NCBI RefSeq assembly: GCF_003325355.1
Contig: NZ_CP030850.1
Location: 496,001-560,000, forward strand
Source of the DNA: Runella rosea
GTDB lineage: Bacteria > Bacteroidota > Bacteroidia > Cytophagales > Spirosomataceae
DNA length: 64,000 nucleotides
Direction: 5' to 3'
The translations under genes were made by a program, and so were the position numbers. Shown piece by piece: positions 1 to 64,000 of this stretch. Positions within the stretch are counted from its first letter, which is position 1. Each line of letters opens with the position of its first letter. Below the pieces are notes generated by a model. The model did no database searches, was not told the origin of the DNA, and was given only the letters and a program-made list of their open reading frames with translations.

Positions 1-1360
1 GCGATGCAAAGCGCTGATCTTCAACCATGTATTGGTTGTTGCGTCGGGCAAAAATACCGTCAGTGTACGGCACAGGTTTGGCGGGGTCGCTTACGTATTC
101 GTCAAAACCGTCCTTTTCGGTGGTTTCATTCCAAGATAATTTGCCGTTGGCCTGAAAATGCAACTCTTTCTTCTCGCTGTCTTTTGGGGGCCAAGTTTCA
201 AAGGTTTTCCATTCGTTGGTTGAGGTGTTAAACATAGTGGCTTCGGCGGCATTCCATTGGCCCTTGTCTTTGAGGTAAAAATTGAAAAATTTAAGTTCCA
301 ATTCTTCCTGAAAAAACTTGGCCGTGTTTGTGCCAAAATTCAGCGTTCCAAACTCATTCCATTCTGGCCGCGACCAAGCGCCGTGCGTCCACGGGCCCAT
401 CACCAGTTGGTTTTTATTGGTAGGGGTTTGTTTTTCAATGGCTTCGTAGGTGCGCAAGGCACCAAATAAATCTTCGGCATCAAACCAGCCGCCTACTACC
501 AGCGTAGCGGGTTTGATGTTTTTGAGGGCTGGGCGAATGTTGCGCGATTTCCAGTAGTCATCGTAGGTTTCGTGCTGGAGGTATTCGTTCCAGATTCGGC
601 CTTTGTTGTTAAAGTATTTTTCACCGTTGGCATTTTTGAGCGGGCCCAATTTCAGGAAGAAATCGTAGGCGTCCTTGCTGCGGTTGTTGAAAATACCGTT
701 GTACGTTGGAACAGGTTTGTCGGGTTGAGCGTCAAAATAACTCAAAAAGTTAAAATTGTCGAGCAAGAAAAAAGCGCCGTTGTGGCGGGCATCGTCGCCC
801 ACAAATTCGTCCGTTACGGGGGCTTGCGGCGAAACGGCTTTGATGGCGGGGTGAGCGTCGGGCAGGGCCGCCGAAGCATAAAAGCCTGGGTAGGAGATAC
901 CTGTAATGCCGACGCGACCGTTGTTTTGCGGAATGTTTTTCAATAACCATTCTACGGTGTCGTAGGTATCGGTGCTTTCGTCGGTATCTTGCGGCGTCTT
1001 TTTTGTGAATTTATGCGGGGTCATTTCTTCAAATTTCCCTTCGCTCATGTAGCGCCCGCGTACGTCTTGGGTGACAAATATGTACTTTTCTTCCGATAAC
1101 AATTTGCTCGGCCCAGGGCCGTTTCCAGTATAATTACCCTCGCCGTACGGACCTGCCGAGTAGGGGGTGCGTTCTATCAGAATAGGATAGTTTTGGCTCT
1201 TGTCTTTGGGGATATAAATGATGGTGTAAAGCTTAATGCCGTCGCGCATGGTGATTTGGCGGTCCCATTTCTCATAATTGTCTTTGACAAAATTTGGGGT
1301 TTGAGCATGGCTTTGATGCGCACAAAAGAGCAAGATTAAAAGGGGTAGGAATGCTTTCAT
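1..1360 (-). CDS. CocE/NonD family hydrolase (partial, C-terminus outside window)
   Basis: The reading frame stays open from an ATG at 1360 down to base 1, giving 453 residues. It begins with a signal peptide (MKAFLPLLILLFCAHQSHAQ), so the protein is exported. The alpha/beta-hydrolase triad is visible: Ser156 in GISYPG, Asp294 in GGWFDAED and His326 in GPWTHGAW. This is the arrangement of the X-Pro dipeptidyl-peptidase S15/CocE/glutaryl-7-ACA acylase family, whose members hydrolyse amide or ester bonds. Family members are usually about 600 residues long, so most of the C-terminal jelly-roll domain should lie beyond the window. The natural substrate cannot be told from sequence. It is transcribed away from the gene at 1443 and has a good -7 element just upstream of the start. 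Confidence 0.88.
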   Translation of the reverse strand, partial: MKAFLPLLILLFCAHQSHAQTPNFVKDNYEKWDRQITMRDGIKLYTIIYIPKDKSQNYPILIERTPYSAGPYGEGNYTGNGPGPSKLLSEEKYIFVTQDVRGRYMSEGKFEEMTPHKFTKKTPQDTDESTDTYDTVEWLLKNIPQNNGRVGITGISYPGFYASAALPDAHPAIKAVSPQAPVTDEFVGDDARHNGAFFLLDNFNFLSYFDAQPDKPVPTYNGIFNNRSKDAYDFFLKLGPLKNANGEKYFNNKGRIWNEYLQHETYDDYWKSRNIRPALKNIKPATLVVGGWFDAEDLFGALRTYEAIEKQTPTNKNQLVMGPWTHGAWSRPEWNEFGTLNFGTNTAKFFQEELELKFFNFYLKDKGQWNAAEATMFNTSTNEWKTFETWPPKDSEKKELHFQANGKLSWNETTEKDGFDEYVSDPAKPVPYTDGIFARRNNQYMVEDQRFAS

Positions 1361-1391
1361 AGAGTATTTTCGATGACTATTAATGTTTTGA

Positions 1392-1399
1392 CAAAAGTA
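1392..1399 (-). promoter_or_regulatory. Bacteroidota -7 promoter element for the CocE-like gene
   Basis: The minus strand reads TACTTTTG, an exact match to TAnnTTTG, about 32 bases upstream of the ATG at 1360. No clear TTTG -33 element lies 19-21 bases further upstream, so this rests on the -7 match and its position in the divergent intergenic region. Confidence 0.45.
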
Positions 1400-1442
1400 G
1401 AATAAAATTAAAAAGTTCGAACAGGAATTTAATCTTAAAACC

Positions 1443-2336
1443 ATGAACGCACAGTCACGCCGCCGAACATTTCTAAAAGCACTGGCCGGTGCTTCAATCG
1501 CGGCTATTCCAAGTACGGGTGAGGCCTCGCTTTTGCCACTCAAAAGCAAGCGACTCAAAACTAGCTTGAATGCTTACTCATTCAATGCTCCGCTGATGAA
1601 TAAAATGATGAGTTTGGACGAGCTGATTGACTTCTGCGCGGGCGTTGGTTTTGATGGTTTGGATATCACGGGTTATTATTTTGAAGGCTATCCCACTGTT
1701 CCGTCCGATGCCACCATTTATCACGTAAAACGCCAATCTTTTCGGAAAGGCTTGGAAATCAGCGGCACAGGCGTGAGGAATGACTTTACGATTGCCGACA
1801 AAGAAAAACGCAAAAAAGAGGTACAACTTGTAAAAAATTGGATAGAAGTAGCCGCCAAATTGGGCGCACCAGTGTTGCGGATTTTTGCAGGAACCCAAAA
1901 AAACGAAGGGGTTCCGCGCGAGCAAATTACCGATTGGATGTTGAAAGACATTGAAACCTGTGTTGAGTACGGCAAACAAAATGGCGTAATCATCGGCCTG
2001 CAAAACCATTTTGATTTCGTTCAGACTGCCGACCACGTGATTCCATTTTTTGAAACGATTAAATCGGAGTGGTTTGGGCTGATTCTGGATACGGGCAGTT
2101 ATCGCATCGGCGACCCTTATAAGGAAATCGAACGAACCATCAAATACGCCGTTAACTGGCAGTTGAAAGAGAAGATATTTGTGGAAGGAAAAGAAATAGA
2201 TACGGATTTGGAACGGGTCATTAATCTCATCAAACTGTCCGATTATCAGGGCTATGTACCCATTGAAACCCTCGGAGCGGGCGACCCAAAAGTGAAGGTA
2301 GAGGCATTGTTGGCGAAAGTAAAAAAGTACCTTTAA
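1443..2336 (+). CDS. Tat-exported sugar phosphate isomerase/epimerase-like TIM barrel
   Basis: A 297-residue protein. The N-terminus has a twin-arginine type signal (SRRRTFLKALAGASIAAIP), suggesting folded export to the periplasm. The rest resembles the xylose isomerase-like/AP endonuclease 2 TIM-barrel family: an early LNAYSFN strand, LDITGYYFEGYP, GAPVLRIFAG, then GLQNHFDF, LILDTGSY and a final VPIETLG strand, where Glu, His and Asp residues normally bind a divalent metal. Such proteins isomerise or epimerise sugars, or act in keto-sugar breakdown beside Gfo/Idh oxidoreductases. The exact reaction is unknown. It stands alone on the plus strand, divergent from the CocE-like gene and 235 bases before typA. 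Confidence 0.8.
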   Translation: MNAQSRRRTFLKALAGASIAAIPSTGEASLLPLKSKRLKTSLNAYSFNAPLMNKMMSLDELIDFCAGVGFDGLDITGYYFEGYPTVPSDATIYHVKRQSFRKGLEISGTGVRNDFTIADKEKRKKEVQLVKNWIEVAAKLGAPVLRIFAGTQKNEGVPREQITDWMLKDIETCVEYGKQNGVIIGLQNHFDFVQTADHVIPFFETIKSEWFGLILDTGSYRIGDPYKEIERTIKYAVNWQLKEKIFVEGKEIDTDLERVINLIKLSDYQGYVPIETLGAGDPKVKVEALLAKVKKYL

Positions 2337-2464
2337 TGTTACTTTGGCTTTCTAACCCAAAACAAAGGAGAAAATAATTGTATTAATTTAATAAAAAACT
2401 GCCATATTTCATTAATATTGGCATATAGTATTGGATTCATCTGTGTTTTGTCATAAAATAATGG

Positions 2465-2472
2465 TACCTTTG
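2465..2472 (+). promoter_or_regulatory. Candidate -7 promoter element for typA
   Basis: TACCTTTG matches TAnnTTTG exactly in the AT-rich 235-base gap before typA. A TTTG at 2447-2450 is only 14 bases upstream, shorter than the usual 19-21, so the -33 assignment is weak. It would leave a leader of roughly 95 bases before the ATG at 2572. Confidence 0.4.
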
Positions 2473-2571
2473 CGGGTCTTTTAGAAGACAAGCTGATTGT
2501 GAATAGTTTTTCGTTAGTAACAACACTTTCAACCTATTCGATTAGCTATCAACAGTTAACAAACAACTCAA

Positions 2572-4386
2572 ATGCAAAGCATCCGCAACATTGCCATCAT
2601 TGCGCACGTTGACCACGGTAAAACCACATTGGTGGACAAGTTCATCCACTATTCAAAACTGTTTAGAGAGAATCAACAGTTTGACGATCTCATTTTGGAC
2701 AACAATGACCTCGAACGTGAACGAGGAATTACAATTGTCTCTAAAAACGTATCAGTACGCTACAAAGACGTAAAAATCAACATTATTGATACCCCAGGCC
2801 ACTCCGACTTTGGAGGAGAGGTAGAGCGTGTACTTAAAATGGCTGACGGTGTCGTCATTCTGGTAGATGCCTTTGAAGGGCCTATGCCGCAGACCCGTTT
2901 TGTGTTAGGTAAAGCCTTACAGTTAGGATTGAAAGTAGTATTGGTGGTCAATAAAGTAGATAAACCAAACTGCCGCCCCGACGAAGTACACGAGGCGGTA
3001 TTTGACCTGATGTTTAACCTCGAAGCCAACGACGTACAACTTGATTTTCCTACCGTTTTCGGCTCGTCGAAACAAGGATGGATGGGGCCTGATTGGCAAA
3101 AACCAACCACCGATATTTCGTATTTATTGGACGTAATCGTTGAACATATCCCACCAGCTCCCAATAACGAAGGCGATCCGCAAATGCAGATTACTTCATT
3201 GGATTACAGTTCTTTTGTAGGACGTATTGCCATCGGTCGCGTACACCGTGGTACATTCAAAGAAGGTGCTCAATTGGGTCTTTGCAAGTCAGACGGCACG
3301 GTAAAACGCGCTCGTGTCAAAGAATTGCAGGTATTTGAAGGCTTGGGCAGACAAAAAGTAACGGAAGTTTCATCGGGTGATATTTGTGCCGTAACGGGTT
3401 TGGAAGATTTCGAAATTGGTGATACCATCACGCTTTTCGAAAATCCTGAACCGCTACCGCGTATTTCGGTAGACGAGCCAACGATGAACATGTTGTTTAC
3501 CATCAATAACTCACCGTTTTTTGGCAAAGAAGGCAAATTTGTGACTTCTCGCCACTTGCGTGAGCGTTTGTTTAAAGAAATGGAAAAAAACCTTGCCTTA
3601 CGCGTTGAATCAATGGGTAGCGAGGATAAATTTATGGTGTTCGGCCGTGGTATTCTTCACTTGTCGGTGTTGATTGAAACCATGCGTCGCGAAGGTTACG
3701 AATTGCAGGTAGGTCAGCCACAGGTGATTTTCAAAGAAGGCGACAAAGGCGAACGCCTTGAGCCAATCGAAATTCTCGTGGTAGATGTTCCTGAAGAATC
3801 AGCTGGTAAAGTAATTGAATTGGTTACCCAACGTAAAGGTGACCTACTCGTGATGGAGCCACGCGGCGATTTGCAACACTTGGAGTTCAATATTCCTTCA
3901 CGCGGTTTGATTGGGTTGCGTTCCAACGTCTTGACTGCCACGCAGGGTGAAGCAGTACTGTCGCACCGTTTTAAGGCCTACGAGCCCCACAAAGGCACGA
4001 TTCCGGGACGTATCAACGGTTCAATTATTTCTAAAGGAACTGGAGTAGCTACCCCTTACGCCTTAGACCGTTTGCAAGAGCGTGGAAGATTCTTTGTGGA
4101 TCCAGGTGAAGAATTATACATGGGAATGGTAATCGGTGAGCATAGCCGCCCAGGAGATATTGTAGTAAACTTGCAGGAAACCAAGAAGTTGACCAACATG
4201 CGGGCTTCAGGTACGGACGACAACGTGCGTATTGCGCCTAAAATCAACTTTTCGTTGGAAGAATCAATGGAATATATCCAAAAGGATGAATATTTGGAAG
4301 TAACGCCGCAAACGCTTCGTATTCGGAAAATATACTTAGACGAAAACGAACGCAAGCGCAATTCAAAAGAAATGGAAATGGCGTAA
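2572..4386 (+). CDS. typA: Ribosome-associated GTPase TypA/BipA
   Basis: A 604-residue translational GTPase, the usual length for TypA/BipA. The GTP-binding motifs are complete: G1 AHVDHGKTT near residues 10-18, the switch-I segment RERGITI, G3 DTPGHSDFGGEVERV and G4 NKVD. Elongation factor-like domains II, III and V follow, then the BipA-specific C-terminal region (RGLIGLRSNVLTAT, FKAYEPHKG). TypA binds 70S ribosomes and affects ribosome assembly and stress adaptation; this is family knowledge. It is a single gene with its own upstream region, followed by an inverted repeat and a convergent small gene. Confidence 0.97.
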   Translation: MQSIRNIAIIAHVDHGKTTLVDKFIHYSKLFRENQQFDDLILDNNDLERERGITIVSKNVSVRYKDVKINIIDTPGHSDFGGEVERVLKMADGVVILVDAFEGPMPQTRFVLGKALQLGLKVVLVVNKVDKPNCRPDEVHEAVFDLMFNLEANDVQLDFPTVFGSSKQGWMGPDWQKPTTDISYLLDVIVEHIPPAPNNEGDPQMQITSLDYSSFVGRIAIGRVHRGTFKEGAQLGLCKSDGTVKRARVKELQVFEGLGRQKVTEVSSGDICAVTGLEDFEIGDTITLFENPEPLPRISVDEPTMNMLFTINNSPFFGKEGKFVTSRHLRERLFKEMEKNLALRVESMGSEDKFMVFGRGILHLSVLIETMRREGYELQVGQPQVIFKEGDKGERLEPIEILVVDVPEESAGKVIELVTQRKGDLLVMEPRGDLQHLEFNIPSRGLIGLRSNVLTATQGEAVLSHRFKAYEPHKGTIPGRINGSIISKGTGVATPYALDRLQERGRFFVDPGEELYMGMVIGEHSRPGDIVVNLQETKKLTNMRASGTDDNVRIAPKINFSLEESMEYIQKDEYLEVTPQTLRIRKIYLDENERKRNSKEMEMA

Positions 4387-4395
4387 AAAGTGGGC

Positions 4396-4456
4396 AGTTT
4401 GCAGTAGGCAGTCAACAATTCTTTGTGAAATTACTGCCCACTGCCTACTGCAAACT
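4396..4456. repeat. 17-bp perfect inverted repeat built of NNGCAGT heptads
   Basis: The arms at 4396-4412 and 4440-4456 are perfect reverse complements (AGTTTGCAGTAGGCAGT) with a 27-base spacer. Each side is a run of 7-base units ending in GCAGT (GGGCAGT, TTGCAGT, AGGCAGT), in a different order on the two sides. It lies between the convergent typA and the small gene ending at 4458, where it may act as a bidirectional terminator or RNA-stabilising hairpin. It looks like a dispersed intergenic element rather than a U-tract terminator. Confidence 0.75.
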
Positions 4457-4457
4457 A

Positions 4458-4670
4458 TTAATTTTTCGGGCAGTCGCAGGCGTTGCGTTTGCGGAAAATG
4501 CCCCCCAAAAAACCTTTACGTTGCCGATTACGCTTGCGTTTTCGGTACGACGATTGCTCAGAAGCGGCCTCAACGGTCGCTTTTTTGTTTGTAACTACTT
4601 TGACTTCCGCCGCAGAGGCTTCAAACTGCAAAAAGCTGATACACAACAGCAGCAAAATACTTTTTTTCAT
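4458..4670 (-). CDS. Small secreted, highly basic protein
   Basis: A 70-residue protein. I chose the ATG at 4670 because it starts a clean signal peptide (MKKSILLLLCISFLQFEASA); a longer frame from 4739 would place an unlikely 23 residues before it. The mature part carries a strongly basic stretch (YRKRKRNRQRKGFLGG) and ends in CDCPKN, with two cysteines. I do not recognise a family. It lies downstream of, and in the same direction as, the small lipoprotein gene ending at 4733, with 62 bases between. Confidence 0.6.
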   Translation of the reverse strand: MKKSILLLLCISFLQFEASAAEVKVVTNKKATVEAASEQSSYRKRKRNRQRKGFLGGIFRKRNACDCPKN

Positions 4671-4732
4671 GGGTATGAATTTTAAGGACGAATTCGGTTG
4701 GAAGCGGCGAAAGTATGAAAAAAAACGATGTT

Positions 4733-5002
4733 CTACCAACGACCCCGTCCGCGCCCGCGATGACCATAATTACGGCTGTCGTAACGTGGGCGTTGCGAAT
4801 AACGCGGCGGATTGACGTATACACGAGGGCGAACCACTACCGGTGGCGGCACAACCCGTACGTAAGGGCGAGGAGCGTAGTAACGAGAGCCGTAATAACC
4901 TCGGTCGTATCCGCCTCGATACCCACCACCTGAATAAAAACAGCTGCTCATGATTGCACTGAGCGCCAATACGGTTACAAAAAGTGTTATGCGCGATTTC
5001 AT
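4733..5002 (-). CDS. Small Gly/Tyr/Arg/Pro-rich lipoprotein
   Basis: An 89-residue protein with a lipoprotein signal: hydrophobic MKSRITLFVTVLALSAIM, then a lipobox ending at Cys21 (MSSC). The mature chain is low complexity: GGYRGGYDRGYY, then a proline/valine segment (VRVVPPPVVVRPRVY) and an Arg/Gly tail (GHRGRGRGRW). It probably sits in the outer or inner membrane by its lipid. Similar short low-complexity lipoproteins are common in Bacteroidota, with no known function. It is real rather than a shadow because it has an intact signal and lipobox and no competing gene on the other strand. Confidence 0.65.
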   Translation of the reverse strand: MKSRITLFVTVLALSAIMSSCFYSGGGYRGGYDRGYYGSRYYAPRPYVRVVPPPVVVRPRVYVNPPRYSQRPRYDSRNYGHRGRGRGRW

Positions 5003-5186
5003 AGCTTGTCAGCGTTTAATGGTACTACTTTTATATAACGTTTTATCTGCCTTTTTTGTCTAAGACAACTCAAAAAGTGTTTACCACTATGGGGTTAAGG
5101 ATTATTATATGGCTTTAGATAGCGAGTTGTAATTTTTTATTGGTCATATTTTACGGTTTTTAGCTAAAAAAATGTGATTCCATCGT

Positions 5187-5194
5187 TACTTTTG
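5187..5194 (+). promoter_or_regulatory. -7 promoter element for the secreted protein at 5223
   Basis: TACTTTTG, an exact TAnnTTTG match, ends 28 bases before the ATG at 5223. No clear TTTG appears at the expected distance upstream, only a T-rich stretch at 5157-5162. Confidence 0.45.
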
Positions 5195-5222
5195 TAAGCA
5201 ACCTCAACCTAACTTTGAAAAA

Positions 5223-5624
5223 ATGAAACGCTCTCTCTTTTTAATGATTTTTATTGGGTTTAGCCTACATTCACTGAACGCTCAAACCACAACCGCTGCC
5301 CAAGCCGCCAATGATTTCTACAAGTGGTATCTGACCAAAGGAGTCAATTTAGGATGGCGAAAGGTGGTAAAACACCCTGATTTAACCCCTTCTTTCCAAA
5401 AACGCTTGACGAACTTTTTTAGGAAGCTGGAAAAAAACAACGAAGGCGGTTATGACCCGATTCTTCAGGCGCAGGATTTTGAAGAAAAATTTTTACTGAA
5501 ACCTGTTTCTCAATCACCCACAAAAGCAATATTTAATTTTTGGATGTTTGGCCAAAAAGCGGCGGTTGTTACTTTAGTTAACAGTAATAACAAATGGATG
5601 ATTGATGCGATTCAGGGGGTATAA
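5223..5624 (+). CDS. Secreted DUF3828-like protein
   Basis: A 133-residue protein with a clear signal peptide (MKRSLFLMIFIGFSLHSLNAQ). The mature part (AANDFYKWYLTKGV, then a helical middle, then AVVTLVNSNNKWMIDAIQGV) has the layout of the DUF3828/YbjP-like fold: an N-terminal FYxWYL helix and a C-terminal beta-sheet ending in a Trp-containing strand that reads like KWKIDxI. That fold is found in small periplasmic proteins of unknown role. It is monocistronic, convergent with the TrpF-like gene ending at 5672. Confidence 0.65.
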   Translation: MKRSLFLMIFIGFSLHSLNAQTTTAAQAANDFYKWYLTKGVNLGWRKVVKHPDLTPSFQKRLTNFFRKLEKNNEGGYDPILQAQDFEEKFLLKPVSQSPTKAIFNFWMFGQKAAVVTLVNSNNKWMIDAIQGV

Positions 5625-5671
5625 CCCAGAATATATTTTTCACTGAGAACCGCTACTGGGAGTTTGATTAT

Positions 5672-6319
5672 TTAGCCAATCGCGGCAAAAAAAGCCTCTA
5701 ATTTTTCGGGGTCCAACTGTCCATTGGTACGTACACTGCTACAAAGGTCTAATCCAAACGGCTGTACGGTTTCAATGGCTTCTTTTACGTTTTCGGCTTT
5801 GATACCTCCTGCTAAAAAGAGCGGAATGGGGATGGTTTCGCGTATTTTGCGGCTGAGTGCCCAATTGTGAACCCTTCCTGTTCCCCCCAATTCCTTGATT
5901 TGCAGGTTTGGATTTCCGCTGTCCAATAGAATGGCATCCACAAATTCGGCTACTTGAACGGCCTCTTCTATCGTCTTTTCATCAATTACGTGGATGACCT
6001 GCACGAGTTTAACGCCTGGCAGTGCCTCACGGATTTGGTGATAGGTGCCTTCAGAAAGCGCATCTACAATCTGAATAGTACTCGTATGAACTCGCTGATG
6101 GTGGGCAATAATGGCTTCAGGATTGGTCTCGCTTGTAAGCAAAAAAGTAGAAACGGGCGGCGGAACCGCCTTGGCAATTTGCGCAATCAGCTCGTCTGAT
6201 ATTATTCCAGGGCCGCTGGGCATATTTCCCACTAAACCCAAAGCGGCTGCCCCAGCTTCGATGACCAGCTTGGCTTCCATCAGGCTGCTGATGCAGCAGA
6301 TTTTGACGCGTGGTTTCAT
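5672..6319 (-). CDS. TrpF-like (phosphoribosylanthranilate isomerase family) protein, divergent
   Basis: A 215-residue TIM barrel of the TrpF family. It keeps the catalytic Cys8 (VKICCIS) and Asp133 (AILLDSG), the ELGGTGRVHNW loop at 143-153 and the phosphate-binding LAGGIKAENV near 169-178. TrpF converts N-(5-phosphoribosyl)anthranilate to CdRP in tryptophan synthesis. Two features do not fit an ordinary TrpF. The segment that normally reads like YxxSPRxI, with a substrate-binding Arg, is NMPSGPGII here, and the C-terminal phosphate loop reads LDLCSSVRTNG instead of the usual VDVSSGVE. It is not in a trp operon: it starts two bases after the M28 peptidase gene, in a run with an MscS channel. 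It may be a paralogue with another substrate. Confidence 0.75.
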   Translation of the reverse strand: MKPRVKICCISSLMEAKLVIEAGAAALGLVGNMPSGPGIISDELIAQIAKAVPPPVSTFLLTSETNPEAIIAHHQRVHTSTIQIVDALSEGTYHQIREALPGVKLVQVIHVIDEKTIEEAVQVAEFVDAILLDSGNPNLQIKELGGTGRVHNWALSRKIRETIPIPLFLAGGIKAENVKEAIETVQPFGLDLCSSVRTNGQLDPEKLEAFFAAIG

Positions 6320-6321
6320 AG

Positions 6322-7533
6322 TTAAAACGTTACTTTCAACATCAATTTCTCCGCTCCCCGTTGAACTTCAGCTTCAACGGTTTGCCCTTTTTCGTATTTC
6401 CCCAGTGCCCCCATATAATCATAAATGGTATTAAGTGTGTAATTGCCCAGTCGTAAAATAAGGTCGCCTCCTTTGATGCCAGCGGTTTCTCCAGGTCGAT
6501 TTTTAGAAACGCCGTCAACTTTAATGCCTGGGCCGTTGAATGAGTAATCCAACAACAACCCCATCGTTACTTTAAAACTGGCATTGCGGGCCATTGGCAT
6601 CGCGGTTTCGCGGTATTCGAGGCGGCCAGGAAGTTTGTCCAATTCATTGAGGATTCCAGTCACGGCATTCAAAATTTGGGATTCGCCCGCAAAATTGATG
6701 AGTGCGATGTCGTCGCTGGGTCGGTGGTAGTCAGAATGAACGCCTGTAAAGAAAAATAGTACTGGGATTTTTTTTGTATAAAACGAAGTATGGTCCGAAG
6801 CTCCTGCCCCCGAAGAGTCGATTTTAAACGCCATCTTTTCGCGTTGCATCACTGGCGGAATCACCTGTCCCCACGTTGGGCTGGTACCCCAGCCGCCAAC
6901 GGTAATCGGTTTGGTGGGATCAAAACGACCAATCATGTCAAAATTAAGCATACAATTTACCTTCGTGAGGTCAATGGTAGGGTTATTGGCGTAAAATTTT
7001 GAGCCTAACAGTCCCAATTCTTCGGCAGAAAAACAAATAAAAAGAAAATTATGATTTTCCTTAACGCCGTTTTTAGCGTAATACCGTGCCAATTCCAACA
7101 CCCCTGCTACGCCAGAGGCGTTGTCGTCGGCACCATTGTGGATTTTTCCTTTGGCATCTTGGTCGAGCGAACCCCGCTGATAGCCTTCGCCCAAATGGTC
7201 GTAGTGCGCCCCGATCACAATGGTGCGCTCGGCACCGTTGTCTAGATACCCTACTACATTGCGGGCGTCTAGTACATGTACTGTGTCAAGATTGGCCTTG
7301 AAGGGTTGTTCAAAACCATTGATCCCTTTGGGTTGTAAGCCTAGGTCGTTAAAGAAGGTTGCAATGTATTGCGCTGCTTTTTGTTCGTCTTTGGTGCCAG
7401 TTCCCCGTCCTTTCAATTCATCGGAAGCGAGGTAGGAGATATGTTTTTCAATATTTTTTGGACTGATGGTACTTGATTGTCCAAAAGAATAAATGCTGAT
7501 GAGGACGAAAAGAAAGACAATGGACTGTTTCAT
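6322..7533 (-). CDS. Secreted M28 zinc aminopeptidase with C-terminal PDZ domain
   Basis: A 403-residue protein with a signal peptide (MKQSIVFLFVLISIYSFGQ). The M28 di-zinc motifs are in order: GAHYDHLG, GADDNASG, the general base in FSAEELGLLGS, NFDMIGR, and the last His in GVHSDYHRPSDD. The final 90 residues (near GIKVDGVSKNRPGETAGIKG, then GDLILRLGNY) form a PDZ domain. Family members are exported aminopeptidases. It is the middle gene of a minus-strand run: 30 bases after the MscS gene and two bases before the TrpF-like gene, so the three are probably cotranscribed. Confidence 0.92.
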   Translation of the reverse strand: MKQSIVFLFVLISIYSFGQSSTISPKNIEKHISYLASDELKGRGTGTKDEQKAAQYIATFFNDLGLQPKGINGFEQPFKANLDTVHVLDARNVVGYLDNGAERTIVIGAHYDHLGEGYQRGSLDQDAKGKIHNGADDNASGVAGVLELARYYAKNGVKENHNFLFICFSAEELGLLGSKFYANNPTIDLTKVNCMLNFDMIGRFDPTKPITVGGWGTSPTWGQVIPPVMQREKMAFKIDSSGAGASDHTSFYTKKIPVLFFFTGVHSDYHRPSDDIALINFAGESQILNAVTGILNELDKLPGRLEYRETAMPMARNASFKVTMGLLLDYSFNGPGIKVDGVSKNRPGETAGIKGGDLILRLGNYTLNTIYDYMGALGKYEKGQTVEAEVQRGAEKLMLKVTF

Positions 7534-7563
7534 ATAATATTGGTTTTAGCAGGCTTGGTCGCG

Positions 7564-8679
7564 TTAATTTTCAATGGTTTCTTTGATAAATAGGTTACGA
7601 TTAGGATACGCAAAGGTAGCGCCGTGTTCGTGCACTATTTCAATGATTTTGAAGTTAATTTCCTCTCTGGTTTCCATAAATACGCGCCAAATAGAGCTAT
7701 GGACGTGGTAAATCACCAAAATATCTAACGAATTTTCGGCGAGGGTTTCGAGACGCACCATCGGTATTTTTGAATTGGTCAGATAATTGCTTTCTAAATG
7801 GAGACGAATGTCCTTCACGATTTGGGCGATGGTTTCGGGAGGGGTGTTGAACGACAAACGAACGTAGTATTTGGCGCGGCGATAGCTTCGTTGGGTAACG
7901 TTTTCGAGGGCTTGGGTGGTCATGAGCCGGTTGGGAACCGTAATCAAACTCCCATCATCGGAACGGACGCGGGTACTACGAAACCCAATCTGCTCAATCT
8001 CGCCCGAAATTTTGTCCAACACGATGGAGTCGCCAATTACAAAGGGCCGTTCAAGCATAATCGCGACCGAAGCGATTAAGTTTTCAAGGGTTTCGCGGGC
8101 GGCCAACGCAATGACCAATCCCCCGATTCCTAGACTGGTAATGAGCGCCCAGACGTTGACTTCATACACTTTGTGAAGAATGACAAAAAAACTGGTCAAG
8201 GTCCACAGAATGATGGCAATGTCTTTGAAAAACGGAACGAGTTGATCATCAAGGGGGGTGGGTGTTGTGGCGGCTTTTTGCTTAAATATCAACGCGGCAA
8301 ATTTTATGATACGAATGCCTAACCAGCCAATCGCCGCACCTAGCAGGGTAAAAAATAAGTTCTGAATGAGTACTAACCCGCCGAATTTTTTGGAGGTCAT
8401 CCAATCCCATTGTTTAGGGACAACCAAGTGACTGAAGGCGAGGTATATCATGCCTAGCGTAATGAGCAATTCAAAAGGACGGCGGGTGAGGCGAACAAAC
8501 TCGGCCAAGGGAATATCCCCCGATTCATTTTTGATAAATCGGTAAATGGTACGACTAATGGTAAATGATAGTCCGCGTCTGATGAGGATACTTAAACCAA
8601 TGATTCCCCCAAACCAAAGTAAGTCTCGGATGGGATTGTCTAAAATTGTATAGTTAAGCCACTTTGATACTATTTCCAT
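7564..8679 (-). CDS. MscS family mechanosensitive channel
   Basis: A 371-residue inner membrane protein with several N-terminal transmembrane helices followed by the MscS core. The pore-lining and upper-vestibule signature is visible: ALITSLGIGGLVIALAARET, then LENLIASVAIMLERPFVIGD and EQIGFRSTRVRSDDGSLITVPN. Such channels open under membrane tension to release solutes during osmotic downshock. I chose the ATG at 8679 (MEIVSKWLNYT) over 8712 because the extra 11 residues (MLFCSKKPTVT) are unlike a membrane protein start; this is not certain. It is the first gene of the run with the M28 peptidase and TrpF-like genes. Confidence 0.9.
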   Translation of the reverse strand: MEIVSKWLNYTILDNPIRDLLWFGGIIGLSILIRRGLSFTISRTIYRFIKNESGDIPLAEFVRLTRRPFELLITLGMIYLAFSHLVVPKQWDWMTSKKFGGLVLIQNLFFTLLGAAIGWLGIRIIKFAALIFKQKAATTPTPLDDQLVPFFKDIAIILWTLTSFFVILHKVYEVNVWALITSLGIGGLVIALAARETLENLIASVAIMLERPFVIGDSIVLDKISGEIEQIGFRSTRVRSDDGSLITVPNRLMTTQALENVTQRSYRRAKYYVRLSFNTPPETIAQIVKDIRLHLESNYLTNSKIPMVRLETLAENSLDILVIYHVHSSIWRVFMETREEINFKIIEIVHEHGATFAYPNRNLFIKETIEN

Positions 8680-8866
8680 GGTGACTGTCGGTTTTTTACT
8701 GCAAAACAACAATTTTGTGTCGTGAAAGTAAAAGGTTATGTGTTATAAGGTAAAAAGTTGGGATAAAATATTCTGTTTGTTCACTAGCTTATTGCTAAAT
8801 AACTAAGGCAATTTTGCTTTTGTCTTTTCAATTTCTAACCTTTAAAATATCAAATCCATTATACCA

Positions 8867-9613
8867 ATGAATGCAGCCATTGACCTGGGAAATACCTTTG
8901 CCAAAATCGCTTGGTTTGAGAATGAGCAACTTGTAAAAGCACAATATAAAATTCCGTTTGAGGAGCTAACCGCAATATTGTCGAATGAATTACCGACGCA
9001 TGCCATTTTGTCTTCTACTAGTCAGGATACGCAGGTATATGCTGATTGGTTCCGTCAGCAAAATGTTCGGGTTGTACAGCTTTCTCCCGCGCTTCCCGTG
9101 CCGATTGGCAAAGACTACGATACCCCGCAAACCCTTGGCGCAGATCGTTTGGCGGCGGCGGTGGGTGCTACCGTTTTATTCCCAAACGAAAACTGCTTGG
9201 TCATTGATATGGGAACCTGCATCACCTACGATTGGGTAAGTGCAGACGCGGTTTTTCACGGCGGAATAATTTCTCCGGGCTTTCGTATGCGATTTCAGGC
9301 CATGCACACGTTTACTAAGAGATTGCCTTTGATTGACGTTGTAGAGACACACAACAAAGTGTCCGTGCCGTTGGTCGGGAAAAGTACACATACAGCAATG
9401 GAAAGTGGAGTCATCAATGGACTGTTGGCGGAAGTGGAAGGCTTTGTGGAACGGTATCGCAACGAATACGGCGAATGTCGCGTACTATTGTGCGGAGGAG
9501 ACGCGCCTTTCTTTGAAAATCGGCTTAAAAATCGCATCTTTGCGGCGCCAAATCTGGTTTTGATGGGTCTGAATCGAATTTTATTATACAATGTCAATGT
9601 ACAAAACGCGTAA
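8867..9613 (+). CDS. coaX: Type III pantothenate kinase
   Basis: A 248-residue enzyme that phosphorylates pantothenate, the first step of coenzyme A synthesis. The ASKHA-fold motifs of CoaX are present: MNAAIDLGNTFAKIAWF (phosphate 1), LGADRLAAAVGA, the IDMGTCITYD phosphate-2 loop and GGIISPGFRMR. Length fits the family. The later CoA steps are also in this window (coaBC at 47312-48523), but not in the same operon. The end overlaps the next gene by 23 bases, which suggests translational coupling. Confidence 0.95.
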   Translation: MNAAIDLGNTFAKIAWFENEQLVKAQYKIPFEELTAILSNELPTHAILSSTSQDTQVYADWFRQQNVRVVQLSPALPVPIGKDYDTPQTLGADRLAAAVGATVLFPNENCLVIDMGTCITYDWVSADAVFHGGIISPGFRMRFQAMHTFTKRLPLIDVVETHNKVSVPLVGKSTHTAMESGVINGLLAEVEGFVERYRNEYGECRVLLCGGDAPFFENRLKNRIFAAPNLVLMGLNRILLYNVNVQNA

Positions 9614-10874
9614 GCTTCTTCAGTGGAGTTGGGTACTGGGAGTCCTATTTTTACAAACAAAAGTTCATGCTCAGGGGTTAGGAAACGCCCCTTATTCAGC
9701 CATCGGAATAGGAGAGTTATTAAGTAAAGGATATTCGCCGAGCAATGCCATGGGCGATGTTGGGGTTAGTGCATCTAGTCCTCTCTATATCAATTCTTTA
9801 AATCCTGCCTTGCTCGTTCGAAACCGCTTTACCATGTTTGACGTAGGGGTGATCGGTCAATACAAAAGCCTTCAGGATACGAAACAAAATCAACGTGATT
9901 TTGGGGGTAATATCGGGTATTTGGCCTTGTCGTTCCCCGTTGCACCTAAATGGTCAATGGGTCTGAGCCTAAAGCCTTACAGCTTTGTAAATTACCAACA
10001 GAATTCGTACGGACGTATCGGCAGTTCCATTTATGAAGCCCAGTATGTATATTCTGGAAAAGGAGGACTAAATCAAATTAACCTGACAAACGGGTTTCAA
10101 ATTGGCAAGAATCTGAGCGTTGGAGCCGATTTTACGTACCTTTTCGGAAACTTTAACCGTAGTGTCACATCGCAATTACGCATCGGCGATAGCCGTGACT
10201 ACATCGTGAGTCGGGATGATCGTTTGAACATGAGTGACGTTAACCTGAAGTTAGGGGCGGCCTATCGTCAAAAACTGAAAGAGGACCATTACCTGAATTT
10301 TGGAGCCACCTACAATCTGGCCTCTTCTGTAAATACAATTCGTAACACTACCCTAGAGGTATTGAGTAGTGCTGGTCAGCCTATTACCAATCCTGATACA
10401 TTAACTCAAGCCAATCTAAACGTGAATCTTCCCGCCAACTGGCGCGTAGGATTGAGCTATGAGAAATTCTTTAAGTTGTTGTTGAGCTTTGACTACGACC
10501 GCCAAAACTGGTCGCAATACAAAGGAATATCGGGCAATAATGAAAACATGCGCGACGGACAAAGTTTTCACTTTGGCTTGGAATATGTTCCCAAATTCAA
10601 CTCGACAAAGTATTGGGATTTGGTCTTTTATCGTTTAGGTTTTATCTACCACCAGACACCTTTGGTTATCGGAACCAAACCCGTGGACGACATGAGTGTG
10701 TCGATGGGCATGTCCTTGCCCGTGGGACGAAACTTCGTGAATTTAATCAATATTTCTTTTGTGGCGGGGCAACGGGGAACCGTTTCTTCCCAAACCTTTC
10801 GGGAGCGATACGGACGTGTAGTTCTTGGAATTTCACTAAAAGATACGTGGTTCCAGAAATTCAAAGTCGATTAA
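9591..10874 (+). CDS. Outer-membrane beta-barrel protein
   Basis: A 427-residue protein with a signal peptide ending near VHAQ and alternating amphipathic strands throughout, such as SMGLSLKPYSFVNYQQ and WRVGLSYEKFFKLLLSFDYD. It ends with a beta-signal-like strand (GRVVLGISLKDTWF). It resembles the FadL/PorV-like membrane proteins found after coaX in many Bacteroidota genomes; cargo and role are unknown. It overlaps coaX by 23 bases, and an alternative ATG at 9597 is possible. Confidence 0.8.
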   Translation: MSMYKTRKLLQWSWVLGVLFLQTKVHAQGLGNAPYSAIGIGELLSKGYSPSNAMGDVGVSASSPLYINSLNPALLVRNRFTMFDVGVIGQYKSLQDTKQNQRDFGGNIGYLALSFPVAPKWSMGLSLKPYSFVNYQQNSYGRIGSSIYEAQYVYSGKGGLNQINLTNGFQIGKNLSVGADFTYLFGNFNRSVTSQLRIGDSRDYIVSRDDRLNMSDVNLKLGAAYRQKLKEDHYLNFGATYNLASSVNTIRNTTLEVLSSAGQPITNPDTLTQANLNVNLPANWRVGLSYEKFFKLLLSFDYDRQNWSQYKGISGNNENMRDGQSFHFGLEYVPKFNSTKYWDLVFYRLGFIYHQTPLVIGTKPVDDMSVSMGMSLPVGRNFVNLINISFVAGQRGTVSSQTFRERYGRVVLGISLKDTWFQKFKVD

Positions 10875-10992
10875 TGGCGAATTAAAAATTGTTAAAAAGA
10901 AACAATAAGGTGTTTATTTTCAGCATATTTGTATGCAAGCATACGATTTTTTGCTAAAAAAAATGAAAAAAAATCCCTCTATAAATCAATTG

Positions 10993-11026
10993 TTTTTGGA
11001 AAAGACGTTAGAACACCTTAATTTTG
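10993..11026 (+). promoter_or_regulatory. Strong Bacteroidota promoter that sets the LptC-like start
   Basis: TTTTTG at 10993-10998, then exactly 20 bases, then TAATTTTG at 11019-11026: a full match to the TTTG-N19-21-TAnnTTTG promoter. Transcription would begin near 11033, downstream of the most upstream ATG of the frame (10933), so the translated gene must start later. Confidence 0.65.
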
Positions 11027-11067
11027 CCTTCAAGATGTTAAGGTGGGTTAATACAACATCTGCAAGG

Positions 11068-11682
11068 ATGCAAATGGGAGATAAACTTTTATCTCCTATT
11101 TGTTTTTTACAGCAGTCAACTTTTCGTTATACGTTAAAGTTGCTTAAGTGCTCTCTCTTTATTTTATCAATGGTGTTTCTCGGTGCCTGCGAGGAAGACA
11201 AAAATTCAAAAAAATTTATCGCTTACAACGGCCCGCTCGAAGAAGCCGAAAATATCGAAGTACTATTTAGCGAACTTGGTTTTTTGAAGGTTCGGGTCAG
11301 AACCGCAAAGCAAATTAAGCTCCCCTCCGAAGATAAAGTATTTCCCAAAAAAGTTTTTGTAGATTTTTACGGCCCTGCGGGTGATGTCATCACCACCTTG
11401 GAATCCGATTCTGGTCGTTATGAATACCGAACGGGTTTATATAAAGTAAAAGGGAATGTCAAGGTAGTTACCCAAAAAAAGGAACGTTTGTTTTCGGATG
11501 AGTTGACTTGGAACCCACAAACGCAGAAAGTATTTACTGATAAAAAGGTGACCATCGAAAATCAACAATCGGGAGAACGCATGAATGGCCTGGGCTTGGA
11601 TGCCAATCAGGATTTTAGTCAATACAGTATCCGCAAACCTACGGGCTTCTTCAATGCCCCTGCGGGAATCACGCCCAACTAG
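11068..11682 (+). CDS. lptC: LptC-like lipopolysaccharide export lipoprotein
   Basis: About 204 residues from the ATG at 11068, which is preceded by AAGG; 11074 is an alternative. The frame is open back to 10933, but a strong promoter at 10993-11026 lies inside that extension. The protein has a hydrophobic segment with a lipobox (SMVFLGAC, Cys41). Its beta-rich body (DFYGPAGDVITTLESDSGRY, YKVKGNVKVVTQKKERLFSD) is typical of the LptC/LptA/OstA fold, a periplasmic bridge that carries LPS to the outer membrane. Synteny after coaX and an outer-membrane protein fits the Bacteroidota lptC position. A short terminator-like hairpin follows. Confidence 0.8.
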   Translation: MQMGDKLLSPICFLQQSTFRYTLKLLKCSLFILSMVFLGACEEDKNSKKFIAYNGPLEEAENIEVLFSELGFLKVRVRTAKQIKLPSEDKVFPKKVFVDFYGPAGDVITTLESDSGRYEYRTGLYKVKGNVKVVTQKKERLFSDELTWNPQTQKVFTDKKVTIENQQSGERMNGLGLDANQDFSQYSIRKPTGFFNAPAGITPN

Positions 11683-11699
11683 GCGTAACGCCTCTTTTT
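11681..11699 (+). terminator. Short rho-independent terminator-like hairpin after the LptC-like gene
   Basis: A GC-rich 5-bp stem AGGCG (11681-11685)/CGCCT (11689-11693) with a three-base loop is followed by CTTTTTA. It starts within the stop codon of the LptC-like gene. The stem is short, so confidence is moderate. Confidence 0.4.
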
Positions 11700-11816
11700 A
11701 GTCTTATTATCACTATACAAAGAATTATTTTAAAAATATTCACAATATAGGCAAGGGTAAACGAAGGTTTTTATACTCTTAGTAGATAAACACCCGTTTG
11801 TTATCCCCTTACCCCT

Positions 11817-12536
11817 ATGCCCTTGCCCTCAATGGACTCAAATGAGCCGGAATATCATCAACCGGACGAGAGTAACCGTTTTGCCCCTCAACTAAAAGAC
11901 AACTCCGCTGGAATTGTTGACTCTGAATTATGGATAAAACGTGCCTTTGAAGCGGATACAGCCAAAGGCTACGAACTGCTTTTTAAGCGGTATTATCAAC
12001 CGTTGTGCAGTCATGCCGTTCGGTTTGTGTATTCAAAAGAAGTGGCCGAAGACTTGGTGATGGAGGTATTTAGTCAGTTTTGGCAAAAACAATTGCATCA
12101 GACCGTCACTACCTCATACCGAGCCTATTTGTTTACTTCTGTTCGACACGCTTCCTACGCGTATTTGCGTACAGAGTTAGGCGTTGAAAAATCCAGTGAT
12201 TATTCAGAAAACGATAGCTCTGATACCCCGCCTATTACGCCTCAACAAATTCTTCAATACAATGAATTGTACATAAAAATTGAAGAAATTCTTCGTTCTA
12301 CCTCACCTCAAAGTCAAAAAGTATTTGTGATGAGCAGGTTTGAAGGCAAGAAAAATGCGGCTATTGCCGAAGAACTGCACCTTTCAACGAAAACAGTGGA
12401 AGGACATATCACAAAAGTCCTTTCGTTGTTGCGGCAATCCCTACGAAATTACGGTTTGCTTTTCTTGTTTATAATGAGCGATTTATGGGCTCAAAGCAAA
12501 GGTGTTATGTTCTTTTTTCTCCCACAATGGTCGTAA
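11817..12536 (+). CDS. ECF-type RNA polymerase sigma factor of the PUL
   Basis: A 239-residue sigma-70 family factor. Region 2 is seen as GYELLFKRYYQPLCSHAV followed by VAEDLVMEVFSQFWQ; region 4 is MSRFEGKKNAAIAEELHLST then KTVEGHITKVLSLLRQ, the helix-turn-helix that reads the -35. The first 40 or so residues are a hydrophilic extension, and ATG at 11832 could be the true start. The C-terminus has an extra hydrophobic tail (LLFLFIMSDLWAQSKG). It lies 14 bases before the FecR gene and upstream of SusC/SusD, the standard order for a PUL controlled by transmembrane anti-sigma signalling. Confidence 0.92.
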   Translation: MPLPSMDSNEPEYHQPDESNRFAPQLKDNSAGIVDSELWIKRAFEADTAKGYELLFKRYYQPLCSHAVRFVYSKEVAEDLVMEVFSQFWQKQLHQTVTTSYRAYLFTSVRHASYAYLRTELGVEKSSDYSENDSSDTPPITPQQILQYNELYIKIEEILRSTSPQSQKVFVMSRFEGKKNAAIAEELHLSTKTVEGHITKVLSLLRQSLRNYGLLFLFIMSDLWAQSKGVMFFFLPQWS

Positions 12537-12549
12537 TTTTTCCGCACGT

Positions 12550-13548
12550 ATGAGCCAGAATATCTTTAAACCCGCCATTTTGGCCTTATTTGAAGGCCGA
12601 GCGACCCCTTTACAGAAATCATTGATTGAAGATTGGTTGACAGAATCAAGTCATCAAGAGCTCTATTTTCAGTGGTTGGAGGAGTGGGAGCGCCAAAACC
12701 CGCAATTGATTGTGGATGCCGATGCGGCTTTTTTTCAATTGTCAAATCAGGCCGAGGCCGAAAATCCTAAAACATCGGCGGTACGTCCGTTTTCTCGTCG
12801 CCTCAATTTTTTTTTAGGAATAGCCGCTTCTGTATTGCTATTGACTGGGATATGCACGTACGTTTTTCGAGATGCGATTCTTTTTCAGCAGTACGAAACA
12901 ACCAACGGGGAGCTTTTGACGCTTCAATTGCCCGATGACAGTCGCGTGACTCTAAATGCTAATTCTGCCCTTAAAGTACCGCGTTTTGGGTTTGGGAAAA
13001 CGTCGAGGGAAGTTTTTTTGAAGGGAGAAGCCGAGTTTTCGGTGAAACATTTACCCAATCACGCCCGATTTATTGTCCGTACCCCCGATCAACTGGAAGT
13101 GCAGGTATTAGGAACCGAATTTATGGTTTATAGCCGTTCAAGGGGAAGTAAGGTGGTGCTCAATAAAGGCAAAGTACAATTGCGCTCCCTGAAAACCAAG
13201 GAAACGAAGCCTCTGATTATTAACGCAGGCGATGTGGTTACGATTTCATCAAAAGGCCGCCTCACGTTGCACCACAACCAGTCACTTGCGCCTCATTTGG
13301 GTTGGAAAGAATACCGTTTTATGTTTGAAAATACCTCGGTCTCGGAAATAGCCTATCAACTGACCGAACGATTTGGGGTCCAAATTGTAATTGCAGATTC
13401 AACATTGGCCAAACGAACCATCGGTGGGACGTTTAAAGCCGAAACAGCCGATGCGTTTTTACAGGTACTGGCCGAAATGCTGGAAATAAGAATTATTCGT
13501 AACGAAACTCCTTCGGGTGCTACCCAAACCTATACCTTAACTTATTGA
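12550..13548 (+). CDS. FecR-family transmembrane anti-sigma factor
   Basis: 332 residues from ATG 12550 (MSQNIFKP); a longer frame from 12502 would overlap the sigma gene. It has a cytoplasmic N-terminal part that should bind the sigma factor, one transmembrane helix (FFLGIAASVLLLTGICTYVF), the periplasmic FecR domain (LQLPDDSRVTLNANSALKVP, VLGTEFMVYSR) and a C-terminal DUF4974/STN-like domain (YRFMFENTSVSEIAYQLTER). FecR proteins hold or activate their ECF sigma factor in response to the STN domain of the cognate SusC transporter, which is encoded next. Confidence 0.92.
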   Translation: MSQNIFKPAILALFEGRATPLQKSLIEDWLTESSHQELYFQWLEEWERQNPQLIVDADAAFFQLSNQAEAENPKTSAVRPFSRRLNFFLGIAASVLLLTGICTYVFRDAILFQQYETTNGELLTLQLPDDSRVTLNANSALKVPRFGFGKTSREVFLKGEAEFSVKHLPNHARFIVRTPDQLEVQVLGTEFMVYSRSRGSKVVLNKGKVQLRSLKTKETKPLIINAGDVVTISSKGRLTLHHNQSLAPHLGWKEYRFMFENTSVSEIAYQLTERFGVQIVIADSTLAKRTIGGTFKAETADAFLQVLAEMLEIRIIRNETPSGATQTYTLTY

Positions 13549-13568
13549 ATATTAAACCCCTATTGATA

Positions 13569-16500
13569 ATGATTCAACCTATCCGTATTCCCGTTTATTT
13601 GGTAGGAGTAGTCTTGTGGCTACTCACCGCACCACGGCTTTCGGCCCAACTATTGGCCTTTAACCAACAGGCCACGCCGCGATTGGAGCTGCAAGCACCG
13701 GCTGGAAAAGTTTCGTTAAGAGATGCCCTGATGCAGTTTAAAAAGCAGCATGGAATCGACATTCTTTTTGAAGAAAAAATAATTGACGGTATTTCTATCC
13801 CTTCTGGGCAATTGAGCAACAATGCCAATGTGGAGCGGAATTTATCGCAGGTGTTGCGTCCGTTGGGATTGCGTTTAAAAAAGGTGAGTAAAGATACCTT
13901 CGTCATTGTTTCTTCAAAAGTGAATCCCAAGGCGGTCTTACAAGAAACCCTGTCACCCGTGGGTCCGTCGGTTGTGGAGCGCCCATCAAATCTGGTGGCT
14001 CAACTCCCAACGTTAAATAACTCCCTCCCCGCCAATCAGACCATTGAGAAAATGGTAACTGGGGTAGTGATGAGTGAGTCGGGTGAGCGTCTGCCAGGGG
14101 TAAACGTGGTCATTAAAGGAACCCAACGGGGAACTGCTACTGATGAAAATGGGAGTTTTCGCTTGGAAGTAGCCGACGACAACAGTGTATTGATTTTTAG
14201 TTTTATTGGTTACGTAAAACAGGAAGTTTTGGTGGGTACCCGAACCACGCTGAATGTATCGTTGAAAGCTGACGATATGGCCTTAAATGAGGTGGTTGTG
14301 GTAGGGTATGGTGAAATCAAAAAGACTGATTTGACGGGCGCAGTAGCGTCGGTACAAACAAAAGACATCGTAAGGGCTAATCCTGTGGTGGCAGCAAGAG
14401 CCATTCAGGGACAGGTCGCCGGAGCAACCGTCACAAAATCAAGCAATAAACCGGGGGCGGGTTATAGCATAACCATCCGGGGAGAAAACACGATCAATAA
14501 CTCTACCGAGCCTTTGGTGGTCATTGACGGTTTAATGGGTGGAGATATCAACAACCTAAATCCCAATGATATTCAATCAATGGATGTGTTGAAAGATGCA
14601 TCTTCTACGGCTATATACGGTGCCAGGGGTGCCAATGGCGTGATCATCATAACGACCAAAAAAGGACTTTCTGGTAAGCCAAGGGTGAGTTATGATAGCT
14701 ATGTGGGAATCAAAACCCCCGCTCATATCCCTCGCTTGATGAATACCGAAGAGTTTTATAAAGTGACCTTTACAGACCGTGTGTTGGAAGGCGCAACGGG
14801 GGCTACGTTTACCGCCGCCGAAACGGCCAATATCAACGCTGGTAAAACAACGGATTGGGTGGATTTAGTGACGGCTCCGGGTATTCAGATGAGTCACAAC
14901 ATCAGCGTTTCGGGAGGAAGTGAAAAAACAACGTACCGATTCTCGGGTGGCTTTTTGAACGAAGATGGCAATGTGTTGTATACAGGATTTAAAAGGTATA
15001 ACCTAAACGCAGGACTCGACAGTAAGTTGGGGGAACGTTTTAAAGTAGGCTTTACTACCTATTTGACTTACAGCGACCAAAATGTTGGTTCGGGTGAGTC
15101 CCTGAGAAATGCCTATCGTGCCAGACCTACGGGCACTGTTTATTATTCAGACCTTGCCAATCCGTCTGAAAATGGCGATTTGAATATAGAAAGCTATGCT
15201 TTTTGGATGGGAATCAATGACAAGCAGGTAGGAAATCCATTGCTAGATATTGACCCCAAAACGTCTAAACTGCAAACCACTACCATGAACGCCATGGCCA
15301 ATGCCTACGGAGAGGTAACAATACTTAAAGGACTGACGTTTCGGTCATCGCTTTCGGCGTCTTATACTTCACAACGTTTGGGCGACTTTAGAGGGCAGTG
15401 GTCAAAATCGCAGATTGGGGCAAAACCAAGAGCGCAGTACGACAACCGAACCATCGGGAATTATACCATTGACAATATTCTCAATTACAACATTGACTTA
15501 GGAAAGCATAAAATCACGGCTACGGCGCTGCAAAGTGCTTTTTACCAGAGAAATGAGGCCTATTCAATAGCGGTAAGAGACTTGCCGTACGCTTCTGACT
15601 GGTATGCTTTGAACACGGCGGCGACCATTTCAGGAATTAACAGTTCACTCATTGAACGCTCTATTTTATCGTACATGGGAAGAATTAATTACTCCTTTAA
15701 TGATAAATATTTATTGACCCTCACCGGACGTTCGGACGGTGCTTCACAATTGGCGGAAGGGAACAAATGGGCATTTTTTCCATCGGTGGCTTTTGCGTGG
15801 CGGTTGGGTGATGAGCAATTTATCAATAACCTAAACGTGTTTTCAAACCTAAAACTGCGCCTTAGCTACGGTCAGGTAGGCAACTCCACCGTCAATCCTT
15901 ACAGCACACAGGCCGGTTTGTTGAACACCGGCTATGATTTTGACGGAGCAGCGGCGTATGGTTTTGCCCCTTTAAATTTGGCCAATAAAGATTTGAGATG
16001 GGAGCGGAGTAAAGAGTTGAACCTAGGAATTGACTTTGGATTCTTTAAAAACCGCATTGCCGCTTCGCTTGAAATTTACAACCGAAAAACGGATGATTTG
16101 ATTTTGAATCAAAAACTTCCTACCACGACGGGCTTTACGCAGGTGATTGCCAACGTGGGTAAAATTGAGAACAAAGGCGTAGAGCTTACGCTTAATACGG
16201 TCAATATTTCTAAACAGAATTTTAATTGGAATACTACTTTTGCCTTTACCAGAAACCAAAACAAATTGCTTGAATTGTATGGCAACGGTCAGACGGTTGA
16301 CAAAGGAAATAACCTTTTTGTAGGCTATCCGATCAGAGCCAATTTTGATTTTCAATTTGACGGCATTTGGCAAACCGCCGACAAAGACCTGGCGACAAAA
16401 TACAAGCAGGTGCCAGGCTCGGTGCGAGTGGTGGATCAAAACAATGACGGTCAAATTTCTTCAACTGACGCCATTGATGATCGGACGTATCTTGGTACGC

Positions 16501-16970
16501 AGCTTCCCAACTGGATTTTGGGTATCACCAATCGCTTTAAGTACAAGAATGTTGATTTCTCTTTCTTTACCTATTATCGTAATGGTGTACAATACAGAAA
16601 CAATACCTTGGCAGGAACTTTTGGAGAAATTGGAAGTACGAGATACAACAAATTGGCGGGCTTGGATTATTGGAGAAGCGACAATCCGTCCAATACTTTT
16701 TTCGGTACTGTAGCCGCCAATCCTTATCGCAATGCCATTTTTTACCAAGATGCCAGCTTCTTAAGAATTTCTGATATTACTTTAGGCTATACCTTGGGCA
16801 ACCGGGCATTGAATAAGGTAAAGATGTCGAATGCACGCCTCTATCTGCAAGTGTTGAATCCATTTGTGTTCAGCAACTTTACCGGTTTTGACCCCGAGTT
16901 CAATTCCGCTATTTTCCAGGATGACGTGCCGTCTGCTACGTATTCCTTTGGCGTAAATATTAGTTTCTAA
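13569..16970 (+). CDS. SusC/RagA TonB-linked outer-membrane transporter with STN signalling domain
   Basis: 1133 residues from ATG 13569; an upstream TTG at 13545 overlaps fecR and is less likely. The order is signal peptide; STN domain (SLRDALMQFKKQHGIDILFE) near residues 45-115; carboxypeptidase-D-like beta-sandwich (TGVVMSESGERLPGVNVVIK) near 160-245; the TonB-box-like LNEVVVVGYG; a plug domain (IRGENTINNSTEPLVVIDGL, STAIYGARGANGVIIITTKK); and a large beta-barrel ending in YSFGVNISF. It imports oligosaccharides with the SusD partner using TonB energy. The STN domain is the hallmark of SusC proteins that signal through FecR to an ECF sigma factor, matching the two genes upstream. Confidence 0.97.
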   Translation: MIQPIRIPVYLVGVVLWLLTAPRLSAQLLAFNQQATPRLELQAPAGKVSLRDALMQFKKQHGIDILFEEKIIDGISIPSGQLSNNANVERNLSQVLRPLGLRLKKVSKDTFVIVSSKVNPKAVLQETLSPVGPSVVERPSNLVAQLPTLNNSLPANQTIEKMVTGVVMSESGERLPGVNVVIKGTQRGTATDENGSFRLEVADDNSVLIFSFIGYVKQEVLVGTRTTLNVSLKADDMALNEVVVVGYGEIKKTDLTGAVASVQTKDIVRANPVVAARAIQGQVAGATVTKSSNKPGAGYSITIRGENTINNSTEPLVVIDGLMGGDINNLNPNDIQSMDVLKDASSTAIYGARGANGVIIITTKKGLSGKPRVSYDSYVGIKTPAHIPRLMNTEEFYKVTFTDRVLEGATGATFTAAETANINAGKTTDWVDLVTAPGIQMSHNISVSGGSEKTTYRFSGGFLNEDGNVLYTGFKRYNLNAGLDSKLGERFKVGFTTYLTYSDQNVGSGESLRNAYRARPTGTVYYSDLANPSENGDLNIESYAFWMGINDKQVGNPLLDIDPKTSKLQTTTMNAMANAYGEVTILKGLTFRSSLSASYTSQRLGDFRGQWSKSQIGAKPRAQYDNRTIGNYTIDNILNYNIDLGKHKITATALQSAFYQRNEAYSIAVRDLPYASDWYALNTAATISGINSSLIERSILSYMGRINYSFNDKYLLTLTGRSDGASQLAEGNKWAFFPSVAFAWRLGDEQFINNLNVFSNLKLRLSYGQVGNSTVNPYSTQAGLLNTGYDFDGAAAYGFAPLNLANKDLRWERSKELNLGIDFGFFKNRIAASLEIYNRKTDDLILNQKLPTTTGFTQVIANVGKIENKGVELTLNTVNISKQNFNWNTTFAFTRNQNKLLELYGNGQTVDKGNNLFVGYPIRANFDFQFDGIWQTADKDLATKYKQVPGSVRVVDQNNDGQISSTDAIDDRTYLGTQLPNWILGITNRFKYKNVDFSFFTYYRNGVQYRNNTLAGTFGEIGSTRYNKLAGLDYWRSDNPSNTFFGTVAANPYRNAIFYQDASFLRISDITLGYTLGNRALNKVKMSNARLYLQVLNPFVFSNFTGFDPEFNSAIFQDDVPSATYSFGVNISF

Positions 16971-16993
16971 CCTTGACTTTAATCAGAAAAACA

Positions 16994-18856
16994 ATGAAAT
17001 CAATAAATAAAATACGACTTACGTCGGTGGCAATTGCCTTTATGGGCGTTTTTGCCGCAGGTTGTGAAAAAGATTTTTTGGTTGAAAAACCCGTTACAAC
17101 TCTGACTACCGACGTTTACTACAAAACCGAAGCCGGGTTTGAAGATTTGGTGCGGTCGTGTTATCCACTCCTAAGAAATATCCACCAAAATAGAATTTTG
17201 GTGTTGCAGGGAACCGATATTTTTACTGCTCAAAGTGGTTGGAATCCTTCGGCCGTTACCGGTAAAGAGAATGTGCCCAGTCTGTTTGATGTTTATAATG
17301 CTGAGTTTAATGCAAATTTGGCGGATATTCAACGCCTTTGGCAACTCTTGTATGCCGAAATCGCCAGAACCAATTCGGTTATCACTCGCGCCAATGATAT
17401 TACAACAATGGCACCAGCATTAAAAGATGCACGGGTGTCGGAAGCCAAATTTCTGCGGGCATTGTGTTTGTTTTATGCCGTACAGCAATGGGGCGATATT
17501 CCAATGCCGTTAGTGGAGGTTACTACTCCTAGCAAAGATTTTCCAAGAGTAGCTTCGGCAGAAGTGTATAAACAAATCATCGCTGACTTACTGGAGTGCG
17601 AGGCAAAACTGCCCGTTACGGCCTCAAACTATGGCCGTATCACAAAAGGTACTGCTCAATTTTTGTTGTCGAGAGTCTATTTAACTAGAGGCTGGAACTA
17701 CAATAATGCTTTGGGCGGTACCACGGCCGATTTTGATCAGGCACTTCAATATGCAGACAAAGTAATTGATATGTATCCGTTGGCCGCCAACTACAGCGAT
17801 TTGTTTCCTAAACGTTCAAACAACCCATTGACCCAATACACTGGTGCTCAAAATGATAAAAATGCCGAAATCATCTTTGCGGTTCAGTACAATTCTGACG
17901 TATTGACCAACAAGACGGATGCGGCTTTCACTCAGGATGCGGCAGGGGGTAATGACCTGCACTCGAAGTTTGGACCCAGCGGTGAAGGGTTTGTCGGTAC
18001 AAAAGGCCGTACAAGCGACTACAATCGTTGTTTGGGAATTCATCAAGTTACGCCCGCGGGCTACCGCTTTTTTGATCCAGACAACGACACCCGTTATGCC
18101 CACAATTTTGTGAGTGTCGGGTACGCGCTTGCGGCCGTAAAGGATTACCGACCGCTACCGCTGAGCAATCCTGCTTTGAGAATCAACTTCAATGTAGGCG
18201 ATACCGTGATGATTGCCAGACCGTGGAATAAGCCGGCCACTACATTGGCCGAAAGAGGCATTGATTTGGGTGGAAAGAAAAACTATGCCGTAGTAAATGC
18301 TGATGAATATGGCGGTGGGTATCCCATTGATAATTCGGGATTGAATATTCAACCACCGTTGATGTGGAAATTCTGGCAGCCGGGTATTCCTTACGGTGAT
18401 GCTTTTGGGACGTTTAACGAATGTGTGTTCAGAGCGGCAGAAGCTTATTTGATAGCCGCAGAAGCCATTGTCAAAGGTGCAAAAAATGGTAAATTGGGCG
18501 GTGCAGAGGTTTATTACAACCGAGTATTGGACCGCGCCTTAGGAAGCAAAAAAGGAACGGACCCCAAATGTGCCGCTGCTCCGGAAGACCAAAAATCATT
18601 GGCTACCGCCTCCTACCGAGCCACTGCCGCCAACATCACTATTGACTTGATTTTGGACGAAAGAGCCAGAGAATTGATGGGTGAATACAGCCGATGGTTT
18701 GATTTGAAACGCACTGGCAAATTGGTCGAACGCGTCAAAAAATACAATCCTTGGGTAAAAGGACAGTCGATTTCAGCGATTCATAATTTAAGGCCGATAC
18801 CACAAAGTGAAATTGATTTGTCGTTCCCTAAAATGACCCAAAATCCGGGCTATTAA
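16994..18856 (+). CDS. SusD/RagB family glycan-binding lipoprotein
   Basis: 620 residues from ATG 16994; a TTG at 16973 is upstream and less likely. The signal ends in a lipobox (VFAAGC, Cys24), placing it on the outer membrane as the lid of the SusC channel. SusD features are present: EKPVTTLTTDVYYKTEAGFE near the start, TPR-like helices (SEAKFLRALCLFYAVQQWGD, GTAQFLLSRVYLTRGW) and the C-terminal block ILDERARELMGEYSRWFDLK followed by NLRPIPQSEIDLSF. It is 23 bases after susC and is followed by a hairpin that may reduce readthrough into the enzyme genes. The substrate cannot be inferred from it. Confidence 0.96.
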   Translation: MKSINKIRLTSVAIAFMGVFAAGCEKDFLVEKPVTTLTTDVYYKTEAGFEDLVRSCYPLLRNIHQNRILVLQGTDIFTAQSGWNPSAVTGKENVPSLFDVYNAEFNANLADIQRLWQLLYAEIARTNSVITRANDITTMAPALKDARVSEAKFLRALCLFYAVQQWGDIPMPLVEVTTPSKDFPRVASAEVYKQIIADLLECEAKLPVTASNYGRITKGTAQFLLSRVYLTRGWNYNNALGGTTADFDQALQYADKVIDMYPLAANYSDLFPKRSNNPLTQYTGAQNDKNAEIIFAVQYNSDVLTNKTDAAFTQDAAGGNDLHSKFGPSGEGFVGTKGRTSDYNRCLGIHQVTPAGYRFFDPDNDTRYAHNFVSVGYALAAVKDYRPLPLSNPALRINFNVGDTVMIARPWNKPATTLAERGIDLGGKKNYAVVNADEYGGGYPIDNSGLNIQPPLMWKFWQPGIPYGDAFGTFNECVFRAAEAYLIAAEAIVKGAKNGKLGGAEVYYNRVLDRALGSKKGTDPKCAAAPEDQKSLATASYRATAANITIDLILDERARELMGEYSRWFDLKRTGKLVERVKKYNPWVKGQSISAIHNLRPIPQSEIDLSFPKMTQNPGY

Positions 18857-18872
18857 AAGTTGACTTATTTTC

Positions 18873-18912
18873 AAAAAAAGAGAAGAAGAAGCCATTTTTC
18901 TTCTCTTTTTTT
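18873..18912 (+). terminator. Hairpin terminator/attenuator after susD
   Basis: A 15-bp perfect inverted repeat (left arm 18873-18887, right arm 18898-18912) with a 10-base loop; the left arm is A-rich and the right arm runs into a T tract, as in a rho-independent terminator. It sits 16 bases after the susD stop and 43 bases before the next ATG. It may partly end the susCD transcript, giving more transporter than enzyme. The stem is AT-rich, so the effect may be moderate. Confidence 0.55.
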
Positions 18913-18955
18913 TACTTTTTTGCAAAGTACCACTCATTTTTTATTCAAAAACACA

Positions 18956-20317
18956 ATGAAATTCATTTTTTCAATTTGCGCAATTACCCTTCTTAACCTC
19001 AACTCCTTTGCCCAATGGAAAGACCTTTTTAATGGAAAAGATTTGAAAGGTTGGGTAAAGAAAAACGGCAATGCCGAATACAAAATTGTCAACAACACCA
19101 TTGTGGGCGTATCTCAACTTAATACCCCCAATTCGTTTTTGTGTACCGAGCAAATCTACGGCGATTTTGTGCTGGAACTGGACGTGAAAGTGGAGGCGGG
19201 GCTAAACTCAGGCATCCAAATCAGAAGTATCAGTGACCCTGCCGTTATGGAGGGTAAAGTACATGGCTATCAGGTCGAAATCGACCCCGGCGACCGAGCT
19301 TGGTCGGGAGGGATTTTCGACGAAGGGCGCAACGGTTGGTTGTATCCATTGTCTGTAAATCCCAAAGGACAAAAGGCATTTAAACTTGGTCAATGGAATA
19401 AATACCATATCGAAGCCATCGGCAATAGCCTTAAAACCTGGATAAACGGTATTCCATGTACCAATCTTCTCGACCCTCAAACCGCTCGCGGGTTTATCGC
19501 TTTGCAGGTACATCAAATCAAGAAAGAAGAGCAGGTAGGACTGACGGTTCAATGGAAAAACATCAGAATCGCCACCGACAACTTGAAAGACGTTGTGTTT
19601 AAAGGAGAAGAAGCGCCTGAAATCAGCTATTTGATCAATCAATTGTCGGAAAATGAAGCAAGAAAAGGCTGGCGTTTGCTTTGGGATGGTAAAACCACTA
19701 ATGGCTGGCGATTGGCAAATTATGATACATTTCCAACGGTAGGCTGGGCTATTCAAGATGGAGTTTTGAAAGTGCTTGGCACTAAAAAAGATACGCTAGT
19801 CAAAAGCGGAGACATTATTACGGACAAAGAATTTTCAAACTTTGAACTCGAAATGGATTTTAAACTCACGACGGGGGCCAACAGCGGGCTGAAATATTTT
19901 GTGGTAGAAGACCGTAAAAAAAGAGCGGGTACGGGCCTAGGACCCGAGTTTCAAATTCTTGACGACAAAGAGCATCCCGATGCCAAAGCAGGGGTGGGTG
20001 GCAACCGTACCACAGCTTCTTTGTATGACCTTATCACGGCCGAAAATTTATCGGAAGGCAGTACCGCAAAACGGATGAATCCGCCGGGGAAATGGAATAA
20101 ATTGCGGGTGGTGGTCAAGGGTGGGCACGTCGAACATTGGCTCAATAACCTCAAAATGGTGGAATATGACCGCTATTCGCAGATTTTCCGCAATCTAGTG
20201 GCCAAAAGTAAATACAACACCTACCCGAATTTTGCGCAGGCGGTAGCAGGGCATATTCTTTTGCAAGACCACGGCGATGAAGTCCATTTTAGAAGCATTA
20301 AAATCCGGGAGTTTTAA
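18956..20317 (+). CDS. Secreted protein with two DUF1080 (3-keto-disaccharide hydrolase) domains
   Basis: 453 residues from ATG 18956, where a clean signal peptide begins (MKFIFSICAITLLNLNSFAQ); the frame is open further up from 18860 but the extra part overlaps a hairpin. Two LamG-like DUF1080 domains are visible. The first opens WKDLFNGKDLKGWVKK and has LNSGIQIRS; the second opens GWRLLWDGKTTNGWRLANYD, has GANSGLKYFV, and ends VHFRSIKIREF. In characterised members this fold cleaves 3-keto-glycosides, acting after a sugar oxidase. Tandem domains could give wider substrate range. It follows susD and is the first enzyme of the PUL. Confidence 0.88.
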   Translation: MKFIFSICAITLLNLNSFAQWKDLFNGKDLKGWVKKNGNAEYKIVNNTIVGVSQLNTPNSFLCTEQIYGDFVLELDVKVEAGLNSGIQIRSISDPAVMEGKVHGYQVEIDPGDRAWSGGIFDEGRNGWLYPLSVNPKGQKAFKLGQWNKYHIEAIGNSLKTWINGIPCTNLLDPQTARGFIALQVHQIKKEEQVGLTVQWKNIRIATDNLKDVVFKGEEAPEISYLINQLSENEARKGWRLLWDGKTTNGWRLANYDTFPTVGWAIQDGVLKVLGTKKDTLVKSGDIITDKEFSNFELEMDFKLTTGANSGLKYFVVEDRKKRAGTGLGPEFQILDDKEHPDAKAGVGGNRTTASLYDLITAENLSEGSTAKRMNPPGKWNKLRVVVKGGHVEHWLNNLKMVEYDRYSQIFRNLVAKSKYNTYPNFAQAVAGHILLQDHGDEVHFRSIKIREF

Positions 20318-20457
20318 GAATAAGCAATCAAGACTGCCATTGGAGTACGCAATAATTACCATATAAAAGAGTAGAAGAGTAGTTTTTGTGCTCTTTCTCC
20401 AATACCCTTTTGTCGTATTCAATTAATTAAACTAAGCCCTTAAATCGCCCTTTTCGA

Positions 20458-22164
20458 ATGAATAGAAGAACTTTTGTGACCACAGGAGTCAGTTCGCTCT
20501 GTGCCATGCCATTGTTGGGATTTCAACACTTTGATAAATACACCGCCCCCAAACCTGCTTGGTTGCTCGATTGGATTAAAATCTACGACCAAAATTTCCC
20601 CAACTACAAAGCGCTGAAAGTCAACGATGTCAATCATAAATATGCCGGTGGCTACATGAATGACATGGAAATTCCGAATCCACATACTACAGCAGGTTTT
20701 ATTGCCACGGCCTGTATGTTGATGTCATGCCCCGAATCTGCTTTTTATCAATCCAAAGAATTGGTAAAAGAGGTAGAAATGGCAACCCAATGTTTGCTAA
20801 AAATGCAGCATTCCGACGGAACGATTGACCTCTTGGAAACCAATTTCCATTCTACGCCCGACACGGGTTTTATCCTGGAAAATATGATTCCTGCCTATAA
20901 GTACTTGAAACTCTCAAAGGTCAAAGGTGCGGAACCTTCACTCGAATTAATAAAAACTTTTTTGAAAAATGCGGGCGAAGCCCTGACCGTGGGCGGTATT
21001 CATACCCCAAATCACCGTTGGGTAGTCTCGGCAGCCCTGACCAAATTGAATGAACTTTTTCCCGACCCGCGCTACGTTGGTCGTATCGAACAATGGTTGG
21101 CTGAGCACATAGATATTGACCCCGATGGCCAATACAACGAAAAAAGCACCAATAGTTATTCGCCCATCGTAAATCGGTCGTTGATTATCATCGCCAAAGG
21201 CCTCAATAAGCCCGAGCTGCTTGAACCAGTTCGCAAAAATTTGATGATGACGCTTTATTACGTCCACCCCAACGGGGAGGTGGTGACCGAAGCCTCCAAC
21301 CGACAAGACAAAGGCACCATCGGCAATATGTCGCGTTATTATTATTGCTATCGCTACATGGCTTTGTTGGACAACAACGGCGAAATGGCCGCTATGTGTC
21401 GCCTTATTGAACAAACAAGTACCAAGAATCAATTAGCGGGCTATCTGGATTATTTTCTGGAAGACCCGACCCTTTGGAGAGCCTTACCCGCTGACAAACC
21501 CCTGCCGACCAGTTATGCCAAAGCCTTTCCGTATTCGGGTTTGGTGCGGATTCGACGGGAAAACTGGGACGCCACGATTTTGTCCAACAACGCAAGCTGG
21601 CTCACGTTTCACAAAGGCAACGCCGTATTGCAGGCCATGCGGGTAGCGGCTTCTTTTTTCGGAAAAGGGCAGTTTCAATCGGCCAAAATCACGCAGGAGG
21701 GAACCGCCTGGGTGATGCAAAATGCACTCGAAGGGCCGTACTATCAGCCGATTGCCAAAGAGCAAATTGTACAAGATGGTGATTGGGACAAAATGCCAAG
21801 GGCCAATCGTCCGCAGAGTGAAATTCAAAAACTCGAAACAATCGTCAAAATCAGCGAGTCTAATAATGGACTGCAAATAGACATTGAAATGACTGGTACG
21901 GAAGGTGTACCCGTATCTTTTGAGTTGATATTTAGGGCGGGAGGAACGTTTTCGGGGGTTACAAAACATCCCAAAAAAGATACTGCGTACCTATTGGCGG
22001 GTGAATCGGCCTCTTACACGGTCAATTCCGATACCATTCAATTTGGTCCGGGCAAAGCCGAACACAAAGGTATACAACTGAGAGGAGCACTGCCCGCGAT
22101 GGACGCCCCGACGGTCTATTTGACGGGCTTTACGCCTTTTCGGCATACGATTAAACTCTCGTAG
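20458..22164 (+). CDS. Probable exported polysaccharide lyase/toroid-fold protein, family uncertain
   Basis: A 568-residue protein with a Tat-like signal (NRRTFVTTGVSSLCAMPLLG). The first 350 residues look like an (alpha/alpha) toroid (MATQCLLKMQHSDGTIDLL, NHRWVVSAALTKLNELFPDP). The segment NEKSTNSYSPIVNRSLIIIA holds Tyr, Asn and Arg residues as in heparinase-type and other lyases. The C-terminal 200 residues are beta-rich (LEGPYYQPI, VSFELIFRAGG), as in the beta-sandwich of PL8/PL12-like enzymes. I could not place it in a named family with certainty, and lyase activity is an inference from layout and from its position inside the PUL, 140 bases after the DUF1080 gene. Confidence 0.55.
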   Translation: MNRRTFVTTGVSSLCAMPLLGFQHFDKYTAPKPAWLLDWIKIYDQNFPNYKALKVNDVNHKYAGGYMNDMEIPNPHTTAGFIATACMLMSCPESAFYQSKELVKEVEMATQCLLKMQHSDGTIDLLETNFHSTPDTGFILENMIPAYKYLKLSKVKGAEPSLELIKTFLKNAGEALTVGGIHTPNHRWVVSAALTKLNELFPDPRYVGRIEQWLAEHIDIDPDGQYNEKSTNSYSPIVNRSLIIIAKGLNKPELLEPVRKNLMMTLYYVHPNGEVVTEASNRQDKGTIGNMSRYYYCYRYMALLDNNGEMAAMCRLIEQTSTKNQLAGYLDYFLEDPTLWRALPADKPLPTSYAKAFPYSGLVRIRRENWDATILSNNASWLTFHKGNAVLQAMRVAASFFGKGQFQSAKITQEGTAWVMQNALEGPYYQPIAKEQIVQDGDWDKMPRANRPQSEIQKLETIVKISESNNGLQIDIEMTGTEGVPVSFELIFRAGGTFSGVTKHPKKDTAYLLAGESASYTVNSDTIQFGPGKAEHKGIQLRGALPAMDAPTVYLTGFTPFRHTIKLS

Positions 22165-22239
22165 TGTTCCCCTGGATTTTTTAGCGGATTTAATCATCCG
22201 AAGGTTTAACCTCAAGACTAATTTTAAACCAATCAAAAA

Positions 22240-23079
22240 ATGCTTACAAACGTTATTAAACCATTCGTTTGTTTTTTTACACTTACACTCGTTTCTGTGA
22301 ATTGTTTTTCACAAGAAAAGAGCGCTGTTTTTGATTTAACGTATAAGCAGATTGATACTTTAAAATTAGGCTTAAAGCTTTATTATCCAGCGTCTTTCCA
22401 AATAGGTCAAACCTATCCAACCATTGTGTTTTTCTTTGGAGGCGGTTGGAATGGGGGCACTACCAAACAATTTGAGCCTCACGCTTTGCACTACGCCGCC
22501 AAGGATTTTATCACGGTTTTGGTAGATTATCGGGTAAAGACAAGACATAACACCACTCCTTTTGAAAGTTTAAAAGATGCGAAATCGGCTATTCGGTATT
22601 TGCGAAAAAATGCCCAAAAACTTGGCATTGACGCCAATCGGATTATTGGCTCGGGCGGTTCGGCGGGGGGACATTTGGCGGCGGCTTGTTTTACCAATGA
22701 ATCGATCAATGAACCAACCGACGATGTGGCGATAAGTGCAAAACCCAATGCCTTAGTCTTGTTTAATCCCGTGATTGACAATGGAAAAGATGGCTATGGC
22801 TTTGAACGAATTGGAGAAAGATACGTGGAGTTTTCGCCAATGCACAACATCCAAAAAGGTTTTCCGCCCACCATTTTCTTTTTGGGTACAAACGACAACC
22901 TGATCCCGATTGAAACGGCCCGGAAATTCAAGCAAAAAATAGAAGAAGTAGGAAGTCGTTGCGACCTTTTTTTATTTGAAAATCAAGGGCATGGTTTTTT
23001 CAATAAAGAGCCTTTCCTTTCAGAAACGATTTTGAAAGCGGACGCTTTTCTCCAGTCAATAGATTATCTCAAACCCTGA
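22240..23079 (+). CDS. Secreted alpha/beta-hydrolase esterase
   Basis: A 279-residue protein with a signal peptide ending near CFSQ. The hydrolase motifs are FFFGGGWNGG (oxyanion region, HGG-like), the nucleophile elbow GSGGSAGGHLAA, an Asp in FFLGTNDNLIP and a final His in NQGHGFFN. This matches the BD-FAE/carbohydrate esterase (CE10-like) group that removes acyl groups from sugars, though the true substrate is unknown. It lies within the PUL enzyme run, 75 bases after the lyase-like gene and 49 bases before the cytochrome-fusion gene. Confidence 0.85.
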   Translation: MLTNVIKPFVCFFTLTLVSVNCFSQEKSAVFDLTYKQIDTLKLGLKLYYPASFQIGQTYPTIVFFFGGGWNGGTTKQFEPHALHYAAKDFITVLVDYRVKTRHNTTPFESLKDAKSAIRYLRKNAQKLGIDANRIIGSGGSAGGHLAAACFTNESINEPTDDVAISAKPNALVLFNPVIDNGKDGYGFERIGERYVEFSPMHNIQKGFPPTIFFLGTNDNLIPIETARKFKQKIEEVGSRCDLFLFENQGHGFFNKEPFLSETILKADAFLQSIDYLKP

Positions 23080-23128
23080 AAATCATTCTCTGTGTTTAGT
23101 TAATTGCTCAGTCTACTTTATAACCTGT

Positions 23129-25804
23129 ATGATGATGAATATGCGCCATTTCTATCTTTTGCTGGTAATTTTATTGATGCTTGTCAATTGCAAAACAAGT
23201 ACCAATATCGCATATAATCTTGCTTCAAAAGACCTTCCAATTACCGAAAAGGGCTTAGATCATGCTGGTTTTATTCGCGATTTTGATGATAAAGCATTGG
23301 TGCGAGGCGAGCGCATCTACAATGCTACTTGTATCAATTGTCATGGAAATGAAGAAAATGAAGGCTCAATTCCGATGTCGTTGAAGTTTTGGTCTGAGCC
23401 ATTCAAAGCGGGTGGCGATGCCTATTCGATGTATCAAACTGTGACCAAAGGGTATGGCTCTATGCCCCCGCAAGTGGCACTGAGTCCACAGGAAAAATAC
23501 GACGTCATTCACTATATTCAACAAGAATTTGTTTCAAAAAATAAAGCCACAACCCTTCCGAAAGTAACGTCCGAATATCTTTCTGCGCTTCCAAAAGGAA
23601 AATCGAGAGGCCCTGCCTTAAAGCCTTATCAACCATGGGCTGACATGGATTATGGTAATTTTTTGATAAACACCTACGAATTGGCCGACGAAAAAACGGG
23701 TATTCCACGGTTTCACTCGCCGGGCCCTTCGCCGTTCAAAGATGAAGATTACTCAAAAAATAATTTTGCCTACAAAGGCATCGCAGTTCGCCTAGACAAA
23801 GGTGCAGGGGGCGTTTCCAAAGGAAAAGCGTGGATGATTTTTGACCATGACCTCATGCGCGTAGCGGGGGCCTACACGGGCGAAGGTTTTATTGATTGGA
23901 ACGCTATCTTGTTGAACGACAAGCACGAAACCTATCCTCGTACCATTGGAAAACTGCATTTTGAAACCCCCGTAAGTCCCGGCTGGGCTAATCCCACAAC
24001 GGGGAAATTTGAAGACCCAAGGTTTGTAGCACGGGACGGTAGAGCTTTTGGGCCATTGCCTAAATCTTGGGCAAATTATAAAGGGCTTTACCATTACGAA
24101 GACCAAATCATCATTTCGTATACCGTGGGAGAATCGGCCGTTTTAGAGAAATTTGGGTTTGTAGGACCATCCGTTTTTACAAGAACGCTCAATATCTCGC
24201 CCTCCAATTCAATTTTGAAAATGCGGGTGGCTAATGCCTCCGCCAAGGTTAGTCTGCTGGGCAAAGGGGCTACGCTGGTAGAAGAAAATGGGCAGATTTT
24301 TATGAATGTCAATGCCAAAGAAGCAGTTAAAGTCACTTTGGCCATTGGCGAAAAAGGTTCTAATTTCTCTGAAAAGGATTTGCCAGAGCCAGAATCATTG
24401 ACAAAATATACCTTGGGTACTGGCCGTGCGCATTATCCCGAAGTGCTCAAAACCTTTACTACCAGAGGAAAAGAGGATGGTCCGTTTGCCGTTGACCAAC
24501 TAACCCCGCCTTTCGAGAATCCTTGGGCTTGTCGAATGAAATTGAGCGGGATAGACTTTTTTAAAGATGCCAATACTGCCGTGATATGTGCCACCGACGG
24601 GGATGTTTGGTTGATAAAAGGAGTACTCAATCCTGATGGCGCATTGACTTGGCAGCGCATTGGCTCGGGGCTTTTTCAGCCTTTGGGCATAAAAGTGGTG
24701 GATGAAAAAATATACGTCACATGTAGGGACCAACTCGTATTGTTGAGAGATTTGAATGGCGATATGGAAACTGATTTCTACGAAAGTTTCAATCATGACC
24801 ACCAAGTTACTGATCATTTCCATGAATTTGCAATGGGTTTGCAAACCGACAAAGAAGGTAATTTTTACTATGCCAAAAGTGGCCGCCACGCCCGTGAGGC
24901 GCTTATTCCGCAACACGGCACTTTATTGAAAGTAAGTGCCGACGGCTCAAAAACCGATATTATTGCCACGGGCTTCAGAGCGGCAAATGGCGTTTGTATC
25001 AACCCCGATGGTAGTTTTATTGTAACCGACCAACAAGGCTATTGGAATCCAATGAACAGAATTAACTGGGTGAAAGGCATTGGTAAGTTTTATGGCAATA
25101 TGTGGGGCTATAACCCACCCAAAGACTCATCAAGGGCTGCTATGGAACAACCTTTGGTGTGGGTTGATATGAAATATGACCGCTCGCCTTCCGAAATGGT
25201 TTGGGTGGAAAGCAATAAATGGGGGGCATTGAATGGTGGACTTTTGAGCCTTTCGTATGGCTACGGCAAGATTCAATATGTTTTAAACGAAACCGTAAAT
25301 GGGCAAGAACAAGGCGCCGTGATTGATTTGCCCGGCATCAAATTCCTTACGGGGGTGATGCGTGGCCGATTTAATCCAACCGATGGTCAACTGTATGCTT
25401 GCGGTATGTCGGCATGGGGAACCAACCAGATGATGCGTGGGGGAGGGCTGTACAGAGTCCGGTATACGGGTAAGACCATTCCTGTACCCATCAAAATGAA
25501 AGTACTTGAAAAAAGTATAGTGCTTGATTTTGATACCCCAATAGACCAAAATTCGGCGGCTGATTTATCCAATTTTGAAGTAAAAACTTGGCAACTAGTG
25601 CGTAGTAAAAAATATGGCTCGGAACGTCATAACCAAAAAGTGTTGAAAGTGGGCAAATCTCAGGCAATGGATAAAAGGCTGATTTTGAGCATTGAAAACT
25701 TAGAAAAAGTGGATGTAATCACCATTGATTATAAAATCAAAAATACCAAAGGCGAGCCTCTGACGGGGTCTATACAAGGTACGATTCACCAACTGGGGAA
25801 TTAG
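23129..25804 (+). CDS. Lipoprotein cytochrome c fused to a DUF6797/sorbosone-dehydrogenase-like beta-propeller
   Basis: An 891-residue lipoprotein (lipobox LMLVNC, Cys21). A class I cytochrome c domain comes first, with haem-binding C68-I-N-C71-H72 and a probable Met ligand in GYGSMPPQ. A middle beta-rich part (near YEDQIIISYTVGES) resembles DUF6797. The C-terminal half is a glucose/sorbosone dehydrogenase-like propeller (TAVICATDGDVWLIKG, ATGFRAANGVCINPDGSF). Such fusions probably oxidise a sugar or alcohol in the periplasm and pass electrons to the haem. They are best known from Planctomycetes/Verrucomicrobia-like catabolic clusters. Substrate and cofactor (PQQ or none) are not visible. It is in the middle of the PUL. 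Confidence 0.8.
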   Translation: MMMNMRHFYLLLVILLMLVNCKTSTNIAYNLASKDLPITEKGLDHAGFIRDFDDKALVRGERIYNATCINCHGNEENEGSIPMSLKFWSEPFKAGGDAYSMYQTVTKGYGSMPPQVALSPQEKYDVIHYIQQEFVSKNKATTLPKVTSEYLSALPKGKSRGPALKPYQPWADMDYGNFLINTYELADEKTGIPRFHSPGPSPFKDEDYSKNNFAYKGIAVRLDKGAGGVSKGKAWMIFDHDLMRVAGAYTGEGFIDWNAILLNDKHETYPRTIGKLHFETPVSPGWANPTTGKFEDPRFVARDGRAFGPLPKSWANYKGLYHYEDQIIISYTVGESAVLEKFGFVGPSVFTRTLNISPSNSILKMRVANASAKVSLLGKGATLVEENGQIFMNVNAKEAVKVTLAIGEKGSNFSEKDLPEPESLTKYTLGTGRAHYPEVLKTFTTRGKEDGPFAVDQLTPPFENPWACRMKLSGIDFFKDANTAVICATDGDVWLIKGVLNPDGALTWQRIGSGLFQPLGIKVVDEKIYVTCRDQLVLLRDLNGDMETDFYESFNHDHQVTDHFHEFAMGLQTDKEGNFYYAKSGRHAREALIPQHGTLLKVSADGSKTDIIATGFRAANGVCINPDGSFIVTDQQGYWNPMNRINWVKGIGKFYGNMWGYNPPKDSSRAAMEQPLVWVDMKYDRSPSEMVWVESNKWGALNGGLLSLSYGYGKIQYVLNETVNGQEQGAVIDLPGIKFLTGVMRGRFNPTDGQLYACGMSAWGTNQMMRGGGLYRVRYTGKTIPVPIKMKVLEKSIVLDFDTPIDQNSAADLSNFEVKTWQLVRSKKYGSERHNQKVLKVGKSQAMDKRLILSIENLEKVDVITIDYKIKNTKGEPLTGSIQGTIHQLGN

Positions 25805-25841
25805 AGAAATGTTGAACCGTAAAATAAAATGAATTGAAAAT

Positions 25842-27848
25842 ATGCACAGAGTAGTTTGTTTAATACTTATATGTTGTGGAGTACAAGTGTCGCTTTTTGC
25901 CCAAAAAAAACAAGCCCTCTGGCTCGACGATCTACCCATCAAATCTTTTTCGGAAGGCATACCGGCAGTATTGCCTAAAACGACGGCGGCCGGCGATTCT
26001 ATGCTCATCAACGGTAGGTATTTCAACCGTGGAGTAGGGGTGAATGCTACGAGTATTTTGGCGTTTTATCTGGACGGAAAAGCGACCGAATTTTCGGCGT
26101 TGGTGGGTGTTGACGACAAAGGCAACAAAGATTTACCCCATACCTTTTATGTGGTGGCAGACCGTAAAGTGCTGTTTGACAGCGGAGAAATGCGCTTGGG
26201 CGATGCACCCAAACCCGTGAAGGTTAATTTAGAAGGGGTGAAACGATTGGGATTGTTGGTCAAAGTGAATGACGAAGGACGTACGAAAGTCTATTCCAAT
26301 TGGGCCGATGCCCAATTGGTCATGTTGGACAACCACCTCCCCAAAAACGTTCCTAATACCGATGAACGCTATATTTTGACCCCTCCAACGGCAAAATTTC
26401 CCAAAATCAATTCAGCCAAAGTATTCGGCGCTACACCCAATAATCCTTTTCTGTACACCATCGCCGCCACAGGCGACCGCCCCATGAGTTTCTACGCCAA
26501 AGGCTTGCCGAAAGGCCTTTCGTTGGACGAAAAAACGGGCATCATTACTGGCAAAGTGCTAAAAAAAGGTACTTATATCGCAACGTTGAAAGCCAAAAAT
26601 GCCCTTGGCGAAGCAATCAAAGAACTAAAAATAAAAATTGGTGATACGATTGCCCTCACACCTCCGATTGGTTGGAACGGCTGGAATTCGTGGGCTCGAA
26701 ATATTGACCAAGAAAAAGTCATTGCCTCCGCCGATGCCATGGTGAAAATGGGACTGAACCAACACGGCTGGACTTACATCAACATTGACGATGCTTGGCA
26801 GGGTAAGCGCGGCGGTAAGTTTCATGCCATTCAGCCCAATGCAAAGTTTCCAAAATTTACCGAAATGGTGGACTATATTCATAGTTTAGGCTTAAAAGTA
26901 GGCGTCTACTCTACGCCCATGATTACGAGTTATGCGGGTTATATTGGCGGCTCCTCGGATTTTGAAAATGGCCAAATTACTGACTCCATCGTCGCCAATA
27001 AACGCGCTTTTCGCTACGTGGGTAAATACCGTTTTGAAACCAATGACGCCAAACAATTTGCAGAATGGGGCATTGATTATCTCAAATACGACTGGCGGAT
27101 TGAGGTCCCATCAGCGGAGCGGATGTCGGTGGCTTTGAAGCAATCGGGACGCGATATTTTGTACAGTATTTCCAATTCTGCCCCCTTTACCCACGTCAAA
27201 GATTGGGAACGCCTGACCAACAGCTACCGTACGGGGCCTGATATTCGCGACAGTTGGAATAGCCTCTTTGTGTCAGCGTTTACGTTGGACAAATGGGCTC
27301 CCTACGGCGGTCCAGGCCATTGGAATGACCCCGATATGATGATTGTGGGCAACGTAACTACGGGCACGCAACTGCACCCCACCCGCCTAACGCCCGACGA
27401 ACAATACAGCCACGTGAGTTTATTCAGTCTTTTGGCAACCCCATTGCTCATCGGTTGTCCTATTGAGCAGCTTGATGCCTTCACGTTGAACTTGTTGACC
27501 AATGACGAAGTCATTGAAATTGACCAAGACCCATTGGGCAAATCGGCTCGGCTTGTTTGGAACAAAGATGGTATTCAAATCTGGCTCAGGCCGTTGGAAG
27601 ATGGCTCTTATGCTGTGGGTTTGTTTAACGTTGGTGATTTCGGCAAAACCCCCGAATCTTATTTTCGGTGGGGTGATGAAACATCTAAATCATTTACCTT
27701 TGATTTTGCAAAAGTGGACTTAAAAGGCAAGTTTAAGTTGCGCGATGTGTGGCGTCAAAAAGACATTGGTACCTTTAACGGTTCATTTGTAACGGATATT
27801 CGGCATCATGGTGTGGTGATGTTGAGGATGTTTCCTATAAATAAGTGA
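25842..27848 (+). CDS. GH27 alpha-galactosidase-type enzyme with NPCBM domain
   Basis: A 668-residue secreted enzyme (signal ends near SLFAQ). Domain order: NPCBM/NEW2 carbohydrate-binding module, residues about 25-165 (MLINGRYFNRGVGVNATS); a putative Ig-like domain, about 185-266; the GH27 barrel from 271 (TPPIGWNGWNSW, YINIDDAWQG); and a C-terminal beta-sandwich. The catalytic nucleophile is Asp417 (YLKYD) and the acid/base is Asp467 (RTGPDI); GPGHWNDPDMM is also conserved. GH27 retaining enzymes remove alpha-galactose (some alpha-N-acetylgalactosamine or beta-L-arabinopyranose). It lies 37 bases after the cytochrome fusion and would act on side chains of the PUL substrate. Confidence 0.94.
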   Translation: MHRVVCLILICCGVQVSLFAQKKQALWLDDLPIKSFSEGIPAVLPKTTAAGDSMLINGRYFNRGVGVNATSILAFYLDGKATEFSALVGVDDKGNKDLPHTFYVVADRKVLFDSGEMRLGDAPKPVKVNLEGVKRLGLLVKVNDEGRTKVYSNWADAQLVMLDNHLPKNVPNTDERYILTPPTAKFPKINSAKVFGATPNNPFLYTIAATGDRPMSFYAKGLPKGLSLDEKTGIITGKVLKKGTYIATLKAKNALGEAIKELKIKIGDTIALTPPIGWNGWNSWARNIDQEKVIASADAMVKMGLNQHGWTYINIDDAWQGKRGGKFHAIQPNAKFPKFTEMVDYIHSLGLKVGVYSTPMITSYAGYIGGSSDFENGQITDSIVANKRAFRYVGKYRFETNDAKQFAEWGIDYLKYDWRIEVPSAERMSVALKQSGRDILYSISNSAPFTHVKDWERLTNSYRTGPDIRDSWNSLFVSAFTLDKWAPYGGPGHWNDPDMMIVGNVTTGTQLHPTRLTPDEQYSHVSLFSLLATPLLIGCPIEQLDAFTLNLLTNDEVIEIDQDPLGKSARLVWNKDGIQIWLRPLEDGSYAVGLFNVGDFGKTPESYFRWGDETSKSFTFDFAKVDLKGKFKLRDVWRQKDIGTFNGSFVTDIRHHGVVMLRMFPINK

Positions 27849-27988
27849 TGAAGCTGTAAAAGTATAATGGTTCTTTATGATTTTACTTGTATTTAGTTTA
27901 CTAACCGTATAGAATTAAGTGAAAAACCCTCAAGTACTTTGTGTAAAACTCTTTGTGTCTTTTGCGGTTTTTTGTTTTAGATAGTAAG

Positions 27989-28996
27989 ATGTGTATGACA
28001 AACGAAATTCGATTAAATAGTAGCACATTACTAAACATTTTGCTTTTCATTCTATTTATGGTGAAAGGAGAAATGCTGTTTGCGCAAAAACCCGAAATGC
28101 ATTACGGAGATTTGGACATTCCTGCAAGGCCTTATGCCAAAGACCCTTACGTGATTTTTTTTCAGGGAAAGTATTGGATGTATTATTCGGTTCCAGGTGA
28201 GCAGTTTAAAGAATGGTACATTGGTATTGCGACCAGCAACGATTTAGTGCATTGGGAAAAACAAGGAAATATCAAGGGCCAAAAAGGAACCGTGGAAGAA
28301 AAAGGTATTTGTGCGCCCGGAGCATTGGTAAAAGACGGGGTTTTGCATCTTTTTTATCAAACGTATGGCAATGGGAAATTGGATGCTATTTGCCACGCTT
28401 TTTCTACCAACGGCGTTGACTTTGAAAGGGATGCCACCAACCCTATTTTTAGACCCAAAATAAGCGATTGGAGTTGTGGAAGGGCGATTGATGCGGAGGT
28501 GATTGCTTACAAAAACAACTATTTTCTGTATTATGCCACCAGAGACCCTGATTACAAAATTCAACAACAAGGCGTAGCCATAGCACCTATTACGACCAAT
28601 TTTGACCGAAACAGTTGGACCGAAGTGCCCAATATGCCCATGCTCAAACCCGAATTGATATGGGAGAAAAAATGCATTGAAGCGGCATCTTGTATTCAAA
28701 AAGGCCAATATTTGTACATGTTCTATGCGGGAGCTTATAATAACGAACCCCAGCAAATTGGGGTTGCCCGCAGTAAGGACGGTATTCATTGGAAACGGCT
28801 ATCGGAAGAGCCTTTCCTGAAAAACGGCGATGTAGGTACATGGAATGAAAGTGAAAGTGGGCACCCCAACATTTTCAAAGCCCAAGATGGCCGATATTAT
28901 CTGTTTTTTCAAGGCAATAATGACAAAGGAAAAACATGGTATTTGTCCAAAGTAGAAATCGGTTGGAATAAAAAAGGACCTTATTTAAAGAAGTAA
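27989..28996 (+). CDS. GH43-like five-bladed beta-propeller glycosidase
   Basis: 335 residues from ATG 27989 (27995 is also possible); a TTG at 27953 lies upstream. A hydrophobic signal (LNILLFILFMVKGEMLFAQ) is followed by propeller blades typical of the GH43/GH32/GH117 superfamily. The first blade has the catalytic base-like Asp in YAKDPYVIFFQGKYWMYYSV; the later CGRAIDAEVIAYKNNYFLYY and CIEAASCIQKGQYLYMFYAG supply the expected Asp and Glu. Members remove arabinose, xylose, galactose or anhydro-galactose from glycans. I cannot set the subfamily. It lies between the GH27 and the second cytochrome dehydrogenase in the PUL. Confidence 0.78.
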   Translation: MCMTNEIRLNSSTLLNILLFILFMVKGEMLFAQKPEMHYGDLDIPARPYAKDPYVIFFQGKYWMYYSVPGEQFKEWYIGIATSNDLVHWEKQGNIKGQKGTVEEKGICAPGALVKDGVLHLFYQTYGNGKLDAICHAFSTNGVDFERDATNPIFRPKISDWSCGRAIDAEVIAYKNNYFLYYATRDPDYKIQQQGVAIAPITTNFDRNSWTEVPNMPMLKPELIWEKKCIEAASCIQKGQYLYMFYAGAYNNEPQQIGVARSKDGIHWKRLSEEPFLKNGDVGTWNESESGHPNIFKAQDGRYYLFFQGNNDKGKTWYLSKVEIGWNKKGPYLKK

Positions 28997-29015
28997 AACC
29001 AGCAGTTTAACTATA

Positions 29016-31283
29016 ATGAAAAATCCAAAATTCACCATTAACACCCTTAAATTTAAGATTGCAATTTGTTTAATCTTTACGCTTTCCATCTTTATGGTAA
29101 GCTTCAGAATAATCCCCTTTGATGTACCCAAAATTTCACTCGATAGTTATAAAGTAGAAGATGGGTTTGAGCTGAAAGTTATCTCCTCCGAACCGTTTTT
29201 GAAAGCACCCGTGAGCATGGACTTTGACAACAAAGGCCGCATGTGGGTGGTAGAGATGATTGGTTATATGCCCAATCTTGAAGGCATCGGTGAAGAAGTG
29301 CCCAACGGCAGAATCACCATTTTAGAAGATTTGAATAAAGATGGCGTGACCGATCATTCCAAAGTCTTTTTGGATAAACTCGTTTTGCCTCGCGCATTGG
29401 CCCACGTGTATGGTGGACTTCTCTACGTTGATGGCCCAAAACTGTGGTTTGTAGAAATTAAAAATGACAAACCTGGCAAAAAAACGTTGGTTGACCCTGT
29501 ATACGCCGAAGGCGGAAACGTGGAGCACTCTTCCAACGGACTGATGATGAATATTGACAATTGGATTTACAATGCCAATTACAATTTTAGATACCAATTT
29601 AAAAATGGAAAATGGATTAAGGAGCCGACGTCGTATCGGGGGCAGTGGGGGATAACCAAGGACAATTTTGGACGCCTTTATTACAACAATAACAGTACTC
29701 AATTGCAGGGAGACTATGTTTTACCCAACAAAGCAATTCGCAACCGTTACTTTAAACCTACCATCGCCGAGAATCAACGTCTGACCAACAATAAAGTATT
29801 CCCGATACACCAAACGTCGGTCAATCGGGGGTATCAAAAAGGGGTTTTGGACGAAAATGGATTGCTGAAAGACGTAACCGCAGCATGTGGGCCGTTGGTG
29901 TATCGAGGAGGGGCTTTTCCTGCATCTTACCATCAAAATGCCTTTGTGTGTGTGCCTGAAGTCAACCTTATCAAAAGAAATATACTGACGTTTAAAAATA
30001 CCCAAACCACCGCGACCCAAGCCATTGAAGGCAAAGAGTTTCTTACTTCTACCGACGAAGGTTTCCGTCCCGTAAATTTGTTTAACGGACCCGACGGAGC
30101 TATCTACGTGGTCGATATGCACAGGGGTATTATTCAGCACAAGGCGTATATTTCGCAGTACCTAACCGAGCAGCTGGCCGCTAAGAAATTAGACACGTTA
30201 CAGAATGCGGGGCGTATTTTGAAAATAACGAGCAAAACCGTCAAAACTCATCCTATCCCTGATTTGACAAAGGCGACTACTAAAGAATTGGTGGCACTGC
30301 TCAGTCATTCAAATGGTTGGCTCCGCGACCGCGCCCAACAGTTATTGATTCAAAAGAAAGACCTTACGGTGGTCAAAGAGTTGATTAATTTAACCAAAAA
30401 CAGCAATGAATTTGCAACGGCCATTCACGCACTGTATGTACTAGAAGGCTTAAATGCGCTTTCTTTTACCACTTTGAGCGATGTGGCTAATCAATCAAAA
30501 CAGCCCGAAACCATCGCCCATGCCTTAGGTCTTTTGGAGCGTTTTGCTTCCATGCCCAATGTGGCTAAAATGAAAACTGTCTGCAACCAGCTATTGGCTC
30601 AAAACAATGAAGTGATAGACCTCTATTTGTCTATGTCGCTAAATGCTTGGCTCAAACTATCAGATGTGGCTTTCTTGCCCATTCTCACCGAAATCGACAA
30701 AAAATACGCGACTCAGAAAATCTATCAGGAGGCCATTGTAAGCAGCCTTGAAGGGAGGGAAGAAAATTATATCAATGCCATGAATCCCAATGTATTACTA
30801 AAAAGTAGTTTGACCGCAGCCCTCAATAACCGGCAGAAAAAAGAAATGAACCCCATTTTTGTTAAGGAAAAAAATACCGTTGACAACCGAACCAAAGGCC
30901 TGCAACTGTACCGAACCATTTGTGCTACCTGTCATGGGGCTGATGGCAAAGGAATTCAGGATTTAGCCCCGCCGCTCAAAGGCTCCGAATACATTGATGG
31001 TTCCATGAAGCGCTTGGCGGCCATCATTTTGCACGGAGTCAGTGGGCCGATTCATGTCAGTGGGAAATTGTACAAATTGAACAATGAAATGCCCGCACTT
31101 GTCAATAATAAAGCCATTAGCGACCAAGACATTGTTGATATTATACGATTTACGCAGAATGCATTTGCAAAAGAAGGGAAGGGGATTTCGGTAGATGACG
31201 TAAAAAAAATGAGAGAGAAAAAGCCCGATGGAAGCGGTATTTTTAACGAAAAGCAGCTATTGGACACTGATTTCGAAAAATAA
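29016..31283 (+). CDS. Sorbosone-dehydrogenase-like propeller with HEAT repeats and C-terminal cytochrome c
   Basis: A 755-residue exported or membrane-anchored protein; the N-terminal hydrophobic segment is ICLIFTLSIFMVSF. The first 390 residues are a glucose/sorbosone-type propeller (VSMDFDNKGRMWVVEMIGYM, FNGPDGAIYVVDMHRGIIQH). Helical HEAT-like repeats follow, about 400-600. A cytochrome c domain closes the chain with C636-A-T-C639-H640 and a likely Met ligand in NNEMPAL. This is the architecture of PVC-type haem-binding dehydrogenases, inferred to oxidise sugars in the periplasm. The domain order is the reverse of the 23129-25804 protein, so the PUL has two different haem-c dehydrogenase types. 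It starts 19 bases after the GH43-like gene. Confidence 0.82.
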   Translation: MKNPKFTINTLKFKIAICLIFTLSIFMVSFRIIPFDVPKISLDSYKVEDGFELKVISSEPFLKAPVSMDFDNKGRMWVVEMIGYMPNLEGIGEEVPNGRITILEDLNKDGVTDHSKVFLDKLVLPRALAHVYGGLLYVDGPKLWFVEIKNDKPGKKTLVDPVYAEGGNVEHSSNGLMMNIDNWIYNANYNFRYQFKNGKWIKEPTSYRGQWGITKDNFGRLYYNNNSTQLQGDYVLPNKAIRNRYFKPTIAENQRLTNNKVFPIHQTSVNRGYQKGVLDENGLLKDVTAACGPLVYRGGAFPASYHQNAFVCVPEVNLIKRNILTFKNTQTTATQAIEGKEFLTSTDEGFRPVNLFNGPDGAIYVVDMHRGIIQHKAYISQYLTEQLAAKKLDTLQNAGRILKITSKTVKTHPIPDLTKATTKELVALLSHSNGWLRDRAQQLLIQKKDLTVVKELINLTKNSNEFATAIHALYVLEGLNALSFTTLSDVANQSKQPETIAHALGLLERFASMPNVAKMKTVCNQLLAQNNEVIDLYLSMSLNAWLKLSDVAFLPILTEIDKKYATQKIYQEAIVSSLEGREENYINAMNPNVLLKSSLTAALNNRQKKEMNPIFVKEKNTVDNRTKGLQLYRTICATCHGADGKGIQDLAPPLKGSEYIDGSMKRLAAIILHGVSGPIHVSGKLYKLNNEMPALVNNKAISDQDIVDIIRFTQNAFAKEGKGISVDDVKKMREKKPDGSGIFNEKQLLDTDFEK

Positions 31284-31323
31284 TTGGGAGAAAACTGCTT
31301 TTGTGTAATTGAGCCTTTATAAA

Positions 31324-32859
31324 ATGAAAAAAAAGACTTACTCAATCTTAACCATCCTCTTTGTTGGACTCGCATCGGTATTTTTAGCCTTCAAACCGAC
31401 CGTGCAGAAAAATAAAATGCCCAATATCGTCTACATCTTAGCCGATGACATGGGGTATGGCGATGTGTCGATTTACAATCCTCAAGGGAAAATTTCGACG
31501 CCTAACATTGATAAACTAGCCATGCAGGGAATGCGGTTTACGGATGCTCATTCGCCTTCATCGGTCTGTACACCAACGCGTTATGCATTGATGACGGGCC
31601 GCTACCCATGGCGGAGCCGCTTGCCCGTGGGCGTATTGCGTGGGTACAGTCGAACGTTGATTGAAGACGACCGCCCCACAGTGGCATCTTTGCTCAAAAG
31701 CCAAGGTTATCAAACTGGGGTGGTGGGAAAATGGCATTTGGGATTGGATTGGGAAGTGCCACAAGGCAAGCAAGAATTGCTAAAAACAGAAAATTATGGC
31801 ATCAAAACGGAGATGAATCCTGAAGACATTGATTTCACGAAAAAGCCAACGGGAGGCCCTCAGAGCGTAGGATTTGATTATTCTTATATTTTGCCAGCTT
31901 CTCTGGATATGCCGCCGTATTGTTATTTGGAAAACCAACAATTGACCGAACAACCCACGGCGTATACCAAAGGAAATAAACTGGAATCGGGCTATACAGG
32001 TCCCTTTTGGCGTGAAGGAAAAATGTCGCCCTCGTTTGATTTTCATGGAGTGTTACCTGAATTTGTTACAAAAGCTAATGCATTTTTGAAAAAGCAAACC
32101 AAAGAAAAACCTTTCTTCCTCTATATTCCGCTGGCTGCTCCGCACACGCCTTGGGTGCCTACCAAAAATTATGTAGGCAAATCAAAGGCGGGAGAATACG
32201 GCGATTTTGTGCAACAAGTGGATGCGGCAGTAGGCGAAGTATTAAAAACCTTAGAAGCATCAGGGCTTTCTGAAAATACCCTTGTTATTTTTACCAGTGA
32301 CAATGGCCCATACTGGCGGCCCAATTTTACAGAACAATTTGGCCATGCCGCCGCTGGGCCGTTTAGAGGGATGAAAGGTGATGCCTTTGAAGGTGGGCAT
32401 CGCATTCCGTTCATCGTTCGTTGGCCGCATAAAGTAAAACCCAATACCGTTAGCAATGCCACCACGACCTTGGCAAATTTGCTTTCCACCTGTGCGGAAA
32501 TTGTGGGAACAAAAGACGCTAAATACAACACCGAAGACAGCTACAGTATTTTGCCTGTGCTGTTGGGGAAAACGAAGCAGGTTCCCAATCAACCTGCGGT
32601 GGTTCATAGTTCGTCCATCGGATACTTTGCCATTCGCAAAGGCAACTGGAAATTGATTGAGGGCCTTGGTTCAGGCGGTTTTACTGAGCCAAAGGAAATA
32701 AAACCAAAAGTAGGTGAAGCCGCAGGACAGCTTTATAACCTAGCGGATGATGTTTCGGAAAAAAACAATTTGTACGAACAAAACCCTGAAAAAGTAAGGG
32801 AACTTGCGCAGTTGTTGACGGCAATCAGGCAAAGTAAAAAGAAGTTGGTTTTGAACTGA
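31324..32859 (+). CDS. Exported S1-family sulfatase
   Basis: 511 residues from ATG 31324; a TTG at 31309 is upstream. The N-terminal hydrophobic segment is a signal. The metal-binding start MPNIVYILADDMGYGD is followed by the sulfatase signature Cys82-T-P-T-R (SSVCTPTRYALMTGRYP). Cys82 is the residue converted to formylglycine. FTSDNGPY and KWHLGLDW are further conserved blocks. It should remove sulfate esters from sugars, so the PUL substrate is probably sulfated. No formylglycine-generating enzyme is in this window. It is the last plus-strand gene of the PUL, and meets the M43 gene tail to tail 12 bases later. Confidence 0.94.
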   Translation: MKKKTYSILTILFVGLASVFLAFKPTVQKNKMPNIVYILADDMGYGDVSIYNPQGKISTPNIDKLAMQGMRFTDAHSPSSVCTPTRYALMTGRYPWRSRLPVGVLRGYSRTLIEDDRPTVASLLKSQGYQTGVVGKWHLGLDWEVPQGKQELLKTENYGIKTEMNPEDIDFTKKPTGGPQSVGFDYSYILPASLDMPPYCYLENQQLTEQPTAYTKGNKLESGYTGPFWREGKMSPSFDFHGVLPEFVTKANAFLKKQTKEKPFFLYIPLAAPHTPWVPTKNYVGKSKAGEYGDFVQQVDAAVGEVLKTLEASGLSENTLVIFTSDNGPYWRPNFTEQFGHAAAGPFRGMKGDAFEGGHRIPFIVRWPHKVKPNTVSNATTTLANLLSTCAEIVGTKDAKYNTEDSYSILPVLLGKTKQVPNQPAVVHSSSIGYFAIRKGNWKLIEGLGSGGFTEPKEIKPKVGEAAGQLYNLADDVSEKNNLYEQNPEKVRELAQLLTAIRQSKKKLVLN

Positions 32860-32871
32860 TTCTGTGCCTTT

Positions 32872-35595
32872 TTATTGACATCCTGTAATTTTTGCTTCAA
32901 AAACGGTATTGGGGCCACTTTGCCAAAAGCCACCCGCGGCAGGAGAGGTGATGGTGATTGATTTTCCTGCGGTATAGGAGATATTTCCGGAAGTATATTG
33001 GATCGTCCCCGTTGTTGTTATGGTTTCCGAGGCTTGATAGGGCGCGGGGAGGGAGGCATGGACGACCAGCGTTTGGGGACAAGGGAACTGCGTTGGTAAA
33101 ACCGTGATCAGGGCGCTGCCGGCGGCAGTGCCAGCCCCGCATTGCGTATTGCTTACCTGAGTGATCGTGTAAGTTGTCGTTGTTGTGGGAGAAACCGTAA
33201 TCGTAAAAGGATTATTCATGCTGTTTGTAAACTGTTGACCGGTCGAAAGGGTAAGCTGATACGGAAGAGTTCCAGCGGTCAATGAAACACTCAAATTGGC
33301 CGATTGACTGGCATATATACTTGCAGCACCTGACAAATTCACCTGCACTTTGGGATTGATGGTCACTGCGACGGGCCCTGATTCATTGATACACCCATTC
33401 TGTGAAATTTCCACCCGGTAATTCTCTGTTTGAGCAGCGGCCAACATCTGACTAGTCGCATTGGGCAGCGTGCCAGTACTGTTTTTCCACGTATAGGTGT
33501 AGCCTTCGCCGGTAGCGGCAGTTAATGAGACAGTTGTCGGAGCACAAACCACCGCATTGCCGGAAACCGTGATAGACGCCTCAGGCTTCGAATATACCCG
33601 GATACTTTCGCTGTTGGTAGATACGCTGATGTCTGTTGAGATGATCCTCAGTCGGTAGTAGCTGCCCGGGGCTAACAGGGGAGGGAGTGAAATAGTCAAA
33701 GGACTGCCAGTCCCGCTGCCGACTTCTGTACCTGCCGCAAAATTTCCGTATGTGTCAGAAAGCTCGGCTTTAAAGGTGTTATTTCCTGAAAATGAGCCTG
33801 AGGTTGTAAAGCTTGCCTGATAGTTCCCGCCAGCACACAGGGGGGGGAATGTCGATAAAAGCTGGATTTGGGGTAAGGAACTTCCGTTGCTGATCGTAAC
33901 GGTATAGTCTTCGGTTTCACCTACGGTGTAGCGACTGCAGGCATTGGTTACACCTCCGCTTGCAAAGTCAGCGGTTCTGACCCGCATCCTGGTAGCGCCG
34001 TTGAGGAGCGTTGCAGGTAAAGTCACCAAAACGGATTTTTCAGTTGTGCCGATCATTTCGCCGGATGTAGTGGATTTGGCAATCATTTCCGGGGTTTCAA
34101 ACGTGCCGTTTTGATTGGCATCGATCCAGATAGCGTAGTGTAGCGAAGTTGACCCCTTTAAGGTGAAAGTATAGCTTTGTCCGGCTACCAAAGCAGCTGG
34201 GGGAAGTGCCGTAAAATCGGAGAAATTATTGGCATTACAGGGAGACGGGAAATCCGATGTGTTATCGAGTGCCGTGCCGTTGATTTTTACTTTGGTGATG
34301 AATGAACTTACCAAAGCGCATACTTGGTTGGTGTAGACGGGAAAACAATAACCGGTTTGATTCTGAGGAACAGTGATGGAAACGACTCCGGAAAAGTCGG
34401 TGGAGTTGGAGGCGCGGATTCGGTAATGATAGGTTCTTCCCGCACTGAATTCTGAATCAATATAGGTGTTGGTACCGGGGCCGACGCCTCCCAAACAAAT
34501 GTACGGCTCGTTGGTTGATTCGGCTCTTTCGACAAAATACCCTGTTTCAGTGATAGAATTATCGCCCCATTGTAGAATGATTCCGTTGGTGCCCACAACT
34601 GCCGTTGGCAAACCGGGCAAGGGTTGATTGGTGGGTGCGCAGTCGAGGGTGTATTGGTTGGAAGGGTCGGTTCGGGCGATGTAACCGATTTTCATACGTT
34701 CATACTGGCCGGGAGTCAATTGTCCATGTTGATTAAGACCGCATATTCTGCTCCAATACGACATTACATTTGTGATGCTTGGTTGATAAGGGACGCCGTT
34801 GGCATCGATGGGCGTTGCCAAGGCATAGGTACATGCATTATTGACGGTGTTTCTCTGCGTGGAGCTTAGTTGTTCATAAGGATCGGCGGGAGTATCACAC
34901 ACCCGATCGCCTTTGGTAGAGCAGTTGGCTCCTAAGCCTCTTGTAACTACTTCCCGATTTGACACAGTGGCATGATTGCTGTCCTGAAAAGTATGGTATA
35001 GACCGAAATAATGGCCGAATTCGTGCAGCAGCGTTTTATTTACTGTGTTTGTAATGGCTAAATAATTCACAAAGACATGGTTAAAACCTGGACTTGGCTG
35101 TGTGGCAAATCCTTCAGCACCAATGATGGTACTGCTTATGTACAGATTGATGGCATTGCTGACGTTGTAGGCTGATAAAATACCCGTAAATGTGTTTGCA
35201 TTGTTGTAATTAATGGTGGTATTATAGGTAGTGCTGTTGATAAAATGCGGAGAGTCGGCGGTGGGATTGGTGCCGCCGATAGAACCGCTCCCGCCGAAAT
35301 AAAACTGTAATCCTACGGGTAAAAAGGCCCTGTTCAATTCGGCAAATTTGGCATTGAGGGCAATGAGGTCAACCCCGCCGCTACCGTCATCGTTGCGAAT
35401 AATGTGCACCTTTACCGGGACATAGTTGAGGGGTACGGCACCTGCCCGGGTATTTTTACTTTTCGCGTGCTTATGGATGAATTTGCCAAAGAAAAATTCA
35501 TCCGCATCCGTGGGAGAGGGTGTGCCGCAGTTTTGTCCAAATAAGGGGATACAGCTTACTATAAGCCAAAAAAGAGAATACAATTGTTTTTTCAT
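32872..35595 (-). CDS. Secreted M43 (pappalysin-like) metalloprotease with Fn3, GEVED and adhesive C-terminal domains
   Basis: A 907-residue exported protein. The signal is followed by an M43 catalytic domain with zinc site H191-E-F-G-H195-YFGLY-H201 and a Met-turn NVMSYW. Next come a fibronectin type III domain (ILQWGDNSITETGYFVERAE), a GEVED domain (YAIWIDANQNGTFETPEM, MRVRTADF, ACSRYTVGETEDYTV), and two Ig-like segments. The C-terminal stretch (YQASETITTTGTIQYTSGNI, NTVFEAKITGCQ) looks like a 3-coathanger-stack domain, often at the end of Bacteroidota surface proteins. I see no standard T9SS type A tail. Its ATG overlaps the stop of the S74 gene by one base (TAATG), so translation is coupled. 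Confidence 0.9.
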   Translation of the reverse strand: MKKQLYSLFWLIVSCIPLFGQNCGTPSPTDADEFFFGKFIHKHAKSKNTRAGAVPLNYVPVKVHIIRNDDGSGGVDLIALNAKFAELNRAFLPVGLQFYFGGSGSIGGTNPTADSPHFINSTTYNTTINYNNANTFTGILSAYNVSNAINLYISSTIIGAEGFATQPSPGFNHVFVNYLAITNTVNKTLLHEFGHYFGLYHTFQDSNHATVSNREVVTRGLGANCSTKGDRVCDTPADPYEQLSSTQRNTVNNACTYALATPIDANGVPYQPSITNVMSYWSRICGLNQHGQLTPGQYERMKIGYIARTDPSNQYTLDCAPTNQPLPGLPTAVVGTNGIILQWGDNSITETGYFVERAESTNEPYICLGGVGPGTNTYIDSEFSAGRTYHYRIRASNSTDFSGVVSITVPQNQTGYCFPVYTNQVCALVSSFITKVKINGTALDNTSDFPSPCNANNFSDFTALPPAALVAGQSYTFTLKGSTSLHYAIWIDANQNGTFETPEMIAKSTTSGEMIGTTEKSVLVTLPATLLNGATRMRVRTADFASGGVTNACSRYTVGETEDYTVTISNGSSLPQIQLLSTFPPLCAGGNYQASFTTSGSFSGNNTFKAELSDTYGNFAAGTEVGSGTGSPLTISLPPLLAPGSYYRLRIISTDISVSTNSESIRVYSKPEASITVSGNAVVCAPTTVSLTAATGEGYTYTWKNSTGTLPNATSQMLAAAQTENYRVEISQNGCINESGPVAVTINPKVQVNLSGAASIYASQSANLSVSLTAGTLPYQLTLSTGQQFTNSMNNPFTITVSPTTTTTYTITQVSNTQCGAGTAAGSALITVLPTQFPCPQTLVVHASLPAPYQASETITTTGTIQYTSGNISYTAGKSITITSPAAGGFWQSGPNTVFEAKITGCQ

Positions 35596-36764
35596 TAGTT
35601 TACCGCCCGAAGACTTGTCCCTTTTTCTTTTAGTATTTTAAAAATTCCTTCCATAGAAGCCTCAAGGTTTTTATGCTGATTTTGGAGCGTTTTTACCTGC
35701 TCAGTCAATTCTTTGATAGCTTCCACCAAAATGGGAGTTAATTGGATATAATTGATTGATTTGTACCCCTGTGCATCGGTATCGACCATTTCGGGGAATA
35801 TTTTTTCTATTTCCTGGGCGATAAATCCGGTTTGTTTTCTATCTGTAAAATGACGGTCAGGAAATTCATTTTTCCGCCACAGATAGGTCACACCCTGAAT
35901 GCCGGAGAGTTGAGCCAAGGCATTTTGCAATGGAGCGATGTCTTTTTTTAGGCGGCGATCAGAAGTAAGCACAACGCCGGCTGCTCTTACGCTGCCGGTG
36001 GCATTGATATCGCCGCCTACTTTGAGTTTCCATGTCGGGTTGGTGGCCAGCGCACCAATGGGCATATTAATTCCTACGACATCATTGGCAAAATCACCTC
36101 CGATGAGCGGCGTGGTGGTGCCGGAGTTTTCGATATAAAGTCGATTGGAACCGGTTTCGGAAGAACCTGCCTGATAACCGATGGCAATATTGTTGAAACC
36201 TGTCTTGCAGTTTGCCAAAGAAAAACCTCCGACGGCGACATTATTTTCTGGATAATTGGAGGGGCTTACTCCTCCGAAAGAAGTGCTGCCCATTGCTCCT
36301 GCACCAATACAAACATTATATCCTCCACCGTAGATATTCATGCCAGCACCTGTGCCGATGCCAATATTCTGCCAGCCCTCAAACTCTTCCCCCAAGGCCC
36401 TGAAACCTAAGGCTGTGTTGCCGTTTCCGCCCGTATTCTTTGACAAAGCTTCTGCGCCGACAGCGGTATTTTCGACATTATCGGTAAGTTTCAGGGCATT
36501 GTAGCCCACCGCCGTATTGTCTGAATTGCCGGTTACTTTATTCAGAGAACTATAGCCGACGGCGGTATTTCGCTGTCCTGTTGTATTCAGTTCGAGAACT
36601 TTCTCTCCAATGGCAGTATTATACAGTCCGGTATTGATGGGGCGATAACTTCTAAGTCCATCAGGTGTGATGGTAATATTCGATGTGTTATCCTGAATGG
36701 TCATGTTGGTCTGTCCCCAAGTCAGGGCAGGAAATAATAGGAATACTGGAAATAGCTTTCTCAT
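35595..36764 (-). CDS. S74 self-cleaving chaperone (tail-fibre type) repeat protein
   Basis: A 389-residue exported protein (signal MRKLFPVFLLFPALTWGQ). Residues about 40-220 are roughly nine repeats of about 17 residues of the form NTAVGxxAL (NTAVGYSSLNKVTGNSD, NTAVGYNALKLTDNVE), as in the head of YadA-like trimeric adhesins. The C-terminal 120 residues are an S74 intramolecular chaperone; the cleavage Ser268 and the Arg/Lys of the motif are present in SDRRLKKDI, and a coiled-coil end (EAIKELTEQVKTLQNQHKNL) supports trimerisation. By family knowledge the chaperone cuts itself off after folding a trimeric fibre. It lies 9 bases after the orphan LytTR gene and overlaps the M43 gene. Confidence 0.88.
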   Translation of the reverse strand: MRKLFPVFLLFPALTWGQTNMTIQDNTSNITITPDGLRSYRPINTGLYNTAIGEKVLELNTTGQRNTAVGYSSLNKVTGNSDNTAVGYNALKLTDNVENTAVGAEALSKNTGGNGNTALGFRALGEEFEGWQNIGIGTGAGMNIYGGGYNVCIGAGAMGSTSFGGVSPSNYPENNVAVGGFSLANCKTGFNNIAIGYQAGSSETGSNRLYIENSGTTTPLIGGDFANDVVGINMPIGALATNPTWKLKVGGDINATGSVRAAGVVLTSDRRLKKDIAPLQNALAQLSGIQGVTYLWRKNEFPDRHFTDRKQTGFIAQEIEKIFPEMVDTDAQGYKSINYIQLTPILVEAIKELTEQVKTLQNQHKNLEASMEGIFKILKEKGTSLRAVN

Positions 36765-36773
36765 GCTGAATAA

Positions 36774-37148
36774 TTATAAAGTTTTTAACTGTTTAATAAC
36801 TTTTTTCACTTTTGAGGTTCGACGTCTTGAGCAGGTGTGCCATTGACCATTGAGGAGTCGGATGGCATAACCTTCGTTTTTACAGCTTTCAGTGATGTAG
36901 GACAGATTGGCAATGATACTTTTGTTGATGCGGATAAAGCCATGTTTGGCAAAGGGTGATTCGAAAATGCCGATGGTTTTGGAAGTAATAACGCGGGAGC
37001 CGTCAGTTAAATAAGCGAATGTATAATTGCGGGCACTTTCTAAAAATACGATTTCTGAAATATTGACTGGACGTTTGCCGTCAGAGGTCTGTATCATCAG
37101 ATTTGGCAACCCAAGGGTGGAAAGCGGAAACGAGTAGGTGTTCATCAT
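36774..37148 (-). CDS. Orphan LytTR DNA-binding regulator
   Basis: About 124 residues from the ATG at 37148 (37145 also possible). The frame is open to 37214, but the promoter at 37212-37219 makes that start unlikely. The protein is only a LytTR domain: VNISEIVFLESARNYTFAYL, then DGSRVITSKTIGIFESPF and GFIRINKSIIANLSYI. It has no receiver domain, so it is probably controlled by its own level or by partners. LytTR proteins bind direct repeats upstream of promoters, and a matching pair is found just upstream at 37248-37283. It is the first gene of the run LytTR, S74 protein, M43 protease. Confidence 0.88.
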   Translation of the reverse strand: MMNTYSFPLSTLGLPNLMIQTSDGKRPVNISEIVFLESARNYTFAYLTDGSRVITSKTIGIFESPFAKHGFIRINKSIIANLSYITESCKNEGYAIRLLNGQWHTCSRRRTSKVKKVIKQLKTL

Positions 37149-37211
37149 TCTTAGTCTGTTTAGTGAATGGATATTTTCGCTTACTGTTTGGCGTTGATAT
37201 GGTTGATGCAC

Positions 37212-37219
37212 CAAACTTA
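37212..37219 (-). promoter_or_regulatory. Promoter of the LytTR-S74-M43 operon
   Basis: The minus strand reads TAAGTTTG, an exact TAnnTTTG match. A -33-like TTTAG lies 18 bases upstream on that strand. Transcription would start near 37205, leaving about 57 bases of leader before the ATG at 37148. Confidence 0.5.
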
Positions 37220-37247
37220 TAAGAATACCCTAAGCCACTAAACCCTT

Positions 37248-37283
37248 ATTGAGTAAGTGTGTGCAGTGATTGAGTAAGTGTGT
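37248..37283 (-). promoter_or_regulatory. Candidate LytTR operator: two 15-bp direct repeats 21 bp apart
   Basis: ATTGAGTAAGTGTGT occurs at 37248-37262 and again, with no mismatch, at 37269-37283, a spacing of exactly 21 bp (two helical turns). On the minus strand each reads ACACACTTACTCAAT. LytTR proteins bind pairs of 9-bp direct repeats separated by 12-13 bp, which gives a 21-22 bp period. The pair lies about 28 bp upstream of the TAAGTTTG element, the place for an activator site. The gene run behind it starts with a LytTR gene, and a LytTR response regulator is just upstream. Confidence 0.55.
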
Positions 37284-37304
37284 AGAAAAAGGCAGGAAGT
37301 GCGT

Positions 37305-38081
37305 TTAGGCGAAACGAGCTAAAAAGTCATGTTTTTTACGGAAGGATACCTCAACGGTAGAGCCGTCAGACATTTCCAAATAGCCGCCTTTGCCTTTAAA
37401 GTAGCGGCGAATATGTTTGAGATTTACAATGTGGGAATGGTGTACCCGGCAAAATAAGTCTTCTGATAACATCTCCTCAATATCATTGAGGGTCCGGGAA
37501 ACCAGAAATTTACGGTTATTTGTTAGCGTCAAATGGGTGTAATTACTGTCGCTGCGGCAGGAGATTACTTCTTCGTCATGAATAAAAATCAGCCCGTCGA
37601 CGGTGGGCAAGGCCATGATGTATTGGTCGCGGGGTGCTCCGTTGATATAGCTATTCAAAATCATATTTTGCCCTTCCAGATGTTTTGTAACTGTACCTAA
37701 AGGGGGGAGCTTTTTTACAGCGGCTACCAAATCATCAATGTCCAGGGGTTTGAGCAGGTAGTCGAGTGCAGAGCGTTTGAGGGCTTTCAGGGCGTAGTGC
37801 TCGTAGGCTGTAACAAAAATAACGCTGAATGAAAGATGGGGCAGTCGATCCAGTACTTTGAACCCTGAGCCGTCAGGTAGTTCAATGTCTAAAAATACTA
37901 CATCCGGTTGCAGCGAACTGATGGTCGCCACGGCTGTTTCCAAGGTATCGGCAAGACCGACGATTTCAATCTGCGGGCAATATTTGCCCAGCATGACTTC
38001 CAATAATTTACGACTTCGGTCTTCGTCTTCAACAATGACAGCTCGGTATACTTCACGTTGGTCAGGCAAGGCAGTATTCAC
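37305..38081 (-). CDS. LytTR-family response regulator
   Basis: A 258-residue two-component response regulator. The receiver domain has acidic residues in IVEDEDRSRKL, the phospho-acceptor Asp65 in DVVFLDIELPDGSGF, Thr/Lys in FVTAYEHYALKA and YLLKPLDIDDLV. The C-terminal LytTR domain (about 155-258) has SNYTHLTLTNNRKFLVSRTL and CRVHHSHIVNLKHIRRYFKG. It begins 3 bases after the sensor kinase gene ends, so they form a pair. The candidate LytTR operator is 22 bases beyond its stop codon, so its likely nearest target is the LytTR-S74-M43 run. Confidence 0.95.
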   Translation of the reverse strand: MNTALPDQREVYRAVIVEDEDRSRKLLEVMLGKYCPQIEIVGLADTLETAVATISSLQPDVVFLDIELPDGSGFKVLDRLPHLSFSVIFVTAYEHYALKALKRSALDYLLKPLDIDDLVAAVKKLPPLGTVTKHLEGQNMILNSYINGAPRDQYIMALPTVDGLIFIHDEEVISCRSDSNYTHLTLTNNRKFLVSRTLNDIEEMLSEDLFCRVHHSHIVNLKHIRRYFKGKGGYLEMSDGSTVEVSFRKKHDFLARFA

Positions 38082-38084
38082 AGG

Positions 38085-41000
38085 TTAACCAGTATATAGC
38101 TTCATCAAAACACGCGTCCCCCGCAATGAAGGATCGAGATGCTTCTTATCAAAGACGTCAATGCTGTGGCTTTCGTCACTCAACTGATTGATTAATTTTA
38201 TTCTTTTTTTGACGATGTCCAAACCATGAGAAGCATGTTCTTTTGCGAGGCCCGTTTTGGATTTTTGAGAGAACTCCAAACCTACCCCGTTGTCGTCGAT
38301 GGTGCAATAAAGATACTTCTCGGCAAACTCAAAGTCTATTTTAAGCAGCCCCTCCGCTTGCATCCGCCCAAGTTGCCCATGTCTGATCGCGTTTTCCACA
38401 AAAGGCTGTAACAGAAGAGAAGGAACTTCTATTTCATCGGCTTTCACATTTGGATGGATATTTACCTCAACTTTGAAAGCTTGGAGATACCGTAATTGTT
38501 CTAATTTGATATACAGCATCAGGAAGTCGATTTCATCGGTCAAAGAGATCGTGCTGCGTTTAGTAAAATCCAATGATTTACGAATCAACTTGGCAAATTG
38601 TGAAAGATATCGATGGGCCTGTTCAGCCTCGTTGTTTATAAGAAACTCCTGAATTGCATTGAGACAATTAAAAATAAAATGAGGGTTCATCTGCGCCCGA
38701 AATGCCTGTTTTTCCAACTCATTGAATTCTTCATTGAATGCTCTTGCTTTACGCTCCCGACGATAATAATACATAAACAGAACGGTTAGTAAAGCAAAAC
38801 AAAAAGAAGTAATGAGGGAGCCCTGTATGATGGGATTGAGATACCAAGGCATCGTCACCTTGAAATTTAAGGATGTTTTTCCTAAGAACAGCCCTCGTTC
38901 TTTCGAAATAGCTTCCAGCTCAAACTGATAGCTGCCCGGCAGTAACTTTGTAAAGACAGCGGTATGCTCATCGGTGGTACTCCATTGACTGTAAGACCCA
39001 TAGGAGCCAAACATATTCCCCGAGAGTCGGAAGCGATACCGTATATTGCCGGCCCACTGACGGCTGACGGCATAAAACTTAAACCTGATTTCATCTTTGC
39101 TTTGTAGGGCTATCAGGGGATTGATACGTACAAGGCTGTCGTCGCTCCAAACGTTGGTAATGTGTACCGGTATCGGCAGTGTATGACTGCTCGCTATGTC
39201 TTTTAAAAAAGTGACCCCGCCCGTTGTTGCCACCCAGATAGAGTCATGTTTTACAAATACATCATTGACAATATTAGTTGCCAATCCGTTGCTTGTATTA
39301 TAGATCGTAATGTGCCATTTTTTTTGTGAGATATTTTCGATGCTTATTTTATTCAATCCATTGATTGTGCTTACCCACAGCGTTTTATTTTCGCTTATAA
39401 AGAATGACTGAACAAAATTGTTGGATAGGCCCTCTTCGACGGAGAGGTTGTAAAGTTGACGGTTGCTGTAGAAAAAAATGCCCGCAACGGTTGTTCCGAT
39501 GACCAAACTACCGTCGTGCAAAGTAGCTAACGCGGTGATTCTGTATTTGAAATTTTGCAAAATAGACGGCAATGTATCCGATATTTGTGACCTGAAAACG
39601 CTGTTTTTAAGGGTTGTTTCTATTTTGCGGCGGCTGAATGTCATCAGCCCATTGGTTTGTCCTATCCAGAGACGTTTTTCAAGTGAATCATAAGCAATGG
39701 CCGTTGTACGCTCCAAAAACAGTTTTCTTTTATCAATAAGATTAGATAACAAATAGTGGCATTTGGATTCAGTAAAGGGAGGTTTTATTTCATTTTCTGC
39801 CAGTTGATTTTCTGTAGAGATATAAGCTCCATGATGCGTGGCCAGGAAAATCAATGAATCAGAGAAGGCAATATCTTTAATATTACCGTTGATAAAGTAC
39901 GAGGTATATATTCGGCCATTATAGCGATAAAGGATGTTTTCATACGACATCCAGGCAGCCCTCGGCCTGATACGAATATTTTTGATACGCGACGTAAGGG
40001 GTTTAACACTATACGATTTTTCGAAATCAATACTTTTTCGCGGAATATTATCCACCACAATCTTTATATTTCCGCGATTGAGGCCAATCAATAACTCACG
40101 GTTGAGCTTCCCTACGCTTAAAGGCTCCGTATTGTAGATACCGATGTTGGGGATTTGATAGGCCGTCTGGGGAGACATGCAATAAAGCCCATCGTTGTAG
40201 GTGGATATCCAGATGTTTCCTTCATTGTCTGAAGCGGTGTAAGTAATGCTTCGCCCCGGCAATTCGTTGGAGACATACGACAGTTTCTCGCCAGTTATTT
40301 TAAATAAAAACAACCCACGGTCGGAAGTGCCGACACAGATCGTTTTGGGATGTAAATTGATAAAAATAGTGTTTTTATAAGGGAACCCGGGCACGTTTAT
40401 GGTGTTGGTTTTGCCCGAATCATAAAAACAAATGGCAGAATTAGAAGGATAAATGTATTTAAGGGAATCAACATGGCAGATGATACGGGGGCGGTTTTTG
40501 CTGAAACTTTCGGGCAATGAAAAAAGTAGTTTTCTACTGAAAAGTTCTGTACAATGATTGCCGTCACTGATAAATACCTGATGGGGGGCAGAAACGTGAA
40601 CAATATTTTTATAGGTATATGCTCTCCCTTTGATCGCCGTAAGTTTTCGTGAAGAAAGGTGAAAGCGAAAGATATCCGCCCTTTGTTTTACAATCCAGAC
40701 ATTGTCAAAATCGTCCTCATAGATTTGCAGCACGGATTGGAAAGATGTACCGAAAAAATCTTTTCCGTTTTGGAATGTAGAGCCGTCGTAGAGCAAAACA
40801 TCACCTGAGAAAGGGATAAACCATATTCTGCCCTGTTTGCCGATATAAATATCAATAAATTCAACATCGTTCACTAACCCCTTGAGCGAAAAAGTTTCGA
40901 AGCGGTGACCGTCAAATCTACAAATACCGTTGCTTGTGGCCAACCATAAAAAGCCCCGCTCATCTTTCACTACTTTGTAAACTGTGTTGCTGGGAAGTCC

Positions 41001-41096
41001 GTCGGCAGTAGTATAATGCGGGAAATAGCGTTCCTGTCCATAGGCAACGCTGAAAAAAATCAAAATTATTGTACAAAGAATGATTTGTCTTATCAT
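38085..41096 (-). CDS. Beta-propeller sensor histidine kinase (LytS-type)
   Basis: A 1003-residue membrane sensor. A signal peptide is followed by a large periplasmic region of two-component-regulator propeller repeats (GLPSNTVYKVVKDERGFLWL, SDNEGNIWISTYNDGLYC, LWVSTINGLNKIS) and a Y_Y_Y domain (YRFRLSGNMFGSYGSYSQWS). One transmembrane helix near residues 765-790 (FCFALLTVLFMYYYRRERK) leads to a short His_kinase domain with the phospho-His at His806 (AQMNPHFIFNCLNAIQEF) and an ATP-binding part (PFVENAIRHG, DDNGVGL). The propeller type is usually used to sense glycans or other ligands in the periplasm. It is paired with the response regulator 3 bases downstream. Confidence 0.95.
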   Translation of the reverse strand: MIRQIILCTIILIFFSVAYGQERYFPHYTTADGLPSNTVYKVVKDERGFLWLATSNGICRFDGHRFETFSLKGLVNDVEFIDIYIGKQGRIWFIPFSGDVLLYDGSTFQNGKDFFGTSFQSVLQIYEDDFDNVWIVKQRADIFRFHLSSRKLTAIKGRAYTYKNIVHVSAPHQVFISDGNHCTELFSRKLLFSLPESFSKNRPRIICHVDSLKYIYPSNSAICFYDSGKTNTINVPGFPYKNTIFINLHPKTICVGTSDRGLFLFKITGEKLSYVSNELPGRSITYTASDNEGNIWISTYNDGLYCMSPQTAYQIPNIGIYNTEPLSVGKLNRELLIGLNRGNIKIVVDNIPRKSIDFEKSYSVKPLTSRIKNIRIRPRAAWMSYENILYRYNGRIYTSYFINGNIKDIAFSDSLIFLATHHGAYISTENQLAENEIKPPFTESKCHYLLSNLIDKRKLFLERTTAIAYDSLEKRLWIGQTNGLMTFSRRKIETTLKNSVFRSQISDTLPSILQNFKYRITALATLHDGSLVIGTTVAGIFFYSNRQLYNLSVEEGLSNNFVQSFFISENKTLWVSTINGLNKISIENISQKKWHITIYNTSNGLATNIVNDVFVKHDSIWVATTGGVTFLKDIASSHTLPIPVHITNVWSDDSLVRINPLIALQSKDEIRFKFYAVSRQWAGNIRYRFRLSGNMFGSYGSYSQWSTTDEHTAVFTKLLPGSYQFELEAISKERGLFLGKTSLNFKVTMPWYLNPIIQGSLITSFCFALLTVLFMYYYRRERKARAFNEEFNELEKQAFRAQMNPHFIFNCLNAIQEFLINNEAEQAHRYLSQFAKLIRKSLDFTKRSTISLTDEIDFLMLYIKLEQLRYLQAFKVEVNIHPNVKADEIEVPSLLLQPFVENAIRHGQLGRMQAEGLLKIDFEFAEKYLYCTIDDNGVGLEFSQKSKTGLAKEHASHGLDIVKKRIKLINQLSDESHSIDVFDKKHLDPSLRGTRVLMKLYTG

Positions 41097-41214
41097 CGAA
41101 AAAATGATTGATTCAGCGGTTGGAATAATGGGTAGACTCCTAAAAGGCTGTGCGGGTTACATATTTCAAAAAGTTAATTTGAGCACCTGCTAATTCATAA
41201 CCCTGACAATCACT

Positions 41215-41227
41215 AAACACGGTGTTT
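41215..41227. promoter_or_regulatory. Short inverted repeat upstream of the Gfo/Idh gene
   Basis: AAACAC-G-GTGTTT is a perfect 6-1-6 inverted repeat, and a further GGTGTTT follows at 41233. It lies in the divergent 239-base gap between the sensor kinase and the Gfo/Idh gene and could be an operator. I found no exact TAnnTTTG element in this gap. Confidence 0.25.
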
Positions 41228-41335
41228 CAGGCGGTGTTTTTTGGGGAAAATATCGGTGTATGGAGCCCAACACAAGTATAAACTTTTGGTTACGCTGCTT
41301 TTGAGAAAATAGCTATATTCAATCTAAATTATCAG

Positions 41336-42661
41336 ATGAAAGAAGAAAATTCAACCCCCATCAACCGCAGAGACTTTGTCGCCAAAGCTGCCACAGCATT
41401 GGCAGGAATAATGATTGTTCCGCGTCACGTTTTAGGAGGAACTCGTCCCGACGGAACGAAGTATATTGCGCCAAGTGATATTATATCGCTGGGTTTTATC
41501 GGTACTGGAAAGCAGGGGCGTGGGCTAACAAATTCGTTTTTGAGCACCAATGAAGCCCGGATTGTAGCCATCAGCGAAGTATACAAGGCCAAGGCACAAT
41601 TGACCCTCGATCGTATCAAAACCTATTACGAAAAAAACACACAGGCGGGGACTTATTCGGACATTCCCGTTTACAACGATTTTAGAGAGTTGCTGGCCCG
41701 TAAGGATGTAGATGCGGTCGTGATTGCTACTCCCGACCACTGGCACGCGGCTATGGCGGTACGTGCAGCCGAAGCAGGAAAAGATATTTATTGTGAAAAA
41801 CCATTGGCATTGACGGTCAAAGAGGGTCGGGCCATGGTCAATGCTGCCCGCAAATACAACCGCGTATTTCAGACGGGGAGTATGCAGCGTTCGTGGCCAG
41901 AGTTTCGTCAGGCTGCCGAATTGATTCGGAATGGTTACATCGGCGAAGTAAAAAGCATTAAGGTGAATGTAGGTCCGCCGCCCAAGCCCTACGATTTGCC
42001 AGCCGAGACCATTCCAGAAGGACTGGATTGGAGTGCATGGTTGGGGCCCAATGCAGCAGTACCTTTCAATTCAGAATTGGCCCCGCCGACATCCAAAGAT
42101 GTATTTCCCAATTGGCGGAATTACAAAGAATTTGGTGGGGGCATGGTGACCGACTGGGGTGCGCACATGTTTGACATCGTACAATGGGCACTAGATATGG
42201 ACAATAGTGGTCCCGTAGAAGTGATTGCACCCGACGGAAAAGAGCACCCTTTCCTGACCTACCGTTATGATAATGGCATCGTGATGACCCACGAAAAGTG
42301 GGACTGGAACAATGCGATTCTCTTTACAGGAACAGAAGGCGAACTTCGGGTACAACGTAAGAAAATAGAAACTACGCCTGCATCATTGGCTACGCGTGTA
42401 ATAGGAGAAACCGAAAAACACGTGTATAAGAGCGAAAATCACTATAAAGATTTCTTTGATGCGATGCGTAAACGGAGCAAACCCATCTGTGACGTGGAAG
42501 TCGGCCACCGGACGGCGTCGGTTTGTAACATTGGAAACATTGCCTACCAACTCAATCGACCGTTGCAATGGAATCCGAAGAAAGAATCTTTCAAAAATGA
42601 TAAAGAAGCCAACGCTTTGCTTGGACGTTCAATGAATGATGTGTGGGGGATAAAAATTTAA
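41336..42661 (+). CDS. Tat-exported Gfo/Idh/MocA-family oxidoreductase
   Basis: A 441-residue NAD(P)-dependent sugar dehydrogenase-type protein. The N-terminus is a Tat signal (NRRDFVAKAATALAGIMIVP). The Rossmann fold starts LGFIGTGKQGRGLTNSFL; then come AVVIATPDHWHAAMAVRAA, the catalytic Lys motif EKPLALTVKEGR and the substrate-domain signature TDWGAHMFDIVQWAL. Exported members of this family work in sugar oxidation or keto-sugar pathways, often with a tightly bound cofactor. In this window the isomerase-like gene at 1443 and the DUF1080 protein could be partners; this is inference. It is a single gene. Confidence 0.92.
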   Translation: MKEENSTPINRRDFVAKAATALAGIMIVPRHVLGGTRPDGTKYIAPSDIISLGFIGTGKQGRGLTNSFLSTNEARIVAISEVYKAKAQLTLDRIKTYYEKNTQAGTYSDIPVYNDFRELLARKDVDAVVIATPDHWHAAMAVRAAEAGKDIYCEKPLALTVKEGRAMVNAARKYNRVFQTGSMQRSWPEFRQAAELIRNGYIGEVKSIKVNVGPPPKPYDLPAETIPEGLDWSAWLGPNAAVPFNSELAPPTSKDVFPNWRNYKEFGGGMVTDWGAHMFDIVQWALDMDNSGPVEVIAPDGKEHPFLTYRYDNGIVMTHEKWDWNNAILFTGTEGELRVQRKKIETTPASLATRVIGETEKHVYKSENHYKDFFDAMRKRSKPICDVEVGHRTASVCNIGNIAYQLNRPLQWNPKKESFKNDKEANALLGRSMNDVWGIKI

Positions 42662-42723
42662 TTGCGTTTTTAATCACGAAAAGTCGCTGAAAAGCAAATA
42701 GTTATCAATTGGAGCAGTGGGTG

Positions 42724-43164
42724 TCAGTTAGATACGCATTGCTCCAATGCTTTTTGTACGGTTTCGGTGGTAGTAATTTTGGAATCGTTACCCCATGTGG
42801 TGTACATATACGTCATGATTTCGGCAATTTCCAAATCTTTTAGGGCTGGATTAGCAGGCATGGGTCGATTAAAGGTTTTGCCGTTGACCGTTACCGACTG
42901 ATTTACTCCGTTTTTAATCCAGCAAATTACCTTTGCTTTGTCTTTGAGATATTCGGGCACAATGGCGGGATATAAATTGCTTAGTCCTTTGCCATCGCGT
43001 TGGTGGCAGTTGGCGCAGTGGGTCTGAAACAATGTATAGCCTTCTGCTACGTACTGCGCATGTTTTGTGCTTTCTTCGCTTTGGCAGGAGAAAAAAAAGA
43101 GGAATATAAACCCAGAACTAAGCGCCGAATAACGAACGAAACTAACCCTAAAAAAATGTAGCAT
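42724..43164 (-). CDS. Small lipoprotein cytochrome c
   Basis: A 146-residue class I cytochrome c. The hydrophobic start ends in a lipobox-like FFFSC, then the haem site CANCHQRDGKGL near residues 50-60 and a Met ligand probably in NRPMPANPAL, within a typical small c-domain ending in LEIAEIMTYMYTTW. It is the last gene of a minus-strand set of three (lipoprotein, SCO, cytochrome c), 31 bases after the SCO gene, so it probably carries electrons to a respiratory oxidase or reductase. Confidence 0.9.
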   Translation of the reverse strand: MLHFFRVSFVRYSALSSGFIFLFFFSCQSEESTKHAQYVAEGYTLFQTHCANCHQRDGKGLSNLYPAIVPEYLKDKAKVICWIKNGVNQSVTVNGKTFNRPMPANPALKDLEIAEIMTYMYTTWGNDSKITTTETVQKALEQCVSN

Positions 43165-43195
43165 ATACCTTATTTATTTACTCACTCCACACACC

Positions 43196-43837
43196 TTACT
43201 CTTTGTTTTTGTACTCTTCTTGCAAACGTTCGATGTCAGAGATAAGCCGCTTGGTGGCTTCGTCGTCGGTGCCGTTGTACATACCACGCACGTGTTTTTC
43301 TTTATCGACCAATACAAACGCACCGCTGTGAATGTAACCTCCTGGGGCGGTGGAATCAGCCCCCGCGACGACCAAGTACTTTTTTTCGCCAATTTCGTAG
43401 ATTTTTTCGCGATTTCCCGTCACAAAAAGCCATTGGTTGCCCGTTACGCCCAGATCAGTGGCGTATTCTTTCAACACGGCAGGGGTATCGTGGTCGGGGT
43501 CAATCGTGTGGGAAAGGATGGCTACGTCGTTTTGACCCTTGATTTTTTCGTAGACCTTCAGCATTTGTTTTTTCATCACGGGGCAAATCGTGGGGCAGGT
43601 GGTAAAGAAAAAATCCGCAACGTAAATTTTGTCTTTGAAATTTTGGGCGGTAACAGTGTCGCCGTTTTGACTCACAAACTTAAAATCAGGAATGGTATGG
43701 TACAGGGTATCAACGACTTCTTTGCCGTCCACGATTCGGGTGGTGGTTTCGCGCTCGCCTAAGATGGGCAAACGGTCAGAGTTTTTGTTACATCCCCAAA
43801 TGAGTAAAAATAAAAGGGCAAAAATGGTGTTTTTCAT
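43196..43837 (-). CDS. SCO1/SenC-family copper-binding thioredoxin-fold lipoprotein
   Basis: A 213-residue lipoprotein (lipobox LIWGC, Cys16). It has the SCO motif CPTIC with Cys81 and Cys85, and the third copper ligand His170 in GGYIHSGAFVLVD. SCO proteins deliver copper to the CuA site of cytochrome c oxidase or act as thiol-disulfide reductases in its assembly. The gene lies between the lipoprotein gene (29 bases upstream) and the cytochrome c gene (31 bases downstream), supporting a shared respiratory role. Confidence 0.94.
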   Translation of the reverse strand: MKNTIFALLFLLIWGCNKNSDRLPILGERETTTRIVDGKEVVDTLYHTIPDFKFVSQNGDTVTAQNFKDKIYVADFFFTTCPTICPVMKKQMLKVYEKIKGQNDVAILSHTIDPDHDTPAVLKEYATDLGVTGNQWLFVTGNREKIYEIGEKKYLVVAGADSTAPGGYIHSGAFVLVDKEKHVRGMYNGTDDEATKRLISDIERLQEEYKNKE

Positions 43838-43866
43838 AGCTTGGGTGCTCGTTCACTTTTAGTGGG

Positions 43867-44298
43867 TTATTTCTTTAAAAACTGCTCAGCTTTGGCCATG
43901 CTTTCGAGCATTTTATCACGTACCGCGCTGATTTTGGTCTTCTCGGCATTCATGGCCTTTACGGCTTCCTCGCCAGAGAGCGCTTTTAAAGAATCCCCGT
44001 TGTAATTGTGCATCCAGTTCATCATTCCTTGATCGGCTTCGGTCAGGGCAACACTCAGCGCCAACGCTTCATCTTTGCGCTTTTGAAGGCTATCATTGGG
44101 GGTGATTTTTACCAAGCTATCAATCGCGCTGATTTCTTTACTCAGCCCAGTTTTTAATTCCATCAGTTGTCCCATTTTGGGCATTACTTCATCGTGGATG
44201 ACAAATACTTCTTTTTCAGTTTGTTCTACAGAGCCTTTGTCTTCAGAACAGGCACTTATAGACAAAGCAAAACCGAAGGCGACGATTATATTTTTCAT
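43867..44298 (-). CDS. Helical lipoprotein of unknown function
   Basis: A 143-residue lipoprotein (lipobox LSISAC, Cys17). The mature chain is mostly charged helices (KSEDEALALS-like stretches, for example KEISAIDSLVKITPNDSLQK) with GMMNWMHNYNGDSLKALSGE in the middle. Proteins of this form in Bacteroidota are sometimes labelled viral A-type inclusion protein, but no function is known. It starts the minus-strand run with SCO and cytochrome c, so it may aid copper or cytochrome maturation. The MxxWMHxY segment could be a metal or haem contact, which is speculation. Confidence 0.75.
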   Translation of the reverse strand: MKNIIVAFGFALSISACSEDKGSVEQTEKEVFVIHDEVMPKMGQLMELKTGLSKEISAIDSLVKITPNDSLQKRKDEALALSVALTEADQGMMNWMHNYNGDSLKALSGEEAVKAMNAEKTKISAVRDKMLESMAKAEQFLKK

Positions 44299-44353
44299 TT
44301 CTAATTTAGGACTAAATTGAACGTAGTTTATTGATTAACAATTGGTTGGTTCT

Positions 44354-46036
44354 CTAAAATAAATTTATTTGACTTACCCCAGACTGCGCTTGAAGCATTT
44401 CACGGGCGTTTTGGAGGATTGCTTCGCTTGGTTTGCTTCCACCAATCATTTGGGCAATTTCTTTCACGCGTTCTTCAAACGTAAGCTTGCGAATCTTGCT
44501 CACCGTTTTTTCGGAGGAGTTGTCTTTGTATACAAAATAATGAGCGGTTCCTTGCGTGGCTATTTGGTGCAAGTGTGTAATGGAAATTACTTGGTGGCTT
44601 TTAGAGATTTCTCGCATCATTTGACCCATTTTAATGGCAATTTCGCCCGAAACTCCCGTGTCAATTTCGTCAAAAACGATGGTGGGCAGTTTACGTTTAC
44701 TGGCCAAAATGTACTTAATCACCATCATCAACCGCGAAAACTCCCCGCCCGACGCCACATTTTTCAGTTGTTGCGGCTTAATTCCCTTATTGGCACTGAA
44801 CAAAAAGTCTACGTCATCGATGCCCGACTCGCTTGGTTCGATGATTGTGTGTTGGATGCTCAGCGCGGCATTGGGCATACCTAACTCCAACAAGTAAGTC
44901 TTGACCTGCTTTTCTACAGATGTCATCACGGCTTTTCGACTATTGGAAAGTTTTTCGGCCGATTTTTGGAGTTTTGCCTGCGCTTTGTCGGCGGCAGCTT
45001 TTGCTTTGTTGATGTCTTCATCAAGGTTCAAAACCCGACTTACTTTTGTTTCCAATTCGTTCTGAATCGCAATGAGCTCTTTAAGGGTTTTGACTTGGTG
45101 TTTTTGTTGCAAATGATAAAACAAATTAAGTCGCTCACGAATTTCTTCGGCGCGGGTATCGTCGATTTCTACATTGTCTTGTTCGTCGCTGATTTCGCTG
45201 GCCAAATCCTTTAATTCAATGTAAACACTCTGGGCTCGTTCGCGAAGTTGCTCATACTGAGGCGCAAACTTACTGATGGCATTCAGGCTAGAAACTGCAT
45301 TTTTTAAAAACACAATCACCGATTGTTCGGGATTGTCAAGGTATTCGGTGGCCAATTGCAGCCGTTCGCGTACATCGGTGGCATTTTCAAGAATGATTAA
45401 TTCTTGCTCCAATTGTTCCTGTTCGTCGGCTTGCAGATGGGCTTTTTCGAGTTCGTCGTACAAAAATTGGTTATAATCAAACTCTTTCCGCATTTGGGCC
45501 GCTTCCGCTATCAGGCGATTATAGACTTGGTTTGCTTTACGATACGCCTGAAAATCAGTGTGATAGTGCCGAAGGGTTTCTTCGTTTTGGGCATAAGTAT
45601 CCACAATCTGTAGCTGAAATTCGTTGGAACCGAGCAGCAGGGTATCGTGCTGCGAATGAATATCCATCAATTGGCCCGCAATGCGTCGTAGGGATTCCAG
45701 ATTGACGGGGGTGTCATTGATAAAAGCCCTTGATTTGCCAGTGGGGCTAATTTCGCGACGAATGAGGCAGGTAGTTGTAAAATCCAGCTCTTCTTCGTCA
45801 AATAAGTGTTCAATGAAGTAGCCTGAAAGATCGAACGTTCCTTCAATGATGCATTTTCCGGCAGGATTGTACAGCACTTTTGTATCGGCACGGCTGCCCA
45901 ACAATAAGCCAATAGCGCCGAGCATGATGGATTTACCCGCCCCCGTTTCGCCCGTGATGATATTAAGCTGTGGGTCAGGAGTAAGCTCCAAATGGTCGAT
46001 TAATGCGTAATTTTTGATCAGTAGATGCGCAAGCAT
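44354..46036 (-). CDS. recN: DNA repair ATPase RecN
   Basis: A 560-residue SMC-like ATPase, the usual length. The N-terminal Walker A is GETGAGKSIMLGAIGLLLGS, the middle part is a long coiled coil, and the C-terminal half carries the ABC signature ASGGEFSRLMM and Walker B LPTIVFDEIDTGVSG. RecN helps hold broken DNA ends during recombinational repair; this is family knowledge. It follows the small Sm-like gene by 74 bases and ends the run from coaBC. Confidence 0.96.
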   Translation of the reverse strand: MLAHLLIKNYALIDHLELTPDPQLNIITGETGAGKSIMLGAIGLLLGSRADTKVLYNPAGKCIIEGTFDLSGYFIEHLFDEEELDFTTTCLIRREISPTGKSRAFINDTPVNLESLRRIAGQLMDIHSQHDTLLLGSNEFQLQIVDTYAQNEETLRHYHTDFQAYRKANQVYNRLIAEAAQMRKEFDYNQFLYDELEKAHLQADEQEQLEQELIILENATDVRERLQLATEYLDNPEQSVIVFLKNAVSSLNAISKFAPQYEQLRERAQSVYIELKDLASEISDEQDNVEIDDTRAEEIRERLNLFYHLQQKHQVKTLKELIAIQNELETKVSRVLNLDEDINKAKAAADKAQAKLQKSAEKLSNSRKAVMTSVEKQVKTYLLELGMPNAALSIQHTIIEPSESGIDDVDFLFSANKGIKPQQLKNVASGGEFSRLMMVIKYILASKRKLPTIVFDEIDTGVSGEIAIKMGQMMREISKSHQVISITHLHQIATQGTAHYFVYKDNSSEKTVSKIRKLTFEERVKEIAQMIGGSKPSEAILQNAREMLQAQSGVSQINLF

Positions 46037-46110
46037 AAAGCAATCGGTTGAACCGCCGCGAAGTTAGTCAACTATTCAACAAAATGTACAGACTTTGTGT
46101 TCGGAACTTG

Positions 46111-46338
46111 TTAAAATGTAGCCTCAAGGTCATAAACGACGGTGTCAATTTGCGTAAAAGCAAATGTATGTCGGTGCATTCGTTGGTCTTGGAGAAAGAG
46201 AAGGTTATTTTCGATTTTTTGACAACGGCCAAAAAACGTCTGATTGCTTTTAAGGATTACGTTTATGTCTCGATTCAGAAGTTCTACTGTACGTGTAGCA
46301 AGCGCCGATTGAACGATTCGGATAAGTCTTTTTCCCAC
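46111..46338 (-). CDS. Small conserved-looking protein, possible Sm-like (LSm) fold
   Basis: A 75-residue protein starting at GTG (46338); no ATG exists upstream in frame before a stop. It lies 13 bases after the DUF4835 gene and before recN, in the same direction, which supports a real gene. After a basic helix (GKRLIRIVQSALATRTVELL), the rest reads as short beta strands: INVILKSNQTFFGRCQKIE, NNLLFLQDQRMHRHTFAFTQ and IDTVVYD. This order (xVxxxLKxxxxFxGxxxxID, then a hairpin and DIxxVxYD) is what an Sm/Hfq-type barrel looks like. Hfq is missing from most Bacteroidota. Fold and RNA binding are inference only. Confidence 0.6.
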   Translation of the reverse strand: MGKRLIRIVQSALATRTVELLNRDINVILKSNQTFFGRCQKIENNLLFLQDQRMHRHTFAFTQIDTVVYDLEATF

Positions 46339-46351
46339 TTTGTTAGCTCGG

Positions 46352-47281
46352 TTATCTTAATAATTTTCGATACAATTCGGTTTTGGAAGGGTCGAGTTGT
46401 GACAGCATATTAAAGGCTTTTTGGCGGTCTTCTTTGCTTGCTTCCAGCAGAATCTTGTTGATTTCTTCGCCCTTCGCGTCAAAAAATGAATTGATGTAAA
46501 CCGAACCAGGCAAGACCCGATTGGTTTGTTGGAGGGTAGTCAGTAGATTCATGACTTGGGTACGGGCGCCAATTGGATTTTCGGTAAAGGTATCGAGCGC
46601 CAATCGGTGATAACTGTAAACGCCTTCCCGTACGGGCAGCATCAGCTGATTATTGAGATTATCAACCAACCAAAAACGATTGCGACGGTCGTTGCCAGTG
46701 GCATTCCAACCCGCAGGTGCGCCGCCAGGGTTGACCCCTAGTGCTAAGTTGGCCACCTGTTGGGCACGTTGCAGATAATTATTGCCGCCTAGTTTGCTGA
46801 AAGAGTCATAATCTACGGCTAAAATAATATATGCATAAAACGCCAAGGTTTGCGTCAATTCATCCGAGTACGTATTTTCATTGTAATACATCGGATTGTT
46901 GGGTAGATAATTAAAGTTAAAATTTCGGTCAATGAAATTCAGCAGAATGGTCTCGTAATTGGTGCCGTACACGGGGCGCGTCACAATCAGTTGCGTAGTG
47001 CCTTCATACACTCCCTGAGCTGGGGAGCGGATAAGGTTGATGTTCAATTTGCAATTAATACGCTCTTCTGGATTAAAATTATCATTTGTCCACCTGCGGG
47101 CATTCATAAAGTCAGTAATGACGTTTTTGAGTTGATTCAGGCTGGCGTTATCTGTGTTTTGCTGCGTGAAAAGTTGGTTGTAATTGAGCGTAACAACGCA
47201 ATTCAGTTCCTGCGCTTGTGTAGATAAAACAAGGCCAAAGGAAAATAAAAGTAAACGGATTCCTTTCTTTATAACTTTCAT
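46352..47281 (-). CDS. DUF4835 family protein (PorD-type, T9SS-linked)
   Basis: A 309-residue exported protein (signal IRLLLFSFGLVLSTQAQELN). The sequence (LNCVVTLNYNQLFTQQNTDN, YYNENTYSDELTQTLAFYAY) matches the DUF4835 family, also called PorD and tied to type IX secretion in some annotation schemes. It sits between coaBC and recN, its usual place in Bacteroidota as far as I recall. It is transcribed after coaBC (30-base gap) and before the small Sm-like gene (13-base gap). Its molecular role is not known from sequence. Confidence 0.85.
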   Translation of the reverse strand: MKVIKKGIRLLLFSFGLVLSTQAQELNCVVTLNYNQLFTQQNTDNASLNQLKNVITDFMNARRWTNDNFNPEERINCKLNINLIRSPAQGVYEGTTQLIVTRPVYGTNYETILLNFIDRNFNFNYLPNNPMYYNENTYSDELTQTLAFYAYIILAVDYDSFSKLGGNNYLQRAQQVANLALGVNPGGAPAGWNATGNDRRNRFWLVDNLNNQLMLPVREGVYSYHRLALDTFTENPIGARTQVMNLLTTLQQTNRVLPGSVYINSFFDAKGEEINKILLEASKEDRQKAFNMLSQLDPSKTELYRKLLR

Positions 47282-47311
47282 GATTTTGCCATTATGCTGA
47301 AACAGTCGTGT

Positions 47312-48523
47312 CTACGTGTGCAATTTCCCTGCCACAAGTTGTAAAATATCCTTGGCAACGTCGGTTTTGGATTTTAACTCAAAGGAGTGCACCGTTCCGT
47401 TTGCTTCAATAACGGTAATTTTATTGGTATCGTGTGCAAAACCCGCGCCTTTGTCATTCAAGGAATTCAATACAATCAAATCAAGATTTTTGGACTTCAA
47501 TTTCCCCAAGGCATTTTCCAACTCATTATCGGTTTCAAGGGCAAAACCAACCATGAGTTGGCCTGCCTGTTTTTGCTGCCCTAACGTAGCCGCAATGTCT
47601 ACTGTTTTGGTAAGTTCAATGTTAAATTGTGCTTCTTTTTTCTTGATTTTGCGGTCGGCTGGGTAAGCGGGGGTATAATCGGCCACGGCGGCCGAAAGAA
47701 TAATAACGTCGGCCCCCGCAAATAGCTTTTGCGTGGCTTCGTACATTTCCTTTGCTGAGCGAACGGGTATAACGGTGATTTCTGTATCAGGCGTTGGTTG
47801 AGCCGTTGGGCCGCTTACTACCGTTACATCTGCACCTGCCATCGAAAATGCTTTTGCAATCGAAAAACCCATTTTGCCCGTCGAATGGTTGCTGATGTAT
47901 CGCACTGGATCAATGGCTTCTTGGGTGGGTCCTGCGGTGATTAAAATTTTCTTGTTTTTTAATGTTGGAACAACTGAAAAATACTTTTCAAGGTGAGTGA
48001 CAATATGTTCTGGCTCGGCCATCCTTCCAGTTCCGACCAATCCACTCGCCAATTCTCCGTGTTCGGCTTCAACGATGAAATTGCTGAAGCGTTTCAGCTT
48101 CTGAAGATTTTCAACCGTAGAGCCATGCAGGTACATGTCTAAATCCATGGCGGGGGCAAAAAATACGGGGCAACGGGCAGACAGATAAACGGCGGTTAAC
48201 AAATCTTCGCAGAGTCCGTTGGCGCACTTTGCAAGCGTATGTGCGGTGGCTGGGGCAATGATGAAGGCATCTGCCCACAACCCTAGCTCTACGTGGTTGT
48301 TCCAACTCCCAGTCTCATCGGCGATGTAGGAAGATAGGGCAGGGCGCTTTGATAAAGTAGCTAAAGTTAACGGTGTTATAAAATCTTTCGCCGATTGGGT
48401 CATGATTACTTGTACTTCTGCTCCCGCTTTTATGAGCAAACGTATCAATAATGCTGCCTTGTAGGCGGCAATACTACCCGTTACGCCTACGAGGATTTTT
48501 TTATGCAGAAGGGTTGAAGGCAT
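47312..48523 (-). CDS. coaBC: Bifunctional phosphopantothenoylcysteine decarboxylase/phosphopantothenate-cysteine ligase
   Basis: A 403-residue bifunctional CoA enzyme. The N-terminal flavoprotein CoaC domain has GVTGSIAAYKAALLIRLL, the catalytic His in NNHVELGLWADAFIIAPAT and PAMDLDMY in place of the classic PXMNXXMW. The C-terminal CoaB domain begins ILITAGPTQEAIDPVRYISN and includes VVSGPTAQP and SKNLDLIVLN. It adds cysteine to phosphopantothenate and decarboxylates the product. The gene starts the run coaBC, DUF4835, Sm-like protein, recN and is cut off from rpoZ by a strong terminator. Confidence 0.96.
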   Translation of the reverse strand: MPSTLLHKKILVGVTGSIAAYKAALLIRLLIKAGAEVQVIMTQSAKDFITPLTLATLSKRPALSSYIADETGSWNNHVELGLWADAFIIAPATAHTLAKCANGLCEDLLTAVYLSARCPVFFAPAMDLDMYLHGSTVENLQKLKRFSNFIVEAEHGELASGLVGTGRMAEPEHIVTHLEKYFSVVPTLKNKKILITAGPTQEAIDPVRYISNHSTGKMGFSIAKAFSMAGADVTVVSGPTAQPTPDTEITVIPVRSAKEMYEATQKLFAGADVIILSAAVADYTPAYPADRKIKKKEAQFNIELTKTVDIAATLGQQKQAGQLMVGFALETDNELENALGKLKSKNLDLIVLNSLNDKGAGFAHDTNKITVIEANGTVHSFELKSKTDVAKDILQLVAGKLHT

Positions 48524-48580
48524 GAGTTAAAATAGTGTATAAAGAAAAAATACAGGAGGTATTTAAGGAATATTTACTGC

Positions 48581-48588
48581 CAAATGTA
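48581..48588 (-). promoter_or_regulatory. -7 promoter element for coaBC
   Basis: The minus strand reads TACATTTG, an exact TAnnTTTG match, about 58 bases before the ATG at 48523 and just downstream of the rpoZ terminator. No TTTG lies at the usual -33 distance. Confidence 0.4.
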
Positions 48589-48600
48589 CATAAATGGCAC

Positions 48601-48638
48601 AAAAAAGCCGCACGGTGTTTAATCGTGCGGCTTTTTTT
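48601..48638 (-). terminator. Strong bidirectional rho-independent terminator after rpoZ
   Basis: Stem GCCGCACG (48607-48614)/CGTGCGGC (48624-48631) with a 9-base loop, flanked by A and T runs on both sides, so it works in either direction. It lies 14 bases beyond the rpoZ stop and separates the bamD-rpoZ run from coaBC. Confidence 0.92.
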
Positions 48639-48652
48639 ATGGGATAAAAAGA

Positions 48653-48961
48653 CTAAACTTCTTCATCGCTTGAACGCCAGAAAAGTTTATCTTCCATAAA
48701 TTCTTCAATGGCGATACCCGTTGGTTTAGGTTGACGCTCGTAGAATTTAGAAATTTCGATTTGCTCGCGGTTTTCAAATACTTCTTCGAGGTTGTCAATA
48801 CCTGAGGCAAACTCGGCAAGCTTGTTGTTAAGCTCTTCTTTGGTTTTGGAGGCAATTTGACGTGAACGGCGAGAAATAATCGCCACCGATTCGTACAAGT
48901 TACCGGTTTTCGCGGCCAATTTGTCGGTGTCGCGGGTTATGATTGATGGATTTGCTGCCAT
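48653..48961 (-). CDS. rpoZ: RNA polymerase omega subunit (Bacteroidota type)
   Basis: A 102-residue protein. The N-terminal part TRDTDKLAAKTGNLYESVAI followed by ISRRSRQIASKTKEELNNKL is the omega core (LxxKxxNxYExVxIxxxRARQI) that wraps the beta-prime subunit tail. Bacteroidota omegas have a longer acidic C-terminus, here ending KLFWRSSDEEV. It starts 28 bases after bamD ends and is followed by a strong terminator. bamD followed by rpoZ is a common Bacteroidota order. Confidence 0.93.
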   Translation of the reverse strand: MAANPSIITRDTDKLAAKTGNLYESVAIISRRSRQIASKTKEELNNKLAEFASGIDNLEEVFENREQIEISKFYERQPKPTGIAIEEFMEDKLFWRSSDEEV

Positions 48962-48989
48962 TGTATTTGAATAATTTAATGTTCAACTT

Positions 48990-49898
48990 TTAGTTTTGAG
49001 TAGAAGAAGGAGTCGAAAGTTTACCAGCGTCTGAAGGTTTTTTCTCCTTCAATGCCTTTTCAGCTTTCTCTGCTTCTAAAATTACGCCCAATTCTTTCAC
49101 GGTATTTTCGTAATACCGTTCAGCCTGACGTATGTATTTGCTATTGGGATACTTGTCCAAAAATGCCAAATAATATTTTGAAACGTCCTGATAACGTTCT
49201 TTTTGCTTTTCGACAAAGCTCAGTTTCGCTAAGTTGTATTGGGCATCAACGCGTAAAAACGCCAACTCCTCGTTGTATTTAGAATCAGGAAAATCTTTTT
49301 GGTAATTATTGATGGCGACTACGGCCGAACGGTAGTTGGCAATGTTGGCTTCACTGGTTTTGTAGTAAAGTTTAGCTTTGTCGTATGCTTTACGTTCGAG
49401 TTTGTCCCGCAGTTCCAATATCAGCTGAGTACTCTCTTCGCGGAATGCGCTTTCGGGATAGGTATTGATAAAATCCTGAAGGGCACTGATGGCAGTGAGT
49501 GTATTGGTTTGGTCTAGGTTTGAGTTTGGAGAGTCTTTGTACAGCGAATATGCGTGCATGTACAAGGATTCCTGCGCGTATTCGCTCCGCTGAAACGTTT
49601 CATAGAAGTTTTTGAACAGGAATTGTGCCATGTTGTAATTTGATTGCTTGAAATTACAGTAGGCATTGTAAAACTGAGCGAGCTCGGCTTGGCGAGCATC
49701 TTTGCCATTCAACAAAGGAGTTATTTCTTCAAACAGCAGGCCAGCATGATAATAATCAGCTTTCTTATAATACTGAAGGGCCGCCTCATACTTCTGTTCA
49801 AGTGTTCCTTCCTTTTGCAGTTTAGCAAACTTGCTGCACGAACCCAGCACTACGGCGGTGAAAATCAGCAGAAAAAATCCAAATCGGGTGTTACGCAT
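48990..49898 (-). CDS. bamD: Outer-membrane assembly lipoprotein BamD
   Basis: A 302-residue lipoprotein (lipobox VLGSC, Cys21) with tetratricopeptide repeats: YEAALQYYKKADYYHAGLLF, NYNMAQFLFKNFYETFQRSE, SALQDFINTYPESAFREEST and YLAFLDKYPNSKYIRQAERY. BamD is the essential TPR partner of BamA in inserting beta-barrel proteins into the outer membrane. The C-terminus is a Lys/Glu-rich tail. The start at 49898 is set by the signal peptide. The nearest -7 element lies so close to it that the mRNA leader would be only a few bases. Confidence 0.93.
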   Translation of the reverse strand: MRNTRFGFFLLIFTAVVLGSCSKFAKLQKEGTLEQKYEAALQYYKKADYYHAGLLFEEITPLLNGKDARQAELAQFYNAYCNFKQSNYNMAQFLFKNFYETFQRSEYAQESLYMHAYSLYKDSPNSNLDQTNTLTAISALQDFINTYPESAFREESTQLILELRDKLERKAYDKAKLYYKTSEANIANYRSAVVAINNYQKDFPDSKYNEELAFLRVDAQYNLAKLSFVEKQKERYQDVSKYYLAFLDKYPNSKYIRQAERYYENTVKELGVILEAEKAEKALKEKKPSDAGKLSTPSSTQN

Positions 49899-49906
49899 AT
49901 CGGGCG

Positions 49907-49914
49907 CAAAAATA
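49907..49914 (-). promoter_or_regulatory. -7 promoter element almost touching the bamD start
   Basis: The minus strand reads TATTTTTG (TAnnTTTG) with the G at 49907 and the bamD ATG at 49898. Transcription would start a few bases before the ATG, giving a nearly leaderless mRNA. No good -33 element is seen, so another promoter may exist upstream. Confidence 0.4.
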
Positions 49915-49993
49915 CAAAAATTGCTTCATATCTCATAACGAAATAGAAGCGTAAAAAGTATTCAGTACGTTTTAAGTGATTGATTTTCGCAAA

Positions 49994-50614
49994 TTAGTGT
50001 CTAATCAGCAATTTTTTGGTTGCTACTTTTTTGCCTTCCAATAGTAACTGATAGAAATAAACTCCAGTGGGAATTTCGCGGGTCGAAATGCGGAGTTGAC
50101 GTTCGTTTCTGTCCAAATCATATTCAGCTACGTTGGCTCCCAAAATGTTATACAATGAGATTTTGGCGTTGCCGACATTACCTGAAATCTGATAATCAAT
50201 CTCGGCGTAATCATTTGCGGGATTAGGGTACGCATTCAATACGCGTAGTTTTTCGCTCACAAAAAATAAATCTTCAGATTTGGCAACTTCTTCCAAATTC
50301 GGACGGGTATCGGAGGCTGTTACCAATTCACCATTGGTACGGTTTTTATTGGCGGTATTTGCACTCGTGGAGGTGCCTGGACTAAGTAAAATAGAACGGT
50401 AGTATGCGTTAATGGCCGAGCTTGGACGCAAGTTGATGCTGCGATCTAGTGACCGAGGTATCTTACTAAGGGTAGGTGAAGTAACAGATGTTGTTTTCTT
50501 TCCGACGTTCAGGCGGCTTTTGCTTCGGGTTACTTCTGACTGCGCCGAAGCATCAGTCAGGGCAAAAACACTGAAGATGGTAAGAAAGATGTATTTTAGT
50601 ATAGTTCTTTTCAT
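49994..50614 (-). CDS. Small secreted protein with T9SS type A sorting domain
   Basis: A 206-residue protein with a signal (LKYIFLTIFSVFALTDASAQ), a Ser/Thr/Arg-rich middle of no known fold, and a C-terminal type IX secretion sorting domain: VLNAYPNPANDYAEIDYQIS, ISLYNILGANVAEYDL, then GVYFYQLLLEGKKVATKKLL ending RH. The sorting domain sends cargo through the T9SS to the cell surface or medium. It has its own strong promoter. Confidence 0.9.
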   Translation of the reverse strand: MKRTILKYIFLTIFSVFALTDASAQSEVTRSKSRLNVGKKTTSVTSPTLSKIPRSLDRSINLRPSSAINAYYRSILLSPGTSTSANTANKNRTNGELVTASDTRPNLEEVAKSEDLFFVSEKLRVLNAYPNPANDYAEIDYQISGNVGNAKISLYNILGANVAEYDLDRNERQLRISTREIPTGVYFYQLLLEGKKVATKKLLIRH

Positions 50615-50658
50615 AGCTGTGGATGGATTGAAAAATCATATTTCTTGTCTATTTCCTG

Positions 50659-50690
50659 CAAAAATATAGGCTATTTTTTGTAATATCAAA
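50659..50690 (-). promoter_or_regulatory. Complete Bacteroidota promoter of the T9SS cargo gene
   Basis: On the minus strand TTTG (50687-50690) is followed after exactly 20 bases by TATTTTTG (50659-50666), matching both the -33 and -7 elements. The leader to the ATG at 50614 is about 40 bases. This is one of the two best promoter matches in the window. Confidence 0.7.
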
Positions 50691-50772
50691 AATTGTGCCT
50701 TAAAAGAGTCTTAAAATTTATTAATCGGGATACAATATAAACGAAAAAAAAGCGTAAAAGGTTTTTGTTAGA

Positions 50773-52800
50773 CTAAAGTTTCTTTTTATTGGACTTTACC
50801 CTTGTTTTCAAAACTTCTTTCGTCACCGTTTTGACTGCTTTTGATTCTTTCACTTCTGGTGGTTTGACAATTTTAGTTTCGATTGGTTTAAAGCCAGCTT
50901 TGGTTAAAATTTCAAGTTTTGTCGGTTTCTCTTTAATTCGCCAATTGAATCCTTCAAGTTGTTTGTCATCCCCTTTAATACTCTGCGGAGGAATAAAACG
51001 ACCATCGGGTTGGCCCACAAATTGAATTCGATGTACTTGGTTACGACGGAAATTGAGCGTCATTTTGGCACATTCCACACGATTCATTCCCATGGCTTTT
51101 TTTTCTTCGTTGGCTGCAAAATAGATACTCTCGCCGTTGCCTTCCACGAATACGCGTTGCAATCGGGTGCTGTCGTCAAAATAAGCCGTAATCCGCCGCC
51201 CCTTTACTTGATTAAAATTGAGAAGAGTATCCTGAGAAATAACAAATGATTTTGCTTTCAGGTACATGGTTCTCAACTTTTGTTCGACCATCTGTGCCAC
51301 GATTGAATCCGCTTCCAACTGATACTTGGACGACCAGATAATGGGCTTCTTTAGAAATGTAATGTTGGAGTCCAACGAGTTGTAAATCAATGAATCACAC
51401 CGACTTTGAAGGTCTTTTTTGTACAACAATACGTTTTTGTAGCCGATTAGTTTTCGGGGTTTTTGTGCATTGGATGTATCTGCTTTTTGGCTTGCTATCG
51501 CGTCTTTGGCGGGCTTTGAAAGCTCTCGCCCCGATGCGGGCAAAGGTAGTATGCTAAGCAATGAATCGGCATTTGCTTTTGTTTTGCCCGCGACACGTTT
51601 TGCTAAATTGGCCTGATTGGATGGGGTTATTCCTTTTAAAAAAACGGTGCTTTTCCTTCCTTTGAGCGAAAAACCAATGTTGGGTTTACTCTTAGCCAAA
51701 GAATCAGCGTCAACTTTATTTTTGTCAAGTTGCTTACTGGATAAATTTGGCTTGGAGATTGTAGTTGTATCTGGTTGTATATCAATAGAATAAAGGGTGT
51801 CAGCTGTCATGAAAAGGGTGTCTTTTGAAATGACAGACCGCGTCAAAGCGTGTCCCCAAACCTTTGAGATGCCCAATTTGCCGTTATAGATTCCGAAATC
51901 ACCGTTGAGAATCGTGTCATCGTTTTTAGACACAATTTCTACTTTTCCCTTGGCAAACCCTTTTTTATTCAGGTTGTCAAACGAGAGTGAGTCGCCCGTA
52001 AGGGTATAGTCTGGATTGTCAATGGTGGTGCGTGTTCTGAACAGCGACTCACCAGTATCGGTGTTGTAAGAGCCGTTCTTGGCAATGACTGTCCCTTCCT
52101 TGCTTACTACTTTGGTAGGGCTTTTAAAATCGGCGATTTTGGTTAGCGAGTTATAAATGAGGGTGTCGGTGGTCAGTGTATACTTTTTATTGACCAGTTT
52201 GACGTTGGTATAATAAGTGGAAACTTTGGTACGGGTGTCATAGTAACCAATGTTGCTGGTCAGGGTATTTTCGGCATCAATGATTTTGCCTTTGTTGGGG
52301 TAAAAAGCAATACCCGTTGCCATGTCGTATTCAATCTTGGTTGACGTAAGGGTTCTTTTGCGGTCTTTGAGATTGACTACTTTGCCCATCACCTTTGCCA
52401 AACGGCTATTTCCGTAGTAAAACAGGGTATCCCCCGTTACGGTAATGGTATCTCCCTGCACAATGCGAACATTCCCGTAGGCTTCAATGGCATTGGAGGC
52501 CACGTTGTGAATGGCCAAATTGCAATACATCAGCGCACCTTTGTGACGAAAAACGACTTTATTGACTACCCTACGCACTTCACTTCCATCCGTCATTTTC
52601 ATGACGGTCATGCTGTCGGCACCCAGCAGAAAAACCTTTTCTTCTCCTTGCATGGAGGAAGTAGGGCCTGCGGTAGGGCGTTGGGCATAGGTGAATACGG
52701 AACTAAAGACGGTCATAAGAATGATAAGTCGTTTAATCCCATATACGCAGAATATGGCTTTGGGGTTGCAATGGATATGGCTAATTTTTGAAAAAATCAT
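50773..52800 (-). CDS. OstA/LptA-like periplasmic protein
   Basis: A 675-residue exported protein; the signal-like segment RLIILMTVFSSVFTYAQ is preceded by 23 residues from ATG 52800, so an internal start near it is possible. The body repeats OstA/LptA-type beta motifs: GALMYCNLAIHNVASNAIEA, YGNVRIVQGDTITVTGDTLF, LTSTKIEYDMATGIAFY, FGIYNGKLGISKVWG. A charged, Lys-rich C-terminus follows. LptA-type domains form the periplasmic bridge for LPS transport, and long OstA-like forms occur in many Bacteroidota. It could work with the LptC-like protein at 11068. Confidence 0.88.
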   Translation of the reverse strand: MIFSKISHIHCNPKAIFCVYGIKRLIILMTVFSSVFTYAQRPTAGPTSSMQGEEKVFLLGADSMTVMKMTDGSEVRRVVNKVVFRHKGALMYCNLAIHNVASNAIEAYGNVRIVQGDTITVTGDTLFYYGNSRLAKVMGKVVNLKDRKRTLTSTKIEYDMATGIAFYPNKGKIIDAENTLTSNIGYYDTRTKVSTYYTNVKLVNKKYTLTTDTLIYNSLTKIADFKSPTKVVSKEGTVIAKNGSYNTDTGESLFRTRTTIDNPDYTLTGDSLSFDNLNKKGFAKGKVEIVSKNDDTILNGDFGIYNGKLGISKVWGHALTRSVISKDTLFMTADTLYSIDIQPDTTTISKPNLSSKQLDKNKVDADSLAKSKPNIGFSLKGRKSTVFLKGITPSNQANLAKRVAGKTKANADSLLSILPLPASGRELSKPAKDAIASQKADTSNAQKPRKLIGYKNVLLYKKDLQSRCDSLIYNSLDSNITFLKKPIIWSSKYQLEADSIVAQMVEQKLRTMYLKAKSFVISQDTLLNFNQVKGRRITAYFDDSTRLQRVFVEGNGESIYFAANEEKKAMGMNRVECAKMTLNFRRNQVHRIQFVGQPDGRFIPPQSIKGDDKQLEGFNWRIKEKPTKLEILTKAGFKPIETKIVKPPEVKESKAVKTVTKEVLKTRVKSNKKKL

Positions 52801-53140
52801 AAAATCAATGAAAAGTGTCGTTCACACAGGCGACGGGGCGCACGCTGTCATTTTTTTTAATTTTTGTGTAGTATTAACGCACAAAATTAGCTAAAAACCG
52901 ACGTTAGTGTGATTCTTAACATACATTAACGGTTTTTTTAAATGAAAGGATGCAATTAGATGAGTTGAGGGATTCTCTAACGGGTATTTGTGGCGATGGT
53001 GCAAATGGCAGGAAAAGGGTTGAGTTGTCTTTAAAATAGGGGAAATTTAAAATTAAGTAATTTTCTGATTACCCATATTTCGAGGTGGCTTATCAGCTAC
53101 ATTATGAGTAGTTTTTCCCTTTTTTGTGATTTGATAGGTT
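52801..53140. other. Divergent intergenic region between OstA-like and carboxylesterase genes
   Basis: AT-rich and without an ORF that I can support. It holds the OstA-side -7 element at 52882-52889. On the plus side only TAGTTTTT (near 53109), one base off the -7 consensus, is seen before the carboxylesterase ATG at 53141. No repeat or RNA gene is evident. Confidence 0.6.
52882..52889 (-). promoter_or_regulatory. -7 promoter element for the OstA-like gene
   Basis: The minus strand reads TAATTTTG, an exact TAnnTTTG match, about 82 bases before the ATG at 52800. The region upstream lacks a clear TTTG at -33. Confidence 0.45.
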
Positions 53141-54667
53141 ATGAAAATACTTCCCAATCTTCTACTGGTAGGATTGCTTGTGTTAGGGCTAAAAACGCAG
53201 GCGCAATACGACATTGTCAAGACCGAAAATGGGGCTATATCAGGCCTAAAAAGTGGCGATATTCATATTTATAAAGGGATTCCATTTGCCGCCCCACCCG
53301 TTGGCAACTGGCGCTGGAAAGCCCCTCAGCCAGCCAAAAACTGGCAAGGCGTTCGCAAATGTGAATCTTTTTCGGCCAGTCCAATTCAGTCCAAACCTGC
53401 ACCTTTTTACTGCTGGACCGAAGAGTTTATTGCCCCACCGGAGCCGTTGAGCGAAGATTGCCTGTACCTCAATGTCTGGACGGGTGCTAAGTTGGCCTAC
53501 GAAAATCGTCCCGTTTTTGTGTGGATTTATGGTGGAGGTTTTTCGTCGGGTTCGGCCGCTTGCGCCATTTACGATGGTGAAGAAATGGCCAAAAAAGGCG
53601 TTGTTTTTGTCAGCATCAATTATCGGGTTGGGGCGTTGGGTTTCATGGCGCATCCTGAGTTGAGTAAAGAACAAAACAACGCGTCGGGAAATTATGGTTT
53701 GTTGGACCAAGTTGCGGCCCTTAAATGGGTTCAAAACAACATTGCCGCTTTTGGCGGTGACCCCAACAACGTTACCATCGCAGGGCAGTCGGCGGGGTCG
53801 ATGAGTGTTAATTGTTTGGTCGCTTCGCCTCTGGCCAAACGCCTTTTCCACCGTGCCATTGCCCAAAGCGGCGGGATGCTTTCCAACCGAATTCCGACTT
53901 CGCTGGCTGATGCCGAGAAAATGGGAGAAGCGTTTCAGAAGAAAGCCAATGCGGCCAACTTGGCGGAATTACGCAAAAAAACACCCGAAGAAATTTTGGC
54001 GGCGACGCAGGGCGGCATTCGTTTTGGCGTTACACTAGATGGCCACGTATTGCCAACTGATATTTTCAATCATTTTAAAGAAGGCAAACACAACGACGTG
54101 CCGCTGATGGCAGGCTGGGTTACGGGCGACGGCAGTATCACAGGCGGACAGGCGCTTTCGGCCGAAAAATTCAAACAACAATTGCGGGAAAAATACGGTG
54201 AAAAGGCCGACGAATTTTTGAAACTGTTTCCCGCCGCTACCGACGATGAGGCCAAAGCTACCCAGTTGAAATTGGGCTTGCTTTCGTTTGCGGCCCGTTC
54301 AGCGCATTTGTGGGCGGGTTTCAATAAAAGCAGGGCCTATCTTTATCAGTTTACGCACGTGCCGCCCGATAAGCCCAACTTCCCCAATTACGGTGCTTTT
54401 CACACCTCAGAAGTACCCTATGCGTTGCATACTTTGCACCGCTGGAATCGGCCTTGGCAGGAAGTTGACCGTCAATTGGAAAACAACATGGCCGATTATT
54501 GGGTGAATTTTGCCAAAACAGGCAACCCCAACGCCAAGGGCCTTCCCGAGTGGAAAGGCCACGATAAAAAGTCGGGCGTAGTGCTAGAATTGGGTGATAA
54601 CGTGCAGGAACGCCCCGCGTTGTTTAAGGCCGAATTTGAGCTGTTGGATAGCGTGCAAATAAAGTAA
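53141..54667 (+). CDS. Secreted type B carboxylesterase
   Basis: A 508-residue exported enzyme (signal ends near TQAQ). Type B carboxylesterase motifs: YKGIPFAAPPVGNWRWKAPQ, EDCLYLNVWTG, WIYGGGFSSGSAA (oxyanion hole), AFGGDPNNVTIAGQSAGSMS with the nucleophile Ser, and the final His in YGAFHTSEVPYAL. Such enzymes cleave acyl or aryl esters. It starts a plus-strand run with an alpha/beta hydrolase (24 bases later) and a glycosidase, so it probably removes ester groups from plant or algal sugars. Confidence 0.93.
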   Translation: MKILPNLLLVGLLVLGLKTQAQYDIVKTENGAISGLKSGDIHIYKGIPFAAPPVGNWRWKAPQPAKNWQGVRKCESFSASPIQSKPAPFYCWTEEFIAPPEPLSEDCLYLNVWTGAKLAYENRPVFVWIYGGGFSSGSAACAIYDGEEMAKKGVVFVSINYRVGALGFMAHPELSKEQNNASGNYGLLDQVAALKWVQNNIAAFGGDPNNVTIAGQSAGSMSVNCLVASPLAKRLFHRAIAQSGGMLSNRIPTSLADAEKMGEAFQKKANAANLAELRKKTPEEILAATQGGIRFGVTLDGHVLPTDIFNHFKEGKHNDVPLMAGWVTGDGSITGGQALSAEKFKQQLREKYGEKADEFLKLFPAATDDEAKATQLKLGLLSFAARSAHLWAGFNKSRAYLYQFTHVPPDKPNFPNYGAFHTSEVPYALHTLHRWNRPWQEVDRQLENNMADYWVNFAKTGNPNAKGLPEWKGHDKKSGVVLELGDNVQERPALFKAEFELLDSVQIK

Positions 54668-54691
54668 GCAAAACAGAAGAAACCCTTAAAA

Positions 54692-55984
54692 ATGAACGGA
54701 AAATCCTCTGCTTCCCGCCGCAAATTTATTAAAACTTCAGCAAGTATGGCGGCTTCTTTTGCGGTACTGCCCGATGCAATGAATGTATCGTTAGGGAATC
54801 ATGTTCTTACCACCAACATAGAGACAATGGCAACTCAAAAAAGCCTGATTGGCACTTACGGCGAATGGGCCGCTTCATTGGTAAAAAATATCCCTGCGTT
54901 ATCGTTCCGACACGCTAAATGGAACAACGTAAAAACGTGGCAAAAAGAAGCCCTTGCCAAAACCAATGAGTTGATTTTTAAACCCGATTTGGGCAAAACT
55001 CCCACGGTTAAGGTCGAGAAAAAATACGCGTATGATGGGTTGGATATTGAAGAGCTGTCGTGGCAATTGCCCTACGGCCGCCCGACCAAAGCCTACCTTT
55101 TGAAGCCCCAAGGAGCAACAAAACCCCTCCCTGCAATTCTGGCGCTTCACGACCACGGCGGCAATAAATACTTTGGTAAACGTAAAATTGTGCGCCTTTC
55201 CGACGAAATGCACCCGTTGTTGGTTGAGCATCAGGAGCACTATTATGGAGGTAAGGCTTGGGCCAATGAGCTTGCCAAGCGTGGTTATGTGGTGTTGGTT
55301 CACGATACTTTTGCGTTTGAAAGTCGTCGGGTATTGTACGATGAAGTCGCTGGGTATTCGTGGGGGCCACTCAAAACGGAAGGCAAATCGGACGCTGACC
55401 CCGAAAAAACCGAAAATATCCAAGCCTACAATGCCTGGGCGGGTGAGCATGAGCACGTTATGTCGAAATCATTGTTTTGCGGCGGTACCACGTGGCCGGG
55501 CGTAGTTTTGGCCGAAGACCAAATCGCCTTGGATATTTTAAGTATGCGTCCCGAAGTAGACAAGAACCGCATCGGTTGCGCAGGACTGTCGGGTGGTGGA
55601 TTGCGGACGGCGTACTTGGGTGGGTTGGATGCGCGCATCAAATGCGCGGTTTGCGTGGGTTTTATGTCGACCTGGGATGATTTTATTTTGTACAAATCGT
55701 ACACGCACACGTGGATGCTGTACGTGCCGTTGTTGCCCAATTATTTAGACTTCCCCGAGATTTTAGGGATACGGGCGCCGTTGCCAACGATGGTGCAAAA
55801 CAACAACGACGATGACTTATTTACGTTGCCCGAAATGAAAAAAGCCGACACCCAACTCCGTGAAATCTTTGCCAAAGCGGGAGCCATTGAAAAATACCAA
55901 GGGAAGTTTTATGATGGTGAACATAAGTTTGACCAACCGATGCAAAAAGACGCGTTTGAGTGGTTTGATAGATGGCTATCCTAA
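54692..55984 (+). CDS. Tat-exported dienelactone/acetylxylan esterase-like alpha/beta hydrolase
   Basis: A 430-residue protein with a Tat-type N-terminus (SASRRKFIKTSASMAASFAV). The hydrolase domain has YLLKPQGATKPLPAILALHD, then HGGNKYFGKRK, the nucleophile elbow GCAGLSGGGLRTAYLGG, and a terminal His in DGEHKFDQPMQKD. The fold fits the dienelactone hydrolase/ABHD22 and acetylxylan esterase-like group. Substrate unknown. It sits 24 bases after the carboxylesterase and 46 bases before the glycosidase, likely one transcript. Confidence 0.85.
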   Translation: MNGKSSASRRKFIKTSASMAASFAVLPDAMNVSLGNHVLTTNIETMATQKSLIGTYGEWAASLVKNIPALSFRHAKWNNVKTWQKEALAKTNELIFKPDLGKTPTVKVEKKYAYDGLDIEELSWQLPYGRPTKAYLLKPQGATKPLPAILALHDHGGNKYFGKRKIVRLSDEMHPLLVEHQEHYYGGKAWANELAKRGYVVLVHDTFAFESRRVLYDEVAGYSWGPLKTEGKSDADPEKTENIQAYNAWAGEHEHVMSKSLFCGGTTWPGVVLAEDQIALDILSMRPEVDKNRIGCAGLSGGGLRTAYLGGLDARIKCAVCVGFMSTWDDFILYKSYTHTWMLYVPLLPNYLDFPEILGIRAPLPTMVQNNNDDDLFTLPEMKKADTQLREIFAKAGAIEKYQGKFYDGEHKFDQPMQKDAFEWFDRWLS

Positions 55985-56030
55985 AAAAACGTAGACTTGC
56001 CAATAACCTTCTACTTCCCTAAAACCTATC

Positions 56031-57482
56031 ATGAAAATTGTCTTTTCTTTCTTCTGCGCGTTCATCGTTCACTTCGCGTCTTTGGCGCAAACTCTGGCGT
56101 TGTTACCCCAAAACCCGCATTATTTTACGTACAAGGGCAAACCAACGGTCATTGTGGGTTCGGGTGAACACTACGGCGCCGTGATGAACCTTGATTTTAA
56201 CTACGATACTTACCTCAAAACCCAGCAAGCCGACGGACTCAACACAACCCGGTTGTTTACAGGGGCGTACTACGAAAAGCCGGGGGCGTTTGGCATTCAA
56301 AAAAACACCATGGCACCCGCCGACGACCGTTTGCTATTGCCGTGGAAAAAAGTAAATGATAAATACGACCTTAATGTGTGGGACGAAGCGTTTTTTGCGC
56401 GTTTGCATGACTTCATGAAAAAAGCCGAGCAGAGCGGGGTGATTGTAGAAATATGCCTTTTTTCGTCGTATTACGGGGCGGGTTGGGCGTATCATCCTTT
56501 CAATGGCCGAAATAACGTTAATCAAACGCCTAACGACCTCGCGCCCAATAAAGTCAATACGCTCGACAATGGTACAATCCTGAAATATCAGGAAGCTTAT
56601 ACCCGCAAATTGGTGCAGGAATTGAATCAATACGACCATTTTTACTTCGAAATCCAGAACGAACCTTGGGCCGAAGGCAAAGATACGGTGCTGGTTTGGA
56701 ACGATTACATGGGTGCAGATGATTTAAAACAACCTGGAAATAACTGGAAAAATACGCTCGAAGTTGCTTCTGCTAAATCGCGCGAGTGGCACAAAAACGT
56801 TTCGGGATGGATTGTAAACCAAGAGAAAAATCTTGCAAAAAAACACCTGATTTCGCACAATGTCGCCAATTTTAAATTGCCCGTTTTTGTCTCAGACCCC
56901 AACATCTCCGTCTATACATTTCATTATGCACACCCCGAGGCAGCGGCCCTGAATTATCGCCTCAACAAAGTTATAGGTTTTAATGAAACGGGCTTTGCGG
57001 GAAAAAGTGACGATACGTATCGCCGACAGGCTTGGCGATTTATGATGAGCGGGGGAGGACTGTTTGGTCATTTAGACTACTCGTTTTCGGTAGGTTCGGA
57101 AGATGGAAAAGATTTGACCAACAACGCCCCCGGCGGCGGAAGCCCAACGCTGAGAAGGCAGTTCAGAATGCTGAAAAATCAACTGGAACGGATGGATTTG
57201 GCCACGCTCAAGCCCGATGCTTCATTTTTGGGGCACGCCGAAGGTGCGTTTGTGTATGCGATGAAAGACCGTCAGCAATATTTGGTTTATGCTGAGCCGC
57301 TTTTGGCGCAACCTTGTCGGATAAATCTACAACTACCCAAAGGAAACTATTCAACTACATGGACGGATGTTGTAACGGGGAAAATCCTTAAAACCGAAAA
57401 TGTAAACGTTATTGCACCTTCTATGATGCTTCAAAGCCCTGCGGGTGTAAATGATAAAACGTTGGTTTTGAAAAAGTTGTAA
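56031..57482 (+). CDS. Clan GH-A glycoside hydrolase (GH5-like)
   Basis: A 483-residue secreted enzyme (signal FSFFCAFIVHFASLAQ). The TIM-barrel motifs are the catalytic acid/base in YFEIQNEPWAEG, an upstream helix-strand (YLKTQQADGLNTTRLFTGAY) and the likely nucleophile in KVIGFNETGFAGK. These put it in clan GH-A, near cellulase/GH5-like or DUF4038-type enzymes. I cannot fix the family or substrate. A C-terminal beta-domain ends the protein. It is the last of three plus-strand genes and meets the CNNM gene tail to tail. Confidence 0.72.
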   Translation: MKIVFSFFCAFIVHFASLAQTLALLPQNPHYFTYKGKPTVIVGSGEHYGAVMNLDFNYDTYLKTQQADGLNTTRLFTGAYYEKPGAFGIQKNTMAPADDRLLLPWKKVNDKYDLNVWDEAFFARLHDFMKKAEQSGVIVEICLFSSYYGAGWAYHPFNGRNNVNQTPNDLAPNKVNTLDNGTILKYQEAYTRKLVQELNQYDHFYFEIQNEPWAEGKDTVLVWNDYMGADDLKQPGNNWKNTLEVASAKSREWHKNVSGWIVNQEKNLAKKHLISHNVANFKLPVFVSDPNISVYTFHYAHPEAAALNYRLNKVIGFNETGFAGKSDDTYRRQAWRFMMSGGGLFGHLDYSFSVGSEDGKDLTNNAPGGGSPTLRRQFRMLKNQLERMDLATLKPDASFLGHAEGAFVYAMKDRQQYLVYAEPLLAQPCRINLQLPKGNYSTTWTDVVTGKILKTENVNVIAPSMMLQSPAGVNDKTLVLKKL

Positions 57483-57520
57483 TAAATTTGTCGGAGCGGG
57501 AGTTTTGATAAATCCTAAGT

Positions 57521-58822
57521 TTATGCGTCTTCCGTTGAATCACCTTCTACCTGCGTCACCAATACCTTGTCAATTCGGGCACCGTCCATGTCAAAAATTT
57601 CGAATTTAAAACCATGCCAGAGTATAATCTCTCCCGTTTTGGGTACGTGCCCAAAATGTTCGAGCAAGAGACCTCCAATGGTGTTAAAAGGCATATTTTC
57701 GTTGTATAAATCTAACTGGTCAAAATAGCTTAGAAAATCATAGAAGGGCATCTGGGCATCGGTGATATAGGTGCCATCTTCCCGTTGGACGATGCTGGTT
57801 TCGTCATCATAATTGGTGTCGCTAACGTCGCCTACGAGGGCGTCCATTAGGTCATTGAGTGTTACGATTCCTTGTAAAGCCCCGTATTCATCAATGACCA
57901 TACTGTAATGCTGACGGTTTTCTTGAAGGCGTTCGAGCGCAATGTAGGCCGAACTGCTATCTGGTAGGTATTGGGGTTCTTTAATCAACTCCTCCAAATC
58001 AAGAGGGCGGTTTTCCATGACCTGCTGGAAAATATCTTTCATCAACACGACCCCGACCACCTCGTCGACGGTGTTTCTACAAACGGGATAAACGGAGTGG
58101 ATTTCGCCCTTTATTTTTTCGCGTATTTCGTCGGGGCTATCGGTTAAATCCAGCCAAACCAACTGCATCCGGTGCGTCATGAGGGAGCCTACTTTGCGGT
58201 CGCCCAAATGAAACACGCGCTCCATAATTTCTTGCTCGATTTCTTGCACTTCGCCGCCGTCGGTTCCCTCCTGAATAAACGCTTTGATTTCTTCTTCCGT
58301 CACCCGGCTGTCGGCGGAGGGTTTTATACGCAAAATTTTGAGTAAAAGATCAGACGTATGGGTCAAAAGCCACACGAATGGCGCCGTAACTTTTGAAAGA
58401 ATTTGCATCGGCAATGCCACTGCTTTGGCGATGCCTTCAGGATTGGTTAGACCGATGCGTTTGGGGACCAGTTCACCAATGACCAAAGAAATAAACGTAA
58501 TCATCACCAACACGCCCCCCACCGACAGCGGGCGACTGTAAGGTTTCAAAACCTCAAATTGGTTTAAATAGTCTTGCCAATCGTTGGTCAGGTTTTCACC
58601 TCCAAAAATACCCAATAAAATTCCGATGAGGGTGATGCCGATTTGAACAGTAGAAAGAAATTGATTGGGCGAATTGATAAGTTCTAAGGCTAGTTTGGCT
58701 GACTTGCTGCCTCTTTTGGCCGAATTTTCAAGTTTTACTTTGCGAGAAGAGACTACCGCGATTTCGGACATGGAGAAGATGCCGTTGATAATCGTAAGCA
58801 GAAATATGATAAATAATTCCAT
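57521..58822 (-). CDS. CNNM/HlyC/CorC family membrane protein
   Basis: A 433-residue protein with a four-helix CNNM (DUF21) domain (MELFIIFLLTIINGIFSMSE, VQIGITLIGILLGIFGGENL), then a CBS pair (VGSLMTHRMQLVWLDLTDSP, YSMVIDEYGALQGIVTLNDL), and a CorC/HlyC transporter-associated domain near the end (NTIGGLLLEHFGHVPKTGEI). The family moves or senses Mg2+/Co2+ or similar ions; the old name hemolysin is misleading. It is a single gene on the minus strand. Confidence 0.94.
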   Translation of the reverse strand: MELFIIFLLTIINGIFSMSEIAVVSSRKVKLENSAKRGSKSAKLALELINSPNQFLSTVQIGITLIGILLGIFGGENLTNDWQDYLNQFEVLKPYSRPLSVGGVLVMITFISLVIGELVPKRIGLTNPEGIAKAVALPMQILSKVTAPFVWLLTHTSDLLLKILRIKPSADSRVTEEEIKAFIQEGTDGGEVQEIEQEIMERVFHLGDRKVGSLMTHRMQLVWLDLTDSPDEIREKIKGEIHSVYPVCRNTVDEVVGVVLMKDIFQQVMENRPLDLEELIKEPQYLPDSSSAYIALERLQENRQHYSMVIDEYGALQGIVTLNDLMDALVGDVSDTNYDDETSIVQREDGTYITDAQMPFYDFLSYFDQLDLYNENMPFNTIGGLLLEHFGHVPKTGEIILWHGFKFEIFDMDGARIDKVLVTQVEGDSTEDA

Positions 58823-59368
58823 GTAAGAGTTAAAAATTGAGAAAGATATTGCGATGAAGCCTCCGTGATTGGTAAATCATTCTTTAAAGATGAGATTTGC
58901 CGCGTTTTTAAAGGAGCCACAAAGGGGTATTTAATAGAAAAAACATGCCTGTTTCAAAGCATGAAGCGTCATTCTAAAAAATCACATGTTCATGGGGCGT
59001 TAGGTGGGGTGGATTGAGTTTTCAAATAAAACGATAATCGGGCATATCACTAATGGAATCAAAGATAATTAGTGACAAAAGATACCCTGTGTGTTTTGTG
59101 ACAAGTTTTTCAACCAAGGTTGGTTTTATACAAATATGGTTCAAATTGGCTAAAAATCATACATAAACCAAAAAAATGGTGGAAAGAAAGCATAAAATTA
59201 GTTTAAGAACGAGATACTTTCAGTTGACCAATGGCTCAAAGATTAGCGTCAAAATAGAGTAAGTAAGACACATATTGAACTTGTGAAAAAAGAAGATAAC
59301 GGTAGTTTGGTGCCATCCGAATGGCCTATTGTGAATTTGAAGTACTCTAAACCCCTGACTATTTTTCT
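58823..59368 (+). other. Long AT-rich intergenic region before GH95 with short ORF remnants
   Basis: No confident gene. A 28-codon ORF at 59176-59262 (MVERKHKISLRTRYFQLTNG, then SKISVKIE and a stop) is followed, in another frame, by GTG 59283-59372, whose TGA overlaps the GH95 ATG as ATGA. They may be pieces of one broken short gene or a leader peptide, or chance. A small inverted repeat AACCAA-GG-TTGGTT lies at 59112-59125. No exact promoter element was found. Confidence 0.3.
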
Positions 59369-62050
59369 ATGAAGTTTCTGTTTCAAAAGTATCCCTTTTT
59401 TGCCTTTTCAACCTTCTCATTGTCGAGCGTATTTCTGGTAAATTTTGCGGTTTGTTTTTCTATTTGGTTGCTACTATGTTCACCGATAGGACTACCCGCC
59501 AGCTATGCACAAAGTCCTTCAGTTACTCCCCATCTCAAACTTTGGTATACTCAACCAGCCCAAATTTGGGAAGAAGCCCTGCCTTTGGGCAACGGCAAAA
59601 CGGGAGCGATGGTGTTTGGGCGGGTCAATCAAGAGCGCTTTCAGCTAAACGACAATACGCTATGGTCGGGCTACCCCATTGAAGGCAATAATCCCAACGG
59701 CCCGACAGTTTTACCGCAGGTGCGCAAAGCCATTTCTGAAGGTGAGTACGATAAAGCCGACGCACTTTGGAAGAAAATGCAGGGGCCGTACTGTGCTCGT
59801 TATTTGCCAATGGGCGATTTATACCTGGATTTTGGGTTCCGTGATTCTTCCGCGACCAATTATCACCGGGAGTTGGATTTAAATACGGCCGTTTCTGCCG
59901 TGAAATACACCGTTGACGGAGTGACTTACACCCGCGAAACCTTTATCAGTCACCCCGCATCGGTAATGGTAGTACGGATTAGTGCCAACAAAAAGAACCG
60001 CATCAACGTCGATGCAAAATTGAGTAGTAAGTTGAAATTCAATGTTTTAAATATTGCCTTAAATCAACTTGTTTTAAAAGGCAAAGCCCCCAAGCACGTA
60101 GCTCACCGCGCCTCTGAGCCGCAACAGATTCTGTACGATGAGGACCCAAAGGGAGAAGGAACGAACTTTGAAATTCATTTGGCGGCCCAATCCGAAGGGG
60201 GAAAAGTGGCAAACCAAAATGGCAAATTGACCATTTATGGAGCTAATACGGTAACGTTTTATGTGGTCGGTGCAACAAGTTTTAACGGATTTGATAAATC
60301 TCCGGGATTGGCTGGAAAAGACCCTTCGGTGGAGGCGAACGCGATTCTACGAAAGGCGTTATCATCTACTTATGCCCAACTCAAAGCCGCGCACATCGCT
60401 GATTATCAAAAGCTGTTTAATCGGGTGGCGCTGGATTTGGGAGAAGATGCGGAAGCCCTTAAATTACCCACCGACGAGCGACTGATTCGTCAGCAAAACG
60501 GCCCTTCCGATACGCAACTACAAACGCTCTATTATCAGTTTGGTCGGTACTTATTGATTTCAAGTTCGCGCAATGGCGCTTCGGGAGCAGCGGGGGTTCC
60601 TGCCAATTTGCAGGGGATTTGGAACGACCACATTCAGCCGCCTTGGGGTAGTAATTATACCACCAATATCAACGTAGAAATGAATTATTGGCTTGCCGAA
60701 AATGCCAACTTGCCTGAATGTCATTTGCCATTACTGCATTTTATCGGTAATCTGGCCGTCAACGGAGCCAAAACGGCCAAGGTAAATTATGGAATTAATG
60801 AAGGCTGGATTACGCACCATGGTACCGATATTTGGGCCAAAACTTCTGCGGGTGGTGGCTATGAGTGGGATTCGCGCAGCCGGGGTAGTTGGTCGAGTTG
60901 GTTGATGGCGGGAGCGTGGTTGAGCACCCACCTGTGGGAACATTATCAATTTACGGGCGATAAAACCTTTCTGCGAGCGCAAGGTTATCCACTCATGAAA
61001 AGTGCCGCGCAGTTTATGCTACATTGGTTGGTGGAAGATGGCCAAGGGCACTTGATTACCAACCCGTCCACTTCGCCCGAAAACACCATCAAAATCAACG
61101 GTAAAGAATACCAGATTACGATGGCTTCCACCATGGACATGGCCATCATTCGGGAGCTTTTTAATGATTGCATTCAGGCGGCTAAAATTCTCGAAACCGA
61201 TGCGCCTTTCATGGCCCAACTGGAGAAAACCAAAGCGCGTTTGTATCCCTATCAAATAGGTCAATTCGGACAATTACAAGAGTGGTATAAAGATTGGGAT
61301 GATCCTAACGACAAACATCGCCATATTTCGCACTTATTCGGGCTCCACCCGGGTCATCAAATCAATCCCCGTAAGACCCCCGAACTGGCGGCAGCGGCCA
61401 AAAAGACGCTGATTCAGCGGGGTGATGTTAGTACGGGTTGGTCGATGGCCTGGAAAATCAACTGGTGGGCGCGCCTCGAAGATGGCAACCACGCCTACAA
61501 AATACTGCGGGACGGACTTTCGTACGTAGGCCCAAAAAGCGCTTCGCGAAACGGCACAAGCCTGTCGACGCAGTCGGGAGGCGGAACTTATCCCAACTTA
61601 TTTGATGCTCACCCGCCGTTTCAGATTGACGGAAATTTTGGGGGTACTGCTGGTATTACCGAAATGTTGCTGCAAAGCCACACGGGCGAAATCAGCCTGC
61701 TGCCGGCCTTGCCTGATGCATGGCCTAAAGGCACCGTAAAGGGCATCAAGGCGCGGGGGAATTTTGACATAAGCATTGCATGGGAACAGGGGAAACTGAC
61801 CCAAGCGAGTGTGTTGTCCAACCTCGGCGGTGTGTGTAGGCTACGTACAAAGGTGCCCGTTAAAGTGGTTGAAATACCTTCATTACCCAACCAGTCTGTG
61901 GTCTTCAACCCACTCAATCCCGAAGTCGAAACTTTGCCATTTAGCAAAAAAACTGAGGCGGTGTTTGTAGATGTACCGTTGGAGGGAAGTTATCTCATTG
62001 AATTTCAGACCGAAAAAGGAAAACGTTATACCATTGTTCCCCAAAAATGA
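59369..62050 (+). CDS. GH95 alpha-L-fucosidase-type enzyme
   Basis: An 893-residue secreted enzyme. GH95 signatures: LWYTQPAQIWEEALPLGNGK, TGAMVFGRVNQERFQLNDNT, NLQGIWNDHIQPPWGSNYT and NINVEMNYWLAENANLPECH, with the Asn pair that assists the water. The catalytic Glu of NPSTSPENTIK and the Asp of PFQIDGNFGGTAGITEML are kept, so it should be active. GH95 inverting enzymes release alpha-1,2-L-fucose (some act on L-galactose). The ATG overlaps a short upstream ORF, and the stop overlaps the GH31 start (ATGA), so the two glycosidases are translationally coupled. Confidence 0.95.
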   Translation: MKFLFQKYPFFAFSTFSLSSVFLVNFAVCFSIWLLLCSPIGLPASYAQSPSVTPHLKLWYTQPAQIWEEALPLGNGKTGAMVFGRVNQERFQLNDNTLWSGYPIEGNNPNGPTVLPQVRKAISEGEYDKADALWKKMQGPYCARYLPMGDLYLDFGFRDSSATNYHRELDLNTAVSAVKYTVDGVTYTRETFISHPASVMVVRISANKKNRINVDAKLSSKLKFNVLNIALNQLVLKGKAPKHVAHRASEPQQILYDEDPKGEGTNFEIHLAAQSEGGKVANQNGKLTIYGANTVTFYVVGATSFNGFDKSPGLAGKDPSVEANAILRKALSSTYAQLKAAHIADYQKLFNRVALDLGEDAEALKLPTDERLIRQQNGPSDTQLQTLYYQFGRYLLISSSRNGASGAAGVPANLQGIWNDHIQPPWGSNYTTNINVEMNYWLAENANLPECHLPLLHFIGNLAVNGAKTAKVNYGINEGWITHHGTDIWAKTSAGGGYEWDSRSRGSWSSWLMAGAWLSTHLWEHYQFTGDKTFLRAQGYPLMKSAAQFMLHWLVEDGQGHLITNPSTSPENTIKINGKEYQITMASTMDMAIIRELFNDCIQAAKILETDAPFMAQLEKTKARLYPYQIGQFGQLQEWYKDWDDPNDKHRHISHLFGLHPGHQINPRKTPELAAAAKKTLIQRGDVSTGWSMAWKINWWARLEDGNHAYKILRDGLSYVGPKSASRNGTSLSTQSGGGTYPNLFDAHPPFQIDGNFGGTAGITEMLLQSHTGEISLLPALPDAWPKGTVKGIKARGNFDISIAWEQGKLTQASVLSNLGGVCRLRTKVPVKVVEIPSLPNQSVVFNPLNPEVETLPFSKKTEAVFVDVPLEGSYLIEFQTEKGKRYTIVPQK

Positions 62051-64000
62051 AAAAATCTAATTGTACAATAATGCTCATGCTGGGTTTGCTATTGGCAAAT
62101 TTTGGCACTTTTGCCCAATTAATGCAATGGAAAGAAATTGCTTCGGGCGTCTGGAAAGTATCCGTAGGCAAGCCTGAAGCGTATAATCTGCTGACGGCTG
62201 CGGGGGTTCAGCCCAATACCAATGCCTTGAAAAACATGGGTACGACGCGATTTCCGTTGGACCAAAACGAGATTTCGGTGCAGATTCGAGATGGTAAAAC
62301 CTATTTACGATTCCCTTTGGAACGCGGTGAACAGCTCTTTGGCTTCGGCCTCAACTTTCAGACCGTACATCAACGGGGGAAAATCCTGCAACTTCACATG
62401 GACCATTACGGCAACAAAGACAACGGACGTACCCACGCGCCCGTTCCTTTTTATGTTTCTTCCAAGGGTTACGGGGTGTTTGTGAATTCAGCGCGCTACA
62501 TCAATGTATATGCGGGCACTGCCGTCCGAACCAACAGCAAAAATCCGCCGTTGTTGCTGGACCGCAACACCGATAAAAATTGGCAGGCGCAACCTTACTC
62601 CGATGCCGTTGAAATACTCGTACCAGCGGGCGGGGTGGAGCTGTACGTTTTCGGCGGTCCATCGACCATGGAAGCGGTGCGTCGATTTAATTTGTTCAAC
62701 GGCGGGGGCTGTCTGCCGCCACGTTGGGGACTGGGCTTTACGCAGCGCGTCAATCGTTTGTATTCCGACAAAGATGTGCAAAAAGAAGCCGCTGAATTTG
62801 AAGAAAAGGGCTATCCACTGGATTTTATCGGACTCGAACCCGGATGGCAGAGCAAATCCTATCCCTGCACGTTTGAGTGGGACAAAACGCGTTTTCCGCA
62901 GCCTGCTGCTTTTGTGAAAGACATGCTCAACAAGGGCGTTCGTATCAATCTTTGGACTAACCCGTACGTGTCTCCTGAGGCCTCAATCTACCCTAAAATT
63001 GCTCCTTTTACAGGCTCTCATTCGGTATGGGTGGGGGCGGTGCCCGATTTAACGATTCCCAAAGCGCAAGCCATTTACTGGGGTCAATTTGACAAAGACC
63101 ACGTTAGTATCGGTGTTAGTGGGTATAAAATCGACGAAGTGGATGGCTTTGATTCGTGGTTGTGGCCCGATGTGGCTACGTTTCCGTCGGGCGTCAGCGC
63201 CGAGCAGATGCGTCAAACCTACGGGGTGTTGGTCATGAAACAAAGCACCGATATGTTTCGTAAACACAACCGACGCACCTACGGGTTGGTACGTGCGTCC
63301 AACGCAGGTGGGGTGTCGTTGCCTTACGTGATTTACAACGACAATTACAGCCACGAAGATTTCATTACGGGCTTGATTAACAGCGGTTTTTCGGGAACCC
63401 TGTGGACACCCGAAGTACGGGCTTCCAAGACGGGTGAAGAATGGTTGAGACGGTTTCAGTCGGTGTGTTTTTCGCCGATGGCCATGATAAACGCATGGGC
63501 CAGCAGCACCAAACCTTGGACCTTTCCCGAAGTAGCAGCACAAATCAAAGAAATTTCGCAACTGCGGATGCGGATGATGCCGTACTGGTACACCGAATTT
63601 GCCAAGTATCATTTTGAAGGTACGCCGCCGTTTCGGGCCGTTAATCTTGAACCTGATTTTAAGACGGAGTTAAAAAAGGAGCTTCTGAATGCTAATTTGG
63701 AAGAAAATCCCTACGCCGTGGCCGTCAACAAAGAAATCAAAGACCAGTACATGGCGGGGGAATACCTGTTGGTGGCGCCGATGTTTACGGGCCAAACCTC
63801 CCGTAAGGTGGTGTTGCCCAAAGGGAAATGGTACGATTTTTACACGGGTCAATTGGTGGGAGAGGGCGAGGTGATTACCGTCACGCCGGGGTTGGATAAA
63901 ATTCCCGTTTTTGTCAAAGACGGGGGCATTATCCCGATGATGCCAGTGATGTTGCACGCCCCTCAACCCAACCAAAAAGTAGACCTTGAAATACGTCATT
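62047..64000 (+). CDS. GH31 alpha-glycosidase (partial, C-terminus outside window)
   Basis: 651 residues are visible from ATG 62047 (signal MLMLGLLLANFGTFAQ) to the window end. GH31 features: an N-terminal beta-sandwich with FPLERGEQLFGFGLNFQ; the barrel (PPRWGLGFTQRV, YPLDFIGLEPGWQSKSYPC); the nucleophile Asp in GYKIDEVDGF; and the acid/base Asp in VIYNDNYSHED, where the usual WSGDN becomes YNDN. The C-terminal beta domain begins near MAGEYLLVAPMFTGQTSRKV. Members are alpha-glucosidases, alpha-xylosidases or alpha-galactosidases; alpha-xylosidase with GH95 would suit a xyloglucan-like substrate. The ATG overlaps the GH95 stop by four bases. Confidence 0.92.
   Translation, partial: MKKSNCTIMLMLGLLLANFGTFAQLMQWKEIASGVWKVSVGKPEAYNLLTAAGVQPNTNALKNMGTTRFPLDQNEISVQIRDGKTYLRFPLERGEQLFGFGLNFQTVHQRGKILQLHMDHYGNKDNGRTHAPVPFYVSSKGYGVFVNSARYINVYAGTAVRTNSKNPPLLLDRNTDKNWQAQPYSDAVEILVPAGGVELYVFGGPSTMEAVRRFNLFNGGGCLPPRWGLGFTQRVNRLYSDKDVQKEAAEFEEKGYPLDFIGLEPGWQSKSYPCTFEWDKTRFPQPAAFVKDMLNKGVRINLWTNPYVSPEASIYPKIAPFTGSHSVWVGAVPDLTIPKAQAIYWGQFDKDHVSIGVSGYKIDEVDGFDSWLWPDVATFPSGVSAEQMRQTYGVLVMKQSTDMFRKHNRRTYGLVRASNAGGVSLPYVIYNDNYSHEDFITGLINSGFSGTLWTPEVRASKTGEEWLRRFQSVCFSPMAMINAWASSTKPWTFPEVAAQIKEISQLRMRMMPYWYTEFAKYHFEGTPPFRAVNLEPDFKTELKKELLNANLEENPYAVAVNKEIKDQYMAGEYLLVAPMFTGQTSRKVVLPKGKWYDFYTGQLVGEGEVITVTPGLDKIPVFVKDGGIIPMMPVMLHAPQPNQKVDLEIRH

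Follow-up and report, generated by a model that had tools for sequence, protein, structure and literature searches.

Which protein reads a pair of identical repeats lying between two LytTR genes of Runella rosea, and what does it switch on? The repeats belong to a run of minus-strand genes on the 64,000-nucleotide stretch that we analysed (the window), in the order sensor kinase, LytTR response regulator, repeats, stand-alone LytTR, Peptidase_S74 and Peptidase_M43. By open frames, 3 bp separate the kinase from the response regulator and 9 bp the LytTR from the S74 gene, and the S74 and M43 genes overlap by one base, so that the repeats, which start 21 bp past the response-regulator stop, occupy the sole long gap of the run. 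An earlier note on this DNA had described an operon opening with an orphan LytTR gene followed by S74 and M43 genes, with a LytTR response regulator and its propeller sensor just upstream, and the domain searches agree on every gene. The sensor histidine kinase (38085-41096) has Reg_prop and His_kinase matches over cutoff and a Y_Y_Y match below it, and in the response regulator (37305-38081) both Response_reg (PF00072) and LytTR (PF04397) score above cutoff. The best NCBIfam match of the latter is BtsR (YehT) of E. coli, at 102.1 bits; this is far below the NF008677 equivalog cutoff of 246, and we therefore do not file the protein as BtsR. Its structure-search matches (the best 60 of 203) cover the receiver part. 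The stand-alone LytTR gene (36774-37151; PF04397, E 3.2e-14) has named relatives in Runella aurantiaca and a Runella MAG, the start of its relatives aligns to its second ATG, at 37148, and a structure search returned one weak LytTR relative (3d6w, E 0.0013). Behind it come a Peptidase_S74 (chaperone of endosialidase) domain protein (35595-36764) and a Peptidase_M43/GEVED protein (32872-35595) whose match to a C-terminal GCX_COOH domain falls below cutoff; by the look of their starts, both appear to be secreted.

The two copies of ATTGAGTAAGTGTGT occupy 37248-37262 and 37269-37283, which bears out the offset of 21 bp claimed for them, and repeat and conservation analysis delimits the putative operator to 37248-37283 on the minus strand. 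Each copy contains the half-site CACTTACTCA, the promoter-proximal one at 37250-37259 and the distal one at 37271-37280, and a third, degenerate half-site, CACTTCCTGC, which the earlier note does not mention, lies another 21 bp upstream of the distal one (37292-37301). Half-sites of 10 nt in direct orientation with an 11-nt spacer fit the published architecture of LytTR sites, namely two direct or inverted repeats of 9-11 nt with a spacer of 11-13 nt (PMC4847170, excerpt). The operator of YpdB in the E. coli yhjX promoter (YpdA/YpdB system) also has two 10-bp direct repeats, GGCATTTCAT, placed 11 bp apart in the oligonucleotide used for SPR, which is the same 21-bp period as in Runella (PMC4847170, excerpt). 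The half-site sequences differ, however, and the sole target named in that excerpt is yhjX, not a stand-alone LytTR operon behind the regulator. Across the whole window, no exact 15-mer direct repeat with a spacing of 15-60 bp exists besides the Runella pair, and no such repeat occurred in 100 first-order Markov sequences of window length. The absence of further exact copies from the window, as first reported, also stands; allowing up to 3 mismatches adds single copies at 31332 (2 mismatches) and 13045 (3), which are near chance, since the total of four matches compares with 1.73 expected. In the 7.16-Mb genome the 36-bp pair is likewise a single occurrence, with no second pair at up to 3 mismatches; a search for additional exact copies that would define a regulon found none.

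A search of 13 Runella genomes found the exact core pair in four and not in the other nine. The same four have the response regulator at 92-100% identity, the next-best response regulator in the family reaching at most 46% among the matches listed. With up to 3 mismatches, the core pair gave 16 pattern matches in the 13 genomes against 7 for the reversed control (manual count). When the four locus-carrying genomes are aligned, all 20 columns of the two cores, read on the operon strand, are invariant, compared with 64 of the 139 other intergenic columns (hypergeometric p 8.5e-7), and the two longest invariant runs of the gap alignment are the two copies. The most distant of the four, G011, is identical to the window at 77 of these 139 columns. 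In the third half-site, CACT and TG of its ten bases are kept in all four genomes, and G011 has CACTATTTGT at this place. Conservation is confined to the 10-bp core of either copy: the 36-bp pair is absent from 58 other genomes searched, and the earlier note's expectation of the same repeats in related genomes held for the cores (4/4) and failed for the full 15-mers (0/58).

Downstream of the pair, a promoter element had been proposed, and the gap does hold one: a -7 box, TAAGTTTG, at 37212-37219 on the minus strand, which begins 30 bp past the proximal half-site and follows the consensus TAnnTTTG. On the same strand, 19 bp upstream of it, stands TTTA (37239-37242; TTTG in G011), which we take to fill the -33 role. 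A -7-type box exactly 30 bp past the proximal half-site recurs in 12 of 13 genomes, four from Runella and nine from a second genus, g49, which places the operator upstream of a predicted target-gene promoter: the Runella box is TAnnTTTG in 4/4 genomes, the g49 box is TAnnTTGY in 8/9, and the ninth has TAATATTG there. The 120 bp read from each of the 13 genomes contain no further copy of either motif, and at the same 30-bp distance G094, a tenth genome of g49, has TAAATTGC when read by eye. TAnnTTTG is the main sigma factor consensus in a flavobacterium and TAnnTTGY a second flavobacterium motif that occupies the same positions, -12 to -5 (PMC9723704, excerpt). From the position of the -7 box, transcription would start at about 37207, which would put the centre of the pair near -58, the proximal half-site at about -43 to -52 and the distal one at about -64 to -73. 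AgrA has direct repeats upstream of promoters P2 and P3, near -60 (PMC4227749, excerpt). The Runella pair resembles these in lying upstream of a promoter, at about -58 by the predicted start, and differs in that the gene downstream encodes a second LytTR protein. Host phylum and promoter type differ too. In front of the sensor gene, a stretch of 240 bp holds no pair and single 3-mismatch half-sites only, and thus gives no indication of self-regulation of the sensor operon by way of this element. Transcription of the genes behind the repeats may also come from read-through out of the sensor operon.

The second genus came to light when 26 loci of response-regulator homologues were scanned for 21-bp repeats. 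Three had them, and two of these are g49 loci with CACTTACCGA twice at 21 bp; the third, L122, was set aside for its unlike half-site. A pattern scan of 222 family genomes with up to one mismatch returned 21 matches, 13 of which have a LytTR response regulator on one side and a stand-alone LytTR gene on the other. These 13 are the four Runella genomes and nine g49 genomes, and the operator is thus conserved in every Runella genome that keeps the regulator (4/4), and nine of the 11 g49 genomes searched have a similar one. The backward pattern, our reversed control, gave 38 matches in the same 222 genomes (manual count from the table), which makes the position of the matches informative and their number not. 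The g49 half-sites depart from CACTTACCGA at two bases at most, and the repeats stand out from diverging outer flanks. Of the two remaining g49 genomes, G094 and G152, the first was inspected, and its half-sites at the same place show 2 and 1 mismatches. Could the pair nevertheless be a chance or unrelated local repeat, such as a duplication scar or an RNA element? Short two-copy repeats are generally common, and the full 15-mers have not been conserved. This explanation is already contradicted by the Markov sequences, by the cores being the longest invariant stretches of the region and by a similar pair at the same place and the same 30-bp spacing in a second genus, and we consider it highly improbable. 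Period, position, core conservation in relatives and fixed promoter-box spacing all support the reading as a LytTR operator first put forward in the earlier note, and on these sequence features the pair is very probably an operator of this kind.

Which of the two neighbouring LytTR proteins would bind it is a separate question, on which the divergence of the proteins is informative. Between G011 and the window, the response regulator is 93% identical, the kinase 86% and the M43 protein 94%, the stand-alone LytTR protein 56% and the S74 protein 42% over 210 residues. Within Runella, the operator core is the same throughout and the response regulator holds at 92-95% identity, whereas the identity of the stand-alone protein drops as low as 56%. 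The response regulator is thereby favoured as the binder, although the operator adjoins its well-conserved gene and may in part be sheltered by it. Between Runella and g49, identity is 39-41% for the response regulators; for the stand-alone proteins it is 29-31% in eight of the nine g49 copies and 36% over 67 residues in the ninth. In a tree of response regulators both genera fall within one 44-row group (support 100/99), which does not resolve whether their proteins are sisters. A search of genomes of the order for the g49 stand-alone LytTR gave no match among the 20 listed of 194, none of them from g49, and therefore carries no weight. The conserved LytTR motif FhRhHRS has been tied to DNA contact (PMC4227749, excerpt). 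Its counterparts in the response regulators of the two genera, FCRVHHS and FFRIHHS, both end in HHS, and those in the stand-alone proteins, FIRINKS and FVRPHRS, end in NKS and HRS.

A different assignment would have the stand-alone LytTR protein bind the pair and autoregulate its own operon, with the upstream sensor pair as a mere neighbour. In 13/13 genomes the site does precede a stand-alone LytTR gene. Elsewhere in this genome, the best match to it (C1:5842565, with 2 mismatches) has two stand-alone LytTR genes at a distance of 2-3 kb, and the product of one of these ranks among the two best paralogues of the window protein within the genome, which speaks for the stand-alone protein. A further locus, L135, has a 22-bp-period pair, AATCTTTRCCCTACT (3755-3791), directly before a stand-alone LytTR gene, which is followed by a Response_reg/GerE gene. 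The same protein has, however, diverged to the extent given above while the half-sites stayed identical at 10/10 bases in G011 and mostly at 8/10 in g49, the response regulators being 93% and 39-41% identical there, and its FIRINKS lacks the His of the motif linked to DNA binding (PMC4227749, excerpt). We regard autoregulation by the stand-alone protein as unlikely. The response regulator is probably the protein that binds.

The promoter geometry bears on what binding would do. The pair might be a repressor site, or the two LytTR proteins might use it in turn, the response regulator activating and the stand-alone protein then displacing it or closing the promoter. One operator flanked by two LytTR proteins in two genera is compatible with such an exchange, and the third, degenerate half-site would leave room for a second occupant. 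The position of the pair upstream of the -33 box, centred at about -58, instead fits activation, as AgrA sites also lie near -60 (PMC4227749, excerpt), and repression or alternation seems rather improbable to us. We therefore propose that the sensor kinase would phosphorylate the response regulator, that two regulator molecules would bind both half-sites on one helix face, at about -47 and -68, and that they would bring RNA polymerase to the TTTA-N19-TAAGTTTG promoter, turning on the operon of the stand-alone LytTR, S74 and M43 proteins. Binding, phosphorylation and activation rather than repression are all conditional in this scheme; judged from sequence comparison, the element is likely an activator operator of this operon, with the response regulator as its binder.

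Is this arrangement peculiar to one locus of a genome rich in such proteins? The genome has 74 LytTR matches, 23 of which count as stand-alone because their open frame does not exceed 156 aa (among the 23, one has an internal stop). In 266 intergenic regions at LytTR loci, with the window locus left out, duplicates removed and limits that are rough because genes were called as simple open frames, repeats matching at 12 of 13 positions occurred at a 21-bp offset in 8 regions, against a mean of 0.25 at other offsets. Offsets of 21 or 22 together gave 11/266 regions versus 4/434 background regions (Fisher p 0.0055). In the background, offset 21 was not outstanding (3 regions, against a mean of 0.66 and a largest count of 5 at other offsets), and at a looser threshold it was raised together with offsets 16, 22 and 24. 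Half-sites vary between LytTR loci of this genome, and LytTR sites are described as differing in sequence among systems (PMC4847170, excerpt). Upstream of 20 other stand-alone LytTR genes we found no CACTTACTCA-like pair at 21 bp, and only scattered half-site matches with 1-2 mismatches. The spacing to a -7 box was compared in 13 rows representing 12 places, one being counted twice. Promoter spacing like that of the window was found at one of the 11 other 21/22-bp repeat places at LytTR loci: measured from the centre of the copy, it is 35.0 bp in the window and 35.5 bp at L165, in agreement. L221 has boxes at 26 and 41, and the remaining places have none.

Several observations on these loci are worth recording in their own right. 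At L132 (1707-1744; C1:5842556-5842593), GTTCAAAATGAGTAA occurs twice as a 21-bp pair that precedes a lipoprotein-like gene, with two stand-alone LytTR genes following after 2-3 kb. Its orientation to the next gene is the reverse of that of the window's pair. Several stand-alone LytTR genes (on C1, C2 and C6; L128-L148) lie within a few kb of large surface-type proteins, with S74 in L137, M43 in L145, G8 in L139 and CHU_C in L128, and five are at most 3 kb from GerE-type regulators (L133, L135, L137, L138 and L142). L146 (C1:25000-37000) and L148 (C1:6783000-6791000) share the same genes, including a stand-alone LytTR, near opposite ends of contig C1, which reflects either a duplication or an artefact of the assembly.

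What follows the operator is less constant than the operator itself. In G011 the LytTR and S74 genes show divergence or replacement, whereas the sensor, the response regulator and the far-end M43 protein remain 86-94% identical. The run from the operator to the M43 gene in this genome (L253, 6310-15234) is longer and different, with several extra proteins that have secretion-like starts, and the flanking sensor, regulator and M43 genes are conserved around it. In another genome, G012, the M43 protein (L254, 7212-8149) matches window residues 9-97 and 683-905 only, nearly adjacent to each other, and looks like the product of a large internal deletion that removed the M43 domain (residues 148-265). 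In g49, the one kinase scanned (L124) was without a propeller match, and the gene after the stand-alone LytTR has, in seven of nine loci, the same opening as an Aldolase_II gene (assigned by Pfam at one g49 locus). No S74 or M43 gene was found behind the g49 stand-alone LytTR in the stretches read, so that the surface proteins are outside the g49 arrangement there.

The earlier note had also suggested a circuit from sensor and response regulator to the orphan LytTR gene and on to surface proteins, possibly with autoregulation, and the two-genus comparison supports its first step. The second step, from stand-alone LytTR to surface proteins, is hypothetical, as is the autoregulation. Beyond the first step, we tentatively put forward, at somewhat less than even likelihood, a portable two-tier relay in which sensor and response regulator would drive a stand-alone LytTR protein as a second control layer. 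The link would be a 21-bp operator at a distance of 30 bp to the -7 box, and an exchangeable surface-protein cassette would be coupled to the second layer in Runella but not in the second genus. The LytTR regulatory system of streptococci pairs a LytTR regulator with a membrane inhibitor; here the neighbours of the stand-alone LytTR gene are S74 and M43 proteins. The kind of operator is already known, and what is new is the layout of sensor, regulator, site and regulator, recurring in another genus. In the open-licence literature searched, as far as result listings and the openings of abstracts show, we did not find such a relay layout, and the titles listed included none on LytTR operators in Bacteroidota; no paper there combined Runella with LytTR, or LytTR with the chaperone of endosialidase. 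The importance of the system follows from the abundance of LytTR domains in this genome. Since the operator is defined by its sequence, has a candidate regulator and a constant spacing to the promoter, and is matched by relatives in another genus, it offers a concrete and cheap start for mapping LytTR regulons in Bacteroidota, and an entry point for asking what role stand-alone LytTR proteins play.
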